NCBI GenBank assembly: GCA_903871935.1
Contig: CAIQIQ010000172.1
Span: forward strand, 1-64,000
DNA: 64,000 nucleotides
Direction: 5' to 3'
Source of the DNA: an uncultured Phycisphaerales bacterium
GTDB lineage: Bacteria > Planctomycetota > Phycisphaerae > Tepidisphaerales > Tepidisphaeraceae
A program made the position numbers and the translations under genes. A model generated the notes under the pieces. The model saw only the letters and a list, made by a program, of their open reading frames with translations, had not been told where the DNA came from and did no database searches. Of the stretch, positions 1 to 64,000 are shown one piece after another (position 1 is the stretch's first letter; each line of letters starts with the position of its first letter).

Positions 1-690
1 CCGGGTCAGCCGTGCCCAAAGTGCCCACCGCCGTACCCACCGACTGGTTCTCAGCGACACTGCTTGCCGACAAGGTGATGTCGGTCGGAGTCTCGTTGAC
101 ATTAGTCACGCTGATCGTAAAGGTCTTTTCAAACCACAACCCGCCCTGGTCGGTCGTCCGCAGGCGGATGCTGTAACTGCTCTTGGCCTCGTAGTTGAAG
201 ATCGCCGCCGTCTGTAGCGTGCTTCCGGAGATGGTGATCGAGGCGTTGTCGGTGCTGCCGGTGCCGCTTACCAGGCTGTAGGTAAAGGTGTTACCCACAT
301 CCGGATCGGTTGTGCTCAAAGTGCCAACCGCCGTACCCACCGACTGATTCTCAGCGACACTGCTTGTCGACAAGGTGATGTCGGTCGGAGTCTCGTTGAC
401 ATTAGTCACGCTGATCGTGAACGTCTTTTCGAACCACAACCCGCCCTGGTCGGTCGTCCGAAGGCGAATGCTGTAGCTGTTCTTGGCCTCGTAGTTGAAT
501 ATCGCCGCCGTCTGTAGCGTGCTTCCGGAGATGGTGAACGAGGCGTTGTCGGTGCTGCCGGTGCCGCTTACCAGGCTGTAGGTAAAGGTGTTGCCCGCAT
601 CCGGGTCCGTTGAGCTCAACGTGCCCACCGCCGTACCCACTGACTGGTTCTCGGGGATACTGGTGGATGACAAAGCGATGTCCGTGGGCG
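1..690. repeat. 300-bp tandem repeat encoding cadherin-like units
   Basis: Bases 1-300 and 301-600 align without gaps and differ at about 19 positions by hand count, roughly 94% identity. A third copy starts at 601 and diverges after about 690. The unit is exactly 100 codons, so each copy is one cadherin-like domain. The array probably continues beyond the left edge. Such similarity between neighbours points to recent duplication or gene conversion. Confidence 0.9.
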
Positions 691-3319
691 CCTGGTTGCT
701 GCCGGACAAAGTTGTGGCGCTTGCCGAACTGCTATTGGCCGACTTGTTGAAGCCATTGGTGGCGCGGACGCGGAAGTAATATGGTGTCCCCGAACTCAAC
801 CCGGTGATCGAGGCGCTGGTGGCATTCATGGCCGCCGTAGTCGTCACCAGATTCTGCGTGAAACCCGAATCCGTCGCCCGGTCAATGGCGAAACCCGTCT
901 CATTTGTGGAATTATCCGACCACGTCAGGTTGATCTGCGTCGAACTAACGGTCGTTGCCGCCAGAGTACTGGGCGCCACTCCCCCCCGGACAATGCCTCC
1001 TCCGAATGATGCCACCCACACATCCTGCGAGTTATACGGATTGATGAAAACACGCTCCGTCGTGCCGAACGGGAAGGAAGGCACGTCGGAGAAGTTGGAA
1101 GCCGAGAATCCCGCAACCGTAACATCCGGAGCGTACAGCATGCCGTAGCCCTCGGTGGTCACATACATCTCTTTGGTCGCCGCATTGATCGTGACCGACT
1201 GCACGGACAGCGAGCCATAGACAGTAGGAATGACGCTGCCAAGGTTCATCTTCGTCCAAGTCAGGCCGCGGTCCGTCGTGCGGTAGAGATCACCCAAATC
1301 GTTGCCCGTTCCGCTCCATCCGTTGAAGACACCGACGTACCAGGTGTTCTGCGTCGGATCGGTCGGATCGATCGTTATCTCTTTGGTATACCAGTGCATG
1401 TTGGCGGCGGAGCGGTCGATCCAGCTCGCCCCGCCATTCGTGCTGATGAACACACCGCTGCTGTCCGTGAACACCTGGGGAGAGCCCGCTCGCCGACCCG
1501 AGTAGGTAGCGACCAAAGTTCCATCGTTCAGAACTTTGAGGATATAGGGATGCCCCTGTGTCCGCGGAGGATTGGCCAGCTTGGTCCAGGTGGATGATGC
1601 GCCCAGGTTCAGGTTGCTGGTGACCCAGACGCCGCCGTTGGCGCCCGCGTCGCCTGACCCGATGCCATCTACAACCATTGCGTACATGCGATTGGCATTG
1701 TTCGGATCGATCTGAATCCAAACCACCGGCGCGCCGAAACTGTGGATATTCGACCAGTTTGCCCCCTGGTCGGCGGAGACAACCACCGCACCGGTCTGCC
1801 AACTTGGATTTGTGCTGGAATCGAGCAAGTGCGTGGAGACATACATATCGTGCACATTGCTGGTCGCCCCATACAGGTTGCCGCCGGAATACACCGTGTT
1901 GTACAGCGTGTTCGACACCACGCCGTTGTAGTTTGGATGAGACCACGATGCTCCGCCGTCGGTGCTGCGCCAGCCGTCGATATCCGTGTAGCTGGCAAAG
2001 ATGTTGGTGGGACTCGTCCAAGTGAGATAGTGGACACTGGTCTCGGTAAGCCCGATACCTCGATAGGCCTTATGTAGCGGCGTATCCGCGCCGGCCGGAT
2101 TGGAATCGCCCGGATTCTCGTATGTCTGGCGCCAACTCGTGCCGCCATCCGTGGTCAGTTGAGTGAAGTTCTGCGCGACAATCGCCTTGTTGGCATCTGT
2201 TGGGCAAACAGAGAAGCCCGAAGCAGACCCGCCCCACCACCACCCAAGGTCACCGTGATAGCCCTCGTAACCGGTCGCCGTATTCGCATTGGGCACATTT
2301 GGGGTCACATCTGTCGGCAGGGCATAGAACACGTCGGCCCAGGTAGTGCCGCCATCGCTGGACTTGAACACCTGCGGCGCGCCAACGGGATCACCGCCAC
2401 CAGTATAGACAATGCTGATGTTGTTCTGCGCCATCGAGATGTAATGCATATCTCCGCCGCTGGGAACCGCTGCGATACCACTGCTTATATTGACCCAGCT
2501 TCCCCCGACATCCAGGCGATATGCTCCACCATAGGTAAGATACTCAGGATCCGAATCAGGCGCTGTAGCATCGCCGGTCGTCAATACCAGCAAGCGCACA
2601 GTACTTCCCTGTTTGGCCCCCGTAAACGACATGATCGTCTGGCCCGGCTGCTGTGCCGCTAGAGAGAAACTCGCTCCGCCATTGCTTGAGATCAACAGGC
2701 CCTGATTGGTACCAACATAGACATTGCTGCCATCAAAGAACGCCCCTGCCACATACAGATTGCTCGATGTGTACGCCGTGCTAAAGCTCGTGCCGCCATT
2801 GGTCGACAGGTATAGATTGGACCCGTTGGAAACCAGGATCTTGGTCGTCGTGGAAAGATCGGTCCCAATCCAGTACCCCGTACCGGCCGACCATCCGCTC
2901 AAAGCAGCCCAGGTAACTCCTCCATCCGTGCTCTTTGCCACATTGAGGCTTGTATTGGTGATGTAGAGAGTATTTGGATCGCTGGTGAACTGTATCTTCG
3001 TACTTGAGCCACCATTCACGCCACCGACGCTGCTGTGGTAGTTCAGCATCTGCCAGCTCTGCCCAAGGTCACGCGAGTGATAGATGCCGCTCATATCACT
3101 GGTGACCCACAGGTCCTGGCCGTTGGGGGCAATAACCGCTCCATACAACGCGCCACCCCCGCCAGGACCATCGGTCGTCCAGAGAGTGGGCATGGCCAAC
3201 AGAATCCGCCGCTCCATCGCTTCGATCCGTGGCCGAGCGACGGCAAGCCTTAAAGCCGTGGACCGGCGACGGGATAGATTACGAGCTGAATGACCGATAC
3301 CGCTGCGAAATGACAACAT
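1..3319 (-). CDS. Giant exported BNR-repeat, FN3 and cadherin-like repeat surface protein (C-terminus beyond left edge)
   Basis: The frame is open from an ATG at 3319, preceded by GGGGAG about 7 nt upstream, down to base 2, giving at least 1106 residues without a stop. The N-terminus carries a LEPR-XLL-like motif (IEAMERRILLA, near residue 34) seen at the start of large planctomycete surface proteins. Residues of about 45-760 show repeated Asp-box/BNR-type turns such as STDGGVTW and read like a sortilin/sialidase-fold propeller. Residues of about 765-870 look like a fibronectin type III domain (SDNSTNETGF, then YYFRVRATNG). From about residue 875 cadherin-like 100-residue units start (SVAENQSVGTAVGTL, then TFTYSLVSG). 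The last two complete units in the window are nearly identical at DNA level. It is probably an adhesion or substrate-binding protein; the exact ligand is unknown. Confidence 0.8.
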   Translation of the reverse strand, partial: MLSFRSGIGHSARNLSRRRSTALRLAVARPRIEAMERRILLAMPTLWTTDGPGGGGALYGAVIAPNGQDLWVTSDMSGIYHSRDLGQSWQMLNYHSSVGGVNGGSSTKIQFTSDPNTLYITNTSLNVAKSTDGGVTWAALSGWSAGTGYWIGTDLSTTTKILVSNGSNLYLSTNGGTSFSTAYTSSNLYVAGAFFDGSNVYVGTNQGLLISSNGGASFSLAAQQPGQTIMSFTGAKQGSTVRLLVLTTGDATAPDSDPEYLTYGGAYRLDVGGSWVNISSGIAAVPSGGDMHYISMAQNNISIVYTGGGDPVGAPQVFKSSDGGTTWADVFYALPTDVTPNVPNANTATGYEGYHGDLGWWWGGSASGFSVCPTDANKAIVAQNFTQLTTDGGTSWRQTYENPGDSNPAGADTPLHKAYRGIGLTETSVHYLTWTSPTNIFASYTDIDGWRSTDGGASWSHPNYNGVVSNTLYNTVYSGGNLYGATSNVHDMYVSTHLLDSSTNPSWQTGAVVVSADQGANWSNIHSFGAPVVWIQIDPNNANRMYAMVVDGIGSGDAGANGGVWVTSNLNLGASSTWTKLANPPRTQGHPYILKVLNDGTLVATYSGRRAGSPQVFTDSSGVFISTNGGASWIDRSAANMHWYTKEITIDPTDPTQNTWYVGVFNGWSGTGNDLGDLYRTTDRGLTWTKMNLGSVIPTVYGSLSVQSVTINAATKEMYVTTEGYGMLYAPDVTVAGFSASNFSDVPSFPFGTTERVFINPYNSQDVWVASFGGGIVRGGVAPSTLAATTVSSTQINLTWSDNSTNETGFAIDRATDSGFTQNLVTTTAAMNATSASITGLSSGTPYYFRVRATNGFNKSANSSSASATTLSGSNQAPTDIALSSTSIPENQSVGTAVGTLSSTDPDAGNTFTYSLVSGTGSTDNASFTISGSTLQTAAIFNYEAKNSYSIRLRTTDQGGLWFEKTFTISVTNVNETPTDITLSTSSVAENQSVGTAVGTLSTTDPDVGNTFTYSLVSGTGSTDNASITISGSTLQTAAIFNYEAKSSYSIRLRTTDQGGLWFEKTFTISVTNVNETPTDITLSASSVAENQSVGTAVGTLGTADP

Positions 3320-3413
3320 CGAGGTCTCCCCAAACGATGACAACTGCGACTCCATTCCCCACCCGTCGAATTACCACATTTTGTGTAACAAGTCCAGATT
3401 AATCTCTGAATCT

Positions 3414-3434
3414 GGGTCGCGGGTCGCGGGTCGC
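3414..3434. repeat. Short heptamer array, GGGTCGC x3
   Basis: Three perfect copies of GGGTCGC lie between the divergent surface-protein gene and the sugar-binding protein gene. It is one of several 7-bp arrays in the window; see 12335, 51168, 51727 and 54776. Confidence 0.75.
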
Positions 3435-3566
3435 GCGCAACCCATGTCCGCGCGAAGCAGAGGTCGCTTCAGCTCCGTCGCTACGGACTCCCGAACGCTG
3501 CCCGATGCTTTCCAATGGTGCGGAGGCATGTAAGAATACCTCTCGTTCTCTCTTGAAGGAGTCGAT

Positions 3567-4550
3567 ATGCGCAAAGTGTTCGTGATGGTGCTATGGGTCT
3601 TGGCAATATCTCTCGGCATCTACCTGATGAGTACGCCTGCTTCAGTCATAGCGCAAAATGTCCCGGCAAAGAAAGTACGGATCGGTGTATCAATCCCGGC
3701 CGCCGACCATGGCTGGACGGCCGGTGTGGGATGGTGGGCCAAGCGTGCCATGGCCCTGTACCCCGACATCGAGTGGTCCTTCGCCACGGCCGCCACACCT
3801 GAAAAGCAGGTGGCCGATATCGAAGACATGATGAACAAGGGGGTAGATGGTTTGGTCATCCTGGCAACAGAGAGTGCGCCGCTGACAGACGTGGCGGAGC
3901 GGGCGCACGATCGAGGGATTCACATCGTCAACGTCGACCGCGGCTTCCTCAAACCGGTGGCCGACATCTTCATCGAGGGTGACAACAAATCATTCGGCCG
4001 GAAATCGGCCCAGTTCATGGCGACGAAACTCAATGGCAAAGGGAACATCCTGATCCTGGAAGGAATTCCCTGCACGGTAAACACCGATCGCGTCGAGGCC
4101 TTCAAAGAGGTGATGAAGGGATATCCGAATATAAAGATCCTGGCATCACAGCCCGCCATGTGGAACCGCGAGAAGGCCCTGCAGGTGACGCAGAATCTGC
4201 TGACTCAGTATGCAAACGTGGATGCCATCTGGGCGTCCGATGATGACATGGCACTGGGTGCTCTGCAGGCCATCGAGGAAGCCGGGCGGACCAGGGATCT
4301 ATGGATGTTCCCGGGCGCGGGGATGAAGGATGTCATCAAGATGGTGATGGACAAGAACCCGATGTTCCCAGCCGATATCACCTATCCGCCAAGCATGATC
4401 GCAACCGGGATTCAACTTTCGGTCTCAACGCTGCGTGATGGGAACCGTCCGGTGATCTCGCAGTTCATGCCCAGGCACCTGATGATTGACGTGGAGTTGA
4501 TCACCCCGGAGAACGCCAAGGGATATTACTTCCCGGATTCGGTGTACTAG
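3567..4550 (+). CDS. Periplasmic sugar-binding protein, RbsB-like, of an ABC transporter
   Basis: This 327-residue protein starts at an ATG with GAAGGAG about 7 nt upstream. Residues 1-30 form a Sec signal peptide (a hydrophobic stretch ending near ASVIAQ). The mature part follows the type I periplasmic-binding-protein pattern of ribose/galactose binders: VRIGVSIPAADHGW at the first strand, GVDGLVILATES, a hinge segment near KGNILILEG, and WASDDDMALGALQAIEEAG in the C-terminal lobe. It should capture a monosaccharide-like ligand. No permease or ATPase gene lies beside it, so it is an orphan; it may serve a distant transporter or a sensor. The neighbour downstream is a glycosyltransferase. Confidence 0.85.
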   Translation: MRKVFVMVLWVLAISLGIYLMSTPASVIAQNVPAKKVRIGVSIPAADHGWTAGVGWWAKRAMALYPDIEWSFATAATPEKQVADIEDMMNKGVDGLVILATESAPLTDVAERAHDRGIHIVNVDRGFLKPVADIFIEGDNKSFGRKSAQFMATKLNGKGNILILEGIPCTVNTDRVEAFKEVMKGYPNIKILASQPAMWNREKALQVTQNLLTQYANVDAIWASDDDMALGALQAIEEAGRTRDLWMFPGAGMKDVIKMVMDKNPMFPADITYPPSMIATGIQLSVSTLRDGNRPVISQFMPRHLMIDVELITPENAKGYYFPDSVY

Positions 4551-4576
4551 GCCCTGTCTGAAAAACCCAAACTAGC

Positions 4577-6064
4577 GTGACCAGCACAGCATCAGCTCAT
4601 CCTCCGCTTGCGCCGCCGAAGCCGCCGGAAATCGCGTGGTGGAAGCTGGCAATTCTGCCGCTGCTTCTGGTGGCGGTGCGCGTGGCCTTGGCGGGGATGA
4701 TGGAACTGTCGGGGGATGAGGCATACTACTGGACATGGTCGCGAAACCTCGCGGGTGGATACTTCGACCATCCCCCGATGGTAGCCTGGCTGATCCGCGT
4801 GTCCGTAGGGATCTTCAGGACCAATGAACTGGGCGTGCGGATGCCGGCGATTCTGCTGGGGGCCGGTTCGATGCTGGTGGCCGGCGACATCGCGCGGATA
4901 TGCGGGGCCACAAGCCAAACGGTGCTGCGTCTGCAGGTGGCCCTGTTCTGTTTGCCGATCCTGCAGTTGCACTCGGCACTGATGACTCCTGATGCGCCGG
5001 CGATGTTCTTCACGCTGGCGGCGATCTCCTGGGGATTGCGCTACCTCATCGAGCCGAGTTCGCCGCGTCACTGGCTGATGCTGGGCAGCGCCTGCGGCCT
5101 GGCAATGCTGTCCAAGTACACCGCGCTGCTGCCGGTGGCGACAATCCTGCTGTTCGTACTGATCGCCCGGCCGCGCTATGCCCTGCAGACCATTGCCGCC
5201 GGTGCACTGGCGGTACTGGTGCTCTGGCCGATGCTGATTTGGAACTATCAGCACGACTGGGTCTCTTTCCGCTTCCAGTTGAGCCACGGCATCGGGACCG
5301 ATGACAAGTCGTCGTGGATGACCTTGGGAGACTACGCCGGCGGGCAGATCTTGGTGGCCACGCCTGTGCTTGCCGGGCTGATGCTCTGGGCCGCAGCGCG
5401 AACAATCCGCCGCGGCAAGGATGTACGAACGCGGCTGCTGGGTGTCGTGGGCGCTGCGACACTCTTGTTCTTCGCGTTCACATCGCTGCGGCATAAGGTG
5501 GAGGTCAACTGGCCGTCGATGGCCTGGCCGATATTGCTGATCCTGCTGGAACTGCACGTGCAAAGACTGGGCGGGTGGTCATTGCGGGCGCTGCGCACTG
5601 GCGTGATCGTGGCGGCGGTCGCCATGGTGGTGCTGAGCATGCCGCCGGCGTTTCTGCTTCGTCTGCACCCCGGTGGGGCATTGGGCGCTGTGGGAGGTTG
5701 GGAGCCGCTGGCGAGCAAGATCGATTCCATGGCCAAGGGGCTGCCGATCTACGCCACGCGCTACCAGGATGCCGGGCTCCTGGCATTCTATCTGCCCGGC
5801 CGGCCGTACGTGCGCGTACTGCGCAGGTCGGCCGATCGGATGAGCCAGTTTGATCTGCCTCGCTGCCCGCGCATGCCCGACGGGCAGTTCGTGATCGTCG
5901 ACAATGGCAATCTGCCCCTGGGACGCAGCGTTCTGCAGATTGGCGACCACAACTACAACCTGGACATCACCGCCCGCAAAAACTGCGAAGTCGATATGGA
6001 CGGCCTGCGGACACGCTCCCGTGCCCTTCGCTGGGCGAACAGCCGTGAGGGTAACGGAGGGTGA
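4577..6064 (+). CDS. GT-C family membrane glycosyltransferase (ArnT/PMT_2-like)
   Basis: This polytopic protein of 495 residues starts at a GTG. The first extracytoplasmic loop contains DEAYYW (about residue 48) followed by YFDHPPMVAW (about residues 61-70), the acidic motif and the His-Pro-Pro motif typical of lipid-linked sugar transferases of the PMT_2/GT83 type. About ten hydrophobic helices follow (for example LPVATILLFVLI and TLLFFAF). Such enzymes move a sugar from a polyprenyl-phosphate donor to lipid A or another acceptor on the outer face of the inner membrane. It precedes an LptF/G permease by 44 bp, which fits a role in outer-membrane glycolipid assembly. Acceptor and sugar cannot be read from sequence. 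Confidence 0.82.
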   Translation: MTSTASAHPPLAPPKPPEIAWWKLAILPLLLVAVRVALAGMMELSGDEAYYWTWSRNLAGGYFDHPPMVAWLIRVSVGIFRTNELGVRMPAILLGAGSMLVAGDIARICGATSQTVLRLQVALFCLPILQLHSALMTPDAPAMFFTLAAISWGLRYLIEPSSPRHWLMLGSACGLAMLSKYTALLPVATILLFVLIARPRYALQTIAAGALAVLVLWPMLIWNYQHDWVSFRFQLSHGIGTDDKSSWMTLGDYAGGQILVATPVLAGLMLWAAARTIRRGKDVRTRLLGVVGAATLLFFAFTSLRHKVEVNWPSMAWPILLILLELHVQRLGGWSLRALRTGVIVAAVAMVVLSMPPAFLLRLHPGGALGAVGGWEPLASKIDSMAKGLPIYATRYQDAGLLAFYLPGRPYVRVLRRSADRMSQFDLPRCPRMPDGQFVIVDNGNLPLGRSVLQIGDHNYNLDITARKNCEVDMDGLRTRSRALRWANSREGNGG

Positions 6065-6076
6065 CGGAGGGTGACG
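6047..6076. repeat. 10-bp direct repeat x3 across a stop codon
   Basis: GAGGGTAACG is followed by two copies of GAGGGTGACG. The array covers the last codons and the TGA stop of the glycosyltransferase gene and lies just before the GTG start of the next gene. Confidence 0.7.
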
Positions 6077-6108
6077 TGGAGCCTGCGCGCCGTTAGATTA
6101 CCTCCAAC

Positions 6109-7269
6109 GTGACGATTCTTGATCGCTACATCATCCGCAGCTTCATCCGCAATTACCTGCTGAGCTTTGTGGTCCTCGTCGGGATGTACATTGCTCTGGA
6201 TATGATTTTCAACTTTGACGAGTTGACGCGGAACATGACCGGTTCAGACACCGGAAATGGCGGCGGAGATGTTCCGCTGCTGCAGATCTTGCGACTGATC
6301 GCACAGATCGCGGATTTCTACGTCTACAAGATATTCGCGTATTTCATCATCCTCTCCGGGATCATCCCGGTGGTCGCGGCCGCATTCACTCTGATGCGAA
6401 TGACGCGGCTTAACGAACTGACGGCGATGCTGGCAGCGGGCGTTCCCCTGCTGCGAATCGCCGCGCCCGTCATCGCCATGGGAATCCTGGTAGGCATGCT
6501 GGTGGTGGCCGATCAGGAACTGATCATACCCCACATCGCCTACAAACTGGCCCGCGAACACGACGAGATCGCACGCCCGCGGTTGGCCTCCTACCAGATC
6601 CGCGCCATGGAGGATTCCACCGGCTCACTGCTGATGGCCGCGAAGTATGATCCGCCCGATGTCGAACAGAATATCCCCGCCAAAATGCACCGGGTGGACA
6701 TCATCCAGTTCAACGAGGAAGGCAAACCATTGGCTTATGTGCAAGCCAAAGAGGCCACCTACAACGATCGCCAGAAGCTCTGGAAACTCGACGGCGGGGT
6801 TCGGCAGACAGGATTGCGGCCGGACGATCCCGTCTCCACCCAGCAGGTGACACAATGGCAGACCAGCATCGGCCCCGAGGAGATTGGCTTGCGCCGGCGG
6901 GCGAGCTTTGTTGACCTGCTCTCCACCGCGCAGATCAACCAGTTGCTTGCCTATCCGCGAAACTACGGCACCGTGCCGCTTCTGCGCGTCAAGCATTGGC
7001 GCGTAGTGCAACCGATCATGAATGTGGTGCTGATCCTACTGGCCATCCCCTGTGTGTTGACGCGTGAGCCCACCGGCGTGAAGGCGGCCGCCCTGCGAAC
7101 CGTAGTGAGCACCGGCGGATGTCTGGCCGTGGTGTTCCTCTGCCTGCAAGTGGCGGCCAATCCCCCCTCCCCCAGCTTGGTCCGCTATTGGCCGATGGCA
7201 ATACTCTGGTTGCCGGTGTTTGTCTTTGCCCCGCTGGCCGTGTGGCTATTGGATCGCGTCAAGTCGTAG
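6109..7269 (+). CDS. LptF/LptG-family permease (YjgP/YjgQ)
   Basis: The 386-residue protein begins at a GTG with the family signature LDRYIIRSFIRNYL, then a first membrane helix (LLSFVVLVGMYIALDMIF). More helices lie near residues 65-125 (VYKIFAYFIILSGIIPVVAA) and three near the C-terminus (LNVVLILLAIPCVLT-like segment, GGCLAVVFLCLQ, MAILWLPVFVFAPLAVWLL). A central beta-jellyroll periplasmic domain occupies about residues 150-280. The LptF/G heterodimer with LptB extracts lipopolysaccharide-like lipids from the inner membrane. Only one of the pair is encoded here; which one cannot be decided. It implies a diderm envelope. It follows the glycosyltransferase in the same direction, probably co-transcribed. 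Confidence 0.88.
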   Translation: MTILDRYIIRSFIRNYLLSFVVLVGMYIALDMIFNFDELTRNMTGSDTGNGGGDVPLLQILRLIAQIADFYVYKIFAYFIILSGIIPVVAAAFTLMRMTRLNELTAMLAAGVPLLRIAAPVIAMGILVGMLVVADQELIIPHIAYKLAREHDEIARPRLASYQIRAMEDSTGSLLMAAKYDPPDVEQNIPAKMHRVDIIQFNEEGKPLAYVQAKEATYNDRQKLWKLDGGVRQTGLRPDDPVSTQQVTQWQTSIGPEEIGLRRRASFVDLLSTAQINQLLAYPRNYGTVPLLRVKHWRVVQPIMNVVLILLAIPCVLTREPTGVKAAALRTVVSTGGCLAVVFLCLQVAANPPSPSLVRYWPMAILWLPVFVFAPLAVWLLDRVKS

Positions 7270-7488
7270 AATCGACGCTCCCATCCCACCCACTCCCTGT
7301 CTTCGCCCTCCGCTCTTCGCTCCACGCACTTTGCTTGTCAGTGGCAGTTTGCGAACGCGGCTGGATATACCGCCGGGCTGGTGTCCCATCAGTTCGGCTC
7401 TCTCCTTCGTGATCGGCTTGTAGGTTCTCCCAACTGCAATCATCGCCAGCATCACTCCCAGATCGCTTCCCAGGCTGATGCCTCCCAT

Positions 7489-10400
7489 TCAGTAGGTATA
7501 GACGTCCCCAAACCGCTTCTTGAATTGGAAGTAATCGCCGTTGTTGACCGTTCCGTTTGCGTCATAATCACACAGATCGAGGAATCCGGTATCGCCAGTG
7601 TTCTTGTTGAACGTCTGCTTGAACCAGAAGTAGTCGCCATTGTTCACGGTCTTATTGCCGTCATAGTCGCCATAGAGGCGATGGAAGCGCTGGCTAAAGT
7701 TGCCGCTCAGCGCATTACCCGCCAGGTCATGCACCCCCGCGGCCGCAACCGACACGTCATAGATCCCATCGGCCAACGAGCCGCCCACCACACCGATGCC
7801 CGAGAAGCTCAGGATATAGCTCTTCTGATCTCCCGACGGATTGGTCACCAGCAGCGTGGTGTTCGGCACGACCGAGCCATCGCTCTTTCTTACCGTCACC
7901 GCGCCAGTATCCAACACTACATTCTCGCCGAAGCTCAACTTCAGCTTCTTCACCATCGACCGCTGCACGGCCCCATCATTGATCGACGCAGTCGGCAATG
8001 CCGGTGCTGTTCCATCGATAGTCACCGCGAACTGAGTTGACATCGCCGTGGTATTCCCCAGACCATCGGAAGCCGTTGCCTTGTAAATGTGCATGCCCTC
8101 CCCGAGCTTGTTTGCGGTATCGTCGAAGGTCCACGCGCCGGCAAGGTCGGCCGTTGTCGTGCCGGCCAGCGCACCGTCGCGGTAGACCGTGATGGTCATC
8201 AGCGGCTCTGACTTGCCGTGGATCAGCAGCGTCTGGTCGGAAGTGATCTGGTCCGAGCCGCTGCTCCCGGTATCAGAATCGATGCTCATGAACTTCGGTG
8301 CCATTTCAGCAACGTCGATGACTTTGATGATGAATGTCTTCTCAACCCAGAGGTCGCCGGAATCGGTGGAGCGCACGCGGATGTGGCACATGGGCGTGGT
8401 TTCGTAGTCGAGGGTGGCGTTGGTTTGAAGCTGGTCGCCAACGATTCGGAACAGCGCATTGTCATCGGCGCCATCGCCTGCGACGAGGGTGTAGGTGAAC
8501 GTGTCGCCGAGGTCACGGTCGATGGTGCTGAGCGTACCGACGGGTGTGCCGGGGGGCAGGTTCTCGGGGATGCGATCGTTGCTGAGTTGGATGTCGGAGG
8601 GCGCGGTACCGGGGTCTTGCGCCCACTCGATGCGGAACATGAGTTCGCCGGTGGTCGAGACGCCGGAGATGATGGCGTCGCCGCCGGCGTACTGGTTGTC
8701 GGTACGCACGATGCTCCAGCGCGGCGTATCGTTGTTGGCGACGAGGGTGTAGGTTCGGCCGGCGACGAGGGTCACATCGCTGAAGTCAACGGTGGTGTAC
8801 CCGTCGAAGCCATCGGGCAAGATGTTGGACTCACGGGAGCCCACAATCTGGCCGCCTGTGCCGACACCTTCGTAGAGGCTGAGGGTGACCGAGTCATCGC
8901 CGGGGCCGGCGGAGGCGTTCATGTCAACGACATGGAAGGAGGCGGTGGAGAGACGGTTGTCGGAGATGGCGGTGAACGACTGGCCGAAGGGGGTGTTGGC
9001 CTGGATCGGCAGCAGGAGGCCCGCAGAGCCCCCGTTAACGTCGTTGGTGATGCGGGGAATCGTGCTATCGGGCTGCCACTGGACGCGGAACGCGGCATCG
9101 GCGCCAGGTTCGGCGGCGCCGGAAGTCCATGCCGTGCCGCCGGCGTATCGGTTGGCAGTGCTGATCAGGCCCCAGCGCGCAGTATCGTTGCTGACGGCGA
9201 TGGTGTAGGTGCGGCCGGCAACGAGCGTGACGGTATTGAAGTTCACATCCACCCGACCGATGAAGCCGTCGGTCAGGGCGGTGTAGTCGCGGCTGCCCAG
9301 AAGACGGGTAGTGCCCGCGCCCTCGTACAGGCTGATGGTAACGGAGTGGTCGGCGGGCGCGGCCGGGGCGTTCATGTCGGCCAGGTAGAGCGACACTGAG
9401 GAGAGGCGGTTATTGGAGATGGCGGTGAAGGTCTGGCCCAGCGGCGAGAAGGCCTTGATCGGGGTGGTAGTATCCGTGAACAGGTTGTATTGCTCGTTGC
9501 CAATGACCGGCGTGGTGGTGTCATCCTGCCACTGGACGCGGAAGTAGGGGTCGTGCGTTGAATCCGTGAGAAAGCCGCTTGTGAAAATGCCCCCGGCGTA
9601 GTGGTTCGTGGTACCCAGCAGCGCCCAGCGACCGTTCTCGTTGCTGACAGTAAGGGTGTATGGCTGGCCTTTAACCAGCGTCACAGAACTGAAGTCTACG
9701 GTCGCCCAGTCCCGGAATCCGTTGTAGAGGCCCGTGTAGCTGCGTGAGCCCAGCAGCTGGCCGGTAACACCGGCGCCTTCGTAGAGGCTGAGGGTGACGG
9801 AGTAGTCGCCCGGACCGGCAGAGGGGTTGAGGTCGGCAATGAACAGCGAAGCGGAGGAGAGCGGGTTGTTAGAGATGGCGACAAAGCTCTGGCCCTCCGG
9901 ATCTGCGAACATGGCTGTGAAACGGACCGTTGGATCCTGATCGTTGGCAAGGATGGGCGTGGAGCTATCAGGCTGCCAGCGGATGCGGAACAGCAGATCC
10001 ATCTGGGGGTACGTCGTTCCCGCTGCCATGTCCATGCCACCACCATAGGTATCACCGGTCCCGCAGACGGCCCATCGCATGGTGTCGTTGGTGACCGCGA
10101 TAGTGTAGGTGGAGCCCTCGCAGAGCGTGACATCGCTGAAGTCCAGTTCAACCATTCCGTTGAACCCGTCTGTCAGGCTGTCATACTCATGCAGGGAAAG
10201 GATCTCACCGCTGGTGCCTGTGCCCTCATAGAGAGTGAACGTCACCGAATGGTCATCTGGGGCGAACGAGGGATTCATGTCTTCCAAGGCCATCGCCACG
10301 CTATCCATGCGGTTGTTGGATACTGCCGTGAAGGTCTGCACGATGGGCGAGACCAACTGGATCTGGGTGCTCCAGCCCCAGCTGCCCACTCGGCCGTTGT

Positions 10401-10995
10401 CGATCTCGGGGACACCCGTGTTCGCCTGCCACTGCACGCGAAACAGCGCGTCATTGGCGAGGATAGGAGTATCGCCGGCCAGCAGGGCGCCGCCAGCGTA
10501 GCGGTTCTGGGAAGTCTGCATGATCCAGCGCGATGTATCGTTGCTGGCGACGATGCTATAGACGGAACCCTTGCGCAGAGTCAGGCGGACAACGTCCAGG
10601 TCAACCCAACCGCTGAAGCCGTCGCCTACGCTAACCGTTTCCGCGATGTCCATATGCGTTCCGGCGGCCCCTGTCCCTTCGTAGATGCTCACGGTGATCG
10701 AATTGTCGCCGGGCGCCACCGAGGGGCCACGATCCGCCACGTAAAGCGAAACGGTCGAGAGCCGGTTGTCCGAGATGGCCAGAAACGATTGGCCCACGCC
10801 GCCGGCGCTGATCTCCACCCAGCCGTCGCCGGCCTGGTCGTTGGCGAGCGTGGGAACGGAGCTCAGCAGCCGCCTCGCCTCCAGCGCCTCAGCCATGGCA
10901 CACGGGTTCCGCGTCATTCGCCCACGACGAATCAAGCCATTGGACACCACAAACGCTTTGCCTGACGACTTCACCGGCTGCGCATACCTGGACAT
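7489..10995 (-). CDS. Exported five-module repeat protein with cadherin-like, Ig-like and dockerin domains
   Basis: I place the start at the ATG at 10995 because AGGAGG lies 5 nt upstream; the in-frame GTG at 11001 would overlap that site. The product has 1168 residues. The N-terminus has a LEPR-XLL-like motif (ALEARRLLSS, about residues 38-47). Then come five related modules of about 150-160 residues, each with a pattern like GQSFTAISNNRLSSVSLY, DHSVTISLYEGAG and TYTIAVSNDTARWG. A cadherin-like domain follows (PENLPPGTPVGTL, then YTLVAGDG), then an Ig-like segment (ITVYRDGALAG) and a last region ending in a dockerin: two calcium loops, DYDGNKTVNNGDYFWFK and DYDANGTVNNGDYFQFK. Dockerins normally bind cohesins; no cohesin is visible here. 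The function of the modules is unknown. Confidence 0.85.
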   Translation of the reverse strand: MSRYAQPVKSSGKAFVVSNGLIRRGRMTRNPCAMAEALEARRLLSSVPTLANDQAGDGWVEISAGGVGQSFLAISDNRLSTVSLYVADRGPSVAPGDNSITVSIYEGTGAAGTHMDIAETVSVGDGFSGWVDLDVVRLTLRKGSVYSIVASNDTSRWIMQTSQNRYAGGALLAGDTPILANDALFRVQWQANTGVPEIDNGRVGSWGWSTQIQLVSPIVQTFTAVSNNRMDSVAMALEDMNPSFAPDDHSVTFTLYEGTGTSGEILSLHEYDSLTDGFNGMVELDFSDVTLCEGSTYTIAVTNDTMRWAVCGTGDTYGGGMDMAAGTTYPQMDLLFRIRWQPDSSTPILANDQDPTVRFTAMFADPEGQSFVAISNNPLSSASLFIADLNPSAGPGDYSVTLSLYEGAGVTGQLLGSRSYTGLYNGFRDWATVDFSSVTLVKGQPYTLTVSNENGRWALLGTTNHYAGGIFTSGFLTDSTHDPYFRVQWQDDTTTPVIGNEQYNLFTDTTTPIKAFSPLGQTFTAISNNRLSSVSLYLADMNAPAAPADHSVTISLYEGAGTTRLLGSRDYTALTDGFIGRVDVNFNTVTLVAGRTYTIAVSNDTARWGLISTANRYAGGTAWTSGAAEPGADAAFRVQWQPDSTIPRITNDVNGGSAGLLLPIQANTPFGQSFTAISDNRLSTASFHVVDMNASAGPGDDSVTLSLYEGVGTGGQIVGSRESNILPDGFDGYTTVDFSDVTLVAGRTYTLVANNDTPRWSIVRTDNQYAGGDAIISGVSTTGELMFRIEWAQDPGTAPSDIQLSNDRIPENLPPGTPVGTLSTIDRDLGDTFTYTLVAGDGADDNALFRIVGDQLQTNATLDYETTPMCHIRVRSTDSGDLWVEKTFIIKVIDVAEMAPKFMSIDSDTGSSGSDQITSDQTLLIHGKSEPLMTITVYRDGALAGTTTADLAGAWTFDDTANKLGEGMHIYKATASDGLGNTTAMSTQFAVTIDGTAPALPTASINDGAVQRSMVKKLKLSFGENVVLDTGAVTVRKSDGSVVPNTTLLVTNPSGDQKSYILSFSGIGVVGGSLADGIYDVSVAAAGVHDLAGNALSGNFSQRFHRLYGDYDGNKTVNNGDYFWFKQTFNKNTGDTGFLDLCDYDANGTVNNGDYFQFKKRFGDVYTY

Positions 10996-11935
10996 GGCCA
11001 CCTCCTGTATTCACCCTGATCGACGAAGAGATCTCGCCTCCGCCGACGCCAGAAGGAGCCCTGAGAATATCTCCCGGCGTGTCACCTAGGATAGCTTTGT
11101 CCCAGCCTCATCGCAAATATAAACATTCGCCAAGGACCGCTGATCGGGGACGTTTATCCTTCAGAATGCGACGCCCAAACGCTCAGATGCCGTCGTCATC
11201 CTTCGCCCATCCCGGTTCACCTCTCCTGGCCCTGCCCTGCGCCCTCCCGAATCCCGAAGCGCAGCGCAGATCCCGGCGCTCCGGGGCCGAATGCGTTTCC
11301 GCCTTTCCGTTCACGGCCAGGCTGGGGAGCTTAATGATATCCGGGAGGAAGCTGCCCTCGAAGGCGAGTCACCCGGCCGATGTTGCAGGCAGCCATATCT
11401 CAGCCCCCAAGTGTCGCGACGGTGGCGCTAACGAATGTACCCGAAGGTTACGGGCCGGTTGTGCACGTCCTGCATAATGCGGGCACGCTGAACGTGAATC
11501 AGTCGAAACTGACCTACACCCCGATGTTCGCCCCCGGAACCTGGAAGAATCCCGGCCAGCGCCCGCCCATCTGGCAAACGCTGGTGTAAACGCCCCGTCT
11601 TCATGGCGTTCGTGGTGCCGTGAGCGGTACGGAGTTTACCCGCTCGTCCTGAGTCGCCGTGGCGATCCGTGGCGGGCGGGCGTGAGACATCTCCTCTTAA
11701 ACACATGGAGTGCTGCGCATGTGTCGCGCAGGCGCGCACCGCGACTTACAGCAATCTTTCCCGATTTCTCAACCCCGACCCCCCAAAACCAATGGAAAAC
11801 CGCAAATCCGCCCTCTCAGTGGTGCGCTTTGCGCGCAGAAAGCGCGACACCCCCTGTATAGGTAGAGGCCCGTTATTTCTCAATTGAATACCCATACTCC
11901 TACCAGATAAGTAGGAAATGCCACCCGTTCGGGAC

Positions 11936-11954
11936 CGCCGGCGTCTCGCCGGCG
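11936..11954. repeat. GC-rich hairpin (8-bp stem, 3-nt loop)
   Basis: CGCCGGCG-TCT-CGCCGGCG forms a perfect hairpin inside the long intergenic region. It resembles short extragenic palindromic elements. No U-tract follows, so it is not a clear terminator. Confidence 0.6.
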
Positions 11955-12041
11955 CGACTACCTGTGCGCGCTAACCTGAGCACCTTGGTCAGCCCGGCCA
12001 ATGACCACTGTTGAGCGCAGCGAAATCCCGGCGGCGCCGGG

Positions 12042-12111
12042 ACTACACCCCTGCTACACTTTGCTACACTTCTGCTACACATTACTACACTTTGCTACAC
12101 CCGTGCTACAC
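12042..12111. repeat. Helically phased array of seven GCTACAC-type sites
   Basis: Seven copies of (G/A)CTACAC start at 12042, 12053, 12063, 12074, 12084, 12094 and 12105. Five are GCTACAC and two are ACTACAC. The spacings are 11, 10, 11, 10, 10 and 11 bp, mean 10.5 bp, one turn of B-DNA, so all copies face the same side of the helix. An isolated eighth copy lies at 12184-12190. It may be a protein-binding array or a degenerating microsatellite. Confidence 0.7.
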
Positions 12112-12283
12112 CCTACCAGGCAGCCCGAACTGCTCTAAGTCCCATCGCCGCCTGTACTTAGCGCAACGCGCCCCGCCGCCCATGCTACACCCCCCAATTC
12201 GCGCGCCCCTTCCCTCCGTCGTGACTTGCTCCAACTCCTGCCAAACACGCCACTTACGCCCCAACCGTCCCGAATCCGACCCC

Positions 12284-12297
12284 TGCTACATGTAGCA
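12284..12297. promoter_or_regulatory. Perfect 14-bp palindrome TGCTACATGTAGCA
   Basis: The half site TGCTACA is the same word as in the array at 12042-12111, here in inverted orientation with zero spacing. This is the geometry of an operator for a dimeric regulator. Its role is inferred only from symmetry and from the repeated word. Confidence 0.4.
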
Positions 12298-12334
12298 CGA
12301 CACTTTGCCCACACGGACCCGAGTGCCTTCCTCT

Positions 12335-12390
12335 CTTCTGACTCCTGACCTCCGACTTCTGACTTCTGTCTTCTGACTCCTGACTTCTCC
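12335..12390. repeat. Heptamer array, eight units of CTTCTGA type
   Basis: Eight consecutive 7-bp units read CTTCTGA, CTCCTGA, CCTCCGA, CTTCTGA, CTTCTGT, CTTCTGA, CTCCTGA, CTTCTCC. They are degenerate but strictly in 7-bp register, like short tandemly repeated repetitive elements found between genes in some bacteria. Confidence 0.8.
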
Positions 12391-12528
12391 CACGGGAACC
12401 TGCGCACCTCCTCCCCCAATCTGCACCTAACCAACTGCTCCCACGGTACTTACCGCACAGGGGGTACCCACGCCAAGAACCTGCGCACCTGCTACTTATC
12501 CACAATCGCCACGCATTTCGTTCTCCGC

Positions 12529-12576
12529 GTCCCCGCGTCTCCGTGTCCCCTTGTCGCCTTGTCCCCTTGTCGCCCA
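12529..12576. repeat. 8-bp tandem array, GTCNCCNN x6
   Basis: Six units in 8-bp register: GTCCCCGC, GTCTCCGT, GTCCCCTT, GTCGCCTT, GTCCCCTT, GTCGCCCA. It lies about 30 bp upstream of the presumed cimA promoter. The period differs from that of the 7-bp arrays elsewhere. Confidence 0.75.
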
Positions 12577-12603
12577 CTCCCCCCTCCGCCCCACGCGGCC
12601 GAT

Positions 12604-12631
12604 TTGACAACCGCACTCCTCCGGCTAATCT
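12604..12631 (+). promoter_or_regulatory. Candidate sigma-70 promoter for citramalate synthase
   Basis: TTGACA at 12604-12609 is followed after 16 bp by TAATCT at 12626-12631. The -35 box is perfect and the -10 box is weak. A transcript from here would have a leader of about 150 nt that includes the hairpin at 12735-12759. Confidence 0.3.
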
Positions 12632-12734
12632 TTCTGTTCTAATGACCGTGAACAGCGCAATTAGCCCGATCGCTATTATTACCCCACGACAACGCGGGTA
12701 GGGCTGATTGCACCGATAAGTAGAACGCAATGAC

Positions 12735-12759
12735 CGCCCTGCCCGCAAAAGGCAGGGCG
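12735..12759 (+). promoter_or_regulatory. Leader hairpin upstream of cimA
   Basis: CGCCCTGCC and GGCAGGGCG form a perfect 9-bp stem with a 7-nt loop (CGCAAAA), ending 33 nt before the cimA start codon. Only a weak T-run follows (ATTTCGTT). It could be an attenuator-like or mRNA-stability structure; no leader peptide or riboswitch consensus is evident. Confidence 0.4.
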
Positions 12760-12792
12760 ATTTCGTTGAAATACACTTTTGAGGAGTCTGCC

Positions 12793-14388
12793 ATGAGCAG
12801 TCCACGACGTATCGAGATCTATGACACAACCCTTCGTGATGGCACGCAGGGTGAGGGGTTCAGCCTCTCGCTCCAGGACAAGCTCATGATTGCCCAGAAA
12901 CTCGATGAACTGGGCGTCGACTACATCGAAGGTGGCTATCCCCTCTCCAATCCCAAGGATGAGGCGTTCTTCCGCGACATACGGGCGATGAAACTCAAGC
13001 ACGCCAGGATCGCCGCCTTTGGCATGACCCGCCGACGCGGGATCAAGGCCGAAGAAGATCCCGGCATGAAGGCGCTACTGGGAGCTGAGTCGCCCGTGAT
13101 CACCATCGTTGGCAAAACCAGTGACTATCAGGCAAGGGTGGTTCTCAATGTCACTCTGGAAGAAAACCTGGCGATGATCGCCGATTCAGTACGCCTGATG
13201 CAATCGGCCGGCCGCACCGTCATCTATGATGCCGAGCATTTCTTTGACGCCTATCGCGCCAACCCGCAGTACGCACTTCAGACGCTATTGGCCGCCCAGG
13301 AAGCCGGCGCATCCGTGCTCTGCCTCTGCGAGACCAACGGCGGCGCCTTGCCGGAGATGATTGCTCAGGCTGTCGCCGATGTGAAAAAGCACGTAAGCGT
13401 GAAGATCGGCATCCACACCCATAACGATGGCGGCCTTGCCGTCGCCAACAGCCTGGCCGCCATGAACGCCGGCGCTGATCATGCCCAGGGCACCATCAAC
13501 GGTGTCGGCGAACGCTGCGGCAATATGGACCTGACGACGTTCATCGCCACCGCGCAGCTCAAATACCAACACGAATGCCTGAAGCCCGGCTCACTCGTTC
13601 ATCTCACCGATGTGTCGCGTTACGTGTACGAGATCGCAAACATGAACCCGGTGACGAACCAGCCTTACGTCGGCGCTTCGGCTTTCGCCCACAAAGGCGG
13701 CATGCACGTCCACGCCGTGCAGAAGGATGTCTCCACGTACGAACACATCACGCCAGAGGATGTCGGCAACACCCGCAAGATCCTCGTCAGCGAGATGTCC
13801 GGCCAAAGCAACATCGCCGCCAAAGTCGGCAAGCGATTCAACATTGAGCAGGACAAGGTGATTCTGAAGAAGGTCCTGGGCAAAGTGCAGGAGCTGGAGA
13901 ACGCCGGCTATCAGTTTGAGGCGGCCGAAGGAAGCTTCGAGATGCTCCTGCGCAGGGTGATGGGCAGCTATATGCCGTTCTTCTCACTGGATCATTATCG
14001 CGTGGTGGTGCTCAAGCACGATGATCATACCCCGATCGCCGAGGCGACGGTAAAGCTGCGCGTCGGCGACACCAGCGAGCATCACGTTGCCGAGGGCGAT
14101 GGCCCGGTAAACGCCCTCGATGGCGCACTGCGCAAGGCGCTGATCCACCACTACCCGAAGATAGCCGGCGTCCATCTCACTGATTACAAAGTCCGCGTGA
14201 TCAACAGCCGCGAGGAGACCGCCGCCGGCGTCCGCGTTATCGTCGAATCCAAACGCGCCCGGTCCGATGGCACCGTCGAATTATTCGGCACCATCGGCGT
14301 CAGCCACAATGTCATCGACGCAAGCTGGCAGGCGCTGGTCGATGCCTACGAATATCATCTGACACACACCGGTGAGGAGGTGCCTTGA
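12793..14388 (+). CDS. cimA: (R)-citramalate synthase
   Basis: The start is the ATG at 12793, with GAGGAG 6 nt upstream; a longer in-frame start at 12730 lies inside the leader hairpin region and lacks a site. The 531-residue length fits the CimA/LeuA-like family. The N-terminal TIM barrel shows YDTTLRDGTQGEGF at about residues 8-21 (metal and substrate Arg-Asp), CETNGGALP, and HTHNDGGLAVANS with GTINGVGERCGN. The C-terminal part (about 400-531) is the regulatory dimer domain. The enzyme condenses pyruvate with acetyl-CoA to citramalate, the threonine-independent entry to isoleucine. Acetolactate synthase, a later enzyme of the same pathway, is encoded at 22462. The GEGF motif favours citramalate over isopropylmalate synthase. 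Confidence 0.9.
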   Translation: MSSPRRIEIYDTTLRDGTQGEGFSLSLQDKLMIAQKLDELGVDYIEGGYPLSNPKDEAFFRDIRAMKLKHARIAAFGMTRRRGIKAEEDPGMKALLGAESPVITIVGKTSDYQARVVLNVTLEENLAMIADSVRLMQSAGRTVIYDAEHFFDAYRANPQYALQTLLAAQEAGASVLCLCETNGGALPEMIAQAVADVKKHVSVKIGIHTHNDGGLAVANSLAAMNAGADHAQGTINGVGERCGNMDLTTFIATAQLKYQHECLKPGSLVHLTDVSRYVYEIANMNPVTNQPYVGASAFAHKGGMHVHAVQKDVSTYEHITPEDVGNTRKILVSEMSGQSNIAAKVGKRFNIEQDKVILKKVLGKVQELENAGYQFEAAEGSFEMLLRRVMGSYMPFFSLDHYRVVVLKHDDHTPIAEATVKLRVGDTSEHHVAEGDGPVNALDGALRKALIHHYPKIAGVHLTDYKVRVINSREETAAGVRVIVESKRARSDGTVELFGTIGVSHNVIDASWQALVDAYEYHLTHTGEEVP

Positions 14389-14391
14389 CTC

Positions 14392-15921
14392 TCACACGCG
14401 CTTGTGTTTCCAACTCCCGCGCCGGAACGCCAGCGAATTGAAGACACCGCGAAAAGATAGGTCGGCGAAGATCCCGATCCAGACCGCCATCAGCCCCAGA
14501 CCCGGGCGGCCGATCCGCGTGCAGACATACAACGCCCCCAGAAGGATCGGCACGCGCACCACAGCCATCCCGAACGCTGTTGCCAGCATGGGAAAGACGG
14601 TCTCGCCAGCACCCTTGAGCGCTGCGCCTCTGGTGATGCTCACCGCAAAGCCCGGCTGCGCCAGCCCGGCAAGGACCAGCGGCCAGACCGCCAGTTTCAC
14701 GACCGGAGGCGAGTTCACCATCAGCGAAAGTAGCGGCTGTGGAAACACCACCATCGGAATCGCCAGGACGGTCATGGTCACGGTCGCCAGACGGTTGCAC
14801 AGTCGCGCGGCGTGCTCTGCTTCATCCACTCGTTTGGCGCCCAGGTACTGCCCCACCAATGCACTACAGGCGATGCCGAACCCAAACCCTGGCAGGAACG
14901 CCAGCGACTCGATTCGAATTACCGCATTGTGCGCTGCCATCGTCACGCCATCGATTTTCAGCGCGCTATCATTCGAGTTGATCACGAAGATCACGATCAG
15001 GAACTGCCCCAGCCACAAGAGCATCCCCTCCACCCACGAAGGCAGCCCAATGCGCAGCAGTCGCATCATGATGTGCGGCACGATGCGCAAGTGACGCATC
15101 TGCAGCTTCACCTTGCTCCAGCCACCCAACAGCAGCACCATCGTGGCAATCCCGCCCAGCAGGTAGGCAATCATGGTGCCAAAGGCATTGCCGCGAATCC
15201 CCCACGCCGGCGCCCCAAGCCAGCCGAAGCAGAATGAGGACGTCGTCACAATGTTTATCAACGCCACGCCGGCCGTCACCATCATCGGCCGCATCGTGTC
15301 GCCGGCGCCGCGCAGACACGCCATGCCGATCATCGAAGCAGCCTGCAGCGCGATGGTGATCACCATGATGTGCAGGTATTGCGTGCCGAACTCGAGCGCC
15401 AGCCCGTGCAAACCCGCAAACCCCGCCACCTGGTGAGAGAAGATGAACATCAATATGGCAAGAACACCGCTGACAACAAACGCCCCGGTCAGGGCGGTTC
15501 CTGCGACGCGGTTCGCCACCCGCGGCCGGTTCGCGCCGATCGAGCGTGACACAATGGCCGTTGCCCCAACCGCAAATGCGCTATTGAGCAAGCCCGAGAG
15601 CCACTGCATATAGGCCATCACGCCGACAGCCGCCGATGCGGCCGCCACCGTCCGCTCGTCGCCCGGGATATGCCCGGCGACGATCGTGTCGGTCAACCCC
15701 ACCGCCCCTTGAATGATCTGCTCGATAATGGCCGGCATGGCCAACAGGAGGACCGACCGTACCGTCACGGCCGGCAACGCTGCGCGATGGAGCGCCAGCA
15801 CCGGCGGAGACTCGACTGCCGTGGGGTCGGCCCAATCGGCCAGATCACCCGCATCCTGCCTGTTTTTAAGAGAGCTATCAGCCAAAACTACCTGCCTGAT
15901 CTGTTGATGTCCAGAACGCAT
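14392..15921 (-). CDS. MATE-family multidrug/toxin exporter
   Basis: Two six-helix bundles fill the protein from about residue 50. The first helix pair reads LLLAMPAIIEQIIQGAVGLTDTIVAGHI, then SAFAVGATAIVSRSIGANR, the classical MATE loop; the second half repeats it (GLPSWVEGMLLWLGQFL, SLAFLPGFGFGIACSALVGQYLGA). These carriers export cationic compounds using a Na+ or H+ gradient. The frame is open up to 16125, but starts above 15921 would run into the promoter and first codons of the divergent WXG100 gene, so I use the ATG at 15921; the ATG at 15987 is also possible. The stop is only 3 bp from that of cimA, a convergent arrangement. Confidence 0.88.
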   Translation of the reverse strand: MRSGHQQIRQVVLADSSLKNRQDAGDLADWADPTAVESPPVLALHRAALPAVTVRSVLLLAMPAIIEQIIQGAVGLTDTIVAGHIPGDERTVAAASAAVGVMAYMQWLSGLLNSAFAVGATAIVSRSIGANRPRVANRVAGTALTGAFVVSGVLAILMFIFSHQVAGFAGLHGLALEFGTQYLHIMVITIALQAASMIGMACLRGAGDTMRPMMVTAGVALINIVTTSSFCFGWLGAPAWGIRGNAFGTMIAYLLGGIATMVLLLGGWSKVKLQMRHLRIVPHIMMRLLRIGLPSWVEGMLLWLGQFLIVIFVINSNDSALKIDGVTMAAHNAVIRIESLAFLPGFGFGIACSALVGQYLGAKRVDEAEHAARLCNRLATVTMTVLAIPMVVFPQPLLSLMVNSPPVVKLAVWPLVLAGLAQPGFAVSITRGAALKGAGETVFPMLATAFGMAVVRVPILLGALYVCTRIGRPGLGLMAVWIGIFADLSFRGVFNSLAFRRGSWKHKRV

Positions 15922-15993
15922 GCTATGGCCGACCGTGACAACTGGCAATGAGATGACTGTTGCTGGCGCCACGTGCACTTCACCCATTGCCTG

Positions 15994-16002
15994 TGGTATG
16001 AT
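15994..16002 (+). promoter_or_regulatory. Extended -10 promoter of the WXG100/FtsK operon
   Basis: TGGTATGAT matches an extended -10 element (TGn plus TATGAT, 5 of 6 to consensus). It lies 24 nt before the ATG of the first gene. An imperfect -35 (TGCACT) sits about 18 bp upstream. The predicted leader would be very short but includes AGGGAG at 16013-16018. Confidence 0.5.
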
Positions 16003-16026
16003 TCGCTGCCTTAGGGAGTTATCTCG

Positions 16027-16299
16027 ATGTCCAAAGCCAATGTCGATCCCGCGGAGCTGCGACGATTTGCCAACGACCTCAAGCGTTTCACCGCCGACCT
16101 CGAATCCCTGCTCGGGCAACTGCACTCGCGGATGAACAACCTGGAAGCCACCTGGCGCGACCAGGAACAGCGTAAGTTCGCCGAAGCATTCGCTGAGACC
16201 GCCAAGAATCTTTCGGTCTTCGTCAATGCCGCCTCAGAACATTCAGCGTTCTTGAACAAGAAAGCAACGCTGGTCGAACAATACTTGAGGCAAAGGTAG
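16027..16299 (+). CDS. WXG100-family protein (EsxA-like)
   Basis: This is a 90-residue, almost wholly helical protein. The size, the lack of a signal peptide and the helical-hairpin pattern with a central turn (LEATWRDQEQRKF, about residues 40-52) are those of WXG100/Esx proteins; the turn reads W-R-D instead of W-x-G. It starts at an ATG with AGGGAG upstream and is first in an operon that ends with an EccC-like FtsK ATPase. Esx proteins are exported as dimers by type VII systems or act as chaperone-like partners. The usual C-terminal YxxxD/E export signal is absent; the protein ends YLRQR. Confidence 0.75.
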   Translation: MSKANVDPAELRRFANDLKRFTADLESLLGQLHSRMNNLEATWRDQEQRKFAEAFAETAKNLSVFVNAASEHSAFLNKKATLVEQYLRQR

Positions 16300-16308
16300 C
16301 GTGCGGCT

Positions 16309-16944
16309 ATGTCCGAAGGGGCTAAAGTCGATGATCTTGATGTGTTCCGGGTGGTTAAGGCGGCCATGCTGAAATTCCGCAGCCATGCCGATACCGCCCT
16401 GCTCAACGCTGATGCGGAGATGAGCCGAACCAAATCGTGGCTGGAAGGTGAACAACTCGCCTACTGGCAGGTACAGATCCGCAAACGGACTGAAGCGGTC
16501 GGCCGCGCCAAAGAGGCCATCCGGCAGAAGCAGTTGTTCAAAGATTCCTCAGGACGAACGCCTTCGACATTCCATGAAGAGAAGATTCTGCGAGCTGCCG
16601 TCGCCGCCCTGCAACACGCCGAGGAGCGCCTGGTGCGCACGAAGAAGAGCGTGCCGCTGCTGGAGAAGCAAATCGAGAACTATCGCAGTGGCGTCCAGGG
16701 ACTGGGGTCCATGCTGGTCAGCGATTTCCCCAAGGCAGTCGCCGCCCTGGAACGCATGGCGTCCACGCTCGATGAATACGTTACTCTATCGTCCGGCATC
16801 AGCACCCCGGAAGGCACTCCAGCAGCGCCGCTGGATATACCCGGAAACATGGATCGCGGCGGCGAGTCCGCCGATCAGGCGATGCCCTCTCCCTCCTCGA
16901 CACCCGATCAACCAAAGAAAGGAACCGACGATGTCACTGGTTGA
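16309..16944 (+). CDS. Coiled-coil protein of the WXG100/FtsK operon, unknown function
   Basis: I do not recognise the family. The 211 residues are mainly amphipathic helix: about residues 10-150 are charged and heptad-like (KSWLEGEQLAYWQVQIRKR, AALQHAEERLVRTKK), followed by FPKAVAALERMASTLDEY and a Pro/Ser-rich, probably disordered tail (about 170-211). It has no signal peptide or membrane segment. It starts 9 bp after the WXG100 gene and overlaps the next gene by 14 bp, so the products are probably made in fixed ratio. By position it could be an LXG/WXG-like substrate, a chaperone or a structural part of the export machine. Confidence 0.6.
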   Translation: MSEGAKVDDLDVFRVVKAAMLKFRSHADTALLNADAEMSRTKSWLEGEQLAYWQVQIRKRTEAVGRAKEAIRQKQLFKDSSGRTPSTFHEEKILRAAVAALQHAEERLVRTKKSVPLLEKQIENYRSGVQGLGSMLVSDFPKAVAALERMASTLDEYVTLSSGISTPEGTPAAPLDIPGNMDRGGESADQAMPSPSSTPDQPKKGTDDVTG

Positions 16945-17143
16945 GAGCCGCGGCCAACTCACCAAGGTATTCCGCGATCTGATGAACCGATGGATGATGG
17001 TGCGTTCTGACTGGAATGACGCCCGCGCCCAGTATTTCGAGCAGCAGTACCTCTTGCCCCTTGAGATCGAGGTTCGCAAGGCTGTTGCCGCAATGGATCA
17101 CATGAACATTGTTCTGAACAAGATCACGCAAGACTGTGAGTAA
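16931..17143 (+). CDS. Second small helical protein of the WXG100/FtsK operon
   Basis: The 70-residue frame starts at the ATG at 16931, with AAAGGA about 8 nt upstream, and overlaps the end of the coiled-coil gene by 14 bp. A longer open frame in the same phase reaches further up but is only the shadow of that upstream gene. The protein is predicted helical, with SDWNDARAQYF at about residues 26-36 resembling a WXG-type turn (W-N-D), like the W-R-D of the first gene. It may be the heterodimer partner of the 90-residue protein. It ends 5 bp before the ATPase gene. Confidence 0.6.
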   Translation: MSLVESRGQLTKVFRDLMNRWMMVRSDWNDARAQYFEQQYLLPLEIEVRKAVAAMDHMNIVLNKITQDCE

Positions 17144-17148
17144 AAGCA

Positions 17149-20100
17149 ATGACCGTACCCGCCACCACGAAGACTGCCATCGCGGCGAATCCGCCTATCG
17201 CCGAGGATCCCCAGCGCAAGCAGCTTCAGCAGCTCACCACCCTGTGCATTGAGTGTGCCCAGGATGAGCAGAAGATCGAAGCCGACCATGAGCAACAGCT
17301 TGCTGAACACCAGCAGCGCATCCGCCACGCCCGCACTCAGAATGAACAGAACCGTCAGAAGAACCTCACCGCCATCGACCAACGCCGCGACGAAAAGCTT
17401 GTCCGCATCGAGGAACGTTACTCAACCGATTCCGCCAGCCTCGACCAGAAAACCCGGGAGACCCGCCAGAGCATCGAAAACAACAAGCTCTCCAGCGACG
17501 AACAGGTAAAGAAGAAGACGGAACAGGCTCGCTGGCTGGCCGAGAGTGTACTCGAGGCCGTCCAGACTCAGGTAGAGATCGAGTCACGCCAGGCCAAACA
17601 GCAGTATGCCACACACATCGCGGAGATCGACCACATTTCCAATTCGCTCGACGCGGCGCGAACGCGCCTGGAGCAGATGGAAATCGCATTCGAACCGCTG
17701 GCCGGTGAGGAGATAGGCCGCCAGATCGATGAGAAACCCGACGAGATCTACAAGGAACAACTGGCCAAAGCCGCCGAGCGGCTCGAAAGCCTCGGAAAGC
17801 TGCGGCTGCCTCGCGTCGTTGCCGGCGGAACACCCTACCTCGCGGGCATCCTGCTCTGCCCGACTATTACGGCCGGCATCGCCTACATTATGCCGCCCGG
17901 GAAAGCCTCGTGGATCGGGGCGGCCGTTGCCGCCGTGCTGGCAATCCTGGGCTGCATTGTTGTCTCCATCCAACTCCGTCGCAAGGCTCGCGCGCAGGTG
18001 GTTGGCATCTGCGTGCCCCTGTTGCAGAGCCTTGACCTCGCGCGCCGCGCCAATGAAAGCGGCTTCACCCGCGGTGAAGCGCAGCGGAAGCAGCGCGAGC
18101 ATGATGAACGCAGGAAGTGCGCTCTGGAAGTCGAAGGCGCTCGAGACAAGGCAAGGCCCCTGCAGACGCAGGCCGCCGAAACGCGATCCCGTCTTCTTGC
18201 CGAGCTGGATGAAAACTCATCTCTGGCTGCGCACAAGCTCGCCCAGGGCCGCACCGACCGCGTTGCCGAACTGACGGAACTTCACCGCTCTGCCACGGAG
18301 GCTGCCGAACACGCTTACGCCCACACCAAAGCCCGAATCGATGCAGATGATCAATCCGGCAGTTCCAGGATCCAACACGAGTACGAGCAGCGCAGCACCA
18401 ATCTCCAGAATCGCTGGAACGGCGGCCTGAAGACTCTGGCCCGCTTGCTCGCTGATGCCGACCACGCCCCCCCCGCTCCACTCTCCTGGGCGCCCGAAGC
18501 CTGGGAGCAGTGGCGCAGCCCGAAGGAGTTTCCTGGCTCCATCCCATTTGGCAAACTTCAGGTTGACCTGCGCACTCTTACCGCGCACGTGCCCCAGCGC
18601 CTTGCCCTGCCTGATGCCATCACCATTCCCGCCGTCCTCGCCTTCCCGCAGCGCGGCTCCATGCTGATCGAAACCGACCACGCCAGCCGCGCCCAGGCCA
18701 TCAACATTGCCAGCATGGTTGTGGCTCGCCTGCTGACCCATCTCCCCGCCGGCCGCGCCAAGCTCACCATTATTGACCCGGTCGGCCTGGGTCAAAGCTT
18801 TGCCGGCTTCATGCACCTCGCCGACCATGACGAGTCGCTCGTGGGTGGCCGTATCTGGACCGAAAATGAACACATCGAACAGCGCCTCGCCGATCTCACC
18901 GAACACATGGAAACCGTGATCCAGAAGTACCTCCGCAACGAATACCAGACCATCGACCAGTACAACGCCCAGGCGGGCGAACTGGCCGAACCCGTGCGCT
19001 TCCTCGTCATCGCCGATTTCCCCACCGCCTTTGAGACCGAATCGCTGCGCCGGCTTGCCAGTATCGCCACCAGCGGCGCCCGTTGCGGTGTCTACATGAT
19101 CATTATTCGCGACACCCGCCAGCAACTCCCGGCCGGCTCGCGCTACGAGGAACTGGTCGCACGTTCAATCTACCTGCGCATCAAGGAGGGCCGCACCACC
19201 TGGATCGACGATGTCTTCTCCCGTTTCCCGCTGACGCTGGATACGCCACCCGACGAGAAGATGCTGACCAGCGTGATGGACCTGGTCGGCCGCGCTGCCC
19301 ACGAAGCCAAGCGTGTTGAAGTTCCCTTCGATACCATTGCCCCCGGCGCCGCCAGACTCTGGAGTGCCAGTTCCCGCGAAGATCTCAAGATCGCTATCGG
19401 CAAGTCTGGCGCCACGCGCCTCCAGTCACTGCGCCTCGGCGTCGGCGTCGCCCAGCACGCGCTGATCGCCGGCAAGACCGGATCGGGTAAATCAAACCTG
19501 ATGCACACCATCGTCACCAATATGGCGATGTGGTATTCGCCTGATGAAGTGGAGTTTTATCTCGTCGACTTCAAGAAGGGCGTCGAGTTCAAGGCCTACG
19601 TCACCCAGCGCCTGCCCCACGCCCGCGCCATCGCTGTCGAGTCCGACCGCGAGTTCGGCCTCAGTGTTCTGCAGCGTGTCGATGCCGAACTCACCCGCCG
19701 CGGCGAACTATTCCGGGCGGCCGGAGTTCAGGAAATTGCGACATACCGGCAGAACACCAGGCAGCGGCTCCCGCGCACAGTTCTGCTCATCGATGAATTC
19801 CAGGAGTTCTTCTCGGAAGATGACAAACTCGGCCAGGAAGCCGCGGTCCTGCTCGATCGCCTCGTCCGCCAGGGACGTGCCTTCGGCGTTCACCTGGTCC
19901 TTGGTTCACAGACCATCGGCGGCTCCTCAGGACTCGCCCGCAGCACTCTCGGGCAGATGGCTGTCCGCATTGCCCTGCAGTGCAGCGAAACCGATTCGCA
20001 GCTCATTCTCGGCGACAACAACTCCGCCGCCCGCCTGCTCTCGCGCCCCGGCGAAGCAATCTACAACGACGCGGGGGGTCTGGTTGAATCCAACAGTCCC

Positions 20101-21057
20101 TTCCAGATCGCTTTCCTCCCCGATGAGCAGCGCGAACGCTATCTGGAGCTTGTGCAGGAGCGTACACGCAGCAGCGGCATCGAAATCGCGCCGTCGGTCG
20201 TCTTCGAAGGCAACGCCCCCGCCGATCTCCACAAGAACGCCCGCCTCATGCTCCTGCTCCATTCGCCTACGCGCCCAGCGCCCAGCCACGCCGTCCTCGG
20301 CTGGATGGGCGAACCCGTCTCCATCAAGGATCCCACCGCCGCCATCTTCCGACCCCAGAGCGGTGCGAACCTCCTCATGGTCGGCCAGCAGGATGAGCTG
20401 GCCCTCTCCATCATGTGTTCGGTCATGATCTCTCTCGCCGTCCAACACGCACCCGATGCCGCCAGGCTCGTTATTCTCGACGGTACTCCCGCCGACTCTC
20501 CCCTCTCCGACACTCTCTCGCGCACCACCGAGGCTCTGCCCCTACCATCCCGGAACATCTCTTACCGCGATGTGGATGTTGCCCTGAACGAACTCGTCGA
20601 AGAACTCGACTCCCGCATCACCGAATCGCATGACCGACACGATGCGGTCTACCTCTTCGTCTACGCGATTCAGCGTTATCGGACTCTCCGGCATCAGGAG
20701 GAGTCCTTCAGTCTCTCCAGCGAGGAGAAGAAACCGCAAGCCGATAAGCAGCTTGCCCGCCTGATCACCGAAGGCCCATCTCTGGGCATCCACGTCATCG
20801 CCTGGGCCGACACCGCCGTCACCCTCGATCGAACCTTCGAACGCGGCGTCCTCCGCGAGTTTGACCACCGCGTTCTCTTCCAGATGAGCGCCACCGACTC
20901 CAGCAACCTGATCGACTCCCCCGCCGCCAACAAACTTGGCCAGTTCCGCGCCCTGTCATATAGTGAAGAACAAGGCACCGCCGAAAAGTTCCGGCCGTAC
21001 GAAATCCCCACCCCCGTCCTGCTGGAGGAAGTCCGCGTTGCTCTGGCCAATAGGTAG
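17149..21057 (+). CDS. EccC/EssC-like FtsK/SpoIIIE ATPase with three ATPase modules
   Basis: The 1302-residue protein has a long charged coiled coil (about 30-215), two adjacent membrane helices (226-248, 254-276), a second coiled coil (about 280-420) and three tandem ATPase-like modules. The middle one is intact: Walker A GKTGSGKS at 775-782, Walker B LLIDEF at about 879-884, and GSQTIGGSSGLARSTLGQM after it. The first (about 480-730) has lost its P-loop (ETDHASRAQ near 505) but keeps a Walker-B-like FLVIADF; the third (about 1060-1302) has GQQDELALS instead of a P-loop. Membrane helices followed by three ATPase modules match type VII motor proteins. It ends an operon of two small WXG-like proteins and a coiled-coil protein. 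Plain chromosome-segregation FtsK has one motor and a gamma domain, so that is unlikely. Confidence 0.82.
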   Translation: MTVPATTKTAIAANPPIAEDPQRKQLQQLTTLCIECAQDEQKIEADHEQQLAEHQQRIRHARTQNEQNRQKNLTAIDQRRDEKLVRIEERYSTDSASLDQKTRETRQSIENNKLSSDEQVKKKTEQARWLAESVLEAVQTQVEIESRQAKQQYATHIAEIDHISNSLDAARTRLEQMEIAFEPLAGEEIGRQIDEKPDEIYKEQLAKAAERLESLGKLRLPRVVAGGTPYLAGILLCPTITAGIAYIMPPGKASWIGAAVAAVLAILGCIVVSIQLRRKARAQVVGICVPLLQSLDLARRANESGFTRGEAQRKQREHDERRKCALEVEGARDKARPLQTQAAETRSRLLAELDENSSLAAHKLAQGRTDRVAELTELHRSATEAAEHAYAHTKARIDADDQSGSSRIQHEYEQRSTNLQNRWNGGLKTLARLLADADHAPPAPLSWAPEAWEQWRSPKEFPGSIPFGKLQVDLRTLTAHVPQRLALPDAITIPAVLAFPQRGSMLIETDHASRAQAINIASMVVARLLTHLPAGRAKLTIIDPVGLGQSFAGFMHLADHDESLVGGRIWTENEHIEQRLADLTEHMETVIQKYLRNEYQTIDQYNAQAGELAEPVRFLVIADFPTAFETESLRRLASIATSGARCGVYMIIIRDTRQQLPAGSRYEELVARSIYLRIKEGRTTWIDDVFSRFPLTLDTPPDEKMLTSVMDLVGRAAHEAKRVEVPFDTIAPGAARLWSASSREDLKIAIGKSGATRLQSLRLGVGVAQHALIAGKTGSGKSNLMHTIVTNMAMWYSPDEVEFYLVDFKKGVEFKAYVTQRLPHARAIAVESDREFGLSVLQRVDAELTRRGELFRAAGVQEIATYRQNTRQRLPRTVLLIDEFQEFFSEDDKLGQEAAVLLDRLVRQGRAFGVHLVLGSQTIGGSSGLARSTLGQMAVRIALQCSETDSQLILGDNNSAARLLSRPGEAIYNDAGGLVESNSPFQIAFLPDEQRERYLELVQERTRSSGIEIAPSVVFEGNAPADLHKNARLMLLLHSPTRPAPSHAVLGWMGEPVSIKDPTAAIFRPQSGANLLMVGQQDELALSIMCSVMISLAVQHAPDAARLVILDGTPADSPLSDTLSRTTEALPLPSRNISYRDVDVALNELVEELDSRITESHDRHDAVYLFVYAIQRYRTLRHQEESFSLSSEEKKPQADKQLARLITEGPSLGIHVIAWADTAVTLDRTFERGVLREFDHRVLFQMSATDSSNLIDSPAANKLGQFRALSYSEEQGTAEKFRPYEIPTPVLLEEVRVALANR

Positions 21058-21106
21058 AGCCGTCCAGGTGGGCCGTGCGTCTGCGCTGCGAACCGGCAAC
21101 GCAAAC

Positions 21107-21757
21107 CTATTTCCACACAAACCCCAATGCATCCAGGAACGCTTTGGCCAACACCATGTGTCCGATGCTGCTGGGGTGGACGCGATCCCAGGCGAGTGTG
21201 CCGGGATAGTATTGTTTGAGCACGCGATCGAACGCCGCCTGGGTATCCACACACAGCGTCTTGTGTTTAGCGGCGATCTCTTTCACGATCGCCCCGTAGC
21301 GGTCCATCTGGGCGCGCATGCCATCATTGCGGTTGGGCTCGATATAGTACGGCGTCAGCAGCACCATCCCTTTCACCTTGCCCACCGTCTGGCCAACCAG
21401 TTCATCCAGGTTCGCGCGATATTCATCGGGCAGCACATGCACTTCCGTCTGCCAGGGCATATCGAACTGCCGCCAGACGTCGTTGATTCCGATCATGCAC
21501 GAGACCCACTGCGGCTTGAGGTCGAAGACATCACGCTGCCAGCGGCTCTTGAGGTCGCGGGTGGTGTGGCCGCTCGTGCCGACGTTGACTACGCGAATCA
21601 TCAGGTCCGGATTCACTGCGCCCAGCAGGGCATTGACCAGATTCACATATCCCCGGCCATACGGCTCAAAGAGCCCCTCACCATACGGCTGCGCACGGCC
21701 CGCATCCGTGATCGAATCGCCAATCATCACCAGCTTGTCATTCGCATTAAGCAACAT
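21107..21757 (-). CDS. SGNH/GDSL-family hydrolase (cytoplasmic)
   Basis: All four SGNH blocks are visible in 216 residues: block I GDSITDAGR (Ser near residue 14), block II with Gly in NVGTSGHTT, block III GINDVW and block V DRVHPSSIGH (Asp and His of the catalytic triad). The enzyme should cleave an ester, for example an acetyl or acyl group on a sugar; YcjR/rhamnogalacturonan acetylesterase-like relatives share this layout. No signal peptide is seen, so it probably acts on imported substrates. It lies alone, 49 bp from the end of the convergent FtsK gene. Confidence 0.85.
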   Translation of the reverse strand: MLLNANDKLVMIGDSITDAGRAQPYGEGLFEPYGRGYVNLVNALLGAVNPDLMIRVVNVGTSGHTTRDLKSRWQRDVFDLKPQWVSCMIGINDVWRQFDMPWQTEVHVLPDEYRANLDELVGQTVGKVKGMVLLTPYYIEPNRNDGMRAQMDRYGAIVKEIAAKHKTLCVDTQAAFDRVLKQYYPGTLAWDRVHPSSIGHMVLAKAFLDALGFVWK

Positions 21758-21827
21758 CGTTTGGTCTCCTGAGAAGAAGTCCAGATGTTACAAAGGCGGG
21801 CTCAGCAGTGCTACTTCGGCGTGGCCA

Positions 21828-22370
21828 TTAACGGCCTGTTTGCTCATCTGACTCGCCATCTTCCTCCGCATCCTCCTCCTCACTGCCCGACTCCTCCTCG
21901 TCAGCGAAATCCTCATCGCTCGACGGCCCAAAGCCTGTAAATCCCGCGTCCATCTCTTTCACCCACTCGTCGAAGGCGCTGCTGAACTGCTCGACCCACT
22001 GCTGCACCGGCCGATCCTCCACGTAGCCGGGTTCGCCGAAACTCGCCAGGGTATTGCTAAGGGCGGCTTCGGCCAGGTCGGCGCGGCCATCGAGATGCTG
22101 CATGCCCCGCCTCAAGCTGGCCAGGATAACGGACCTCTGCTCGGGCGAGAACTGCGCTGCGGCCACGGCGAAGACCGCGCAAACATAGATGAATTCACAG
22201 TCCATGTCCTCCCATGGCTCCTCGACCAGGTAGTCGAACTGTTCGACCGTCTCGTCGAGCAGAGCCGCATCGGCCGGGAGCCGGCAGGCCAGACCCCAGA
22301 TCGCATCCCATGGCGCCGGGCCCTGCTTCTTGAATGGGGAAAACAGATCCTCGGGCAATTCCTCGCTCAT
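21828..22370 (-). CDS. Hypothetical protein with strongly acidic C-terminal tail
   Basis: The start at 22370 is set by GAAGGAG 6 nt before the ATG; the longer frame up to 22556 would run into the acetolactate synthase gene. The 180-residue product has a helical body (about 1-130, including LPADAALLDETVEQFDYL) and ends in about 35 residues dominated by Asp and Glu. I do not recognise the family. It follows ilvB by 91 bp on the same strand. The acidic tail suggests binding to a basic partner or metal ions, but that is only a guess. Confidence 0.7.
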   Translation of the reverse strand: MSEELPEDLFSPFKKQGPAPWDAIWGLACRLPADAALLDETVEQFDYLVEEPWEDMDCEFIYVCAVFAVAAAQFSPEQRSVILASLRRGMQHLDGRADLAEAALSNTLASFGEPGYVEDRPVQQWVEQFSSAFDEWVKEMDAGFTGFGPSSDEDFADEEESGSEEEDAEEDGESDEQTGR

Positions 22371-22461
22371 GCGCGCTCCTTCGGTCCCAATACAGCAAGG
22401 CATGTCTATCCCATCGGAACGGGATGAACATGCTTGAATTTGCAGCTTTAGTGTATCTGCT

Positions 22462-24231
22462 TCAGGCCAGCGTGCCCAATTCCATCTCATGCAGGCCCTT
22501 GCCGGCCGGCACCATTGGGTACACATGCTCACTGGGCTCAACGCAGAACTCGGCAACCACCGGACCGGGATGCTTGAGCATTTCGGCCACGCTCGCCGCG
22601 ATGTTGCCCTTCTGGTCGCAGCGCAGACCCTTGACGCCCATACTCTCAGCGAGCATGGGAAAGTTCGGGTTCTTCATGACCGTGCCGGCATACCGGTGGC
22701 CATAGAACAGGTCCTGCCACTGCTTGACCATGCCCAGGAAGTTGTTGTTGAGGATAACGATCTTGCAGGGAATGTTGTACTCGGCGATGGTCGCCAGTTC
22801 CGTCATCGTCATCATGAACGAGCCGTCGCCGTCGATGTCAATCACCATCTTGTCGGGCCGGCCGAGCTGTGCCCCCATGGCCGATGGCACACCATAGCCC
22901 ATCGTGCCCAGACCGCCCGAGGTGATCATCTGTCGCGGGAAACGCCAGCGGTAGAACTGGGCCGCCCACATCTGATGCTGGCCGACCCCGGTCGCGAGAA
23001 TCGCATCGCCGTGGGTCTGCTTGTAGATTTCCTCAATGACCGCCTGCGGCTTCATCAGTTTCGAATCATCCAGATAGCGGAACGGATAGCGCTTCTTCCA
23101 TCCGTTGATCTGGGCAAACCACTCAGTGCGGTCGTGGTGTTCGATATAACCAAGCATCTCTTCCAAGCACAGCCGGGCATCACCGACCACCGGCACATCG
23201 ACATCCACGTTCTTCGAGATCGAGGAGGGATCGACATCAATATGGATAATCTTCGCATGCGGCGCAAACGTCGCCAGGTTGCCGGTCACGCGATCATCGA
23301 AACGTGCGCCAACCGCAATCAGGCAGTCGCTCTCCTGCACCGCATAGTTGGCATAGGCACTTCCGTGCATCCCCAGCATATGCAGCGCCCTTGGATCCAG
23401 TTCATCAAACGCGCCCAGGCCCAGCAGCGTGGTGGTCACGGGGATGTTCCCCTTGGCCGCCAGCTTGCGCAGAACCTCGTGAGCATTGGCGATGATCACC
23501 CCGCCACCGACATAGAGCACCGGCTTGTGTGCCTTGTTGATCAGCTCGGCCGCCGCCATCACCTGTTTGTCATGTCCGGAATGGGCATAGGAGTTGCGCC
23601 GCTTCTCCATGTGAGCGCGGGGTCTGTCATCTAGTTCCTCCGGGCAGACCATGGAAGTGATATCCTTGGGCAGATCCACCAGCACCGAGCCGGGGCGGCC
23701 GCTGGTGGCAATCAGGAAGGCCTCGTTCACAATCCGCGGCAGATCGTGGATGTCCTTCACCAGGTAGTTCCACTTCGTGCAGGGCCGCGTGATGCCCGTA
23801 ACGTCAGCCTCCTGGAAGGCATCGTTGCCGATGGCCTTGGTTGCCACCTGGCCGGAAAAGCACACCAGCGGAATCGAATCCATCTGCGCGGTTGCCAACG
23901 GCGTCACCATGTTGGTGGCGCCCGGTCCGGAGGTCACGATGCACACGCCCGGCTTGCCGGTGGCGCGGGCATAGCCATCGCCGGCGTGGCCGGCGCCTTG
24001 TTCGTGACGGGTCAGGATGAACTTGGCAGGTGTGTTGTAGAGCACATCAAAGACAGGCAGAATCGCTCCGCCAGGATAGCCGAAGATGACCTCGGTCTTG
24101 TGCGTATCGACGATCAGGTCATGGACAATCTGAGCCCCGGTCTTGCCCTTGAAGCGGGCGTTGGACTTGCCCACCTCGATCTGAGGTGCTTCGGCTTTGG
24201 AAGGCTTTGAATGGGCTGTTGTGCTGCTCAT
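22462..24231 (-). CDS. ilvB: Acetolactate synthase, catalytic (large) subunit
   Basis: The 589-residue ThDP enzyme shows the activating Glu in [16 protein letters not shown] (about residue 77), [15 protein letters not shown] in the N-terminal domain, a central FAD-type domain ([13 protein letters not shown]) and the Mg-ThDP site GDGSF near residue 467 with NNNFLGMV. It makes acetolactate or acetohydroxybutyrate for valine, leucine and isoleucine. AGGTG lies 8 nt before the ATG. No ilvN regulatory subunit or ilvC follows; the downstream gene is hypothetical. Together with cimA at 12793 it suggests isoleucine is made through citramalate. Confidence 0.93.
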
Positions 24232-24566
24232 GGGTTCACCTGCAATTACGTAAGGTCGCCGACTCTATCGGCAAGGTGCTAAGCATTCAATGTGTTACGA
24301 AGAACTTGAGGCAAGAGATGCCACATTTCCTCGCCAATATGGTGTAATCCCAAGGCGAGGAACCGAAGTGGGCCGGGCAATGGTAAGCATCCTCGCGTTA
24401 GCGAACGCTCATTCCCACTGCGACCGGCCTAACGTACGACGACCGTAAGTCGAGAAACGATCTGGTTCATGAGAAACAACAATAGGCCGACGCCGGGACA
24501 CGGTCAATCAGGGCAGACTCAAGGCGAAGCAGCACCGTCGCCCTTACGTCGACGCGCCTAAGACAT
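24232..24566. other. Intergenic region upstream of ilvB; no gene seen
   Basis: These 335 bp separate the isomerase gene end from the ilvB start, both on the minus strand. It should hold the ilvB promoter and leader. I see no T-box, leader peptide rich in branched-chain codons, or strong terminator hairpin. Confidence 0.5.
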
Positions 24567-25394
24567 TCACAATGCCAGCGGAATCTGCTTCTCCTGGCAG
24601 ATCTTCTTCAGAGCATCGACGGCAACCTTAAAGAGCTTGGGCCCGGAGAATCCGGCAAACTGGCCGGCGTGGGCCAGGTGCGGTTCCAGGGTCAGCACGC
24701 CGCGATAGCCGCTCTTGAAGGCATCTTCCAATAGTGGCGCGATACCACCATCACCTTGGCCGGCCGGCATCACCTTGCCCTCATACAGCGCATCCTTGAT
24801 GTGCAGGTGGGCGAGGTACGGTTTCAGATCAGCCCAGCAATTCCTGGGGTTCTGCCCGGCCACCACGAAATTGGCGAAATCGAAACAGTTCCGCAGTTTC
24901 GGCGAGTTCACGGTGCGGAGAATATCCAGGCATTCCTTGCCCATCTCACCATAGATGCGTCCTTCGTTCTCATGCACGAGGATGACATCGCGATTCTCAA
25001 CGTACTCAACCATTGCCTCAAGCCGGCGCATTACTTCGTCGCGATAGGCATACATGAGCTCGCCATCGCGCGGTGGATAGAAACTGAAGATGCGGATCAA
25101 CGGCGACTGGAAGTACTCGGCAAGCTGAACCGCCTTCTTGAATCGATCAAAGTGTGGCTCGAAGGGATCGGTAACCTTCACCTTGCCGATCGGTGAACCA
25201 ATGGCGGAGATGCCCATGCCGGCCGCCTTGAGCTTGGTGCGAATGTCCGCGCACTGGGCATCATCAAAGTCCATGACGTTCTTGCCGCCAGCGCCGCGCA
25301 ACTCAATCAGGTGGACACCATTCTCCTGACACACGCTGATTTGTTCATCGATGGATGGAGAGATCTCGTCAGCAAACGCGGAGAGTTTGAGCAT
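24567..25394 (-). CDS. Sugar phosphate isomerase/epimerase-type TIM barrel
   Basis: The start at 25394 has AAAGGAAG about 7 nt upstream; the upstream in-frame start at 25436 lacks one. The 275 residues follow the xylose-isomerase-like AP_endonuc_2 fold: LKLSAFADEIS at strand 1, a metal-binding Glu in LVHENEGRIYGE, CFDFANF, HLHIKDALYEG and a terminal LTLEPHL. Members isomerise or epimerise sugars such as inosose, hydroxypyruvate or ketohexoses. It is the last gene of a set with two esterase-like hydrolases and an oligogalacturonate-lyase-like protein, pointing to breakdown-sugar metabolism. Confidence 0.82.
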   Translation of the reverse strand: MLKLSAFADEISPSIDEQISVCQENGVHLIELRGAGGKNVMDFDDAQCADIRTKLKAAGMGISAIGSPIGKVKVTDPFEPHFDRFKKAVQLAEYFQSPLIRIFSFYPPRDGELMYAYRDEVMRRLEAMVEYVENRDVILVHENEGRIYGEMGKECLDILRTVNSPKLRNCFDFANFVVAGQNPRNCWADLKPYLAHLHIKDALYEGKVMPAGQGDGGIAPLLEDAFKSGYRGVLTLEPHLAHAGQFAGFSGPKLFKVAVDALKKICQEKQIPLAL

Positions 25395-25500
25395 AGTTTT
25401 GCTTCCTTTGCCTGTGTGTGGGTTTCCAACATCCACCGGGCAGAGCTGATTCTAGATGGCACTGGCGCAGCGTCAATGACCGCTGCAGAAGAGCCCGCGC

Positions 25501-26565
25501 CTACACCGATGCCGCGCCCAGATGCTTGCCGAAGAACGCCTCGGACTTATTTCCGCCCCAGCCGTGCTCGCCGGGATGCAGATCCAGCCACAGGCTGTCG
25601 GATGCGCCGGCCGCCTTGTAGATTTTCTGAAGTTGCTTGTAGCAGACCATCGACTGATCCGGGCGGAAGCAACTGTCATTGGCGCCGATGTCGATCAGCA
25701 GCGGTGCTGGCGCCAACAGGCCCTGCAGATCGGGCAGGTCCACCAGTTTGAACAGCCCGGGAGCCACCTGCATGCCGCAGTAGTTCGTGTCGCGAATGCC
25801 GAAATAGGCAAAGAGGTCGCTGTAGCAGATCACTTCCGTTGCCTTGATTCGTTTATCGACGAGCCCCATCCACAGCGCCATCGTCCCGCCGCCGCTTAGT
25901 CCCATCACGCCAAGACGGTTGCCATCGACGTGCGGAAGGGTCAACGCGAAGTCGGTCGCGGCCTGGCCATGGGTGACGTTGATGGCCAGCGAGGTCGTTC
26001 CCAGCATGGTGGCATGCAGATAGTAGATGTTGCACCAGTCGCGGCCGCCGGCATTGTTGCGGAAGTTGGGACGGTGGGCGTCGTTGCGTTCGCCAAAGCC
26101 GATCCAGTCAATGGCGTAAGTGATATATCCCGCTTTGGCCATGACATGGCCATAGTTGTACTTGTGCATGGCAATGGCCGATCGCAGTTCGGCGGATGAA
26201 TCATTGCCCATCACAGGCTCTTTGCCGTAATTGCCATGGCCATGGCAGCAGAGAATGGCCGGGCGTTTCTGCCCTTTCTTCAGGTCCTTGGGATAGTTGA
26301 TCAGGAACTCGGCGGCGATATGCGGGCCAACGTTGATCAGCCAGCGCTGCTTGAGCAGGCCATCGTGCTCATACTCGAGCAGGAGCATCGGATCGGCCGG
26401 CACGCGCTTGGGGAAATCGCCCAGCGTTGCGATCACGCGCGGATAGGCCGCCTTCTTCCAGCGGGCAAATTCCTGGGCGTTCTTTGCCTTGAAGCGGAAC
26501 TCTGGAACGTGTTCCAGCGCCATCTTCTCAAACATTCCCTGCGGACTGAGGTTGCGAAACGACAT
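25501..26565 (-). CDS. Alpha/beta hydrolase, acetyl-esterase/dienelactone-hydrolase-like
   Basis: The start at 26565 has AGGAG 6 nt upstream. The 354-residue product shows ILCCHGHGNYGKEP (oxyanion region), the nucleophile elbow GLSGGG, an acid in DIGANDSCF and a His in LHPGEHGWGG. No signal peptide is seen. Relatives of this size act as acetylxylan or pectin acetylesterases or on unknown esters, so this is a family-level assignment. Its neighbours upstream are an oligogalacturonate-lyase-like protein and an SGNH esterase, and downstream a sugar isomerase, all on the same strand. Confidence 0.8.
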   Translation of the reverse strand: MSFRNLSPQGMFEKMALEHVPEFRFKAKNAQEFARWKKAAYPRVIATLGDFPKRVPADPMLLLEYEHDGLLKQRWLINVGPHIAAEFLINYPKDLKKGQKRPAILCCHGHGNYGKEPVMGNDSSAELRSAIAMHKYNYGHVMAKAGYITYAIDWIGFGERNDAHRPNFRNNAGGRDWCNIYYLHATMLGTTSLAINVTHGQAATDFALTLPHVDGNRLGVMGLSGGGTMALWMGLVDKRIKATEVICYSDLFAYFGIRDTNYCGMQVAPGLFKLVDLPDLQGLLAPAPLLIDIGANDSCFRPDQSMVCYKQLQKIYKAAGASDSLWLDLHPGEHGWGGNKSEAFFGKHLGAASV

Positions 26566-26707
26566 GTTGCTCCTGTTGATGAAGTACGGATCTCGATCGT
26601 CGAACGCGGGCAATATCCGATACGACTCGACCAATGTCAAAACGAGCCGCGTGCCCAGGAACACCAGGTCGAGGCCAGGACGTGCTCCTCGGAGCCGCGA
26701 AACGGGA

Positions 26708-27976
26708 TCAGGCTCCTGTGGCGTTCAGGTACGTCATAACGTGGTCGGGGACGGCGGCGGCGTAGAGTTCGGCGTGGCCGGTGCGTTCGGAGTTGAAGAT
26801 GATGTGGCGGTTGCCGGGGGTCATGTACGGTTCCTCCCAGGTTTCGTGGCCGCCGCTGCGCGAGCAGGGAGCATGGCAGAAATGGAGGAGTTTGCCGGTT
26901 TCCAAGCTACCGAGGAAGACGATGCGCTGGCCGCCGGCGTCGGCGACGATGTAGCGGCCGTCGGCGCTGGCGCTGACGTGGATGAAGGCGAAGCCGGGAA
27001 GGATGTCGCGGGCCTTGAGGTCGCCGGGGGCGACGATGCGGGGGCTGGCGCCGGAGAGGGCGGCAAGCACTTTGCCCGTGCGGCCGATCCAGCACTGGTG
27101 GCCATCGACGGGAGCGGTCTGCGGAGTGCCCAGGGGCAGGTAGCGCTGGTTCTTGCCGTCAATGTCGATGACATAGAGGGCGCAGCCTTCATCGCCTGCC
27201 ATCTTGATGGCGCCGCCCTTAGCGTCGAGGATGCAGCCGCGGTTCTGCTGAATCAGCACATCGCGGCCGAGGGATGGCTCGACCTGGGCGTGAGTGTTGC
27301 AGATGTCCTTCTGTTCGTGAATGACTTCCCAGCGCGAGTTGCGCAGGTCGATGCGGTAGAGGGCATAGACAGTGTCGTGGAGACGCTGGTTGCTGACGAA
27401 CCAGTGCTCGTCAGTGGAGACGGCGGGAGTACCGGGGCGAAGATCGTCGGGAAAGGCAAAGACATCGTCGAGTTCGAGGGTGCGGAGGTTGAAGCGGACG
27501 AGGATGCTCTGGCCCGCAGCGCCGGGGCGGATGTAGTAGACGCTGTCCATCAATGGGGTTGAGGCCATCAGGTTTATTGCTGAGGGGCCAACGCGGGCGA
27601 TCTCGTGGGTATCGAGGTCGGCGACCCAGAGATCGATGGGAGTCGCGTCGCCGGGCGGCCGGCGCATGAAGGCGATGCGCTTGCCATCGGTTGAGGCGTA
27701 GATCTGCTCACAATAGGAGCCCCAGCTCAGGAGCTTGGAATTGGTGAGCTGACGGATGGGAGCACCCATGAGAGGGTCGGGGCCGCAGTCGATGGATTCA
27801 TTCACCCAGTTGAGTTTCAACGCCGGCATGGATCTCCTTTCTGGTTTGAGAGCGGGCATCGTCGGGGCAATGCTCTGGCTCGTCGTCGGCTGGCCTCGCA
27901 GAAACGGAGCCGTTGCCAGTGCCGCCGCTGTCGAAGCCGCAATCTGGAGGAATTGCCTTCGGGTACTCTTAGGCAT
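26708..27976 (-). CDS. TAT-exported beta-propeller protein, oligogalacturonate-lyase-like
   Basis: The N-terminus has a twin-arginine signal (STRRQFLQIAASTAAALA). The remaining part of 422 residues is a seven-bladed-propeller-like repeat sequence: LWVADLDTHEIARVG, YRIDLRNSRWEVIHE, DGHQCWIGRTGK, VSASADGRYIVADAGG, MTPGNRHIIFNSERTGHAELY. The order of His/Gln motifs (HAQVEP, GHQCW, and a late His) recalls Mn-binding oligogalacturonate lyases (PL22), which turn di-galacturonate into keto sugars. I cannot rule out a plain TolB-like propeller. It starts 4 bp after the SGNH gene ends, so they are co-transcribed. A lyase in this place would suit pectin use. Confidence 0.6.
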   Translation of the reverse strand: MPKSTRRQFLQIAASTAAALATAPFLRGQPTTSQSIAPTMPALKPERRSMPALKLNWVNESIDCGPDPLMGAPIRQLTNSKLLSWGSYCEQIYASTDGKRIAFMRRPPGDATPIDLWVADLDTHEIARVGPSAINLMASTPLMDSVYYIRPGAAGQSILVRFNLRTLELDDVFAFPDDLRPGTPAVSTDEHWFVSNQRLHDTVYALYRIDLRNSRWEVIHEQKDICNTHAQVEPSLGRDVLIQQNRGCILDAKGGAIKMAGDEGCALYVIDIDGKNQRYLPLGTPQTAPVDGHQCWIGRTGKVLAALSGASPRIVAPGDLKARDILPGFAFIHVSASADGRYIVADAGGQRIVFLGSLETGKLLHFCHAPCSRSGGHETWEEPYMTPGNRHIIFNSERTGHAELYAAAVPDHVMTYLNATGA

Positions 27977-27980
27977 CGGA

Positions 27981-28766
27981 CTACTTCATCATCGTCTCGA
28001 TGGTGGGCTTCACGGCATCGGCCCAGATCTGGTAGCCCTTGGCATTGGGGTGCAGGAAGTCGGGCATGATGTCTTTGGGCAGCGATCCATCCTCGGCGAG
28101 GAATTTGGCGCCAATGTCGAGATAGACGACGGTTTTGCCCGCATCATCCAGCGCGCTGATGGTCTGGTTCACAGCCTTGATCTTGGCGCGCAGAGGATCG
28201 GCGGCCTGGGGGGCGCGTGGGAAAATGGCCAGGAGCAGGATCTTCGTGTTGGGCAGTTTCTCCTGTACCTTCTTGACGATGCGCGTGACGCCGTCGGCGA
28301 TGTCCTGGGCCTCTGCCCTCATGTTATTGGTGCCGATCATGATCATGGCGACTTTGGGGTTGGGCTCGATGCCGTCGAGTTCGCCCTTATCAATCCGCCA
28401 GAGCACGTGCTGGGTCTGGTCGCCGCCGATGCCGATGTTGTAGGGGTTCCAATCGCCGAAGGCGGCATCAAACACCTGCTTTCCGCCTGAGCGCCAGCCA
28501 TCGGTAATGGAGTCGCCGATCAGAACGAACTGGATCGGGCCCTTGGCGAGCGCTGCCTGTTTGTCCTTGAGGAAACCTTCATGGCGCCTGATGAAACCGT
28601 TGTACGCGTTCTCATTCCCGGCCTTGGGCGCGGCGATGGTCGGACTTTGAGGGCCGGAAGGTTTGGTCGTGGGCGTGGTGCTCGGCTGCGTGGCCGGCGC
28701 AGGCGCCTGGGCCAGCAGCGAGGCGGAACCAGCAAGACACAGAATAGAACCGATACTCCAGCGCAT
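27981..28766 (-). CDS. Secreted SGNH/GDSL esterase
   Basis: The ATG has GGGAGG about 7 nt upstream. A signal peptide (residues 1-20, ending SASLLAQA) is followed by a Pro/Thr-rich linker and an SGNH domain: FVLIGDSITDGW (catalytic Ser), NIGIGGDQT, MIGTNNM and DFLHPNAKGY (Asp/His). This is the platelet-activating-factor acetylhydrolase-like lineage common in polysaccharide utilisation loci, where it removes acetyl groups. It heads a minus-strand set with a lyase-like propeller and an alpha/beta hydrolase. Confidence 0.88.
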   Translation of the reverse strand: MRWSIGSILCLAGSASLLAQAPAPATQPSTTPTTKPSGPQSPTIAAPKAGNENAYNGFIRRHEGFLKDKQAALAKGPIQFVLIGDSITDGWRSGGKQVFDAAFGDWNPYNIGIGGDQTQHVLWRIDKGELDGIEPNPKVAMIMIGTNNMRAEAQDIADGVTRIVKKVQEKLPNTKILLLAIFPRAPQAADPLRAKIKAVNQTISALDDAGKTVVYLDIGAKFLAEDGSLPKDIMPDFLHPNAKGYQIWADAVKPTIETMMK

Positions 28767-28858
28767 GAGAAATCCTCCCGTAGACTGATGGCAAAAGGGT
28801 AATGGCGGGCGGTGGTATGGTCAAATGACGAGGTGCCGTTTATCATTTTCGGGCATTC

Positions 28859-29914
28859 ATGAACAGGGAACCCATTTTCATCCATATTCCCAAAACCGGC
28901 GGCACCAGCATCACCGCAGCCATGAACAATGCACTCGTGCTGGGCGACCTGGGCGAAGGCGAGTTGGATCATTTCTACCGACACATCGACTACGATAGCA
29001 AGAAATCCAATTCGGCGGATATTTTTGAGCCCGCGAATTTCGATCGATACAAATCGGCTGGCATCTTTATGATGCTCCGCGAGCCCGTCGATAGACTGGT
29101 ATCTGAGTACCATTTTCTGAAAATGCGTCCGGAGTTCTTCTCTTTGTTAAGTCGTCAGCCAACCTGTTTCATGGATTACTGTCGATTGGGAGAAACGCAG
29201 AACTACTGCATTAAGTTCCTGCTTGGCTATCGGATCTACGCACCTGATCCCATTACGGAAGAGCACCTGAAGAAGGTCACCACGGCGATAGACACTCTGC
29301 CGATCCACGTCGGTATCTATGAGGATTTTGAAAAGTCGCTGAACTATTTCTCGGAGAATCTCGGGATCAAGTGGCCTTCGGAAATGTTCAGGAAGCGGAT
29401 GAACCCCAGTCGGCCGGCGGTGGGAACCTTGCCAAAGGATGAGTACGACGAGGTGCTCAAGCTCAATGCCCTGGATTCATCTCTGTACCAACACTGCCGG
29501 GTAGTGTTTGACTCTGTCAAACTGCAGAAGCGACATCAACCGATCGAGTTTCGCGGAGATCAATACGACTATGTGTTCGTCTTCGTCAACAGGTTCTGCC
29601 TGCTTGAGATCAGCCTGGAGAACAGAGATTTCATTTCCCGCAATGCCCAGTTCTTTTTGGGCCTTCATAACAAGGTCATTCAGAATGCAAACGATGGGCG
29701 AAGCTACGTAAAGCGGTGGAATCGCGCCTTTGTAGAAAGCTGCCAAGCGAACTGCCCTAATACGGAGTTGGTTGCAACGCTGAACGAGATAAAGGATCTG
29801 ACAACCATCGAGGCAACCACTGAAATTGCGAAGGCTGTTGACCTGGCGTGGTCAAAGGGTCAGATACCACCCCTGGTCATGAAACCGCCGAAGGCGGGCG
29901 GACGCGGAAGGTAA
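28859..29914 (+). CDS. Sulfotransferase-family protein
   Basis: The 351-residue protein begins with the PAPS 5'-phosphosulfate loop FIHIPKTGGTSITAAM (about residues 7-22) and has the 3'-phosphate motif LREPVDRLVSEYHFL at about residues 74-88. These are the marks of carbohydrate-type sulfotransferases. Residues 90-200 form a helical substrate-binding part; the C-terminal 150 residues are unassigned. It would sulfate a sugar or surface polymer. Codon use seems more AT-rich than its neighbours by eye, so transfer is possible. It stands alone, divergent from the SGNH gene. Confidence 0.75.
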   Translation: MNREPIFIHIPKTGGTSITAAMNNALVLGDLGEGELDHFYRHIDYDSKKSNSADIFEPANFDRYKSAGIFMMLREPVDRLVSEYHFLKMRPEFFSLLSRQPTCFMDYCRLGETQNYCIKFLLGYRIYAPDPITEEHLKKVTTAIDTLPIHVGIYEDFEKSLNYFSENLGIKWPSEMFRKRMNPSRPAVGTLPKDEYDEVLKLNALDSSLYQHCRVVFDSVKLQKRHQPIEFRGDQYDYVFVFVNRFCLLEISLENRDFISRNAQFFLGLHNKVIQNANDGRSYVKRWNRAFVESCQANCPNTELVATLNEIKDLTTIEATTEIAKAVDLAWSKGQIPPLVMKPPKAGGRGR

Positions 29915-30011
29915 GGTCGCGGTGACGGCAACCATACCCCTGTTGACGGCGGCCGCCGCGAGATGCACGATGCCTGCTTCGATACATCAATTGCTCAAAA
30001 TGGAGACACAC

Positions 30012-32033
30012 ATGAACGCGCGCCTGTTCGTTACGATGGTGATCGTGCCCGCGCTAGCCACGTTGGGGGCTTGCGCACTGGCCCAGCCTGCCGGAGAGCC
30101 GGTTGGCATCGTCAGCTACGTGAAGATCCTCTCGGATAGGGTACCCGACGTCAGCAGCATGGAGGCTTGGAAGAGATCCTTCATCGCCGACAGCATGAGC
30201 GATCAGGACAAGGCGCTGGCGGTATGGAAGTCCAACTGCATGTTCGTCTACCAGGACATCCCGCCGATCGAGGGACTGCACGAAGGCTGCGTTCACGATG
30301 CCATCAAGAGTTTCAACGTCTACGGCTACGGCATGTGCTGCTGCGCATCGGCCCGCGTGGAGGGCATGTCGCGTTACCTGGGCTTTGAGGCCCGTGCCTA
30401 CGGCATCAACGGCCACAGCATCCCCGAGGTCAAGTGGGACAATTCCTGGCACTTCCTGGATGCCTCGCTGCTGAACTACTTCACGCGCGATGATGGCAAG
30501 ATCGCCAGCGTCGAGGACATCTGCAAGTCGGTCCAGGGCTGGCTCAAGGACAACCCCAGCTACAAGGCCAACGATGCCAAGCTCCGTGAATTCAATATGG
30601 CCGACGGCTGGACGAGTTGGAAGAAGGGACCGACCCTGTTGGCCAACAGCAAGTTTTACGATGCCTCGGGATTCTGGCCGGCCAAAACGCACGGCTGGTA
30701 TTCCACGATGCAGGAGTTTGACGGCACCAACAACACGCCGTTCACGTACGAATACGGCTACAGCCAGGGCTACCAGGTGAACGTGCAACTGCGCCCGGGC
30801 GAACGCCTGACGCGCAACTGGTTCCACAGGAACCAGGACGTCAATACCGTCGCCAAGGATGGCGGAGCGCCCGGGGCGCTCGCGGGCGACAAGGAGAACT
30901 TCTATAAGGCCGCCAAGACGTTCAACAACCAGTTCTTCGAAAAGTGGCAGGACACCGCCCCCGGCCGCGTGGGCAGCGCCACGCTGGAATACGCCCCGCC
31001 GCTGGCCGACAAGGCCTTCGCCAGCACGGCACTGCGGTTTGAGAACCTGCGGGGAACCACCGACGCGGGCAAGCCGTCGGTCACGCTGGCCGATGGCTCA
31101 AAGCAGGGAATCCTGGAGATCCGCATGCCCACCAGCTACGTGTACCTGGACGGCAAGCTCAAACTCAACGCGATGGTTGGCGATGGTGGCAAGATCAACA
31201 TCCTGCTCTCGGACAACAACGGGTTGGACTGGAACTCGCTGGCCAAGGTCGAACAATCGGGCCCGCAGAACATCGACCTCAGTAAGTCGGTGCTGCGGCG
31301 ATACGATTACCGGCTGCGGCTGGTCATGTCAGGCAATGGCACGGCGATCAGCGATATGAACATCAGCCACGACATGCAGTGCTCGCAGCGGGCACTGCCA
31401 GCGCTGGGCGCGGGCGAGAATACGATCTCGTTCTCGACCGGGCCGGATGAGGGCACGATCACCGTCGAAGGCACGGTGTATCCGGACAACAAGACGAAGC
31501 ACGGCAATCTCGTGCTCAGCGACTTCCACCCGGAACTCAAGGACATCGACTCAACCTACAACCAGCCCAAGACCGATGGGGCATCGATCACTCTACCGAT
31601 CGCGACGCCCGGCGACATGACACGGCTGCGCTTCGGCGGCCACATGCGTCTGCGCGACGTGCGCGACCAGTGGGAGATGTCGGTCTCGTTCGACGGCGGC
31701 AAGACGTTCACGAATGTCGCCAAGCAGACCGGCCCCTACCAGGGCATCTGCAAGTACGTGACCGTTGACCAGGTGCCGGTTGGGGCCAGACAGGCGCTGG
31801 TCCGATTCAGCGGCCAGCAGCGCAACACGTGCACCCTATTCCTGGTGCGGATCGACGCCGACTACAAGCAGCCGGCCGGCGGTTTCCGCCCGGTAAAGGT
31901 GGCGTATGCCTGGGAAGAAGGCGGCATCGAGAAGAAGGATGAGCACATCGCCCGGGGCCCGCAGGACTCCTGGAAGATCAAGTGCGACGGCAAGCCCGAG
32001 ATGAAGAGCATCGTTGTGGAATTGGCGCAGTGA
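30012..32033 (+). CDS. Exported transglutaminase-like protein with C-terminal beta domains
   Basis: I use the ATG at 30012 (GGAGA 7 nt upstream, then a signal peptide MNARLFVTMVIVPALATLG); in-frame starts at 29922 and 30000 would add an unlikely leader. About residues 75-160 follow the transglutaminase core: Cys in YGMCCCASARVEGMSRYLG, then GFEARAYGINGHSIPEVKW and WHFLDASLL (His and Asp). The remainder is beta-rich, with segments such as LEIRMPTSYVYLDGKLKLN and a jelly-roll-like part. A thiol protease or cross-linking role outside the cytoplasm is likely. The amidohydrolase gene starts 12 bp downstream. Confidence 0.65.
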   Translation: MNARLFVTMVIVPALATLGACALAQPAGEPVGIVSYVKILSDRVPDVSSMEAWKRSFIADSMSDQDKALAVWKSNCMFVYQDIPPIEGLHEGCVHDAIKSFNVYGYGMCCCASARVEGMSRYLGFEARAYGINGHSIPEVKWDNSWHFLDASLLNYFTRDDGKIASVEDICKSVQGWLKDNPSYKANDAKLREFNMADGWTSWKKGPTLLANSKFYDASGFWPAKTHGWYSTMQEFDGTNNTPFTYEYGYSQGYQVNVQLRPGERLTRNWFHRNQDVNTVAKDGGAPGALAGDKENFYKAAKTFNNQFFEKWQDTAPGRVGSATLEYAPPLADKAFASTALRFENLRGTTDAGKPSVTLADGSKQGILEIRMPTSYVYLDGKLKLNAMVGDGGKINILLSDNNGLDWNSLAKVEQSGPQNIDLSKSVLRRYDYRLRLVMSGNGTAISDMNISHDMQCSQRALPALGAGENTISFSTGPDEGTITVEGTVYPDNKTKHGNLVLSDFHPELKDIDSTYNQPKTDGASITLPIATPGDMTRLRFGGHMRLRDVRDQWEMSVSFDGGKTFTNVAKQTGPYQGICKYVTVDQVPVGARQALVRFSGQQRNTCTLFLVRIDADYKQPAGGFRPVKVAYAWEEGGIEKKDEHIARGPQDSWKIKCDGKPEMKSIVVELAQ

Positions 32034-32045
32034 GGTCAATTGATA

Positions 32046-32885
32046 ATGAAGTACTTCGATATCCACCAGCATCTGAACTACGGGACCGACATCGACGTGT
32101 ACGCAAGGGAAATGCGCAAACTCAATATGCGTGCAGCGGTAAACTCTGTCGGGCCGATGTTCGGGCAGCCAGGCAACCAGGCCACCCTTGACGCGATGAA
32201 GCGCCACCCCGATGTCATCGTGGGCTTCGGCTACATCGGTTTGGGACGCGGCGACACACCTCAGACCGTGCAGAAGTTGTACAACCAGGGCTTCCGCGGC
32301 CTGAAGATGATCATCCCGAAAAAAGATTACGACGACAGATCGTATTACCCGATCTACCGCAAAGCCGAAGAACTCGGCATGCCGATCCTCTTCCACACCG
32401 GGATCATGGCCGGCACGGAGGGCATCTGTAAGCACTACCAGCACATCCCCGAGGTGGCCGCCGTAAACCACGCAGCGCTGGATGTCGCCAGCCGCCGGAT
32501 GGAGCCGATCACCCTCGATGCAGTGGCGCGTGCGTTTCCGAAGCTCAAGATCATCATGGCGCACTTCACTTCGGAGAACAGGAAGGAGTCCATGTCGGGG
32601 ATGCTGATGTGGCTTCCGAATGTCTACGCGGACCTCACGAATGTGACTTGGTATTTCCCGAGGCATCACACACTCTACATGGGAAAGCTCATCAAGGAAC
32701 TGATGGGCAAGAACATCCCGCGCGAAAAGCTGATCTTCGGAACCGATACCACCACGAGCGACCTGCACATGGTGCCCAAGCAGCGCAAGACCGTCGAAGA
32801 CGTCCTGAAGGTTGCCCAGTTCAAGAAGTCCGAAATCGAACTGATCATGGGCGGAACGATGAACGCCTGGTTCCCTGAGGAATAG
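32046..32885 (+). CDS. Amidohydrolase-2 family metal-dependent hydrolase
   Basis: The 279-residue TIM barrel has the N-terminal metal motif FDIHQHL (His-x-His), LFHTGI in the middle, IIMAHF and finally FGTDTTTSD, the order typical of PF04909 enzymes (uracil, resorcylate, ACMSD-type hydrolases and decarboxylases). I choose the ATG at 32046 (GAGGT 9 nt upstream); a TTG at 32040 would add two residues. Substrate unknown. It follows the transglutaminase-like gene by 12 bp and may be in its operon. Confidence 0.82.
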   Translation: MKYFDIHQHLNYGTDIDVYAREMRKLNMRAAVNSVGPMFGQPGNQATLDAMKRHPDVIVGFGYIGLGRGDTPQTVQKLYNQGFRGLKMIIPKKDYDDRSYYPIYRKAEELGMPILFHTGIMAGTEGICKHYQHIPEVAAVNHAALDVASRRMEPITLDAVARAFPKLKIIMAHFTSENRKESMSGMLMWLPNVYADLTNVTWYFPRHHTLYMGKLIKELMGKNIPREKLIFGTDTTTSDLHMVPKQRKTVEDVLKVAQFKKSEIELIMGGTMNAWFPEE

Positions 32886-32982
32886 ATGCCCCTTGCGGAA
32901 CCGGCCTTCGCGGGCCCCACGCCAGAGCCGTGCGAGTATGAGAAGCGGTCTTGAAATCGCGCTTTGTCGTTCAACTGATCTC

Positions 32983-35751
32983 TTACACCAACTCCACCTC
33001 AACGCCGCTGATATCCGGAATCGCGGCGGGTGCGTTCTTGGGCTTGACTGTGGTTGTGACACTCTTGCCACCGACCAGCTCTTTCACGCTGAATGTGCCC
33101 AGGTAGCTGGTGACCACTTTCGACGCAACCACCGTATCAGGGTAGACCACTGACAGGCTGGTCACGGTCTTGGCTGCGATCTTGGTATTGGAGAACGCTG
33201 CGGATACCGAGCCCTTTGTGCCGGTTACCTTGATGCCGCGGATCACATCCCGACTGCCACTGACGCCGGAGGGGAATGTACTGTCGTCGCCGCCAGCATA
33301 TATTACATTACCCGCCATCGTGGCGGACGAGATTGCTCCCAGTCCGCCGATGGATTGAATGGTGCTGCCGGTCATTGCCTTGCCGACTGTCAGTGTCTTC
33401 AATACCTCCGAGCCCTCTAGAGCGGCCGAGCCCAGCGTCACCTTGGCCTGGTTCATGTTTCCCTTTATGGTCAAGGCGCCAATCTGCAATGCCTGCAGTT
33501 GCCCGGCCATGTCGCCAGTCAGCGTCAGCGTACCGATCCTGCCGGCGAATTGCCCATGCCAGCTTGAGAGCAGCGATGCGGCTTTGATGCTGCTCACCGG
33601 CTCGGCCACCGTCCAGGTCCCGTTGCCAATACTGCCGGCGACACTGGCCGCCTTGAGGCTGTTTGTTTGCAGGTCACCGGCAAAATCACCAGCGATGGCG
33701 TTCTTGATTCCCTTCACATTCAGGGTCCCCAGGCTTAGGGCCTGGATACTATCGCCACCAAAGTCGATGAACGTGGCCGACGACAGCGGCATGCCAAAGT
33801 TCAGGATAGTACCTGCACCTGCCTGCCGGGCGGTCAGCTTCGTGCTCGCCTTGGCGACCACACCTGGCAGTGTGATATCCGCCCCGTTGCTCAGATCACG
33901 CACGGTGATCGAGGTAATGTAGCTGCCGGCGGAGCCGGTGATGCCGGCACCTGTTATGTCAATGGCCGGGGCGCAGAGGGTCTTGAGCTGCCCCGCGCCC
34001 AGATCAATCGAATCAATCGTTGTCGTTTTCGGCGAGGATTTCGCGCCGGTGACGGTTACGGTTAACGAGGACTTGGCATCGGTTCCGCTGAGCACGAGGC
34101 TCTGGGCGTCACGGGGCTCAAGATCCGCGCCCCCGCGCAACACCTGGGCTGAACCCAGGCCCGATAGCTTGATGGTAACCGTATCACCTGAATCATCGGT
34201 GAACTTGTAAGGGTGCCTGGCATCCACTGTGGAACTGATCGGGGTCAGTATTTCAGTTTGAGCCTGGGTTGTGAAGACCCTCGGTTCGTTTCTGGCATTG
34301 TCGGTCGCCTCTGAATAAAAGTCGTAGTGATGCCCCCACGAGCCGTCATAGCTTGCGGTGGTGGCGGTTGTGTTGTCCAGCCAGAGCGTCCAGGCGCCAC
34401 CATCATCGCGGACATAGATATCATAGGTCGCGAGGGTACTGCCCCTGTCGTTGTTGGCGCCCGTCCAGGAGACTGGGAAGGCTGGTCCCACCTCAGTGGC
34501 CGGTAATGCAGAAACCACGGTGGTGGTATTCAGCAGGACGTCCACCTTGAAGCCCTGATAGCTGGCGGAAGCCAGGTCGCTCCAGCCGTCTCCGTTAAAA
34601 TCTCCGGCGACGATAGAATAGGGGTTTCCGACGGTATAGCTGGTCCTGGCCTGGAAGGTGCCGTCTGCATTACCCAACAGGATACCCAACGATTCTCCAT
34701 CAGCATTTGCCACTGCCAGATCGCTTTGGCCATCCCTGTTGAAATCCGCCACTGTAATACCCATGGGCGTGTAGCCGGCGGCGTAAATGACTTTGTCCTG
34801 GAACGTACCATCCCTCTTATTCAGCAGGATGCTTACCGTCTTGTTTCCAACATTGGCGGTGGCCAGATCACTCCAGCCATCATTATTGAAGTCTCCCACC
34901 GTGGCAACCCATGGGCCAGTGCCGGCGCCGGTGCTGTAGTCGGTATTGGCTCCAAAGGCGCCGTCACCATTGCTGATACCACCAACGGTCGTGGACTGAC
35001 CCAGCAGGACGCTGACCGTATTGCTAAGGTAATTGGACGTGACCAGATCACTCACGCCATCGTGGTTGAAGTCTCCCACTGCGACCGAATAAGGGAAGCT
35101 GCCGGTGCTGTAGTCGGCCTTGTCATGGAAAGTGCCATCGCCCTTGCCCAGCAAGACACTCACTGTCTTGTCCGTGTAATTGGCCACAACCAGATCGCTC
35201 ACGCTATCCTGATTGAAGTCTCCCAATGTCACAGTCTGAGGGAAATCACCAACGCCGTAGTCGGCCTTTGCCGCAAACGTGCCATCTTTGTTATTGAGCA
35301 GGACACTCACCGTATTGCCCATGTAATTGCCTGTGGCCAGATCGCTCCAGCCATCGTTGTTGAGGTCCCCCACGGTGAGTGACCAGGGGCCGAGTCCGAC
35401 GCTATAGCTGACCTTGTCTTGGAACGTGCCATCTCCTTTTCCCATCATGACGCTTACGGCACAACTGACTTCATCGGCCGTGATCAGGTCGATATAACCA
35501 TCCTTGTTCAGGTCAGCCGCCGCGATGCCGCGTGAGTACGCGTTGTTGGCAAGGGCAAGAGAATGAGCCGTTCCAAACGTTGCCCCGCTCAGAAGGATTC
35601 TCTGCTCCAGTGATTCGATCACTCTTTCCGCCGCGCCGGCAATAGCCGTACCACGGGTACGATGTCGTGGCGTCCGTGAGGTGCCCGATTGCTTAGGTTG
35701 TAGATGTTTTGATGTCTGCGCCTGCACCGGAAACCGGAGATCCTTCGCCAT
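32983..35751 (-). CDS. Surface protein with seven FG-GAP/VCBS repeats and LEPR-XLL-like N-terminus
   Basis: Of 922 residues, about 1-55 carry basic residues and the motif IESLEQRILLSG. Residues of about 57-415 hold seven repeats with calcium loops (AADLNKDGYIDL, VGDLNNDGWSDL, LGDFNQDSVSDL, VGDFNHDGVSDL, VGDFNNDGWSDL, VADFNRDGQSDL, AGDFNGDGWSDL), a predicted beta propeller. Then comes a short fibronectin-like part (TYDIYVRDDGGAWTLW). The rest is a Gly/Ser/Thr-rich, probably beta-helical stalk (LRGGADLEPRDAQSLVLSG and similar). It is likely a cell-surface adhesion protein. No clear ribosome-binding site precedes the ATG. It converges with the amidohydrolase gene. Confidence 0.85.
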   Translation of the reverse strand: MAKDLRFPVQAQTSKHLQPKQSGTSRTPRHRTRGTAIAGAAERVIESLEQRILLSGATFGTAHSLALANNAYSRGIAAADLNKDGYIDLITADEVSCAVSVMMGKGDGTFQDKVSYSVGLGPWSLTVGDLNNDGWSDLATGNYMGNTVSVLLNNKDGTFAAKADYGVGDFPQTVTLGDFNQDSVSDLVVANYTDKTVSVLLGKGDGTFHDKADYSTGSFPYSVAVGDFNHDGVSDLVTSNYLSNTVSVLLGQSTTVGGISNGDGAFGANTDYSTGAGTGPWVATVGDFNNDGWSDLATANVGNKTVSILLNKRDGTFQDKVIYAAGYTPMGITVADFNRDGQSDLAVANADGESLGILLGNADGTFQARTSYTVGNPYSIVAGDFNGDGWSDLASASYQGFKVDVLLNTTTVVSALPATEVGPAFPVSWTGANNDRGSTLATYDIYVRDDGGAWTLWLDNTTATTASYDGSWGHHYDFYSEATDNARNEPRVFTTQAQTEILTPISSTVDARHPYKFTDDSGDTVTIKLSGLGSAQVLRGGADLEPRDAQSLVLSGTDAKSSLTVTVTGAKSSPKTTTIDSIDLGAGQLKTLCAPAIDITGAGITGSAGSYITSITVRDLSNGADITLPGVVAKASTKLTARQAGAGTILNFGMPLSSATFIDFGGDSIQALSLGTLNVKGIKNAIAGDFAGDLQTNSLKAASVAGSIGNGTWTVAEPVSSIKAASLLSSWHGQFAGRIGTLTLTGDMAGQLQALQIGALTIKGNMNQAKVTLGSAALEGSEVLKTLTVGKAMTGSTIQSIGGLGAISSATMAGNVIYAGGDDSTFPSGVSGSRDVIRGIKVTGTKGSVSAAFSNTKIAAKTVTSLSVVYPDTVVASKVVTSYLGTFSVKELVGGKSVTTTVKPKNAPAAIPDISGVEVELV

Positions 35752-35940
35752 AATCGTTGTCTTTCGCTGTCAGTGGGACGGTCCAAGGGTGTGATTGAAG
35801 TGTTTCTCTCAAACAGCAGAAACTAAATAAGCAAGCACCTGCGTTCAGCAGCCCAATTGAACGCAGTGTGATCGTAATGGGATTTTGTTAGTATGCAATA
35901 GCTTCCCTTGGACTCTGTCGCGCAGCCAAATCTCCGATCA

Positions 35941-36357
35941 TTATTCGAACCGCTGTAACAGCCATTCCGGCGGCCGAATCGGCCGGCCGTCGGGGTGGAC
36001 GATGGCGTGCACCGTATACCCTTCGGCAACCGCTTCGCCTGCCTCGTTGGTGATGCGCACCGAGAACTTCAGGCTCGCCCGCCCCGCCATCTCCATGCTC
36101 ACATCCAGCCACAGCAGGTCATCATACTGTGCCCGTCCGCGATAGTTCACGTGCGCTTCCACCAGCGGCAGCATGTAGCCCTGCTCTTCCCACTGTGTAT
36201 ACACCATGCCATGTGCACGCATGATCTCCGTCCGGCCGACCTCAAACCATTCCAGCGCCCGCGAGTTATAGTACGTGCCAAGACGATCCACTTCGGCATA
36301 GCGCACCCGCAGACTGGTTCGATGCTCAAGTTTTCCGTTGGCGCCTGGCTGCTGCAT
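35941..36357 (-). CDS. Acyl-CoA thioesterase, 4-hydroxybenzoyl-CoA/YbgC type
   Basis: This hotdog-fold protein has the family start RVRYAEVDRLGTYYNSRALEW, with the catalytic Asp in AEVDRLG, and the strand pattern VNYRGRAQYDDLLWLDV. Start choice is uncertain: ATGs at 36426, 36402 and 36357 are in frame and none has a good site; I choose 36357 because it leaves about 16 residues before the conserved domain, the usual length (138 residues total). It cleaves acyl-CoA thioesters. Divergent from the MttB-family gene. Confidence 0.82.
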   Translation of the reverse strand: MQQPGANGKLEHRTSLRVRYAEVDRLGTYYNSRALEWFEVGRTEIMRAHGMVYTQWEEQGYMLPLVEAHVNYRGRAQYDDLLWLDVSMEMAGRASLKFSVRITNEAGEAVAEGYTVHAIVHPDGRPIRPPEWLLQRFE

Positions 36358-36472
36358 GGGAGGATTCCAGCGGGACGCGGCGTGCCTGTCAATGCTGCAC
36401 ATCCCGGGTTGACATTTGCGCAGCATCGCAACACGATCTGCCGAAGATCAGGTGGGCGGGTGGGAGGATCGC

Positions 36473-37894
36473 ATGCATGTAACGGTACTGAGCCCGGAGC
36501 AGATCAATCGGATTGACGAGGCTTCTCTTTCCATTCTGCAACGAACCGGAATCCTCTTGCCGCATCCGGACATGCTCAGCCGTTTCGCCGATGCCGGCGC
36601 CCAGGTGGATTTCGCAGCGCAACGAGTACGGATTCCCGCGGATTTGGTGAAGCGGTGTCGCCAGAGCGCCGGCAAAACCTACACGCTGTATGGCCGCGAT
36701 CTGGCGAAGAAAGCGGAATTCGGAGTTGGCAAGCGCAACTACAACTCCATCGGCGGTGAGGCGATGTGGGTGGATGGCATCGCCCAGCCGCGACGCTTCC
36801 CTTGCCTGCAGGATGTGGCGAATGCCACGCGGCTGGCCGATGCTCTGCCACAGATCACCATCGCCGGCGCGATGGCCGACCCCCATGAGTTGCCCGTCGG
36901 ATGGCGCTGCGTCGCGGTGATGGCCGAGATGCTGCGCAACACCACCAAACCGATCACTTTCTTCTACCGCGACCGAAAGAGCGCTGAGTTTCTGAACGAG
37001 ATGGTGATCGCACTTCGCGGCGATGCCCAGCGGGCAGAGCAGTACCCGGTCTGTTATCCGTTCCTGGAGCCGATCAGTCCCCTGCGCTTCCCCTTCGACG
37101 GGGTGGATCTGCTCTACGAGACGGCAAAGCTGAACCTACCCGTACCCATCGGCCCAATGGCGCAGATGGGCGTGTCCGCGCCCATGAGCCTGGCTGCGAC
37201 GGCAGCGATAGAGAACGCCGAGATTCTCGCTGGTCTGTGTATCACCCAGTTGATCCGGACGGGCATGCCGGTGTGCTATGGCGGCATCTGCCATGCCTTT
37301 GACATGCGCACGACGCAGATGATCTTCTCCGGCCCGGAGCAGGCGATCTTCGGCGTGGCCATGACGCAAATGGGCAAACACTATGGCCTGCCGGTGTACA
37401 TCAATGTCGGCCTGACCGACTCCAAGCGCCCGGATGCCCAGGCGGGCCTGGAGGCGGGAGTGACGCTGGCACTGGGGGCGGCGGCCGGGGCGGACATCTT
37501 CGGCCACTTGGGGATCTGCGGCGTCGATCAGGCGGCCAGTCTGGACATGCTGATCCTGCAGCACGAAATCATCCGCTATGTCGAAAGCTGTATGCGCAAC
37601 CTGGACTATAGCGACGATGCCATTCCACTGGACCTTATTGATGAGGTCGGTCCCGGCGGCACCTTCATTGACAGCGAACACACCGCCAGACGCTTCCGAG
37701 AAGAGTTATTCATCCCCGAGATCTTCGACCGTCAGTTCTTCCAGGCATGGCTCGACGGCGGCGCCGTGGACACCGAGCAACGCTGCGTCGAACTGCGGCT
37801 GAGGCTGCTGCGCGAACACGAGGTGGATCACATTCCGACCGAGCTGGACCGCGAGTTCACCCGGATTGTTCAAGCGGCGCAACGGAGCCTGTGA
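36473..37894 (+). CDS. MttB-family corrinoid methyltransferase, non-pyrrolysine
   Basis: The ATG at 36473 has GGGAGG 5 nt upstream. The 473 residues follow the trimethylamine methyltransferase family throughout: ILQRTGILLPHPDML at the start, NYNSIGGEAMWVDG, IAGAMADPHELP, GPMAQMGVSAPMSLAATAAI, VCYGGICHAFDMRTTQM, and GVTLALGAAAGADIFGHLGICGVDQ. There is no in-frame TAG, so it is not a pyrrolysine enzyme; relatives of this class (MtgB-like) demethylate glycine betaine and related quaternary amines. No corrinoid protein or reactivating enzyme gene is nearby, so the methyl acceptor partner would be encoded elsewhere. Confidence 0.82.
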   Translation: MHVTVLSPEQINRIDEASLSILQRTGILLPHPDMLSRFADAGAQVDFAAQRVRIPADLVKRCRQSAGKTYTLYGRDLAKKAEFGVGKRNYNSIGGEAMWVDGIAQPRRFPCLQDVANATRLADALPQITIAGAMADPHELPVGWRCVAVMAEMLRNTTKPITFFYRDRKSAEFLNEMVIALRGDAQRAEQYPVCYPFLEPISPLRFPFDGVDLLYETAKLNLPVPIGPMAQMGVSAPMSLAATAAIENAEILAGLCITQLIRTGMPVCYGGICHAFDMRTTQMIFSGPEQAIFGVAMTQMGKHYGLPVYINVGLTDSKRPDAQAGLEAGVTLALGAAAGADIFGHLGICGVDQAASLDMLILQHEIIRYVESCMRNLDYSDDAIPLDLIDEVGPGGTFIDSEHTARRFREELFIPEIFDRQFFQAWLDGGAVDTEQRCVELRLRLLREHEVDHIPTELDREFTRIVQAAQRSL

Positions 37895-37953
37895 AACGCC
37901 AAGTCGCACGTGTCCCCGCGACAATGACGACATCTGCATCTTTTGCATGGCTG

Positions 37954-37982
37954 CTGAACTTGCGCCTGCTTTGTGTTATTAT
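37954..37982 (+). promoter_or_regulatory. Candidate promoter for the ABC exporter gene
   Basis: TATTAT at 37977-37982 (5 of 6 to the -10 consensus) lies 17 bp after CTGAAC, a partial -35. It is about 87 nt upstream of the start codon at 38069. Confidence 0.3.
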
Positions 37983-38068
37983 GGAGAGCCTATAGACCAC
38001 AACGAGTTTGAAATGGCTCGGCCACGGTTCCACGTTTGGACGGGTTTGAAGCCTGAGGATGTAGTGCA

Positions 38069-41020
38069 ATGGCGCAGAATGCAGTTGACCGGAATGAATC
38101 CGGTACGGCTCCCAAGGACGGGTCCAAGCCCAACGTCAGACCCGGTCCGCCCACACCCCCCGTGGCTCCAGAGGCAGCTACCCGCCTGCGGGCGGAGTTG
38201 CCCGATGCCGTGGCCGCCACCCTTCGCGGCATGGGCGATCCCCAAGTAGTCCTCGCCATTGAGACGGATATCGACCTGCTGGGTGATTATGTCCCGCAGT
38301 GGCTGGTAGCCACCGCCGACCGTCTGCTGGTATTCGACACCAAAGGCGTCGCCACCGTGCAGATTGGCATCCCGGAGGTCAAGGACTTCCAAGCCATCGC
38401 GGGCGTCGGGTCCGGGATAGTCCAGGCTCAGGTAGATGGCGTCTGGCTGGACCTGGTACGTTTCAGCAATGGCCAGAAATACTGGTTCGGCCGCCTGGTA
38501 AAGCGACTCAAGCAACTGCGCGCCGGCGACAAACTGCAACTGGAAGATGAAGATGAGCATGATCCGGTGCGATGCCGGAGTTGCGGCCTGATGCTCAGTT
38601 TCGCGGGTGAGACCTGCCCGCGCTGCATCCATCGCGGTGCGGTGATGACCCGGCTGTTTGGGCTGATGCGGCCCTATGCCGCGTCGGGCGCGATCATGCT
38701 GATGCTGCTGGTGGCGGGTGTGTCATTGGACATGGTCGGTCCGGGAATGATCGGCTTTCTGGTCGATCACGTGCTCAAGACGGGTGATCCCGCCAGGGGG
38801 CAATTGCCTGGGTTCCTTCAGCAGATGAACTCGACCAGCCTGCTGCTGCTGATTGTGGGCGTGATCGCCTTGGTCGCGGTCTGCCGACAAACGGTGAACG
38901 CGATCAATGGCCGCATCTCCAGCCGGGTTGGCACACTGATTACCTTCGACATCCGCAACCGCCTCGTTGAGCACATGGAGCGGCTGAGCATCAGCTATTA
39001 CGATCGCCAGCCCACCGGGTCGCTGGTTGGCCGGGTCGCCTATGACACCAACGCCATCCAGGATTTCATGGGGCAGCTTACCGGCGGGTTCGTGGTGCAG
39101 ATTCTGCTTGTCGTGCTTTCGGGCACGATGATGTGCCGGATCTCGCCACAATTGGCTTTGTGGACCTTGTTGCCCGCGCCGTTTGTACTCGCCGGCACGG
39201 TCGCCTTCTATCGCTTTGTCTACCCGAAGTACCACCGGCTGTGGGACCGCTCCAACCGCCAGGCCGGCCTGCTCTCGGGCGTGCTTTCAGGCATCCGGGT
39301 GGTGAAAGCATTTGCTCAGGAAGAGCGGGAACTGGATCGCTTCCGCACTGCGGCAACCGAACTGCGCAACGCCCGCCTCCGGGTCGATTTCTCTGCCGCA
39401 ACCTTCTACCCCATCATGGGCTTGGTCTTCTCCTCCGGCGGCTGGCTGATCTGGTACATTGGCGGCCAGCGCGTGCTCGGCGGCAAACTGACCCTGGGCG
39501 ATCTGATGGCCTTCTTCGGCTATCTGGGCATGTTCTACGGCCCACTGAGTTCTCTTACGCAGCTCACCAACTGGTTGACCAATTTCACCACCCAGGTCCA
39601 CCGCATCTTTGAGGTCCTGGATACCCCCGTCTCGATCACCGATACCCAGGACGCTGTCGCCATCCCAGTGATGCGGGGCGACATCGAGTTTAACAATGTC
39701 GTCTTTGGCTATACGCGGCAGACACCGGTCATCAAGGGCGTCAACATGAAGATCGACGCCGGCCAGAAGATCGGCGTCGTCGGCCGCAGCGGCTCTGGCA
39801 AAACCACCATCATCAACCTGCTGTGCCGTTTCTATGATGTCGATGAGGGAACCGTGTCCATCGATGGCATCGATGTGCGGCGAATCGCCCGCCATGACCT
39901 GCATCGGCAGATCGGGCTGGTGCTGCAGGAACCGTTCCTCTTCCGCGGCACCATCTGGGACAACCTGATCTACGGCCGCAGCGATGCCGCCATCGAACAG
40001 GTGCTGGCGGCATCGCGCGCTGCCAACTGCCACGACTTCATCATGAGGCGCTACCACGCCTACGACACCTGGGTCGGCGAAGGTGGCGCCGGCATGAGCG
40101 GCGGCGAGAAGCAGCGAACCAGTATCGCCCGTGCCCTGTTGTGCGATCCGCGCGTGCTGATCCTCGATGAGGCCACCAGCAGCATCGATTCCGAGAGCGA
40201 ACTGGCCATCCAACTGGCTCTGGCCCATCTTGTCCGGGGCCGTACGACCATTGCGGTGGCCCACCGCCTCTCAACCTTGCGCAATTCCGATCGCATTCTG
40301 GTCTTCGATGATGGCAAGATCATCGAGCAGGGAAGCCACGCTGAGCTGATGGCGATCAAGGGGAAATACGCCAAGCTGGTCGAGATCCAGTCGGCCGCCG
40401 CCCCCGGTGCCAGCATTGATGCACTGGTGCAAAAGGAAAAGGAAAAAACCGAGCCAGTGCCTCTTGCCGATCTGCCGCGCGATCCGCTAACCGGGTTGAC
40501 ACCGATCAACGCCCACGAAATCCGCTGGATGACGCCGGAAAACTCCGCCATCCACCTGGGTGATCGCAACGCCTTGCACCTGACCGTGATCAACGAACGG
40601 ATCTACCACGGTGTCTTCGCCCTCCGCTGTCTCCCGGTTCGCTGCCGCGATCAATACATCAGCCTTCGCTTTGTCGATACCGAGAATCGCGAGCAGGAGA
40701 TCGGTATGATCCGCGACCTGGCGGACTGGCCCGAGAGTGCCCAGAAGCTGATCCAGGATTCGCTGTTGCGGCGATACTTCGTCCACACGATCCGCCGCAT
40801 CCGCTCGATCAAGCAATTCTCTGGTTTCCTCAGTTTTGACGTGGAGACGGACCTGGGCCCACGTGATTTCATCCTGCGTTACACCGGATCGGCCGCAACC
40901 GACTACGGCAAGTCCGGCCGCATCCTGGTGGACGTTGAGGCTAACCGCTACGTGTTGCCTGACCTGAATGAACTGCCAGCGAGTGAACGGCAGCTCTTCG
41001 AACGCTACATCTACTGGTAA
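38069..41020 (+). CDS. ABC exporter fused to a zinc ribbon and a DUF1854-like C-terminal domain
   Basis: In 983 residues the order is: a Pro-rich start, a PH-like beta domain (about 60-155, WLVATADRLLVFDTKG), a zinc ribbon (CRSC 169-172, CPRC 183-186), a six-helix ABC membrane domain (about 195-510), and an ATPase with Walker A GRSGSGKT at 572-579, signature MSGGEKQ near 676 and Walker B VLILDEA near 696. Residues of about 810-983 look like DUF1854 (LRCLPVRCRDQYISLRFV, RRYFVHTIRRI, DFILRYTG). From memory, DUF1854 proteins neighbour an ABC exporter linked to cyanophycin metabolism in proteobacteria; here all parts are one chain. A homodimer is expected. No cyanophycin gene is in the window. 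Confidence 0.85.
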   Translation: MAQNAVDRNESGTAPKDGSKPNVRPGPPTPPVAPEAATRLRAELPDAVAATLRGMGDPQVVLAIETDIDLLGDYVPQWLVATADRLLVFDTKGVATVQIGIPEVKDFQAIAGVGSGIVQAQVDGVWLDLVRFSNGQKYWFGRLVKRLKQLRAGDKLQLEDEDEHDPVRCRSCGLMLSFAGETCPRCIHRGAVMTRLFGLMRPYAASGAIMLMLLVAGVSLDMVGPGMIGFLVDHVLKTGDPARGQLPGFLQQMNSTSLLLLIVGVIALVAVCRQTVNAINGRISSRVGTLITFDIRNRLVEHMERLSISYYDRQPTGSLVGRVAYDTNAIQDFMGQLTGGFVVQILLVVLSGTMMCRISPQLALWTLLPAPFVLAGTVAFYRFVYPKYHRLWDRSNRQAGLLSGVLSGIRVVKAFAQEERELDRFRTAATELRNARLRVDFSAATFYPIMGLVFSSGGWLIWYIGGQRVLGGKLTLGDLMAFFGYLGMFYGPLSSLTQLTNWLTNFTTQVHRIFEVLDTPVSITDTQDAVAIPVMRGDIEFNNVVFGYTRQTPVIKGVNMKIDAGQKIGVVGRSGSGKTTIINLLCRFYDVDEGTVSIDGIDVRRIARHDLHRQIGLVLQEPFLFRGTIWDNLIYGRSDAAIEQVLAASRAANCHDFIMRRYHAYDTWVGEGGAGMSGGEKQRTSIARALLCDPRVLILDEATSSIDSESELAIQLALAHLVRGRTTIAVAHRLSTLRNSDRILVFDDGKIIEQGSHAELMAIKGKYAKLVEIQSAAAPGASIDALVQKEKEKTEPVPLADLPRDPLTGLTPINAHEIRWMTPENSAIHLGDRNALHLTVINERIYHGVFALRCLPVRCRDQYISLRFVDTENREQEIGMIRDLADWPESAQKLIQDSLLRRYFVHTIRRIRSIKQFSGFLSFDVETDLGPRDFILRYTGSAATDYGKSGRILVDVEANRYVLPDLNELPASERQLFERYIYW

Positions 41021-41061
41021 GCATAACCCCTACAAGCGAGTCCACGATCCGATTCCGGAAT

Positions 41062-41973
41062 TCAAACTTCCAGCGCAATCCCATGCGCTGCGGCCGCCGC
41101 CTTCAGCACGACCACTGACTTTTTCAGATCCTCCACTAGCGACGGTCGATTCCCCAAGTCCAATCCCAGATACCCGTCATACCGCTGCAGTCTGAGCACC
41201 CGGAAGAACTCGTCCCAGTCGATGATCCCCTCGCCCGGAGGCAGATGGTTGGTATCGGCCGGATTGTTGTCCGACACATGGATATTGGCGTACTGGCCTT
41301 CGAGTTTCATCAGTGCCAGCGACACATTTTCGCGCTGGGCAGAAAAGTGGCCGGTATCAAAGTTGGCCTTGAAATTGTCCATCCCCACATCCCTGACCAG
41401 GCGGATCATCGAGTCCACCGAGCAGACCACCTCCGCAACGCGCGGTTCCATGATGATCGTCCGCCCGAACTGGCGGGCAATCCCGGCCGTGTGCCGGCAT
41501 GACTCCACCAGCACACCCCAGACGCTGTCCCAACTGAACCCATCGGGAATGCGCACGCGAAACGTATTGGCAAATCGATAGTCCGCATTCAACCGGTACG
41601 GCGCATCACCAAGATACTCTATCGGCGGTGCATAGCTGGCCAGATGCAGTGTCTGCGCTCCCAGATAGACGCCCAACTCCGTCGTCCGCTTGAACCGTTC
41701 GTAAGCGGCAAGCCGCCGCGCATCGTCGAGGCTGACCAGCTCAGGATCGACGCCGCAAAAGTTGTGTACCTGCACTCCATGGTCATCGAGGCATTCCTTC
41801 AAGTCCCGCCGTCGCCGCCACACCTGCTGGGTATGTTCAGGTCCCAACCCTTCCATCTCCAGATAATGAAACCCCATCTTCTCGATGTCCGCCACCGCCC
41901 TGAAGTCATCTTCGACCGAAGGTGGATAGCCGTACTTGAAGATCGTGTACAGGTAGGTGATGCTGAGTCTCAT
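41062..41973 (-). CDS. Sugar phosphate isomerase/epimerase-type TIM barrel
   Basis: GAGGAGG precedes the ATG by 5 nt. The 303 residues form an AP_endonuc_2/xylose-isomerase-like barrel: LSITYLYTIFKYGYPPSVED at strand 1, YLEMEGLG, IMEPRVAEV (metal Glu), NFDTGHFSAQ, IHVSDNNPAD and LGLDLGNRP. It is the last of five minus-strand genes (FAD oxidoreductase, aldo/keto reductase, aminotransferase, TyrS, this gene), with 26 bp after tyrS. It is a paralogue in fold of the protein at 24567. Substrate unknown. Confidence 0.82.
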   Translation of the reverse strand: MRLSITYLYTIFKYGYPPSVEDDFRAVADIEKMGFHYLEMEGLGPEHTQQVWRRRRDLKECLDDHGVQVHNFCGVDPELVSLDDARRLAAYERFKRTTELGVYLGAQTLHLASYAPPIEYLGDAPYRLNADYRFANTFRVRIPDGFSWDSVWGVLVESCRHTAGIARQFGRTIIMEPRVAEVVCSVDSMIRLVRDVGMDNFKANFDTGHFSAQRENVSLALMKLEGQYANIHVSDNNPADTNHLPPGEGIIDWDEFFRVLRLQRYDGYLGLDLGNRPSLVEDLKKSVVVLKAAAAAHGIALEV

Positions 41974-41999
41974 ATTGCCTCCTCAACACCTGCTGATGG

Positions 42000-43295
42000 C
42001 TAGCCCACCCTGATCAGGCGGTAGTTCTTCTTGCCGGAGCGCAGGACGATGCTGTTGCCGCCGATCAGATCACTCGTTCCCAGCATCGCATTGGCGTCGG
42101 TCATCGCCTTGTTGTTCACATACAGTCCGCCCTGTGCGACCAGCCGGCGGGCTTCACCCTTGCTCTTGGCCAGGCCAGTAGCCACGGCGGCATCCAGCAA
42201 TCCCCAGCCAGGCTGAAGCTGAGTGCTGGGTATCGTAGTCGTCGGCACACCTTGTGCCGCCAGGGCCTCGACCCCCGCCGCATCCAGCGTGTCGCTTCCC
42301 GAGGCATAGAGTGTATTGCTCGCCGCGATCGCCTGTGCCGTGGCCTCTTTGCCATGCACCAGATTGGTCATCTCCTCGGCCAGCTTCTTCTGTGCCAGCC
42401 GTCTCTCTGGAGCCTTTGCATGCTCGGCCAGCAGCGCATCGATCTCCGGCAAAGGCAGGAAGGTGAATATCTTCAAGTACCGGCCGGCATCAGCATCCTC
42501 AACGCGAGCCCAGAACTGGTAGAAGTCGAATGGCTTGGTCCGGTCGGCCGTCAGCCAGACGGCATTGCCTTCGCTCTTGCCGAACTTCTTGCCCGCCGAA
42601 TCGGTGATCAGCGGCAGCGTCAGCCCCAGCACATTGCCGCTTTCGCCTTCGATCTTGCGCACCAGGTCCACGCCGCTCATGATGTTGCCCCACTGGTCGG
42701 AGCCGCCCATCTGCAACACGCAGTTGTATTCCTTGTAGAGCTTGTAGAAGTCATATCCCTGTAGAAGCTGGTAGCTGAACTCCGTGTAGCTCATCCCCTC
42801 TTCGCTGGCTTCCATCCGCGCCCGCACCGAATCCTTCGCCAGCATCGTGCCGATGCGAAAGTGTTTGCCGACATCACGCAGGAAGTCGATCGCCGACATG
42901 CTGGCAAACCAGTCCATGTTGTTGACGATCATGGCCGGCGCCGTGGGGTGATTGAAGTCCAGGAACTTCTCCAGCACCCCGCGAATGCCCTTGAGATACC
43001 CGGCCACCGTCTCCTTGGTCAGCAGCTCGCGCTCGGTGGTCTTGCCGCCCGGATCACCGATCATGCCGGTGGCCCCGCCGCAGATCGCGATTGGCCGCAA
43101 TCCGTTCTTCTGCGCGTACATCAGGCTCAGAATGGCCACAAAGTTACCCACATGCAGCGAGTCCGCGGTTGGGTCAAACCCCGCATATGCCGCGATCGGA
43201 CCCTTGGCCGCCAGAGCGCGCAGTTTCGCATCCATATCCGGGTCAGAGGCCTGGTTGAACAATCCACGGCTTTTCAGATCGGCTACCAGATTCAT
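42000..43295 (-). CDS. tyrS: Tyrosyl-tRNA synthetase
   Basis: The start at 43295 has AGGAG about 7 nt upstream; a longer frame from 43358 lacks one. The 431-residue class I synthetase has the HIGH-like motif SLHVGNF near residue 46, LLQGYDFYKLYKEY and LQMGGSDQWGN for tyrosine recognition, and KFGKS as the KMSKS motif. The C-terminal S4-like domain reads GLAKSKGEARRLVAQGGLYVNN. It joins tyrosine to tRNA-Tyr. It sits within a metabolic operon, 70 bp after the aminotransferase gene. Confidence 0.95.
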   Translation of the reverse strand: MNLVADLKSRGLFNQASDPDMDAKLRALAAKGPIAAYAGFDPTADSLHVGNFVAILSLMYAQKNGLRPIAICGGATGMIGDPGGKTTERELLTKETVAGYLKGIRGVLEKFLDFNHPTAPAMIVNNMDWFASMSAIDFLRDVGKHFRIGTMLAKDSVRARMEASEEGMSYTEFSYQLLQGYDFYKLYKEYNCVLQMGGSDQWGNIMSGVDLVRKIEGESGNVLGLTLPLITDSAGKKFGKSEGNAVWLTADRTKPFDFYQFWARVEDADAGRYLKIFTFLPLPEIDALLAEHAKAPERRLAQKKLAEEMTNLVHGKEATAQAIAASNTLYASGSDTLDAAGVEALAAQGVPTTTIPSTQLQPGWGLLDAAVATGLAKSKGEARRLVAQGGLYVNNKAMTDANAMLGTSDLIGGNSIVLRSGKKNYRLIRVG

Positions 43296-43365
43296 GGCAC
43301 AAGCTCCTAAGGGTCGGCGATTGTAGCCGCACACCCCCATCAGGCAACCGCGCCACACATTGCCG

Positions 43366-44475
43366 CTACCGAAGAATCGCCTTCAGAGCCGACGTCACCG
43401 CATCCACATGTCGCTCCGTGGCACTTTCTCCCATCAACCCGATCCGCCACGCCTTGCCCTTGAACGCGCCGAGGCCAGCGCCGATTTCGATGCCATATTC
43501 CTCAAGCAATCGCTTGCGCACTGCCGAATCATCCACCCCATCCGGGATGCTCACCGTGTTGAGCATCGGCAAGCGGTGATCCGCATCCGCCAGGAAACGA
43601 ATCCCCATCGCCTCCAGCTTCTCCTTCAGCCGCAGATGACACTGCATATGCCGCGCCCATCGCTTCTGGAGCCCTTCCTCCAACACTAGCCGCAGCGACT
43701 CGTGCAGGGCATAGATCATGTTGATCGGCGCGGTGTGATGATACAGCCGCTCGCTCCCCCAGTACTGCCGCACCATATTCATATCCAGGTACCAGCTCTG
43801 CACCTTGGTCTTGCGCGTGGCGATCACCTTTTCGGCCGCCGCGCTGAAGGTCACCGGCGAAAGCCCGGGCGGACAGGACAGGCATTTCTGGGTCCCGCTG
43901 TAACAGGCGTCGATGCCCCAGCCATCCACATTCACTTCCACTCCCGCCAGGCTAGTCACCGTATCCACCAGTATCAGCGCCCCCGCATCATGCACCACGC
44001 GACCGATCGCCTCGATCGGCTGCAACGCGCCCGTTGACGTCTCGGCATGCACGATGCCCACAACCTTGAACGGCCCGTGCTTGGCAATGGCCTCGCGAAC
44101 CTGATCGGCCGTGAAGACCTGCCCCCACGGCACCTCAATCGCGGTCACCCGCGCACCGGCTCGCTGGGCGACATCCTTCATCCGCTGCCCAAAGACACCG
44201 GCGATGCATACCAGCATGGCATCGCCCGGCTCGATCAGATCGTCGACGCACGTCTCCATGCCGGCCGACCCGGTGCCGCTTACCGCCAGCGTCAGCGTAT
44301 TCTTCGTCTGGAACACCGCCTGCAGCATCTCGCGCACCTGATTCAGGATCACCAGGAACTGCCCATCGAGGTGCCCCACCGTCGGCTGCGCCAGCGCCGC
44401 CAGAACGCGAGGATTCACATCCGATGGACCAGGCCCCATCAGCATACGCGGCTGTATCTTGATTGCTTCGATCAT
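43366..44475 (-). CDS. Class V aminotransferase, alanine/serine-glyoxylate type
   Basis: The 369-residue PLP enzyme shows [14 protein letters not shown] at its start, [36 protein letters not shown] (PLP-binding Asp) and the Schiff-base Lys in [13 protein letters not shown]. This pattern is that of alanine-glyoxylate and serine-glyoxylate aminotransferases. GGTGGAG lies just before the tandem ATGATG; I use the second, at 44475, though 44478 or the GTG/TTG just upstream are possible. It follows the aldo/keto reductase gene by 18 bp in an operon. Confidence 0.9.
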
Positions 44476-44493
44476 CATCTCCACCAAAATTCT

Positions 44494-45399
44494 TTAACTG
44501 TTCAGACTTCCCGAACTCTCATCCGCCGATTTATAGATCGCCGCCGTCCATCTTGGAAGCTGCGCCATGTCGAATGGCGGCACAAACGATTGTGCCAGCC
44601 GCACATTCTCCACCACTTCATCCGGCCAGCGCATCCCAAGATTCGCCACGTGCACTCGGCTGTCCGAGAGCACAAATTTCAGCGCCACTTCATACAGATC
44701 ATGCGCCTGCTGCCACTGCGGCGCCAGATACTGCGCGATCCGCTGCAGCATCCCCGATGTCAGCGGCCGCATCACCGCCACACCCATGTCCTTCTCCTTC
44801 GCCTCGTTCAGCACATGCAGGGCCGCCGACTGGTAGATCAGGTTATATCGCACCTGCATCACATCGAACCGTCCGCTGGCAATCAGCGACCGGGCCGTCC
44901 AGGGCTCCTCCACCGTAAACCCGATGAAGCGTACTTTCCCCTGCTTGCGAAGCTGATCCAGGGCATCAGCCAGGCCGCCGTGCAGGATCAACTCCACCTG
45001 CTGGTCGGTATACATTCCACCATGAAACTGGATCACATCCAGATAATCGGTCCGCAGCCGCCCCAGCGACTTCTCGACGCTGCGCACCACATCCGCCGGC
45101 GAGAGTCCGTCATAGCCCACCTTGCTGGCCAGCACAAACCGATCGCGCCGCCCTTGCGTCGCCTCGCCGATAATCGACTCGCTGTTGCCATCGCCATACG
45201 AAGGAGCGGTGTCGATGTAATTGATTCCCGCATCCAGCGCTGCATGCACCGTCGTAATCGCCGTCTTGCGGCCCTCCGGGGTAAACGGATCCCATCCCCG
45301 CACTCGATTCACCCCTCCGAAGGGGTAGCCACCCAGCGCGATACGCGTCACCTGCAGGTTTGTCCGACCCAGCCGCACACGCGGCACATCTGTTGTCAT
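44494..45399 (-). CDS. Aldo/keto reductase
   Basis: This 301-residue NADPH-type barrel has VRLGRTNLQVTRIALGG at the start, the catalytic Asp and Tyr in YIDTAPSYGDG, Lys in LASKVGYD and a His in VIQFHGG. The usual C-terminal cofactor-binding part is somewhat divergent (VLSDSRVHVANLGMR). Its start codon overlaps the stop of the FAD oxidoreductase gene by 4 bp (ATGA), so translation is coupled. Together they may oxidise and reduce the same polyol or sugar. Confidence 0.88.
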   Translation of the reverse strand: MTTDVPRVRLGRTNLQVTRIALGGYPFGGVNRVRGWDPFTPEGRKTAITTVHAALDAGINYIDTAPSYGDGNSESIIGEATQGRRDRFVLASKVGYDGLSPADVVRSVEKSLGRLRTDYLDVIQFHGGMYTDQQVELILHGGLADALDQLRKQGKVRFIGFTVEEPWTARSLIASGRFDVMQVRYNLIYQSAALHVLNEAKEKDMGVAVMRPLTSGMLQRIAQYLAPQWQQAHDLYEVALKFVLSDSRVHVANLGMRWPDEVVENVRLAQSFVPPFDMAQLPRWTAAIYKSADESSGSLNS

Positions 45400-46667
45400 G
45401 ATGCGCTCCCGCCGCGGCGCAACTCAACGCCCTGCTCGATCAGCCGCTGCTGCAGCCGCGCCACATCCAGCTTGCGTGGTGCAACCTTCGCCTCCGCACA
45501 CATCGCCGCCGCCGCACCAGCCGCCTCCCCAATCGCGATCATGTTCACCATCGCCCGATGCGATTCATACGACTGCTGCTGGCTGGAAATACATCGCCCT
45601 GCAATCAGCAGACCATCGATCTTCTTCGGCACCAGGCAGCGGTAGGGAATGTCATATCCATCGTGCTCGAGATACCGGCGGTAACCATAGAAGTGGATGA
45701 TCGCGCATGGGCTGATCGCAATCACATCGTCAAAGCGCGCCCCCTGGATCGCATCCTCCGCCGTCAGTTTGTATTCACCCTCGACAAAGCGCGTCTGCCG
45801 GATGCCCAGCAGCGGCGGCGTCTCCACTACCCGCGCATCAGCCAACTCCGGGTGCTCTTTCTGCTTCGCGGCAAAGTCCTCGTATACCTTCAGTCGCGCC
45901 CCGACCTCCGCCTTGGAAAGCTCATCTCCATCCGCAGCATTAATCGGCCCTGTCGCAGGGCCCCAGACCACCGCGTTGCTTCCGAAATCGCAGGCAAATC
46001 CACCTTTGGGCCGGCCGCTGCCGAACTCGATCCGGTACATGAGCTGATCGTTCAGCCGCTTCTGCTCATCATGTTTTGTCTGCCAGAACGGTGCCCCCGC
46101 CCGCGCTGCCACATCCGCATCCCCACTGGCATCAATCACCACTCCCGCCAGCATCGCCTGCCTGCCGCTCTTATTCTCCACCAGGACGCCGCGCACCACA
46201 TTGTCTTCGACAATCGCATCGCAGAACCAGGTGTGCAGCAGCACCTCCACCCCCGCGTCCACGCACATCTTGAGCGTCACGAACTTGAACTTCTCCGTAT
46301 CGATCGCATAGCTGTATTCAAGCTGCCCCGGCTCCGTCGGATACTCCTTCTGCGAATACGGGCTCTTGCCCAGCCCCCCCATCGCCTTGAGCTTCAGCAC
46401 GATCTCCTGCGCGATCCCCCGCACCACCTGCGCTGCCCCGCGCTCGGGATCAATCGGCCGCTGATTGCGAAACCCGTTAATGCACGCCATCAGCGATGCC
46501 GTCGCCGTTCCACCCAGGTACCCGAATTGCTCGATCAACACCGTCTTCGCGCCAGTGCGCGCTGCCGATATCGCCGCCGCCAGCCCCGCCGGACCGCCGC
46601 CGACAACGATCACATCCACCTTCCGCGTGACCGGTACTTTCCGAGCGGGCTCGACATGGTATTCCAT
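45396..46667 (-). CDS. FAD-dependent oxidoreductase, PF12831-like
   Basis: AAGGAAGG is 6 nt upstream of the ATG at 46667; the longer frame to 46769 would overlap the divergent gene. The 423-residue protein has the FAD dinucleotide fold VDVIVVGGGPAGLAAAISAAR (about residues 17-37), then EQFGYLGGTATASLM, a second FAD motif VIDASGDADVAARAGAP and a C-terminal GLLIAGRCIS. This is the family of large FAD proteins common in planctomycetes, often next to sugar isomerases and hydrolases. It is the first gene of a five-gene operon. Substrate unknown. Confidence 0.88.
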   Translation of the reverse strand: MEYHVEPARKVPVTRKVDVIVVGGGPAGLAAAISAARTGAKTVLIEQFGYLGGTATASLMACINGFRNQRPIDPERGAAQVVRGIAQEIVLKLKAMGGLGKSPYSQKEYPTEPGQLEYSYAIDTEKFKFVTLKMCVDAGVEVLLHTWFCDAIVEDNVVRGVLVENKSGRQAMLAGVVIDASGDADVAARAGAPFWQTKHDEQKRLNDQLMYRIEFGSGRPKGGFACDFGSNAVVWGPATGPINAADGDELSKAEVGARLKVYEDFAAKQKEHPELADARVVETPPLLGIRQTRFVEGEYKLTAEDAIQGARFDDVIAISPCAIIHFYGYRRYLEHDGYDIPYRCLVPKKIDGLLIAGRCISSQQQSYESHRAMVNMIAIGEAAGAAAAMCAEAKVAPRKLDVARLQQRLIEQGVELRRGGSAS

Positions 46668-46767
46668 CGTTGCCTTCCTTACTTTGGGGGTGTCTCCAAT
46701 TGTCGCTACCATGGACACTTGAGCAAGTCGCCCGCCGCCTCGGCCGGCGCAAATCCGGAAACCGCAC

Positions 46768-47382
46768 ATGATTCATCGCTGGGACATCATCACTATCGGC
46801 AACCTGTCGCGCAACCGCTACTGGGGCGAAAGTGAACAGCAGGCCTATCGCCCGGCCCTGTGCACCTGCACCCTCATCCGCGGCGATGGGCTTACGCTCA
46901 TCGTTGATCCCTCCATCGCCGACCTCAAACAAATGGCCACAGAGCTCGATCGCCGCACCGGCCTGAACCTCGATGCCATCAACATGGCCTTCATCACTCA
47001 CGCCCACGGCGACCACCACGCCGGCCTGCGCCACTTCGCCAAAGCCCGCTGGTTCTCCTCACCCTCTGTCGCCCAGGCCATCAACAGCACCGCCCAATAC
47101 CCCCGCCCCGTCGAGCCCGCCGGCGCTTCTCTCGGTAACGACATCGCACTGCTCCCCACCCCCGGCCACACCTTGGATCATCACAGCCTCCGCTTCACCT
47201 GCGATGGCAAATCCATCGTCATCGCCGGCGATGCCGTCATGACCCGCGACTTCTTCACCGATCGCCGCGGTTTCCACAATTCCGCCGACTTCGCCGTCGC
47301 CAGCGCCACCATCACACGCCTCAGCACTATCGCCGACCTCATCATCCCCGGCCACGACAACTACTTCCTCACCGGCCGCTAG
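46768..47382 (+). CDS. Metallo-beta-lactamase-fold hydrolase with intact metal site
   Basis: The 204-residue protein has the full MBL motif set: FITHAHGDHHAG (HxHxDH), a His in TPGHTLDHH, Asp in AGDAVM and the last His in IPGHDNYF. It should bind two zinc or iron ions and cleave an ester, lactone or thioester. It shares start and end sequences with the gene at 49455 (DIITIGNLS versus DIISIGCLS; PGHDN in both), so the two are paralogues, but only this one keeps the metal ligands. Confidence 0.87.
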   Translation: MIHRWDIITIGNLSRNRYWGESEQQAYRPALCTCTLIRGDGLTLIVDPSIADLKQMATELDRRTGLNLDAINMAFITHAHGDHHAGLRHFAKARWFSSPSVAQAINSTAQYPRPVEPAGASLGNDIALLPTPGHTLDHHSLRFTCDGKSIVIAGDAVMTRDFFTDRRGFHNSADFAVASATITRLSTIADLIIPGHDNYFLTGR

Positions 47383-47430
47383 GCCCTGTCTAGGAAACCG
47401 ATGGTCCCATGGGCTTCTCAGACAGAGCCT
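47381..47430. terminator. Inverted repeat between convergent genes, possible two-way terminator
   Basis: AGGCCCTGTCT at 47381-47391 pairs with AGACAGAGCCT at 47420-47430 (10 of 11 bases). It covers the stop codons of the convergent MBL and RibD-like genes. There is no strong T-run. The same word TAGGCCCTGTCT also overlaps the stop codon at 4548-4559. Confidence 0.4.
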
Positions 47431-48178
47431 GGCGTTCCACCTTGTAGTGCAGCCACAGATTCCCATCCGCCTGCGGCTCGGCCGAGATCAGCGTCAACCT
47501 CGCCGGGCGATCGCTCGCGGTCAGATCCGGGCAATCCGCCAGCGTCGGCGTGGCGTCGCCGCCGATCATCATCGGCCACACGATCAGGTGAATCTCGTCA
47601 ATCAGGTCCGCTCGCAGCATCGCCCCATTGAGCGTGCCACCACCACAGAGCCGGGCCACCTTCACATCCAGCTTGCGCCACAGCTTCCGCATCGCTTCGG
47701 CCAGGTCCACATGGTGCTGCCCGGCGATAAGATACGGGATCATCTCCCGCCGAAGATAAGCCAGGTACTCGGCCGGCGCACCATGGGAAACCAGATGCAG
47801 GATATGACACCCCGCGTTTTCGGTCGCCTTATACCCACTCCGGCATCGTCCCCGCCCATCCACCAGCACCGCCCAATTCGTCGTTCGCTTCACTACCTCT
47901 TCAGGCAGGAACTCGTCATGGAGCGTGGTGGGGTCGCCCTCAAACGGCGGCAACTCGCGTAGCGGATCGCTCTCCCGCATCACCGTGCCGCTGCCCATGA
48001 TCGCCGCCTGCGGATGGCAACTGGCCTCAATAGCCATCTCCACCATCTTCCAGGTCGCCCCACCGTCCGGCAGCAGCTTCTCAGCCGGGTGCTTATCGAA
48101 CATGGTCAAGCTCGGCGCAAAAGTGATCCGCCCATCCACCGAGGCCGCCAACTGCATCACAATGTACGTACGATCCAT
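47390..48178 (-). CDS. RibD C-terminal-domain-like dihydrofolate-reductase-fold protein
   Basis: The ATG at 48178 has AAGGAG 8 nt upstream. The 262 residues match the RibD reductase fold: TYIVMQLAASVDGRITF at strand 1, AAIMGSGTVMRESDPL, KVARLCGGGTLNGAMLRADLIDEIHL (NADPH loop and the LxxxDL-x-E motif), then PMMIGG. In riboflavin synthesis such domains reduce a pyrimidine; stand-alone versions are often of unknown role. No deaminase domain or other rib gene is present, so the function cannot be fixed. Confidence 0.82.
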   Translation of the reverse strand: MDRTYIVMQLAASVDGRITFAPSLTMFDKHPAEKLLPDGGATWKMVEMAIEASCHPQAAIMGSGTVMRESDPLRELPPFEGDPTTLHDEFLPEEVVKRTTNWAVLVDGRGRCRSGYKATENAGCHILHLVSHGAPAEYLAYLRREMIPYLIAGQHHVDLAEAMRKLWRKLDVKVARLCGGGTLNGAMLRADLIDEIHLIVWPMMIGGDATPTLADCPDLTASDRPARLTLISAEPQADGNLWLHYKVERQALSEKPMGPSVS

Positions 48179-48335
48179 CTTCCTCTCCTTCTGGTCAGGC
48201 ATGATAATGCAGCGTTGCAACCAGAAGGTCCACAGCCATGCCAGCGATTTCACCTGCGATGGCAAATCTCTCGCCGCCTCTACTAACGCTCGCCTGAATC
48301 GCTATCATTCTCCGCCTAAGATCAAAGCAGAATTC

Positions 48336-49445
48336 ATGGCCACTAACTGGCAGCAACCTCTTCCGCCGATCTACCAGTCGCTCAGCGATGAGGAGCTTCG
48401 TGCCCGCATCGTTACCGCCCGGCACAAGCTCGGGAAGGAGCTTGTCATCCTCGGCCATCACTACCAGCAGGATGACATCGTCAACTTCGCCGACTTCTCC
48501 GGCGATTCGCTTGAACTCTCCCGCAATGCCGCCAGCCAGAAAGATGCCAAGTACGTCGTCTTCTGCGGTGTGCATTTCATGGCTGAGTCGGCCGACATTC
48601 TCACCGCGCCCAATGTGCACGTGATCCTTCCCGACCTGGGCGCGGGCTGCTCGATGGCCGACATGGCCAACCTCGATCAGACCCTCGAATGCTGGGCGCA
48701 GCTTGAAGAAACCTGCCCCGACCAAAAGCTCATCCCCATCACCTACGTGAACTCAACGGCCGCCATCAAAGCCTTCGTCGGTGAGCATGGCGGCGCCGTC
48801 TGTACCAGCTCCAATGCCCGCAAAGTGCTGGAATGGGCACTGGCTCAGACCGACGGCAAACCCATCAAGGTGCTCTTCTTCCCTGACCAGCACCTCGGCC
48901 GGAATACGGCCTACGCCATGGGATATCCGCTAACCAGCATGGTCACCTGGGACCCCCGCCAAGACCTCGGCGGCAATTCCTCCGCCGCCCTGCACGACTC
49001 CACCTTCGTGCTCTGGAAAGGCCATTGCTCGGTCCACATGCTCTTCCGACCCGAACACATCGACCAGGTCCGCCAGAAGTACCCGCAGATGAAAGTCATC
49101 GTCCATCCGGAATGTGCCTGGGATGTAGTCCAGAAAGCCGACATGAGCGGCTCAACCGCGCAGATCATGAAGCTCGTCGACGCCTCGCCCTCCGGCAGCC
49201 AGTGGGCAATCGGCACCGAGGTTCACATGGTCAATCGCCTGGCGAAGCGTAACCCCGACAAGAAGATCATTATCCTCTCCGACTGCCAGTGCCTCTGCAC
49301 CACGATGTACCGCATCGACCTTCCCCACCTGTGCTGGGTCATCGAGAACCTCGTGCAGGGAAAAGTTGTCAACGAAATCAAAGTGGAACCCGAAACCCGC
49401 AAATGGGCCACCGTTGCCCTCGAGCGCATGCTCGCCATCCGTTAA
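48336..49445 (+). CDS. nadA: Quinolinate synthase A
   Basis: The 369-residue protein has the three [4Fe-4S] cysteine sites of NadA: GAGCSMADM (Cys 105), VHPECAWDV and SDCQCLCTTM. Other conserved segments are ILGHHYQQDDIV, FADFSGDSLELS, YVNSTAAIKA and FPDQHLGRN. It condenses iminoaspartate with dihydroxyacetone phosphate to quinolinate in NAD synthesis. I use the ATG at 48336; a longer frame from 47925 is the shadow of the RibD-like gene. No nadB or nadC is adjacent. Confidence 0.93.
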   Translation: MATNWQQPLPPIYQSLSDEELRARIVTARHKLGKELVILGHHYQQDDIVNFADFSGDSLELSRNAASQKDAKYVVFCGVHFMAESADILTAPNVHVILPDLGAGCSMADMANLDQTLECWAQLEETCPDQKLIPITYVNSTAAIKAFVGEHGGAVCTSSNARKVLEWALAQTDGKPIKVLFFPDQHLGRNTAYAMGYPLTSMVTWDPRQDLGGNSSAALHDSTFVLWKGHCSVHMLFRPEHIDQVRQKYPQMKVIVHPECAWDVVQKADMSGSTAQIMKLVDASPSGSQWAIGTEVHMVNRLAKRNPDKKIIILSDCQCLCTTMYRIDLPHLCWVIENLVQGKVVNEIKVEPETRKWATVALERMLAIR

Positions 49446-49454
49446 CGCAGATCT

Positions 49455-50138
49455 TCACATCCCCTGCATCCGCGGATTCACGAAGATATTGTCATGCCCC
49501 GGAACCACCAGGTCCGCGATCTCATACACCTCGCGCATCGACTCGCCAACCTTCGCCACATCAAATGATCCCGGCAACGCCTGCGTCACCAGGAAATGCT
49601 CCTGCGTCGGGATGGCATCCCCCGCCACCAGTATGGTCATCGTCGGCTGCGATATCAGTAACCCGCACGTCCCCGCAGTGAATCCCGGCAGCGGGAACAG
49701 GTCGATCCCCTCGGCGATCTTGTCATCCGCTACCTGCGTGGCATCCAGGATCGCCAGTTCGCGGTCGATCACCCGCGCTTCATCCGACTCATCGCCCAAC
49801 TCCTGCTTGATCCTCTCCAGGCCCGGCCGGACCGTCTCGCGCTCCGCCTCGCAGATCAACACCTTGGCATGAGTGAACAGGCTTACACCCGCACGATGGG
49901 CCGGCCGGAAATTGGTCAAAAACACCGTGTCGATCTTGTCGGGTTTCAGCCCGGTTCTCTCGTACAATCGCGCCGCAAGGACGGCCGGCGGAAGACCCGG
50001 GTCAACCAGGATATGCCGCTTGCCAACGCGCAAGAGGGTCGTGGTGGCATGCGGTGTGCGCACAGCGGACTGCTCACCCCAGATGAGGTTCTTGCTCAAA
50101 CAGCCAATGCTGATAATGTCGACTCGAGCCGAAGCCAT
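49455..50138 (-). CDS. Metallo-beta-lactamase-fold paralogue with lost metal motif
   Basis: The 227-residue protein shares the fold and landmarks of the gene at 46768 (DIISIGCLSKNLIWGE, DPGLPPAVLAARLYERTGL, AGDAIP, VPGHDNIF), but the metal-binding HxHxDH has become FLTNFRPAHRAG and the second His is Phe (PGFTAGT). It probably binds metal poorly or not at all and may be a pseudoenzyme or act with changed chemistry. The start at 50138 precedes MASARVDI; no good ribosome-binding site is seen. Divergent from the lipoprotein gene. Confidence 0.8.
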   Translation of the reverse strand: MASARVDIISIGCLSKNLIWGEQSAVRTPHATTTLLRVGKRHILVDPGLPPAVLAARLYERTGLKPDKIDTVFLTNFRPAHRAGVSLFTHAKVLICEAERETVRPGLERIKQELGDESDEARVIDRELAILDATQVADDKIAEGIDLFPLPGFTAGTCGLLISQPTMTILVAGDAIPTQEHFLVTQALPGSFDVAKVGESMREVYEIADLVVPGHDNIFVNPRMQGM

Positions 50139-50181
50139 GACTAGAGCGTATTCCAAAACCAGACTGCGGGAAAGCGCGCGA

Positions 50182-51141
50182 ATGCGCAGCATTCTTTCGT
50201 TTGCGCTGGTTCTGCTCATTGCCACAGGTTGCGCCACGCGCCCGCCAGGGCCCTCCGCACCCTCTGCGGTGGCCACCATGCGTCACGAGCCCTGGGACCT
50301 GAAGTACCCGCACTCCACTTGTCTGGTGAGCCCCCACTACCGCATCTACACCGACATTGACGATCCCGACACCCTCGACCAGCTCACCCAACTGATGGAA
50401 GGAGCATTCCGTCAGTACCAACTGCTCGCTCCCGGCATCCCGCTATCCAAGCAGGCGTTGCGCAGTTACATCTTCGCCGGCCGTGAGCAATGGGCCGCCT
50501 TCACCGCAAAGAATACCGGCGCCGATGCGCCCATCTACCTCAAGATCTCGCGCGGCGCCTACACGGTCGATGACTGGTTCGTCGCCTTCTGGCTGGGCGA
50601 TCGCGGCACCTTTGCCGTTGCCGCCCACGAAGGCTGGCACCAGTTCGTCGCCCGCAACTACGCCGGGCGGATCCCCCCTGCCATCGAAGAAGGCATCGCC
50701 TGCATGTTCGAGGATGTCGAATGGAAAGGCCGCCTTCCGCAATGGAACATTGGCGCAGCACCCAGCCGGCGCCGCGTGCTCGCCAGCGCCATGACCACGG
50801 GCAACCGCTGGCCGCTCGAAAAACTGCTGCGCCTCCACGCCGGCGATGTGATCGGCCTGCCCCGTCAGCAGATCGACACGTTCTACGCCCAAACCTGGGC
50901 CCTGGCGATGTTCCTCCGCGAAGCCGAGGATGGCCGCTACCGCAGCGCCTTCCAGCGTTACCTCGCAGACATTGCCGCCGGCCAGGCCTACCGCCCCGCC
51001 GAACTCTCCAGCCTGGGCCAGCGCGAGTGGAACCCCGCCGTCGCGGGCGCTCAACTCGCCCACTACCTCAATCTCCCGCTCTCAGAGATCGACACCCGCT
51101 ACCAGCGCTACTGCCGCACCCTCACCGACTCCGCCGACTAG
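50182..51141 (+). CDS. Lipoprotein with HExxH metallopeptidase motif (DUF1570-like)
   Basis: The ATG at 50182 has GGGAAAG upstream and starts a lipoprotein signal (LLIATGCA lipobox, Cys near residue 16). Of 319 residues, the centre has AVAAHEGWHQFVARN (HExxH zinc motif) followed 20 residues on by PPAIEEGIACMFE, the third ligand Glu of gluzincins. This layout is that of DUF1570-type putative peptidases of planctomycetes. Substrate unknown. A longer frame begins at 49873 but overlaps the divergent gene and breaks the signal peptide. Confidence 0.78.
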   Translation: MRSILSFALVLLIATGCATRPPGPSAPSAVATMRHEPWDLKYPHSTCLVSPHYRIYTDIDDPDTLDQLTQLMEGAFRQYQLLAPGIPLSKQALRSYIFAGREQWAAFTAKNTGADAPIYLKISRGAYTVDDWFVAFWLGDRGTFAVAAHEGWHQFVARNYAGRIPPAIEEGIACMFEDVEWKGRLPQWNIGAAPSRRRVLASAMTTGNRWPLEKLLRLHAGDVIGLPRQQIDTFYAQTWALAMFLREAEDGRYRSAFQRYLADIAAGQAYRPAELSSLGQREWNPAVAGAQLAHYLNLPLSEIDTRYQRYCRTLTDSAD

Positions 51142-51167
51142 CCCCACGCCCAATCCCCCCTTCTTAA

Positions 51168-51202
51168 CCTTCCGCCTTCATCCTTCATCTTTCGCTTATC
51201 CC
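51168..51202. repeat. Heptamer array of CCTTCAT type
   Basis: Five 7-bp units follow the lipoprotein gene: CCTTCCG, CCTTCAT, CCTTCAT, CTTTCGC, TTATCCC. Confidence 0.65.
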
Positions 51203-51231
51203 GCCTCACTCCTCTGCTATAATCAGAAAAG

Positions 51232-51600
51232 ATGCCTCTCAGCCCCGACGACACCGTCTGCTACTGCTTCCACGTCCCCAAGCGGAAGATTGAGACTTTC
51301 TGCCGCCTCACCAAACCACGCTACCCGTCGCAAATCTCCGAGTGCCTCTCCGCCGGCACCGGTTGCGGCTGGTGCAGACCCCTGATCACACGCATCCACC
51401 ACCAGACCTGCGGCACCAACAAGGAGTGGTGGCGAGAGACCGACCCGCAACCCACCCAATCCGAACCCACCTCCGCCGACGACTACCCCACCCCCGAAGC
51501 CTACGCCGCCGCCCGCCAGGCCTACCTCAAGCGCAAGGAAGAGAACTCTGTCGAATCCAGCCCCGGCTCCTCTTCGCCCCAATCGGGGCGGGAGATTTGA
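51232..51600 (+). CDS. BFD-like [2Fe-2S]-binding protein
   Basis: The 122-residue protein has VCYCFHVPKRKIETF (Cys-x-Cys, about residues 9-11) and AGTGCGWCRPLI (Cys-x2-Cys, about 44-48), the four ligands of bacterioferritin-associated-ferredoxin-like domains. The N-terminal 60 residues are the domain; the rest is a polar, Pro/Ser/Glu-rich tail without known homology. It probably passes electrons to an unknown partner; no bacterioferritin gene is near. Confidence 0.75.
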   Translation: MPLSPDDTVCYCFHVPKRKIETFCRLTKPRYPSQISECLSAGTGCGWCRPLITRIHHQTCGTNKEWWRETDPQPTQSEPTSADDYPTPEAYAAARQAYLKRKEENSVESSPGSSSPQSGREI

Positions 51601-51726
51601 GCCCAGGGTCAGCCGTACTCGGCCAGCCCTGGGTTTCCATCGCGCCCCATACACCTCCGCCCTGCAAAGGGCGGGACGACCTCCCCGAACCCCGTTCCCG
51701 CCGCACCCGGCGCTCTGAAGGCTCCT

Positions 51727-51754
51727 GGTCATTTTGCATTTTGCATTTGTCATT
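51727..51754. repeat. Heptamer array GGTCATT/TTGCATT x4
   Basis: Units GGTCATT, TTGCATT, TTGCATT, TGTCATT lie 10 bp beyond the stop codon of the convergent polysaccharide deacetylase gene. Confidence 0.75.
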
Positions 51755-51763
51755 CTCCTTGAG

Positions 51764-52528
51764 TCAGAACGCCGGCAGCGCAAATCGCATCGGCTTTCCC
51801 AGCAGGCGCTCCATCAATGGCTCGAAGACGTGCTCGATGCCGGCCAGATCGTGGATCATGATGATCTCGTCGCTGCGCTGGTCATTGAGGCCGCGGCCGT
51901 CCTCAGGCACCTCCTCATCGGTCCGTGCCAGGATCTTCTCGAGCGTGTTGTAGCCGAGACAATAGCGAGTATCCGGCAGCAATGGCCCCCAATCGAACGA
52001 GTCGTAGGTGCAGTCGCAGTCCGTGTCGAGGTGAGCGCCGTAGTGTTGGTACCACCGATACGCGACCTGCCATTGCGGTTGGCGGAACCCGGCCGACCGC
52101 AGGAACGCCTGCGCCCGATCATGCACCTGCTGCTGCTCAGGCGATGGCTTAGCGACCGGTTGGTAGTAGGGCCAGCCAGGCACGCCCTTCTCCAGGCCAG
52201 GGAATCGAAACAGCTTCGCCGGCCGTGCTACTCGGGCCACCGCATAGATGTCGTCCAGCAACGCCTCCATCCGCAGGATCTCCTTCTGCGACCGGTCCGC
52301 ATGGTCGCGGAAGTCACAGAAGTGCGACCAGGTGTGGTTCCCCAGCACGAAGCCCTTGTGGATCGCCTCCACCACCATGGGCCGACCCTTTTCGAGTCTG
52401 TCGCCCGTGCAGCAGAAGAAGATGGCCGGCACGCCTTTGGCCAACAGGTAGTCTACCTTGCGTGGAAAGTCATCGGTCGGGGCATCGTCAATCGTCAGGT
52501 ATGCCGTCTTTCTGGACGCGGATTGCAT
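51764..52528 (-). CDS. Polysaccharide deacetylase (NodB-like)
   Basis: The protein shows the NodB motifs: AYLTIDDAP (Asp-Asp pair), LGNHTWSHF (His-x3-His metal ligands), LFRFPG and a C-terminal MIHDL His. These enzymes remove acetyl groups from N-acetylglucosamine polymers or peptidoglycan. I use the ATG at 52528 (254 residues); a GTG at 52540 is possible and neither has a clear ribosome-binding site. No signal peptide is evident, so the site of action is unsure. Confidence 0.85.
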   Translation of the reverse strand: MQSASRKTAYLTIDDAPTDDFPRKVDYLLAKGVPAIFFCCTGDRLEKGRPMVVEAIHKGFVLGNHTWSHFCDFRDHADRSQKEILRMEALLDDIYAVARVARPAKLFRFPGLEKGVPGWPYYQPVAKPSPEQQQVHDRAQAFLRSAGFRQPQWQVAYRWYQHYGAHLDTDCDCTYDSFDWGPLLPDTRYCLGYNTLEKILARTDEEVPEDGRGLNDQRSDEIIMIHDLAGIEHVFEPLMERLLGKPMRFALPAF

Positions 52529-52854
52529 AGGAAAACTCACTTGTGGATCAGATCGGGGAGACAGCCGCGGCAGTCAGAGCCCTCTGCCGAGGCAAGAACG
52601 ACGCTCAGATGATGTGGACGCGGGATCACCGCATCCGGCTTAGTAGTAGATGCTGATACGAAATGTACCCACGAATCGCCACAGGTCAACCATACAGGCG
52701 CCTGTGCGGCTTTCCGTTCCTCTTGGCGCGTCCCTGCGAGCTCTGTGTCTTTCGTGTGAAGCATCTTCTTCTTCACACATCAGTCCCCCATCTCTGCTTT
52801 CTGCTTTGACCTCCTCCAAAGATATTCGCGCCACCCCCGCAAATCCTCCTTCCC
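52529..52854. other. Intergenic region between deacetylase and hrpA; no gene seen
   Basis: This divergent spacer of 326 bp should carry both promoters. I see only a short stretch of heptamers (CTCTGCT, TTCTGCT, TTGACCT at 52792-52812) and no RNA gene. Confidence 0.5.
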
Positions 52855-55800
52855 ATGAGCCCCTCACCCCGCGTGACGTACCCGACCCGTTCCCCGTACA
52901 ATCCCCAGCGTTGGAAGAGCACAGTGCAGCAGCCTGATCCAAACACCAACTTCCTCGCCACCATCCGCGACCTGTTCCGTCAACTCGACGGAACCATGCT
53001 CGCGGACCGGCCATACCTGCGCCGCGACCTTCGCATCGCCCGCAACCTCACCCTCGATGGCCGAACCTCCGGCGTTCCCACCATCCTCCAGCGTATCACA
53101 GACTCGCTTCTCCAGTCTCTCGCCCGCGTTCAACACCGCCGATCCGCCGCCCCCCGCATCGCCTATCCCGACGACCTCCCCGTCGCCCTGCGCGCCCCCG
53201 AGATCGCCGCCGCCATCCGCCAGCACCAGGTCGTCATCATCTGCGGCGCCACCGGCTCAGGCAAAACCACCCAACTCCCCAAGGTCTGCCTCGAACTCGG
53301 CCGCGGCATCCATGGCATGATCGGCCATACCCAACCCCGCCGCATCGCCGCCCGCTCCGTCGCCCGCCGCATCGCCGACGAACTCAACACCAACGTGGGC
53401 GGCCATTCAGGCCTCGTCGGCTACAAGGTCCGCTTCTCCGACCACGTTTCCCCCGCCAGCCTCATCAAGCTGATGACCGACGGCATCCTTCTCGCCGAGA
53501 TCCAGTCCGACCGCCTTCTCTGGCAATACGACACCATCATCCTCGACGAAGCCCACGAGCGTTCCCTCAACATCGACTTCCTCATTGGCTATCTCCGCCA
53601 CCTTCTCCCCCGCCGACCCGACCTCAAGCTGATCATCACCAGCGCCACCATCGCCCCCGAACGCTTCTCCGAACACTTCGACGGCGCCCCCATCATCAAC
53701 GTTGAGGGCCGGATGTACCCCGTCGATCTCCGCTATCGCCCCTTCGATGTCGACAACCCCGATGAGCAGGATCTCCAGCAGGACCGCGCCATCCTCTCCG
53801 CCGTCGATGAGCTCTTCCAGCAAGGCCCCGGCGACACCCTCATCTTCCTCCCCGGCGAACGCGACATCCGTAACACCACCGAACTTCTCCGCAAGCACCA
53901 CCCCAGGCACGTTGACATCCTCCCGCTCTACGCCCGCCTGTCAGCCGACGAGCAGATGCGCGTCTTCGCGCCCCACGACCGACCGCGCCTGATCCTCACC
54001 ACCAACATCGCCGAGACCTCCCTCACCGTTCCAGGCGTCAAGTACGTCATCGACCTGGGTCTCGCCCGCATCTCCCGCTACGGCGGCCGGGGCTCCGTCC
54101 AGCGTCTGCCCATCGAGCCGATCTCTCAGGCCTCCGCCAACCAGCGCAGCGGCCGCTCCGGAAGAACTTGTCCTGGCGTCTGCATTCGCCTTTACTCCGA
54201 AGAGGCCTTCACCAAGCGACCCGAGTTCACCGATCCCGAGATCCGCCGCACCAACCTCGCCTCTGTCATCCTGCAAATGAAGTCCCTGCGCCTTGGCCGC
54301 ATCGAAGACTTCCCCTTTCTCGATCCACCGGACTATCGCCAGATCCGCGATGGCTACCAGACGCTCCATGAACTAGGCGCCATCGACGAGCAGAACGAAC
54401 TGACCGACCTCGGGCGGCTCCTCGCCCGTCTGCCCATCGACCCGCGTGTGGCCCGAATGGTCATCGCCGCCCGCGATTTCGCCTGCCTCCCCGACATCCT
54501 GATCATCGCCTCCGCCCTAAGCGTCCAGGATGCGCGCGAGCGCCCCATGGACAAGCAGGCGGCCGCCGACTCCGCCCACGATGAGTTCAAAGATCCCACC
54601 AGCGACTTCCTCACCCTCATCAAGCTCTGGAACTGGTTCCAGGAGCAGCAGAGGCACCTCTCCGAAAACAAGCTCCGTCACTTTTGCGCCAGCAAGTTTC
54701 TCTCCTTCACCCGCATGCGCGAATGGCAAGACATCCATTCCCAACTGAAAGAGATGACCGCCACCCTCTCCGCAGTCTCCAATCTCCAATCTCCAATCTC
54801 CAATCCGCCATCGCAGATCTCAAATCCGAAATCCCCCCTCCTCCCCGACCTCATCCACCAATCCATCCTCACTGGCCTGATCGCCAACATCGGCCTCAAG
54901 GGCGACGACTTCGAATACCAGGGCATCCGCAGCAAACGCTTCTACATATTCCCCGGCTCCACCCAATTCGCCCGCAAGCCGCAGTGGATCGTCGCCGCCG
55001 AACTGGTCCAGACAACGCGCAACTACGCCCGCACCGTCGCCCCCGTCATGCCCGAATGGATCGAGCGCGCCGCCGCCCACATGGTCCACCGCGAATACAC
55101 CGATCCTATCTGGCAAAGCCGGCGCGGCCAGGTCACCGCCCACGAGAAAGTCACTCTCCACGGCCTGACGCTTATCCCCCGTCGCACCATCGACTACAGC
55201 CTGATCGACCCGCTCACCAGCCGCGAACTCTTCATCCACGGCGCCCTCGTCATGGGCGATGCCGACCGCAGCATGATCGATGCCCCCTTCTTCCGCCAGA
55301 ACCTTCAGCTCCGCCGGCACATCGAATCGCTCGAAGCTCGCCAGCGCCGCAAGGACCTCCTGGCCGACAGCAAGAGCATCTTCGCCTTTTATGATCGCCT
55401 CATCCCCGCCTCCGTTGTCTCCGCCCACACTTTCCAGAAGTGGCGGCACCACGCCGAACTGTCCAACCGCCGCATCCTCTGGATGAAAGAGTCGGACCTT
55501 CTTATCGGCGATGCAAGGCTCATCACCGAAAAGCTCTTCCCTTCCACTCTCCAGGTCGAAGACCTGCGCCTCCAACTCGAATATCGCTTCGACGTCGGCC
55601 ATCCCGCCGACGGCATCACCCTCCGCGTCCCGGTGAACATCCTGCACCAGGTGGACGCCGCCCAGCTCGAGTGGCTCGTCCCCGGCATGGTCAAGGAAAA
55701 AGTCCTCCAACTTATCCGCACGCTACCCAAAGAACTCCGCACCCAGCTCGTCCCTCTCGCCCAGTCCGCCCAGCAGATCGCCGACCGCATGACCTTCGGC

Positions 55801-56892
55801 GAAGGCCGCTTCATCGACGTCCTGGCCCACGAGACCGGCCGTTTAGTCGGCAAACCCATCTCTCCCAAGCTCCTCAAGGAAAGCGCTCTCGAGCCCTGGC
55901 TGAAGATGAATATCCGCGTCGTCGACACCTCCGGCAAGACTCTCGCTGCCGGCCGGCGCCTCGACCTCCTTCTCAGCCAGCTCCGCATCGAAGCGCGCTC
56001 CTCCCTGCAGCGCCGAGCCGCCCAGTGGCACAAAGACAACCTGAAAACCTGGGACTTCGGCGACCTGCCCGAACAGATCTCCTTCCGCTCCGGCCCCCTC
56101 AACGTGCAAGGCTATCCCGCCCTCTCCGACAACGGCGTTACTGCCTCCATGCGTCTCATGGAGCATCGGCTGCTGGCCCAGCAGGAAACCCGCAAAGGCA
56201 TTCGCCGCCTCGCCATGATCGCCCTGGCCGACGCCCTGCAGTGGCAGTTCAAGATCCTCCCCGACCTCGACGCGCTCATCCCGCTCTACAAGCCCCTGGG
56301 CACCAAAGATCAGCTCCGCAGCACCTTCAGCGTCGCCCTCACCGATCGCCTGATGTTCGCCGACCCCAAGCCGATCCGTTCGCAAGCGGAGTTTGAACTT
56401 CGTCTCGACAATGCATGGAACAACCTCCGCCCCACCGCCGAGCATCTGGCCAAAATCGCCCAGGAGGTCTTCGAGGTTCACAACGACATCGCCTCGCGTC
56501 TCTCGCGCGATTTTCCACCCATGCTCCTCACCTCGGTCAGCGAAATGCGCGACCATCTCCTGCGTCTCTGCCCCTCCAACGTACTGGTCATCCACCCCTG
56601 GGAATGGCTCCTGCATGTCCCGCGTTTCCTCTCCGGCATCCGCATCCGTCTGCACAAACTGACCAACGCCGGCTTACTAAAGGATGCCCACAACTCTGCA
56701 CTGATCGCCCCCATCTGGAAGGCCTATCAGGACCGTAAAAAGGCTGCAGAAACCGCCGGCGTTCCCGACCCCGAACTGCCACAGTTCCGCTACCTGATCG
56801 AGGAACTGCGCGTCTCTCTCTTCGCCCAGGAACTCAAGACCAGCGTCCCCGTCTCGCTCTCCAAACTCCAAAAGCACTTCGACGCCGCCTGA
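52855..56892 (+). CDS. hrpA: ATP-dependent RNA helicase HrpA
   Basis: The 1345 residues agree with bacterial HrpA (about 1300). DEAH-box motifs are GATGSGKT at 131-138, TQPRRIAARSVA, DEAH at 231-234, ITSATIAPE, TNIAETSLTVPGV and QRSGRSGRTCPG. The OB-fold and long DUF3418-type C-terminal region (about 740-1300) follow. HrpA unwinds RNA and helps rescue stalled ribosomes. Residues of about 641-661 are encoded by a 7-bp tandem array in frame (54776-54838), a spacer not expected in the family. The start lacks an obvious ribosome-binding site. Confidence 0.93.
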   Translation: MSPSPRVTYPTRSPYNPQRWKSTVQQPDPNTNFLATIRDLFRQLDGTMLADRPYLRRDLRIARNLTLDGRTSGVPTILQRITDSLLQSLARVQHRRSAAPRIAYPDDLPVALRAPEIAAAIRQHQVVIICGATGSGKTTQLPKVCLELGRGIHGMIGHTQPRRIAARSVARRIADELNTNVGGHSGLVGYKVRFSDHVSPASLIKLMTDGILLAEIQSDRLLWQYDTIILDEAHERSLNIDFLIGYLRHLLPRRPDLKLIITSATIAPERFSEHFDGAPIINVEGRMYPVDLRYRPFDVDNPDEQDLQQDRAILSAVDELFQQGPGDTLIFLPGERDIRNTTELLRKHHPRHVDILPLYARLSADEQMRVFAPHDRPRLILTTNIAETSLTVPGVKYVIDLGLARISRYGGRGSVQRLPIEPISQASANQRSGRSGRTCPGVCIRLYSEEAFTKRPEFTDPEIRRTNLASVILQMKSLRLGRIEDFPFLDPPDYRQIRDGYQTLHELGAIDEQNELTDLGRLLARLPIDPRVARMVIAARDFACLPDILIIASALSVQDARERPMDKQAAADSAHDEFKDPTSDFLTLIKLWNWFQEQQRHLSENKLRHFCASKFLSFTRMREWQDIHSQLKEMTATLSAVSNLQSPISNPPSQISNPKSPLLPDLIHQSILTGLIANIGLKGDDFEYQGIRSKRFYIFPGSTQFARKPQWIVAAELVQTTRNYARTVAPVMPEWIERAAAHMVHREYTDPIWQSRRGQVTAHEKVTLHGLTLIPRRTIDYSLIDPLTSRELFIHGALVMGDADRSMIDAPFFRQNLQLRRHIESLEARQRRKDLLADSKSIFAFYDRLIPASVVSAHTFQKWRHHAELSNRRILWMKESDLLIGDARLITEKLFPSTLQVEDLRLQLEYRFDVGHPADGITLRVPVNILHQVDAAQLEWLVPGMVKEKVLQLIRTLPKELRTQLVPLAQSAQQIADRMTFGEGRFIDVLAHETGRLVGKPISPKLLKESALEPWLKMNIRVVDTSGKTLAAGRRLDLLLSQLRIEARSSLQRRAAQWHKDNLKTWDFGDLPEQISFRSGPLNVQGYPALSDNGVTASMRLMEHRLLAQQETRKGIRRLAMIALADALQWQFKILPDLDALIPLYKPLGTKDQLRSTFSVALTDRLMFADPKPIRSQAEFELRLDNAWNNLRPTAEHLAKIAQEVFEVHNDIASRLSRDFPPMLLTSVSEMRDHLLRLCPSNVLVIHPWEWLLHVPRFLSGIRIRLHKLTNAGLLKDAHNSALIAPIWKAYQDRKKAAETAGVPDPELPQFRYLIEELRVSLFAQELKTSVPVSLSKLQKHFDAA
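54776..54838. repeat. In-frame heptamer array inside hrpA, nine units
   Basis: Nine 7-bp units: TCTCCAA x4, TCCGCCA, TCGCAGA, TCTCAAA, TCCGAAA, TCCCCCC. The length of 63 bp is a multiple of 3, and the translation shows a 7-residue pattern (SNLQSPI, SNPPSQI, SNPKSPL). It lies in a loop between the helicase core and the C-terminal region. Confidence 0.9.
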
Positions 56893-57028
56893 CCGCGCTC
56901 AAAGGAGACAACTCTATCGATGGAACCATTTTGGAGCCGATTCAGCAATGCATATGGTACACTACTATCCAGGTTCTCTGCCCCGTGCATACTTCCCCCG
57001 CCCGGCGGCAACATCATGGTGAGGAACC

Positions 57029-59869
57029 ATGACGACAACGGCAACCAATGACGACCGCATCCTGCTGCAGCGTTACGCCCGCACCGGCGACGCTGACGCC
57101 TTCACCCAATTGGTCCAGCGTTACGTTGATCTGGTCTACAGTGTTTGCCTCCGCGTTACCGGCAGCCGCGCCGATGCGGAAGATGTCACACAGGAATGCC
57201 TGCTCGATCTCGCACGCCACGCGTCCGACGTCCACACGAGCGTCGGCGGCTACCTGCACACCGTCGCGACTCGCCGCAGCCTGATGCTCAAGCGAAGTGA
57301 AGGCCGCCGTTGCCGTCGCGAATCCGCCTGCCCCGCGCCCGCACCAGACGATGCTGCCGACCCCACCACTGCCGTCCAGATCGCCGATGCCGTCGATGAG
57401 GCGCTGGAACGTCTCGACGCATCCTCACGCGACCTCGTAATCCGGCGCTACCTCCAGGCCCAAAGCCAGCAGGCGATCGCCGAAGCGCTGGACATCGATC
57501 AGTCCACCGTCTCACGCAGACTCGCCGAGGCCATCGAGACCATGCGCCAACACCTTGGCCCACTCGGCATCACAGCCGGCGCCGCGGAATTCGCCCACGT
57601 CTTCTCACAGACCCAGGCACCTGCCGAACTGCTTGCAACGGCAACCAAGATCGGCCTCTCCGGCGTCGGTCGGACGGCCGCCAAAGCTGCCGTACCAGCC
57701 TCTGCCAAGCTCCTTATCTCCACCCTCATCGTCACGAGTGCCGCGGCGATCGGCTACAGCATCTTCGCACCCAAAGGAAGGACCGCCATGACGACGCCAA
57801 CAACAATGCCCACGGCCTCGCGCCCTGACCTCAAGGGCATTCACCTCAGCGGTTTTGGCATGACCCGCGACTCCGTATCCGTCGCCTTCCAGGCCGCCGC
57901 CAAAGCCCTCGGCAAGGACGCCGACTACAACCGCCTCTATCTCCTCTCCGGCAATGCCTTCGCCCCCGCCATCAACACCGCCGAAACCTGCCGATCCTGG
58001 TGGCACGTGCAAGCCCACCTCGGCACACAGAACCTGCCCGCGATGGCCACCAGTGCTGGCCTGAGCGCTCAGCGCCTGCCCGTCCCTGCCCTGGCTGATA
58101 AGCCCACCGACCAGCAGCTTTCCGCCGCCCGCCGCTCGGCCGCCGATCTCGTGCTCAAAGCCATGGACTCCGGCGCTATCGTGATCACCGAAGGCGGCTG
58201 GGATGAAGCCGGTACATGGATCTGGTCTGGCGTCATCACCGACGTCTCCTCCGATGGCACGCTGCGCGGCGCCGCCCTGAGCGCTGCCACCGGCGATGGT
58301 AAGGAGAACGTCATCTGGAAATACCCCGGCGACCTCTGGGCGATCCGCCCCGCCGCCGCCACGACACCTGCCGCCGAGGTCGAGCATGCCATGATCCAGA
58401 CCGCCGTCGATCGCATCCGTGGCACAGGCCCTTACGCCACCCAAAGCACATCCTACTTCGGCCAGCCCGCCATGGATCAATGGATCCTCTCCATGCAGAC
58501 CATCCGCGGCTTCTGCCCCGACTGCTTCGGCCGTGTCCCGGTTGTCGGAGTACAGGATGCCCCTGACAACGACAAGCGAATGTATGAAGCCGCCCGCATA
58601 GTCGCCAACCAGCTTCGCACCGACATGCCCACCTTCCCCAGCGACTGCAAACCGTATCTCGAAAAAGCCGCCGCCTGTTACGACCGCGTCGTTGAGCTTC
58701 TCGCCCCCGGTGCCACCGGCCGCGGCGGCTTCACCTACAACTCCCTCTCATCTCTTCCCGCCCAGCGCACCTACGCCGCCACCGTCCTCAACCCCGTCAA
58801 GACCGAACTCGATTGGGCCGCCCTGCACCTCGAACGCGCTCTCGCCATCGCCGATGGTGCCAAACTGAATACCGCCCTCTTTCCCGCCTACGACCAACTC
58901 TCCCGCGAGAATCCCGACGCCAATCCGCTTCGCACAAACCATCTTGCTCGTGTGATCGCCGCTCGAACTGCTGGCCGCAGCGATGTCGAATACGACGACC
59001 TGATCATGCTTCAGGGCATGGGCACCGCCTTCGCCTACGATCCCAAACGGTTCTTCGTGATGTACCAGTTCCTCGACGACCCCGAACAGACCGCCAAGTA
59101 TCTTGCCGAGGGCACCGGCTTTGACTGGCAGATCGCCGCCCCTCCGGATCCCGATGCGGCGTGGCAACTCGTCAAGCAATGCGTCGATGCCCAAACGCCC
59201 CTTGCCGCCGCTTGGTTCGACGATTTCCTCATCGCCGGCTATATCGACGCGCCACAGAGAGAGAATCGTCGCATCTACACCATGGGCCGCTGGTCTCTCG
59301 GCGGCTGGATCGACTGGCCGGAATTCATCAGCCAATGTCAGCAATTCGGTCAGTTCGCCTATCCAACCGGAAAACCCGTCCCCAAAGTCGACATGACTCG
59401 CTTCATCCTCCAGCGCATCGTGCAATGCGCCCAAGCCGACCCACGGCAAGGCGCCCCCTTTGCGAACAATGCACGGTTCGGCTTAGACGGCATGGAAGCC
59501 TACGCCGCCGATGTGGCCGACCCAGCCAAGCCGGCCAGCTATTTCGACCCTGCCTGGCAGGCCTGTCACGCCATCAACCGCCAGTGGCACGCCCGCGAGT
59601 CTGCCGCCAACTGGCTCGCCCGCGTCGCCGCCACCCAACCCGCCGCGGCCGCCGATCACCTCAACCGCGCTTCCGCTCTCTACCGCCAGTCTCACGACCT
59701 CTGGCTCCAGTTCCGCACCCTCCTTACCCCCGAGCCCGGCCAAACCCTTGAAGCAAAGTGGTCCGAACCCGCCCCACGCCAGCAAGGCGCCCAGCTCATC
59801 CGACAAGCCATCGCCCTGGAGAAGCAAGCCGCCGACCAGATCGCTCTCGCGATCCCGCTCCTGCAATAG
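57029..59869 (+). CDS. ECF sigma factor fused to a membrane helix and a duplicated extracytoplasmic domain
   Basis: The 946-residue chain begins with sigma region 2 (about residues 10-80, YARTGDADAFTQLVQRYV, EDVTQECLLDLARH) and region 4 (about 120-178, QQAIAEALDIDQSTVSRRLAEA). A single membrane helix follows (about 223-246, LLISTLIVTSAAAIGY). The outer part repeats itself: YNRLYLLSGNAFAP (about 300) with VEHAMIQTAVDRIRGT and FGQPAMDQW (about 450-480) parallels YDDLIMLQGMGTAFAY (about 650) with RFILQRIVQCAQAD and FGLDGMEAY (about 800-830). The units recall BtrH/C39-peptidase-like folds, but that is inferred. The protein could sense an external ligand and switch transcription without a separate anti-sigma factor. 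Confidence 0.8.
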   Translation: MTTTATNDDRILLQRYARTGDADAFTQLVQRYVDLVYSVCLRVTGSRADAEDVTQECLLDLARHASDVHTSVGGYLHTVATRRSLMLKRSEGRRCRRESACPAPAPDDAADPTTAVQIADAVDEALERLDASSRDLVIRRYLQAQSQQAIAEALDIDQSTVSRRLAEAIETMRQHLGPLGITAGAAEFAHVFSQTQAPAELLATATKIGLSGVGRTAAKAAVPASAKLLISTLIVTSAAAIGYSIFAPKGRTAMTTPTTMPTASRPDLKGIHLSGFGMTRDSVSVAFQAAAKALGKDADYNRLYLLSGNAFAPAINTAETCRSWWHVQAHLGTQNLPAMATSAGLSAQRLPVPALADKPTDQQLSAARRSAADLVLKAMDSGAIVITEGGWDEAGTWIWSGVITDVSSDGTLRGAALSAATGDGKENVIWKYPGDLWAIRPAAATTPAAEVEHAMIQTAVDRIRGTGPYATQSTSYFGQPAMDQWILSMQTIRGFCPDCFGRVPVVGVQDAPDNDKRMYEAARIVANQLRTDMPTFPSDCKPYLEKAAACYDRVVELLAPGATGRGGFTYNSLSSLPAQRTYAATVLNPVKTELDWAALHLERALAIADGAKLNTALFPAYDQLSRENPDANPLRTNHLARVIAARTAGRSDVEYDDLIMLQGMGTAFAYDPKRFFVMYQFLDDPEQTAKYLAEGTGFDWQIAAPPDPDAAWQLVKQCVDAQTPLAAAWFDDFLIAGYIDAPQRENRRIYTMGRWSLGGWIDWPEFISQCQQFGQFAYPTGKPVPKVDMTRFILQRIVQCAQADPRQGAPFANNARFGLDGMEAYAADVADPAKPASYFDPAWQACHAINRQWHARESAANWLARVAATQPAAAADHLNRASALYRQSHDLWLQFRTLLTPEPGQTLEAKWSEPAPRQQGAQLIRQAIALEKQAADQIALAIPLLQ

Positions 59870-59893
59870 CTCCGACCACTGATGGCCCCGGCG

Positions 59894-61621
59894 CTACATC
59901 CGCTCGGGGTGCTCGATGCCTAGCAGGTCCAGCCCCAATGCCAGCGTACGTGCTGTCAGGTCTGCCAGCGCCAGCCGACTGCTGCGCAGTGGTTCGGGGC
60001 TCTGCAGCACCGGGCAGTTCTCCCAGAAGCCGCTGAAGCGGGTGCACAGATCATAGAGGTACGTGCACATGTGGTGCGGCTTAAGTTCGCGGGCAATGAT
60101 GTTCGCCACCTCGCCCAGCCGCAGGATGTGCTTCGCCAGCGCGATCTCGGCCGGATGCTCCAGCACGAACGGCACGTTCTCCGGCAACGTTTGCCCGCTC
60201 TTGCGCATGACCGAGCGCGTGCGGGCATAAGCATACTGCAGGTAGGGAGCCGTGTTGCCATCCAGCGACAGCATCTTGTCCCAGTCAAAGACGTAGTTGC
60301 CGATGGGGTCGCGATTCAGGTCGAAGTATTTCACGCCGCCGATCCCAACCGCCGCGGCAATCGCGCGTTGCTCCTCATCCGACATTGACTCGCCGCGTTC
60401 GACGAGTTTCTGCTTAATCGTTCCCAACACGCGCTGTTCCGCCTCATTGAGCACATCGGCCAGCTTCACCGATTCGCCGGAACGGGTCTTCAGTGGCGTG
60501 CCATCTTCACCCAGGATCATGCCAAACATAATGTGGTTGAACTCGATGCCCTCCAGCCAGCCGGCCCGCTTCGCGGCATCGGTGAACATGCGGAAATGCT
60601 GCGACTGCCGGGCATCGGTCACCACAATCACGCGGTTGGCCTTCAGTTCCCGGATACGGTATCGCAGCGCTGCCAGATCGGTGGTGCCGTAGCCAAAGCC
60701 GCCGCCGGATTTCTGGATGATCAGCGGCGCATCAAAGCCCTTCACCCAGATCACCGTGGCGCCCTCGGACTCTTCGGCGATGCCCAGCGCCTTCAGTTCC
60801 TTCACCGTGTCCGCCAGCAAAGAGTTATAGAAGCTCTCGCCGCGCTCGTGTTCGCGCTTGAGCAGGATGCCCATCCGCTTGTACAGCGCCTCAAAGTGCT
60901 TGCGGCTCTCCTCCATGATCCGCTGCCACAGTTCCACTGCCCGGGCGTCGCCGCCCTGCAGTTTCACAACCCAGGCTCGCGCCTCTTCGGCAAACTTGGG
61001 ATCCTCGTCGAAGCGCTGCTTGGCGGCGCGGTAGAAACCTTCCAGATCCGACACCTGCGCTTCGGGATGTACTTCGGACTCCTCCAAGTACCGAAGCAGC
61101 ATGCCAAACTGCGTACCCCAGTCGCCCAGGTGATTCTGCCGGATCACTTCATGCCCGAGAAACTCCACGATCCGGCTGATCGCATCGCCGATATTCGTCG
61201 GCCGCAGATGCCCGACGTGCATCTGCTTGGCAACGTTGGGCGACGAGTAGTCCACGACAACGCGTTGTGGATTGGTCGCCTTCGCCACACCCAGCCGGCC
61301 ATCGGCCGCCACTTCGGCAAGCTGCTGCGCCAGCCACACCGGGCTGAGCTTGATATTGATGAACCCCGGGCCGGCGATATCCGTGGTCGCCATCTCACCC
61401 AATTGCAGCTTCGCCTGGATCGCCTGGGCCACCGCGCGGGGATTTGTCTTGGCGCCGGTCTTCTGGGTCACCAGCTTGGAGAGGCCCATCGCACAGTTTG
61501 CCTGGTAATCGCCAAACTGCGGGTTCTGCCCAAGGCCCACCACCGGATCAGCATCAAAGCCGAATGCCTCCTGGATGGCCTGGTGGAAAATCGCGGTCAG
61601 TTGTGTCGGGATCGTTTGCAT
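59894..61621 (-). CDS. argS: Arginyl-tRNA synthetase
   Basis: The 575 residues match ArgS: the N-terminal tRNA-binding domain (FGDYQANCAMGLSK), the HIGH-type motif KQMHVGHLRPTNIGDA at about 133-148, NHLGDWGTQFGMLL, the arginine-site stretch GFGYGTTDLAALRYR, and the DALR anticodon domain with LGRLRTS-like helices at the end. It charges tRNA-Arg. It converges with the sigma-factor gene with 24 bp between stops. Confidence 0.94.
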   Translation of the reverse strand: MQTIPTQLTAIFHQAIQEAFGFDADPVVGLGQNPQFGDYQANCAMGLSKLVTQKTGAKTNPRAVAQAIQAKLQLGEMATTDIAGPGFINIKLSPVWLAQQLAEVAADGRLGVAKATNPQRVVVDYSSPNVAKQMHVGHLRPTNIGDAISRIVEFLGHEVIRQNHLGDWGTQFGMLLRYLEESEVHPEAQVSDLEGFYRAAKQRFDEDPKFAEEARAWVVKLQGGDARAVELWQRIMEESRKHFEALYKRMGILLKREHERGESFYNSLLADTVKELKALGIAEESEGATVIWVKGFDAPLIIQKSGGGFGYGTTDLAALRYRIRELKANRVIVVTDARQSQHFRMFTDAAKRAGWLEGIEFNHIMFGMILGEDGTPLKTRSGESVKLADVLNEAEQRVLGTIKQKLVERGESMSDEEQRAIAAAVGIGGVKYFDLNRDPIGNYVFDWDKMLSLDGNTAPYLQYAYARTRSVMRKSGQTLPENVPFVLEHPAEIALAKHILRLGEVANIIARELKPHHMCTYLYDLCTRFSGFWENCPVLQSPEPLRSSRLALADLTARTLALGLDLLGIEHPERM

Positions 61622-61743
61622 GGCGGCAGGATACTAGCCACAGCGTGAAAACCCAATGGTCCCACACGTTTCCGGGATCGGAGAAGGTGTTTGACAACCT
61701 CCGCTTGTGTACAAGAGGTAAAAAGCTACTATCGGCCCCACTG

Positions 61744-62718
61744 ATGTCACGGGAGGACTTGGATAAAGCAGTGCATCTGCTCTGGGATGGGCGCTTGGTG
61801 GCGTTCCCTACGGAGACGGTCTATGGACTGGGTGCCGACGCCACCAATCCAGAAGCCGTCGCCCGCATCTTCCAGGCCAAAGGCCGCCCGGCGACCAACC
61901 CGGTGATTGTTCACGTTGCCGGTATCGAGCAGGCCCGGCGTTACACCACAGACTGGTCCCGAAATGCACAGTGGCTTGCCGAGATCTTCTGGCCCGGGCC
62001 ACTGACCATCGTCGTGCCCCGCGCACCCGCGATCGCGCCGGCCGTCTCGGCCGGCCTGGATACCGTTGGCCTGCGCGCTCCGCGACATGCCCTGACACTA
62101 GAGCTGCTTCGCCTCTTCGACGGTGCCGTGGCAGCCCCCTCCGCCAACCGCTCCAACCGCATCTCCCCCACCACCGCCCAGCATGTGCTGGAAGAACTTG
62201 GCGATCGCGTAGATCTGATTCTCGACGGCGGCCAATGCGACATCGGCATCGAATCCACCGTCATCACCTTGTGTACTCCGGTACCAACCGTGCTGCGGCC
62301 GGGCGATGTTGAGCTCGACCAACTCCGCGCAGTACTCGGCCGGGTGGATGTCCATCCTCGCTTCATAGAGCAAGAGACCCCCGCCAGTTCTCCGGGGCAG
62401 CATCCGCTCCACTACGCCCCGCAGACCTCCTGCTTCCGCTATGAAGCGGACGAGTATCCACACGTGGTCCAATATCTCGCAGAGCATGCCACCTCGCCCA
62501 TCATCATGCTGGCGCTGAACGCTCGGATGCTGGCATCCCCGAAACACCGCGTTGTCGGCATGCCCAATCACCCACCCTCCTACGCACGCCATCTCTACTG
62601 CGCCCTTCGCGAAGCCGACGCTTCGGGCACTTCTGCGATACTGATCGAGATGCCCCCAGATGAGCCGGAGTGGTTCGCCATCCGCGACCGGCTCACGCGC
62701 GCCACGGTCCGACTCTAG
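61744..62718 (+). CDS. Threonylcarbamoyl-AMP synthase, Sua5/YrdC/YwlC type
   Basis: The first 190 residues carry the Sua5/YrdC signature: VAFPTETVYGLGADATN, IFQAKGRPATNPVIVHV, FWPGPLTIVV, GLRAPRHALT and APSANRSNRISPTTAQHV. Residues of about 210-324 form the extra Sua5 C-terminal domain. The enzyme makes L-threonylcarbamoyl-AMP for the t6A37 modification of tRNA. The start is the ATG at 61744; an in-frame shadow extends to 61444 over argS. No strong ribosome-binding site is visible. Confidence 0.92.
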   Translation: MSREDLDKAVHLLWDGRLVAFPTETVYGLGADATNPEAVARIFQAKGRPATNPVIVHVAGIEQARRYTTDWSRNAQWLAEIFWPGPLTIVVPRAPAIAPAVSAGLDTVGLRAPRHALTLELLRLFDGAVAAPSANRSNRISPTTAQHVLEELGDRVDLILDGGQCDIGIESTVITLCTPVPTVLRPGDVELDQLRAVLGRVDVHPRFIEQETPASSPGQHPLHYAPQTSCFRYEADEYPHVVQYLAEHATSPIIMLALNARMLASPKHRVVGMPNHPPSYARHLYCALREADASGTSAILIEMPPDEPEWFAIRDRLTRATVRL

Positions 62719-62775
62719 CGCCAACGCTCCGCGACCGGCGTCGGGCACCACCAGGCAATACGCGCGAAGGCTGCA

Positions 62776-63396
62776 TCAGGCCGAGAGAAGCTCTTCCGAC
62801 TCGATGATGCGTTTGGCAATCTCCGCGAGGCTGATCCGGCGTTTCTGGCTCTCCTGCTGCAACCGGCGATGGGCATCGGATTCAGTCAGGTTCAACCGTT
62901 TCATGAGGATACCCTTGGCACGTTCCACCAGCTTGCGCGTCTCCAGCGTCTGTACCAGGTTCTGGTTCTCCTCCATCAGTTTGACGTGGTCCGAGAAGCG
63001 ATTGAGCGAAACACCGATTTGAGCAGCCAGCGATTCGACGGTAATGGGTTTGACCAGATAGCCATAGACGCCCACGGCGGCCGCCCGCTCGATCAACTCC
63101 TGGTCGCTGTAAGCACTGACAATGATCATCGGAACCCGGCGTTCCTGAAGAAGCTGACCCGCCAAATCGATGCCATCCGCCTCATCGAGGCGGATATCCA
63201 TCAGAACCAGTTCGGGCTTGCCTTCGCGGAAAAAACGCGTCGCCTCATCAGCATTGGATGCCTGCGCGATTACGCGGTGGCCCAGCTTTTCCAGCAGCGC
63301 CCGCAAACCCATGCCCACAAGGGTGTCATCTTCAACGATCAGCGCCCGCAGTTTGGGGGCGCCGGTCTCGCCGTGCGACTCGTTCGTACGTGTCAT
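62776..63396 (-). CDS. ANTAR-domain response regulator (AmiR/NasR type)
   Basis: Residues 15-130 are a receiver: ALIVEDDTLVGMG (acid pocket), the phospho-acceptor Asp in LVLMDIRLDEADG, VSAYSD and LVKPIT with the conserved Lys. Residues of about 140-206 form the ANTAR RNA-binding domain after a helix (LETRKLVERAKGILM, LTESDAHRRLQQ, RRISLAEIAKRII). Such regulators bind paired stem-loops in mRNA leaders and prevent termination. Its start overlaps the stop of the kinase gene by 4 bp (ATGA), so kinase and regulator form one system. Confidence 0.93.
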   Translation of the reverse strand: MTRTNESHGETGAPKLRALIVEDDTLVGMGLRALLEKLGHRVIAQASNADEATRFFREGKPELVLMDIRLDEADGIDLAGQLLQERRVPMIIVSAYSDQELIERAAAVGVYGYLVKPITVESLAAQIGVSLNRFSDHVKLMEENQNLVQTLETRKLVERAKGILMKRLNLTESDAHRRLQQESQKRRISLAEIAKRIIESEELLSA

Positions 63397-64000
63397 TGCC
63401 TGAACTCTCCTTCTGCTCGTTCACGCTCCAGTGGGAACTCCACGCTCACAATCGTCCCACCCTCGCTGCGCTGCCGCATGGTGAACTTGCCGCGCAACTC
63501 GCGCCCGACAAGGCCCTTCACCAGCCGCAGCCCCAGCCCGGTGCTGGCTATTGGCGGCGCCATAGTAGCGACACCGCCGTCTTCCTCGCCGGCGGGCGTT
63601 CCCGCCGTGCCGTTGTCAATCACATCCAGAACCACACTGCGTCCATCCGCCACCGCGGCACGAATCGTCAGCGTGCCACGGGCACCCAGCCCATGCACGA
63701 TGGCATTATAACACAATTCGTGAATGACCATCGCCAGGCTCACTGCCTGCGTCGTCCTGAGCGGTATTTCCGAGTCTCCCATCTCCTGGATGATCACGAC
63801 GCCGGCCGGCTTGACCACAGCCAGCGACGGGATTACCTGCTCCACCAGTTTCGACATGCTCACCGTGGTGATGCCGCCGGAAAACAGCTCATGCGCCCGG
63901 CCGATATTGCCGATCCGCTCAATCACACGATCCAGCCATTGCCGCACATTCTCGGGCATCTCCATGTTCGACGACATGGACAGCAGCCCAACAATGCCCG
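63393..64000 (-). CDS. Sensor histidine kinase, HisKA_2 type (N-terminus beyond right edge)
   Basis: The frame is open to the right edge. The visible part starts GIVGLLSMSSNMEM, the end of a HisKA_2 dimerisation helix after the expected His-x-x-x-NNLQ, then RIGNIGRAHELF. The ATPase follows: VIHELCYNAIVHG (N box, unusually with Cys), LDVIDNGTAG (G1), STGLGLRLVKGLVGREL (G2) and GTIVSVEFPL. The ATG at 63977 is only an internal Met. The partner is the ANTAR regulator, to which it is translationally coupled. Confidence 0.88.
   Translation of the reverse strand, partial: GIVGLLSMSSNMEMPENVRQWLDRVIERIGNIGRAHELFSGGITTVSMSKLVEQVIPSLAVVKPAGVVIIQEMGDSEIPLRTTQAVSLAMVIHELCYNAIVHGLGARGTLTIRAAVADGRSVVLDVIDNGTAGTPAGEEDGGVATMAPPIASTGLGLRLVKGLVGRELRGKFTMRQRSEGGTIVSVEFPLERERAEGEFRQ

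What the first reader, a model, noticed from the sequence alone, without database searches (positions are those of the whole stretch)
16027..21057. Minimal WXG100/FtsK operon: candidate type VII-like export system of a planctomycete
Seen: a 90-residue W-R-D protein, a 211-residue coiled-coil protein, a 70-residue W-N-D helical protein and a 1302-residue ATPase with two membrane helices and three ATPase modules, closely packed on one strand behind an extended -10 promoter. Known: type VII systems pair WXG100 proteins with EccC/EssC motors that have this triple-module layout. Inferred: a reduced secretion system. None of EccB, EccD, EccE, mycosin, EsaA or EssB homologues is nearby, the small proteins lack YxxxD/E, and only the middle ATPase has a P-loop. 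Also distinctive are the long coiled coils on both sides of the membrane helices.
Basis: partly seen in the sequence, partly recalled or inferred. Interest (0 to 1): 0.82.

Follow-up and report, generated by a model that had tools for sequence, protein, structure and literature searches.

The report
Stand-alone type VII-like four-gene operon
A compact set of four genes that looks like a stripped-down type VII protein-export machine sits in this planctomycete and is kept as a unit across planctomycetes and verrucomicrobia, a two-membrane group where such machines are hardly studied; the family was predicted in 2012, but this membrane-anchored, mostly inherited four-part form and its swappable 'cargo' gene are described here.

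Summary
The four genes are real and packed within 5 kb: WXG100 protein (90 aa), long helical-hairpin protein (211 aa, 'CC'), second W-x-D protein (70 aa, 'W70'), and a 1302-aa ATPase with two membrane helices and three RecA-like modules, only the middle one with a P-loop. The order WXG-CC-W70-ATPase holds in 54 of 58 class loci and in 50 of 80 named loci from Planctomycetota, Verrucomicrobia and a few other labels. No other gene travels with it. The ATPase tree mostly follows host families. WXG and ATPase co-occur in 75 genomes and occur alone in 5 of 248. AlphaFold plus Foldseek put the ATPase nearest EccC/EssC, clearly ahead of FtsK. The kind is not new: solo WXG genes with a three-module, middle-active ATPase were noted in 2012, planctomycetes included, and again beside CoCoNuT loci in 2024. 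New here are the membrane helices, the fixed four-gene unit, mainly vertical inheritance, and a modular middle gene: a nuclease with adjacent immunity gene (Helicobacter plasmid), apparent zincins, an Imm33-like domain, or nothing, as here. I favour an export motor handling a WXG-CC-W70 helical complex, analogous to LXG-Lap1-Lap2. Export itself is unproven.

The parts
15994..16002 (+). TGGTATGAT, extended -10-like element 25 nt before the first start codon (weak evidence)
   Evidence: about one such match expected by chance in the window
16027..16299 (+). WXG100 protein, 90 aa, W-R-D turn; only WXG100 found in this genome
   Evidence: PF06013 E 9.6e-14, above cut-off; HP0062 3FX7 4.2e-8 by phmmer, 5.8e-12 by profile
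16309..16944 (+). CC: long two-helix hairpin (helices 11-76 and 88-164) with a low-confidence 45-residue tail; occupies the 'cargo slot'
   Evidence: AlphaFold2 pLDDT about 95-99 in the helices; orthologues in 54 of 58 loci
16931..17143 (+). W70: 70-aa second WXG100-like protein, invariant W-x-D, near-invariant C-terminal Cys
   Evidence: similarity to WXG100 proteins weak but consistent
17149..21057 (+). Motor ATPase, 1302 aa, EccC/EssC-like
17206..17808 (+). N-terminal charged coiled-coil-like region of the motor (about residues 20-220)
   Evidence: read from the sequence; not modelled
17833..17982 (+). Two transmembrane helices with almost no loop between (residues 229-278)
   Evidence: hydropathy; hydrophobic segment(s) at the same place in all full-length class orthologues
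18046..18468 (+). Second coiled-coil-like region (about residues 300-440)
   Evidence: read from the sequence; not modelled
18601..19347 (+). Module 1: RecA-like, no P-loop; family signature IDPVGLGQ.FAGFMHLAD...HMETVIQKYLRNE...YN.QAGE.AEPYRFLVIADFP
19348..20148 (+). Module 2: the only catalytic module (Walker A 19471-19494, Walker B D882/E883)
20206..21054 (+). Module 3: RecA-like, no P-loop

Best explanation
This is a stand-alone, membrane-anchored type VII-like motor with its own helical substrate set. The ATPase sits in the inner membrane by a two-helix hairpin, probably as a hexamer, with both coiled coils and all three RecA-like modules in the cytoplasm; only the middle module burns ATP. 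The WXG and W70 proteins act like the two small targeting partners (Lap1/Lap2) of LXG toxins: they bundle with the long helical hairpin of CC, and the complex is presented to the motor, which moves CC (and perhaps WXG) across the inner membrane. In relatives the C-terminal part of the CC-slot protein is a toxin; in most PVC genomes, this one included, it is a disordered tail or an Imm33-like domain, so the exported piece is probably a surface, envelope or signalling protein rather than a toxin. Shown: gene content, conservation, co-occurrence, folds of CC and motor, single active module, variable slot. Inferred: hexamer, topology, complex formation, export, cargo identity.
For: Motor: NCBIfam EccCa E 3e-36 and EssC 1.3e-30; model pLDDT 88.8; best PDB folds are EccC (4nh0, 8.4e-32) and EssC (4lya, 7.3e-22), with FtsK motors at 1.6e-14. 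Middle module nearest EccC D1 (hhalign 2e-22), then FtsK (6.5e-20). WXG: PF06013 above cut-off. Two TM helices kept across the class. Obligate partnership: 75 genomes with both, 5 with one, of 248, mostly incomplete genomes, and still together where the operon is split. Slot logic: Helicobacter plasmid WXG - WHH/colicin-DNase protein - SUKH immunity - 77 aa - motor; Caballeronia plasmid WXG - 436 aa - 113 aa - 76 aa - motor; planctomycete G089 with an HExxH C-terminus on a CC-like protein; Imm33-like C-terminus in long PVC CCs. Published parallel: LXG effector plus two WXG100-like Lap proteins form a presecretion heterotrimer for EssC (PMC9600955).
Against: No export has been shown for any member. 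No EccB/D/E, mycosin, EssB or EsaA partner travels with it, so the conduit is unexplained, and passage through an outer membrane more so. No YxxxD/E or Lap1-type FxxxD signal in the small proteins. The related CoCoNuT-linked ATPases lack TM helices (PMC11090510), as do most plasmid relatives apart from weak hydrophobic stretches, which argues for a cytoplasmic job in those. The profile link between CC and the Helicobacter or Caballeronia slot proteins is below significance. W70's kinship to WXG100 is weak (37%).
Confidence: 0.52

Rival explanations
1. A cytoplasmic-side conflict or defence module: the motor and WXG-like adaptors act on nucleic acid or on an internal toxin-like CC protein inside the cell, as suggested for TerY-P and CoCoNuT neighbourhoods; the membrane helices only tether it.
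For: Relatives lie in TerY-P-type clusters (VWA, PP2C, STK, CARF) and beside CoCoNuTs (PMC11090510); several relatives lack clear TM helices; the middle module also scores with the defence ATPases SspH and mad8; nuclease in the slot.
Against: The PVC form keeps two TM helices, is not beside defence genes, shows no recurring neighbour, is mostly vertically inherited and has no nuclease in the slot.
Confidence: 0.25
2. A DNA- or division-related translocase of the FtsK type with helical accessory proteins.
For: FtsK_SpoIIIE domain; on the middle module alone FtsK scores nearly as well as EccC D1; one orthologue lies just after mraY.
Against: The genome already has an ordinary FtsK; three-module architecture; fold search prefers EccC/EssC by many orders of magnitude; obligate WXG100 partner.
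Confidence: 0.08
3. A canonical type VII system whose remaining parts lie elsewhere in the genome.
For: The genome is a draft (172 contigs, 92% complete).
Against: EssB family absent from the own genome with a working control; no conserved neighbour in 138 loci; motor far below the EccC and EssC equivalog cut-offs. The EccB search had no positive control.
Confidence: 0.07
4. CC is not cargo but a structural part: a periplasmic or membrane-spanning hairpin that, with WXG and W70, forms the conduit itself.
For: CC is obligate and toxin-free in PVC genomes; very long hairpin; no other conduit gene.
Against: CC has no signal peptide or TM helix in its sequence; in relatives the same slot holds toxin domains.
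Confidence: 0.08

Closest known systems
[quoted passage not shown] 2012, PMC3482391, Table 1 note 6)
   Same: Solo WXG, three-module motor with only the middle module active; planctomycetes and verrucomicrobia named there
   Different: That note gives no four-gene unit, no TM helices and no slot; it calls them mobile, whereas the tree here mostly follows host families
EssC-like ATPase operon beside Type III-A CoCoNuTs and TerY-P clusters (PMC11090510; H. pylori v225d in PMC4978471; Caballeronia L110)
   Same: Middle-active three-module motor, N-terminal coiled coil, two WXG100-like proteins, coiled-coil protein between them
   Different: There: no TM helices in the motor, coiled coil fused to a D-ExK nuclease, next to VWA/kinase/phosphatase genes. 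Here: two TM helices, no nuclease, no such neighbours
H. pylori HP0062 / HP0066
   Same: HP0062 is the best solved-structure match of the WXG protein and also has W-R-D; it sits near an FtsK/SpoIIIE gene
   Different: HP0066 itself was not compared; the related Helicobacter plasmid motor is 823 aa and lacks the N-terminal half
T7SSa/T7SSb and EccC/EssC motors
   Same: WXG100 partner, TM pair, three RecA-like modules
   Different: No EccB/D/E, EssA/B, EsaA or YukD-like partner gene found beside it; one active module; long coiled coils; no YxxxD/E
LXG-Lap1-Lap2 effector sets of T7SSb (PMC9600955)
   Same: Long helical protein flanked by two small WXG100-like proteins, variable C-terminal domain in relatives
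   Different: No LXG family match; the motor is in the same operon; no toxin domain in the PVC form

Membership tests
WXG100 (PF06013) | Pfam score above the curated cut-off | tested here: met
   WXG: 51.9 bits against 27.3. W70 gives no Pfam match
WXG100 (PF06013) | W-x-G in the turn | tested here: not met
   W-R-D in WXG and W-x-D in W70 across the family; HP0062 also has WRD
WXG100 (PF06013) | Helical hairpin of about 100 residues | tested here: inconclusive
   Not modelled for WXG or W70; end-to-end profile match of WXG to the solved hairpin HP0062
Type VII substrate | C-terminal YxxxD/E | tested here: not met
   Absent in WXG and W70 alignments
EccC / EssC | NCBIfam equivalog cut-off | tested here: not met
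   125 of 509 bits (EccCa), 106 of 778 (EssC), 90 of 347 (EccCb)
EccC / EssC | Three tandem RecA-like modules | tested here: met
   Model; 4nh0 aligned over 938 columns, though TM-score only 0.39
EccC / EssC | Two TM helices before the modules | tested here: met
   Hydropathy
EccC / EssC | More than one Walker-competent module | tested here: not met
   Only the middle module; three EccCs examined here have three Walker-like motifs
T7SSa / T7SSb | EccB/D/E + mycosin, or EssA/EssB/EsaA | tested here: not met
   No recurring neighbour; YukC/EssB absent; EccB search had no positive control
Solo-WXG three-module ATPase family (2012 note) | Single WXG gene with middle-active three-module motor | tested here: met
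Solo-WXG three-module ATPase family (2012 note) | Mobile | tested here: not met
   Tree needs 14 family changes, minimum 12, shuffled 34; housekeeping neighbours
CoCoNuT / TerY-P EssC-like module | Motor without TM helices, beside VWA/kinase/phosphatase genes | tested here: not met
LXG-Lap set | LXG domain with C-terminal toxin, Lap1 FxxxD | tested here: not met
   No LXG match, no toxin domain, no FxxxD
Secretion system | Motor-dependent export | not testable with these tools
   needs wet-lab work

The most novel reading that the evidence does not exclude
A complete four-gene type VII-like export system native to two-membrane PVC bacteria, in which the ancestral toxin slot has been turned into a resident hairpin protein (bare or with an Imm33-like domain), so that the machine now serves an ordinary cell-surface or signalling role instead of killing.
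Probability: 0.3. Interest if true: 0.78.

Novelty: new variant of a known kind. Interest (0 to 1): 0.57.

Why it matters
Type VII secretion is studied almost only in Gram-positive bacteria and mycobacteria, with motors that need several membrane partners. A self-contained, widely inherited four-gene version would show the smallest set that can work and make 'what is essential for type VII export' testable, in bacteria with two membranes. The interchangeable middle gene also gives a ready way to find new cargo and immunity pairs: read whatever lies between the WXG gene and the small W-x-D gene.

Tried and rejected
Choosing between EccC and FtsK by a tree of the middle module: three separate groups in an unrooted tree cannot decide. 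One-to-one mapping of the three modules to EccC D1-D2-D3 or to DUF-D1-D2: unsupported, since the flanking modules show only weak similarity to EccC D2. Foldseek for CC: only generic coiled coils, no hit at E 0.001. Promoter claim: not better than chance. Defence-family assignment: PADLOC hits are to the ATPase domain only, apart from a coiled-coil match to ZorA. Search for CC or WXG paralogues elsewhere in the genome: none. EccB search: no positive control, so uninformative. An EccC region of a Mycobacterium avium plasmid was fetched as a hit but not used; Streptomyces EccCs were used instead. Anantharaman et al. 2012 (PMC4104200) is not held, so its content is known only through later citations.
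Full report
Observation. The first protein is a true WXG100 member (PF06013, 51.9 bits, cut-off 27.3), closest among solved structures to H. pylori HP0062, which also carries W-R-D instead of W-x-G. The 70-aa protein has no Pfam match; profile comparisons link it weakly but repeatedly to WXG100 proteins. The 211-aa protein has no family match of its own and is predicted with very high confidence to be one long helical hairpin, residues 11-76 and 88-164, with a low-confidence tail. The 1302-aa protein carries two hydrophobic helices at 229-278 and one P-loop at 775-782.

Motor. NCBIfam prefers EccCa (E 3e-36) and EssC (1.3e-30), but far below the equivalog cut-offs. A model of residues 441-1302 built from 49 orthologues (mean pLDDT 88.8) shows three RecA-like modules. 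Its best PDB matches are T. curvata EccC (8.4e-32) and EssC structures; FtsK motors follow at 1.6e-14. The global TM-score to EccC is only 0.39, so the modules are alike while their arrangement differs. The middle module is closest to EccC D1, FtsK is nearly as close, and modules 1 and 3 are only weakly related to any EccC domain. A tree cannot settle EccC against FtsK. Module 1 holds the family's strongest signature and has no P-loop.

Distribution. The motor has orthologues in 21 of 26 genomes of the order, 78 of 248 of the class and 60 of 392 drawn across the phylum. Fifty-four of 58 loci examined in the class carry all four genes in the same order, as do 50 of 80 named loci, among them Phycisphaerales, Gemmataceae, Isosphaeraceae, Pirellulales and Verrucomicrobia; many of the rest are cut by contig ends. 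No other gene recurs beside the operon. The WXG gene was found in 77 and the motor in 78 of the same 248 genomes, both in 75 (relatedness makes the Fisher p of 4e-57 only descriptive). Where the motor stands alone, the WXG gene is elsewhere in the same genome: with CC and W70 in G016, G098 and G208, apparently alone in G012 and G152. The motor tree follows host families (14 changes, minimum 12, shuffled mean 34), which fits mainly vertical descent rather than a mobile element. In this window the neighbours are housekeeping genes.

The slot. Plasmid relatives of the motor show the same parts with a changed middle gene. In Helicobacter sp. NHP19-012 it is a protein with a WHH/colicin-DNase C-terminus, followed by a SUKH (SMI1/KNR4) immunity gene. 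In Caballeronia sp. SBC2 it is a 436-aa coiled-coil protein whose C-terminus looks, by eye, like a PD-(D/E)xK nuclease (no Pfam hit), followed by a 113-aa gene, inside a VWA/PP2C/kinase/CARF cluster. In planctomycete G089, beside a divergent motor and two WXG genes, a CC-like protein ends in an HExxH region that resembles a zincin. In the PVC operons the slot protein ends either in a tail (71 of 108) or, in 35 of 37 long forms, in one shared domain that Pfam calls Imm33-like. So the hairpin is the constant part and the C-terminus is exchangeable, but in the PVC lineage it is not visibly a toxin.

How it probably works. Published work on LXG effectors shows a long helical domain bound by two small WXG100-like proteins (Lap1, Lap2) as a presecretion heterotrimer for EssC (PMC9600955). 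The WXG-CC-W70 trio has the same composition and is encoded with its own motor. I therefore propose that the trio is the substrate complex and the ATPase an inner-membrane motor. Complex formation, the conduit, crossing of the outer membrane and the cargo's role are all inferred. The main rival is a cytoplasmic conflict module, because CoCoNuT-linked relatives lack membrane helices (PMC11090510) and most plasmid relatives show no clear TM pair.

Known or new. Zhang et al. 2012 already noted solo WXG genes with a three-module, middle-active ATPase in planctomycetes, verrucomicrobia and others, calling them apparent mobile versions of T7SS (PMC3482391). The CoCoNuT paper describes the same parts in another setting, and PMC4978471 calls WxG + FtsK a minimal type VII set in H. 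pylori. A 2024 review of T7SS variants, restricted to Gram-positive bacteria, showed no such type in the passages searched (PMC11217815). This is therefore a new variant of a known, experimentally untested kind.

Noticed in passing
L227:6505-12176 (G089): Planctomycete variant locus: divergent motor (1141 aa), two tandem WXG proteins, a CC-like protein with an HExxH C-terminus (possible zincin toxin), a 137-aa ORF (possible immunity) and a 90-aa W70-like ORF.
   Followed up: partly
L112:584-9636 (GenBank MT836827, 'Bacteriophage sp.', human gut): ThiF/E1-like gene, EssC-like motor (1423 aa) and a W-x-D hairpin protein with an HELGH zincin-like C-terminus, next to a serine recombinase and an integrase; looks more like an integrative element than a phage.
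   Followed up: partly
L232:7041-13568 (G349): WXG gene, then a separate 119-aa two-TM protein, then a TM-less 1006-aa motor and a 983-aa membrane protein: the membrane part of the motor is split off as its own gene.
   Followed up: partly
window 16931-17143 and orthologues: W70 proteins end in a near-invariant [RQ]-x-D-C; role of the conserved C-terminal cysteine unknown.
   Followed up: no
L049 (G016): Motor gene placed directly after murF-like and mraY-like genes, with its WXG-CC-W70 partners on another contig (L223:6283-7413).
   Followed up: partly
G178:C3, G094:C232, G098:C16, G208:C61: Motor orthologues with one in-frame stop (TAG or TGA); sequencing error or decay not distinguished.
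   Followed up: no
L093, L096, L099, L100 downstream of the motor: A 1300-1450 aa gene on the opposite strand recurs next to the motor in family f21 only.
   Followed up: no
L110:14217-18532: DUF1887 CARF protein directly after the motor in the Caballeronia plasmid cluster, before the VWA/PP2C/kinase triad.
   Followed up: no
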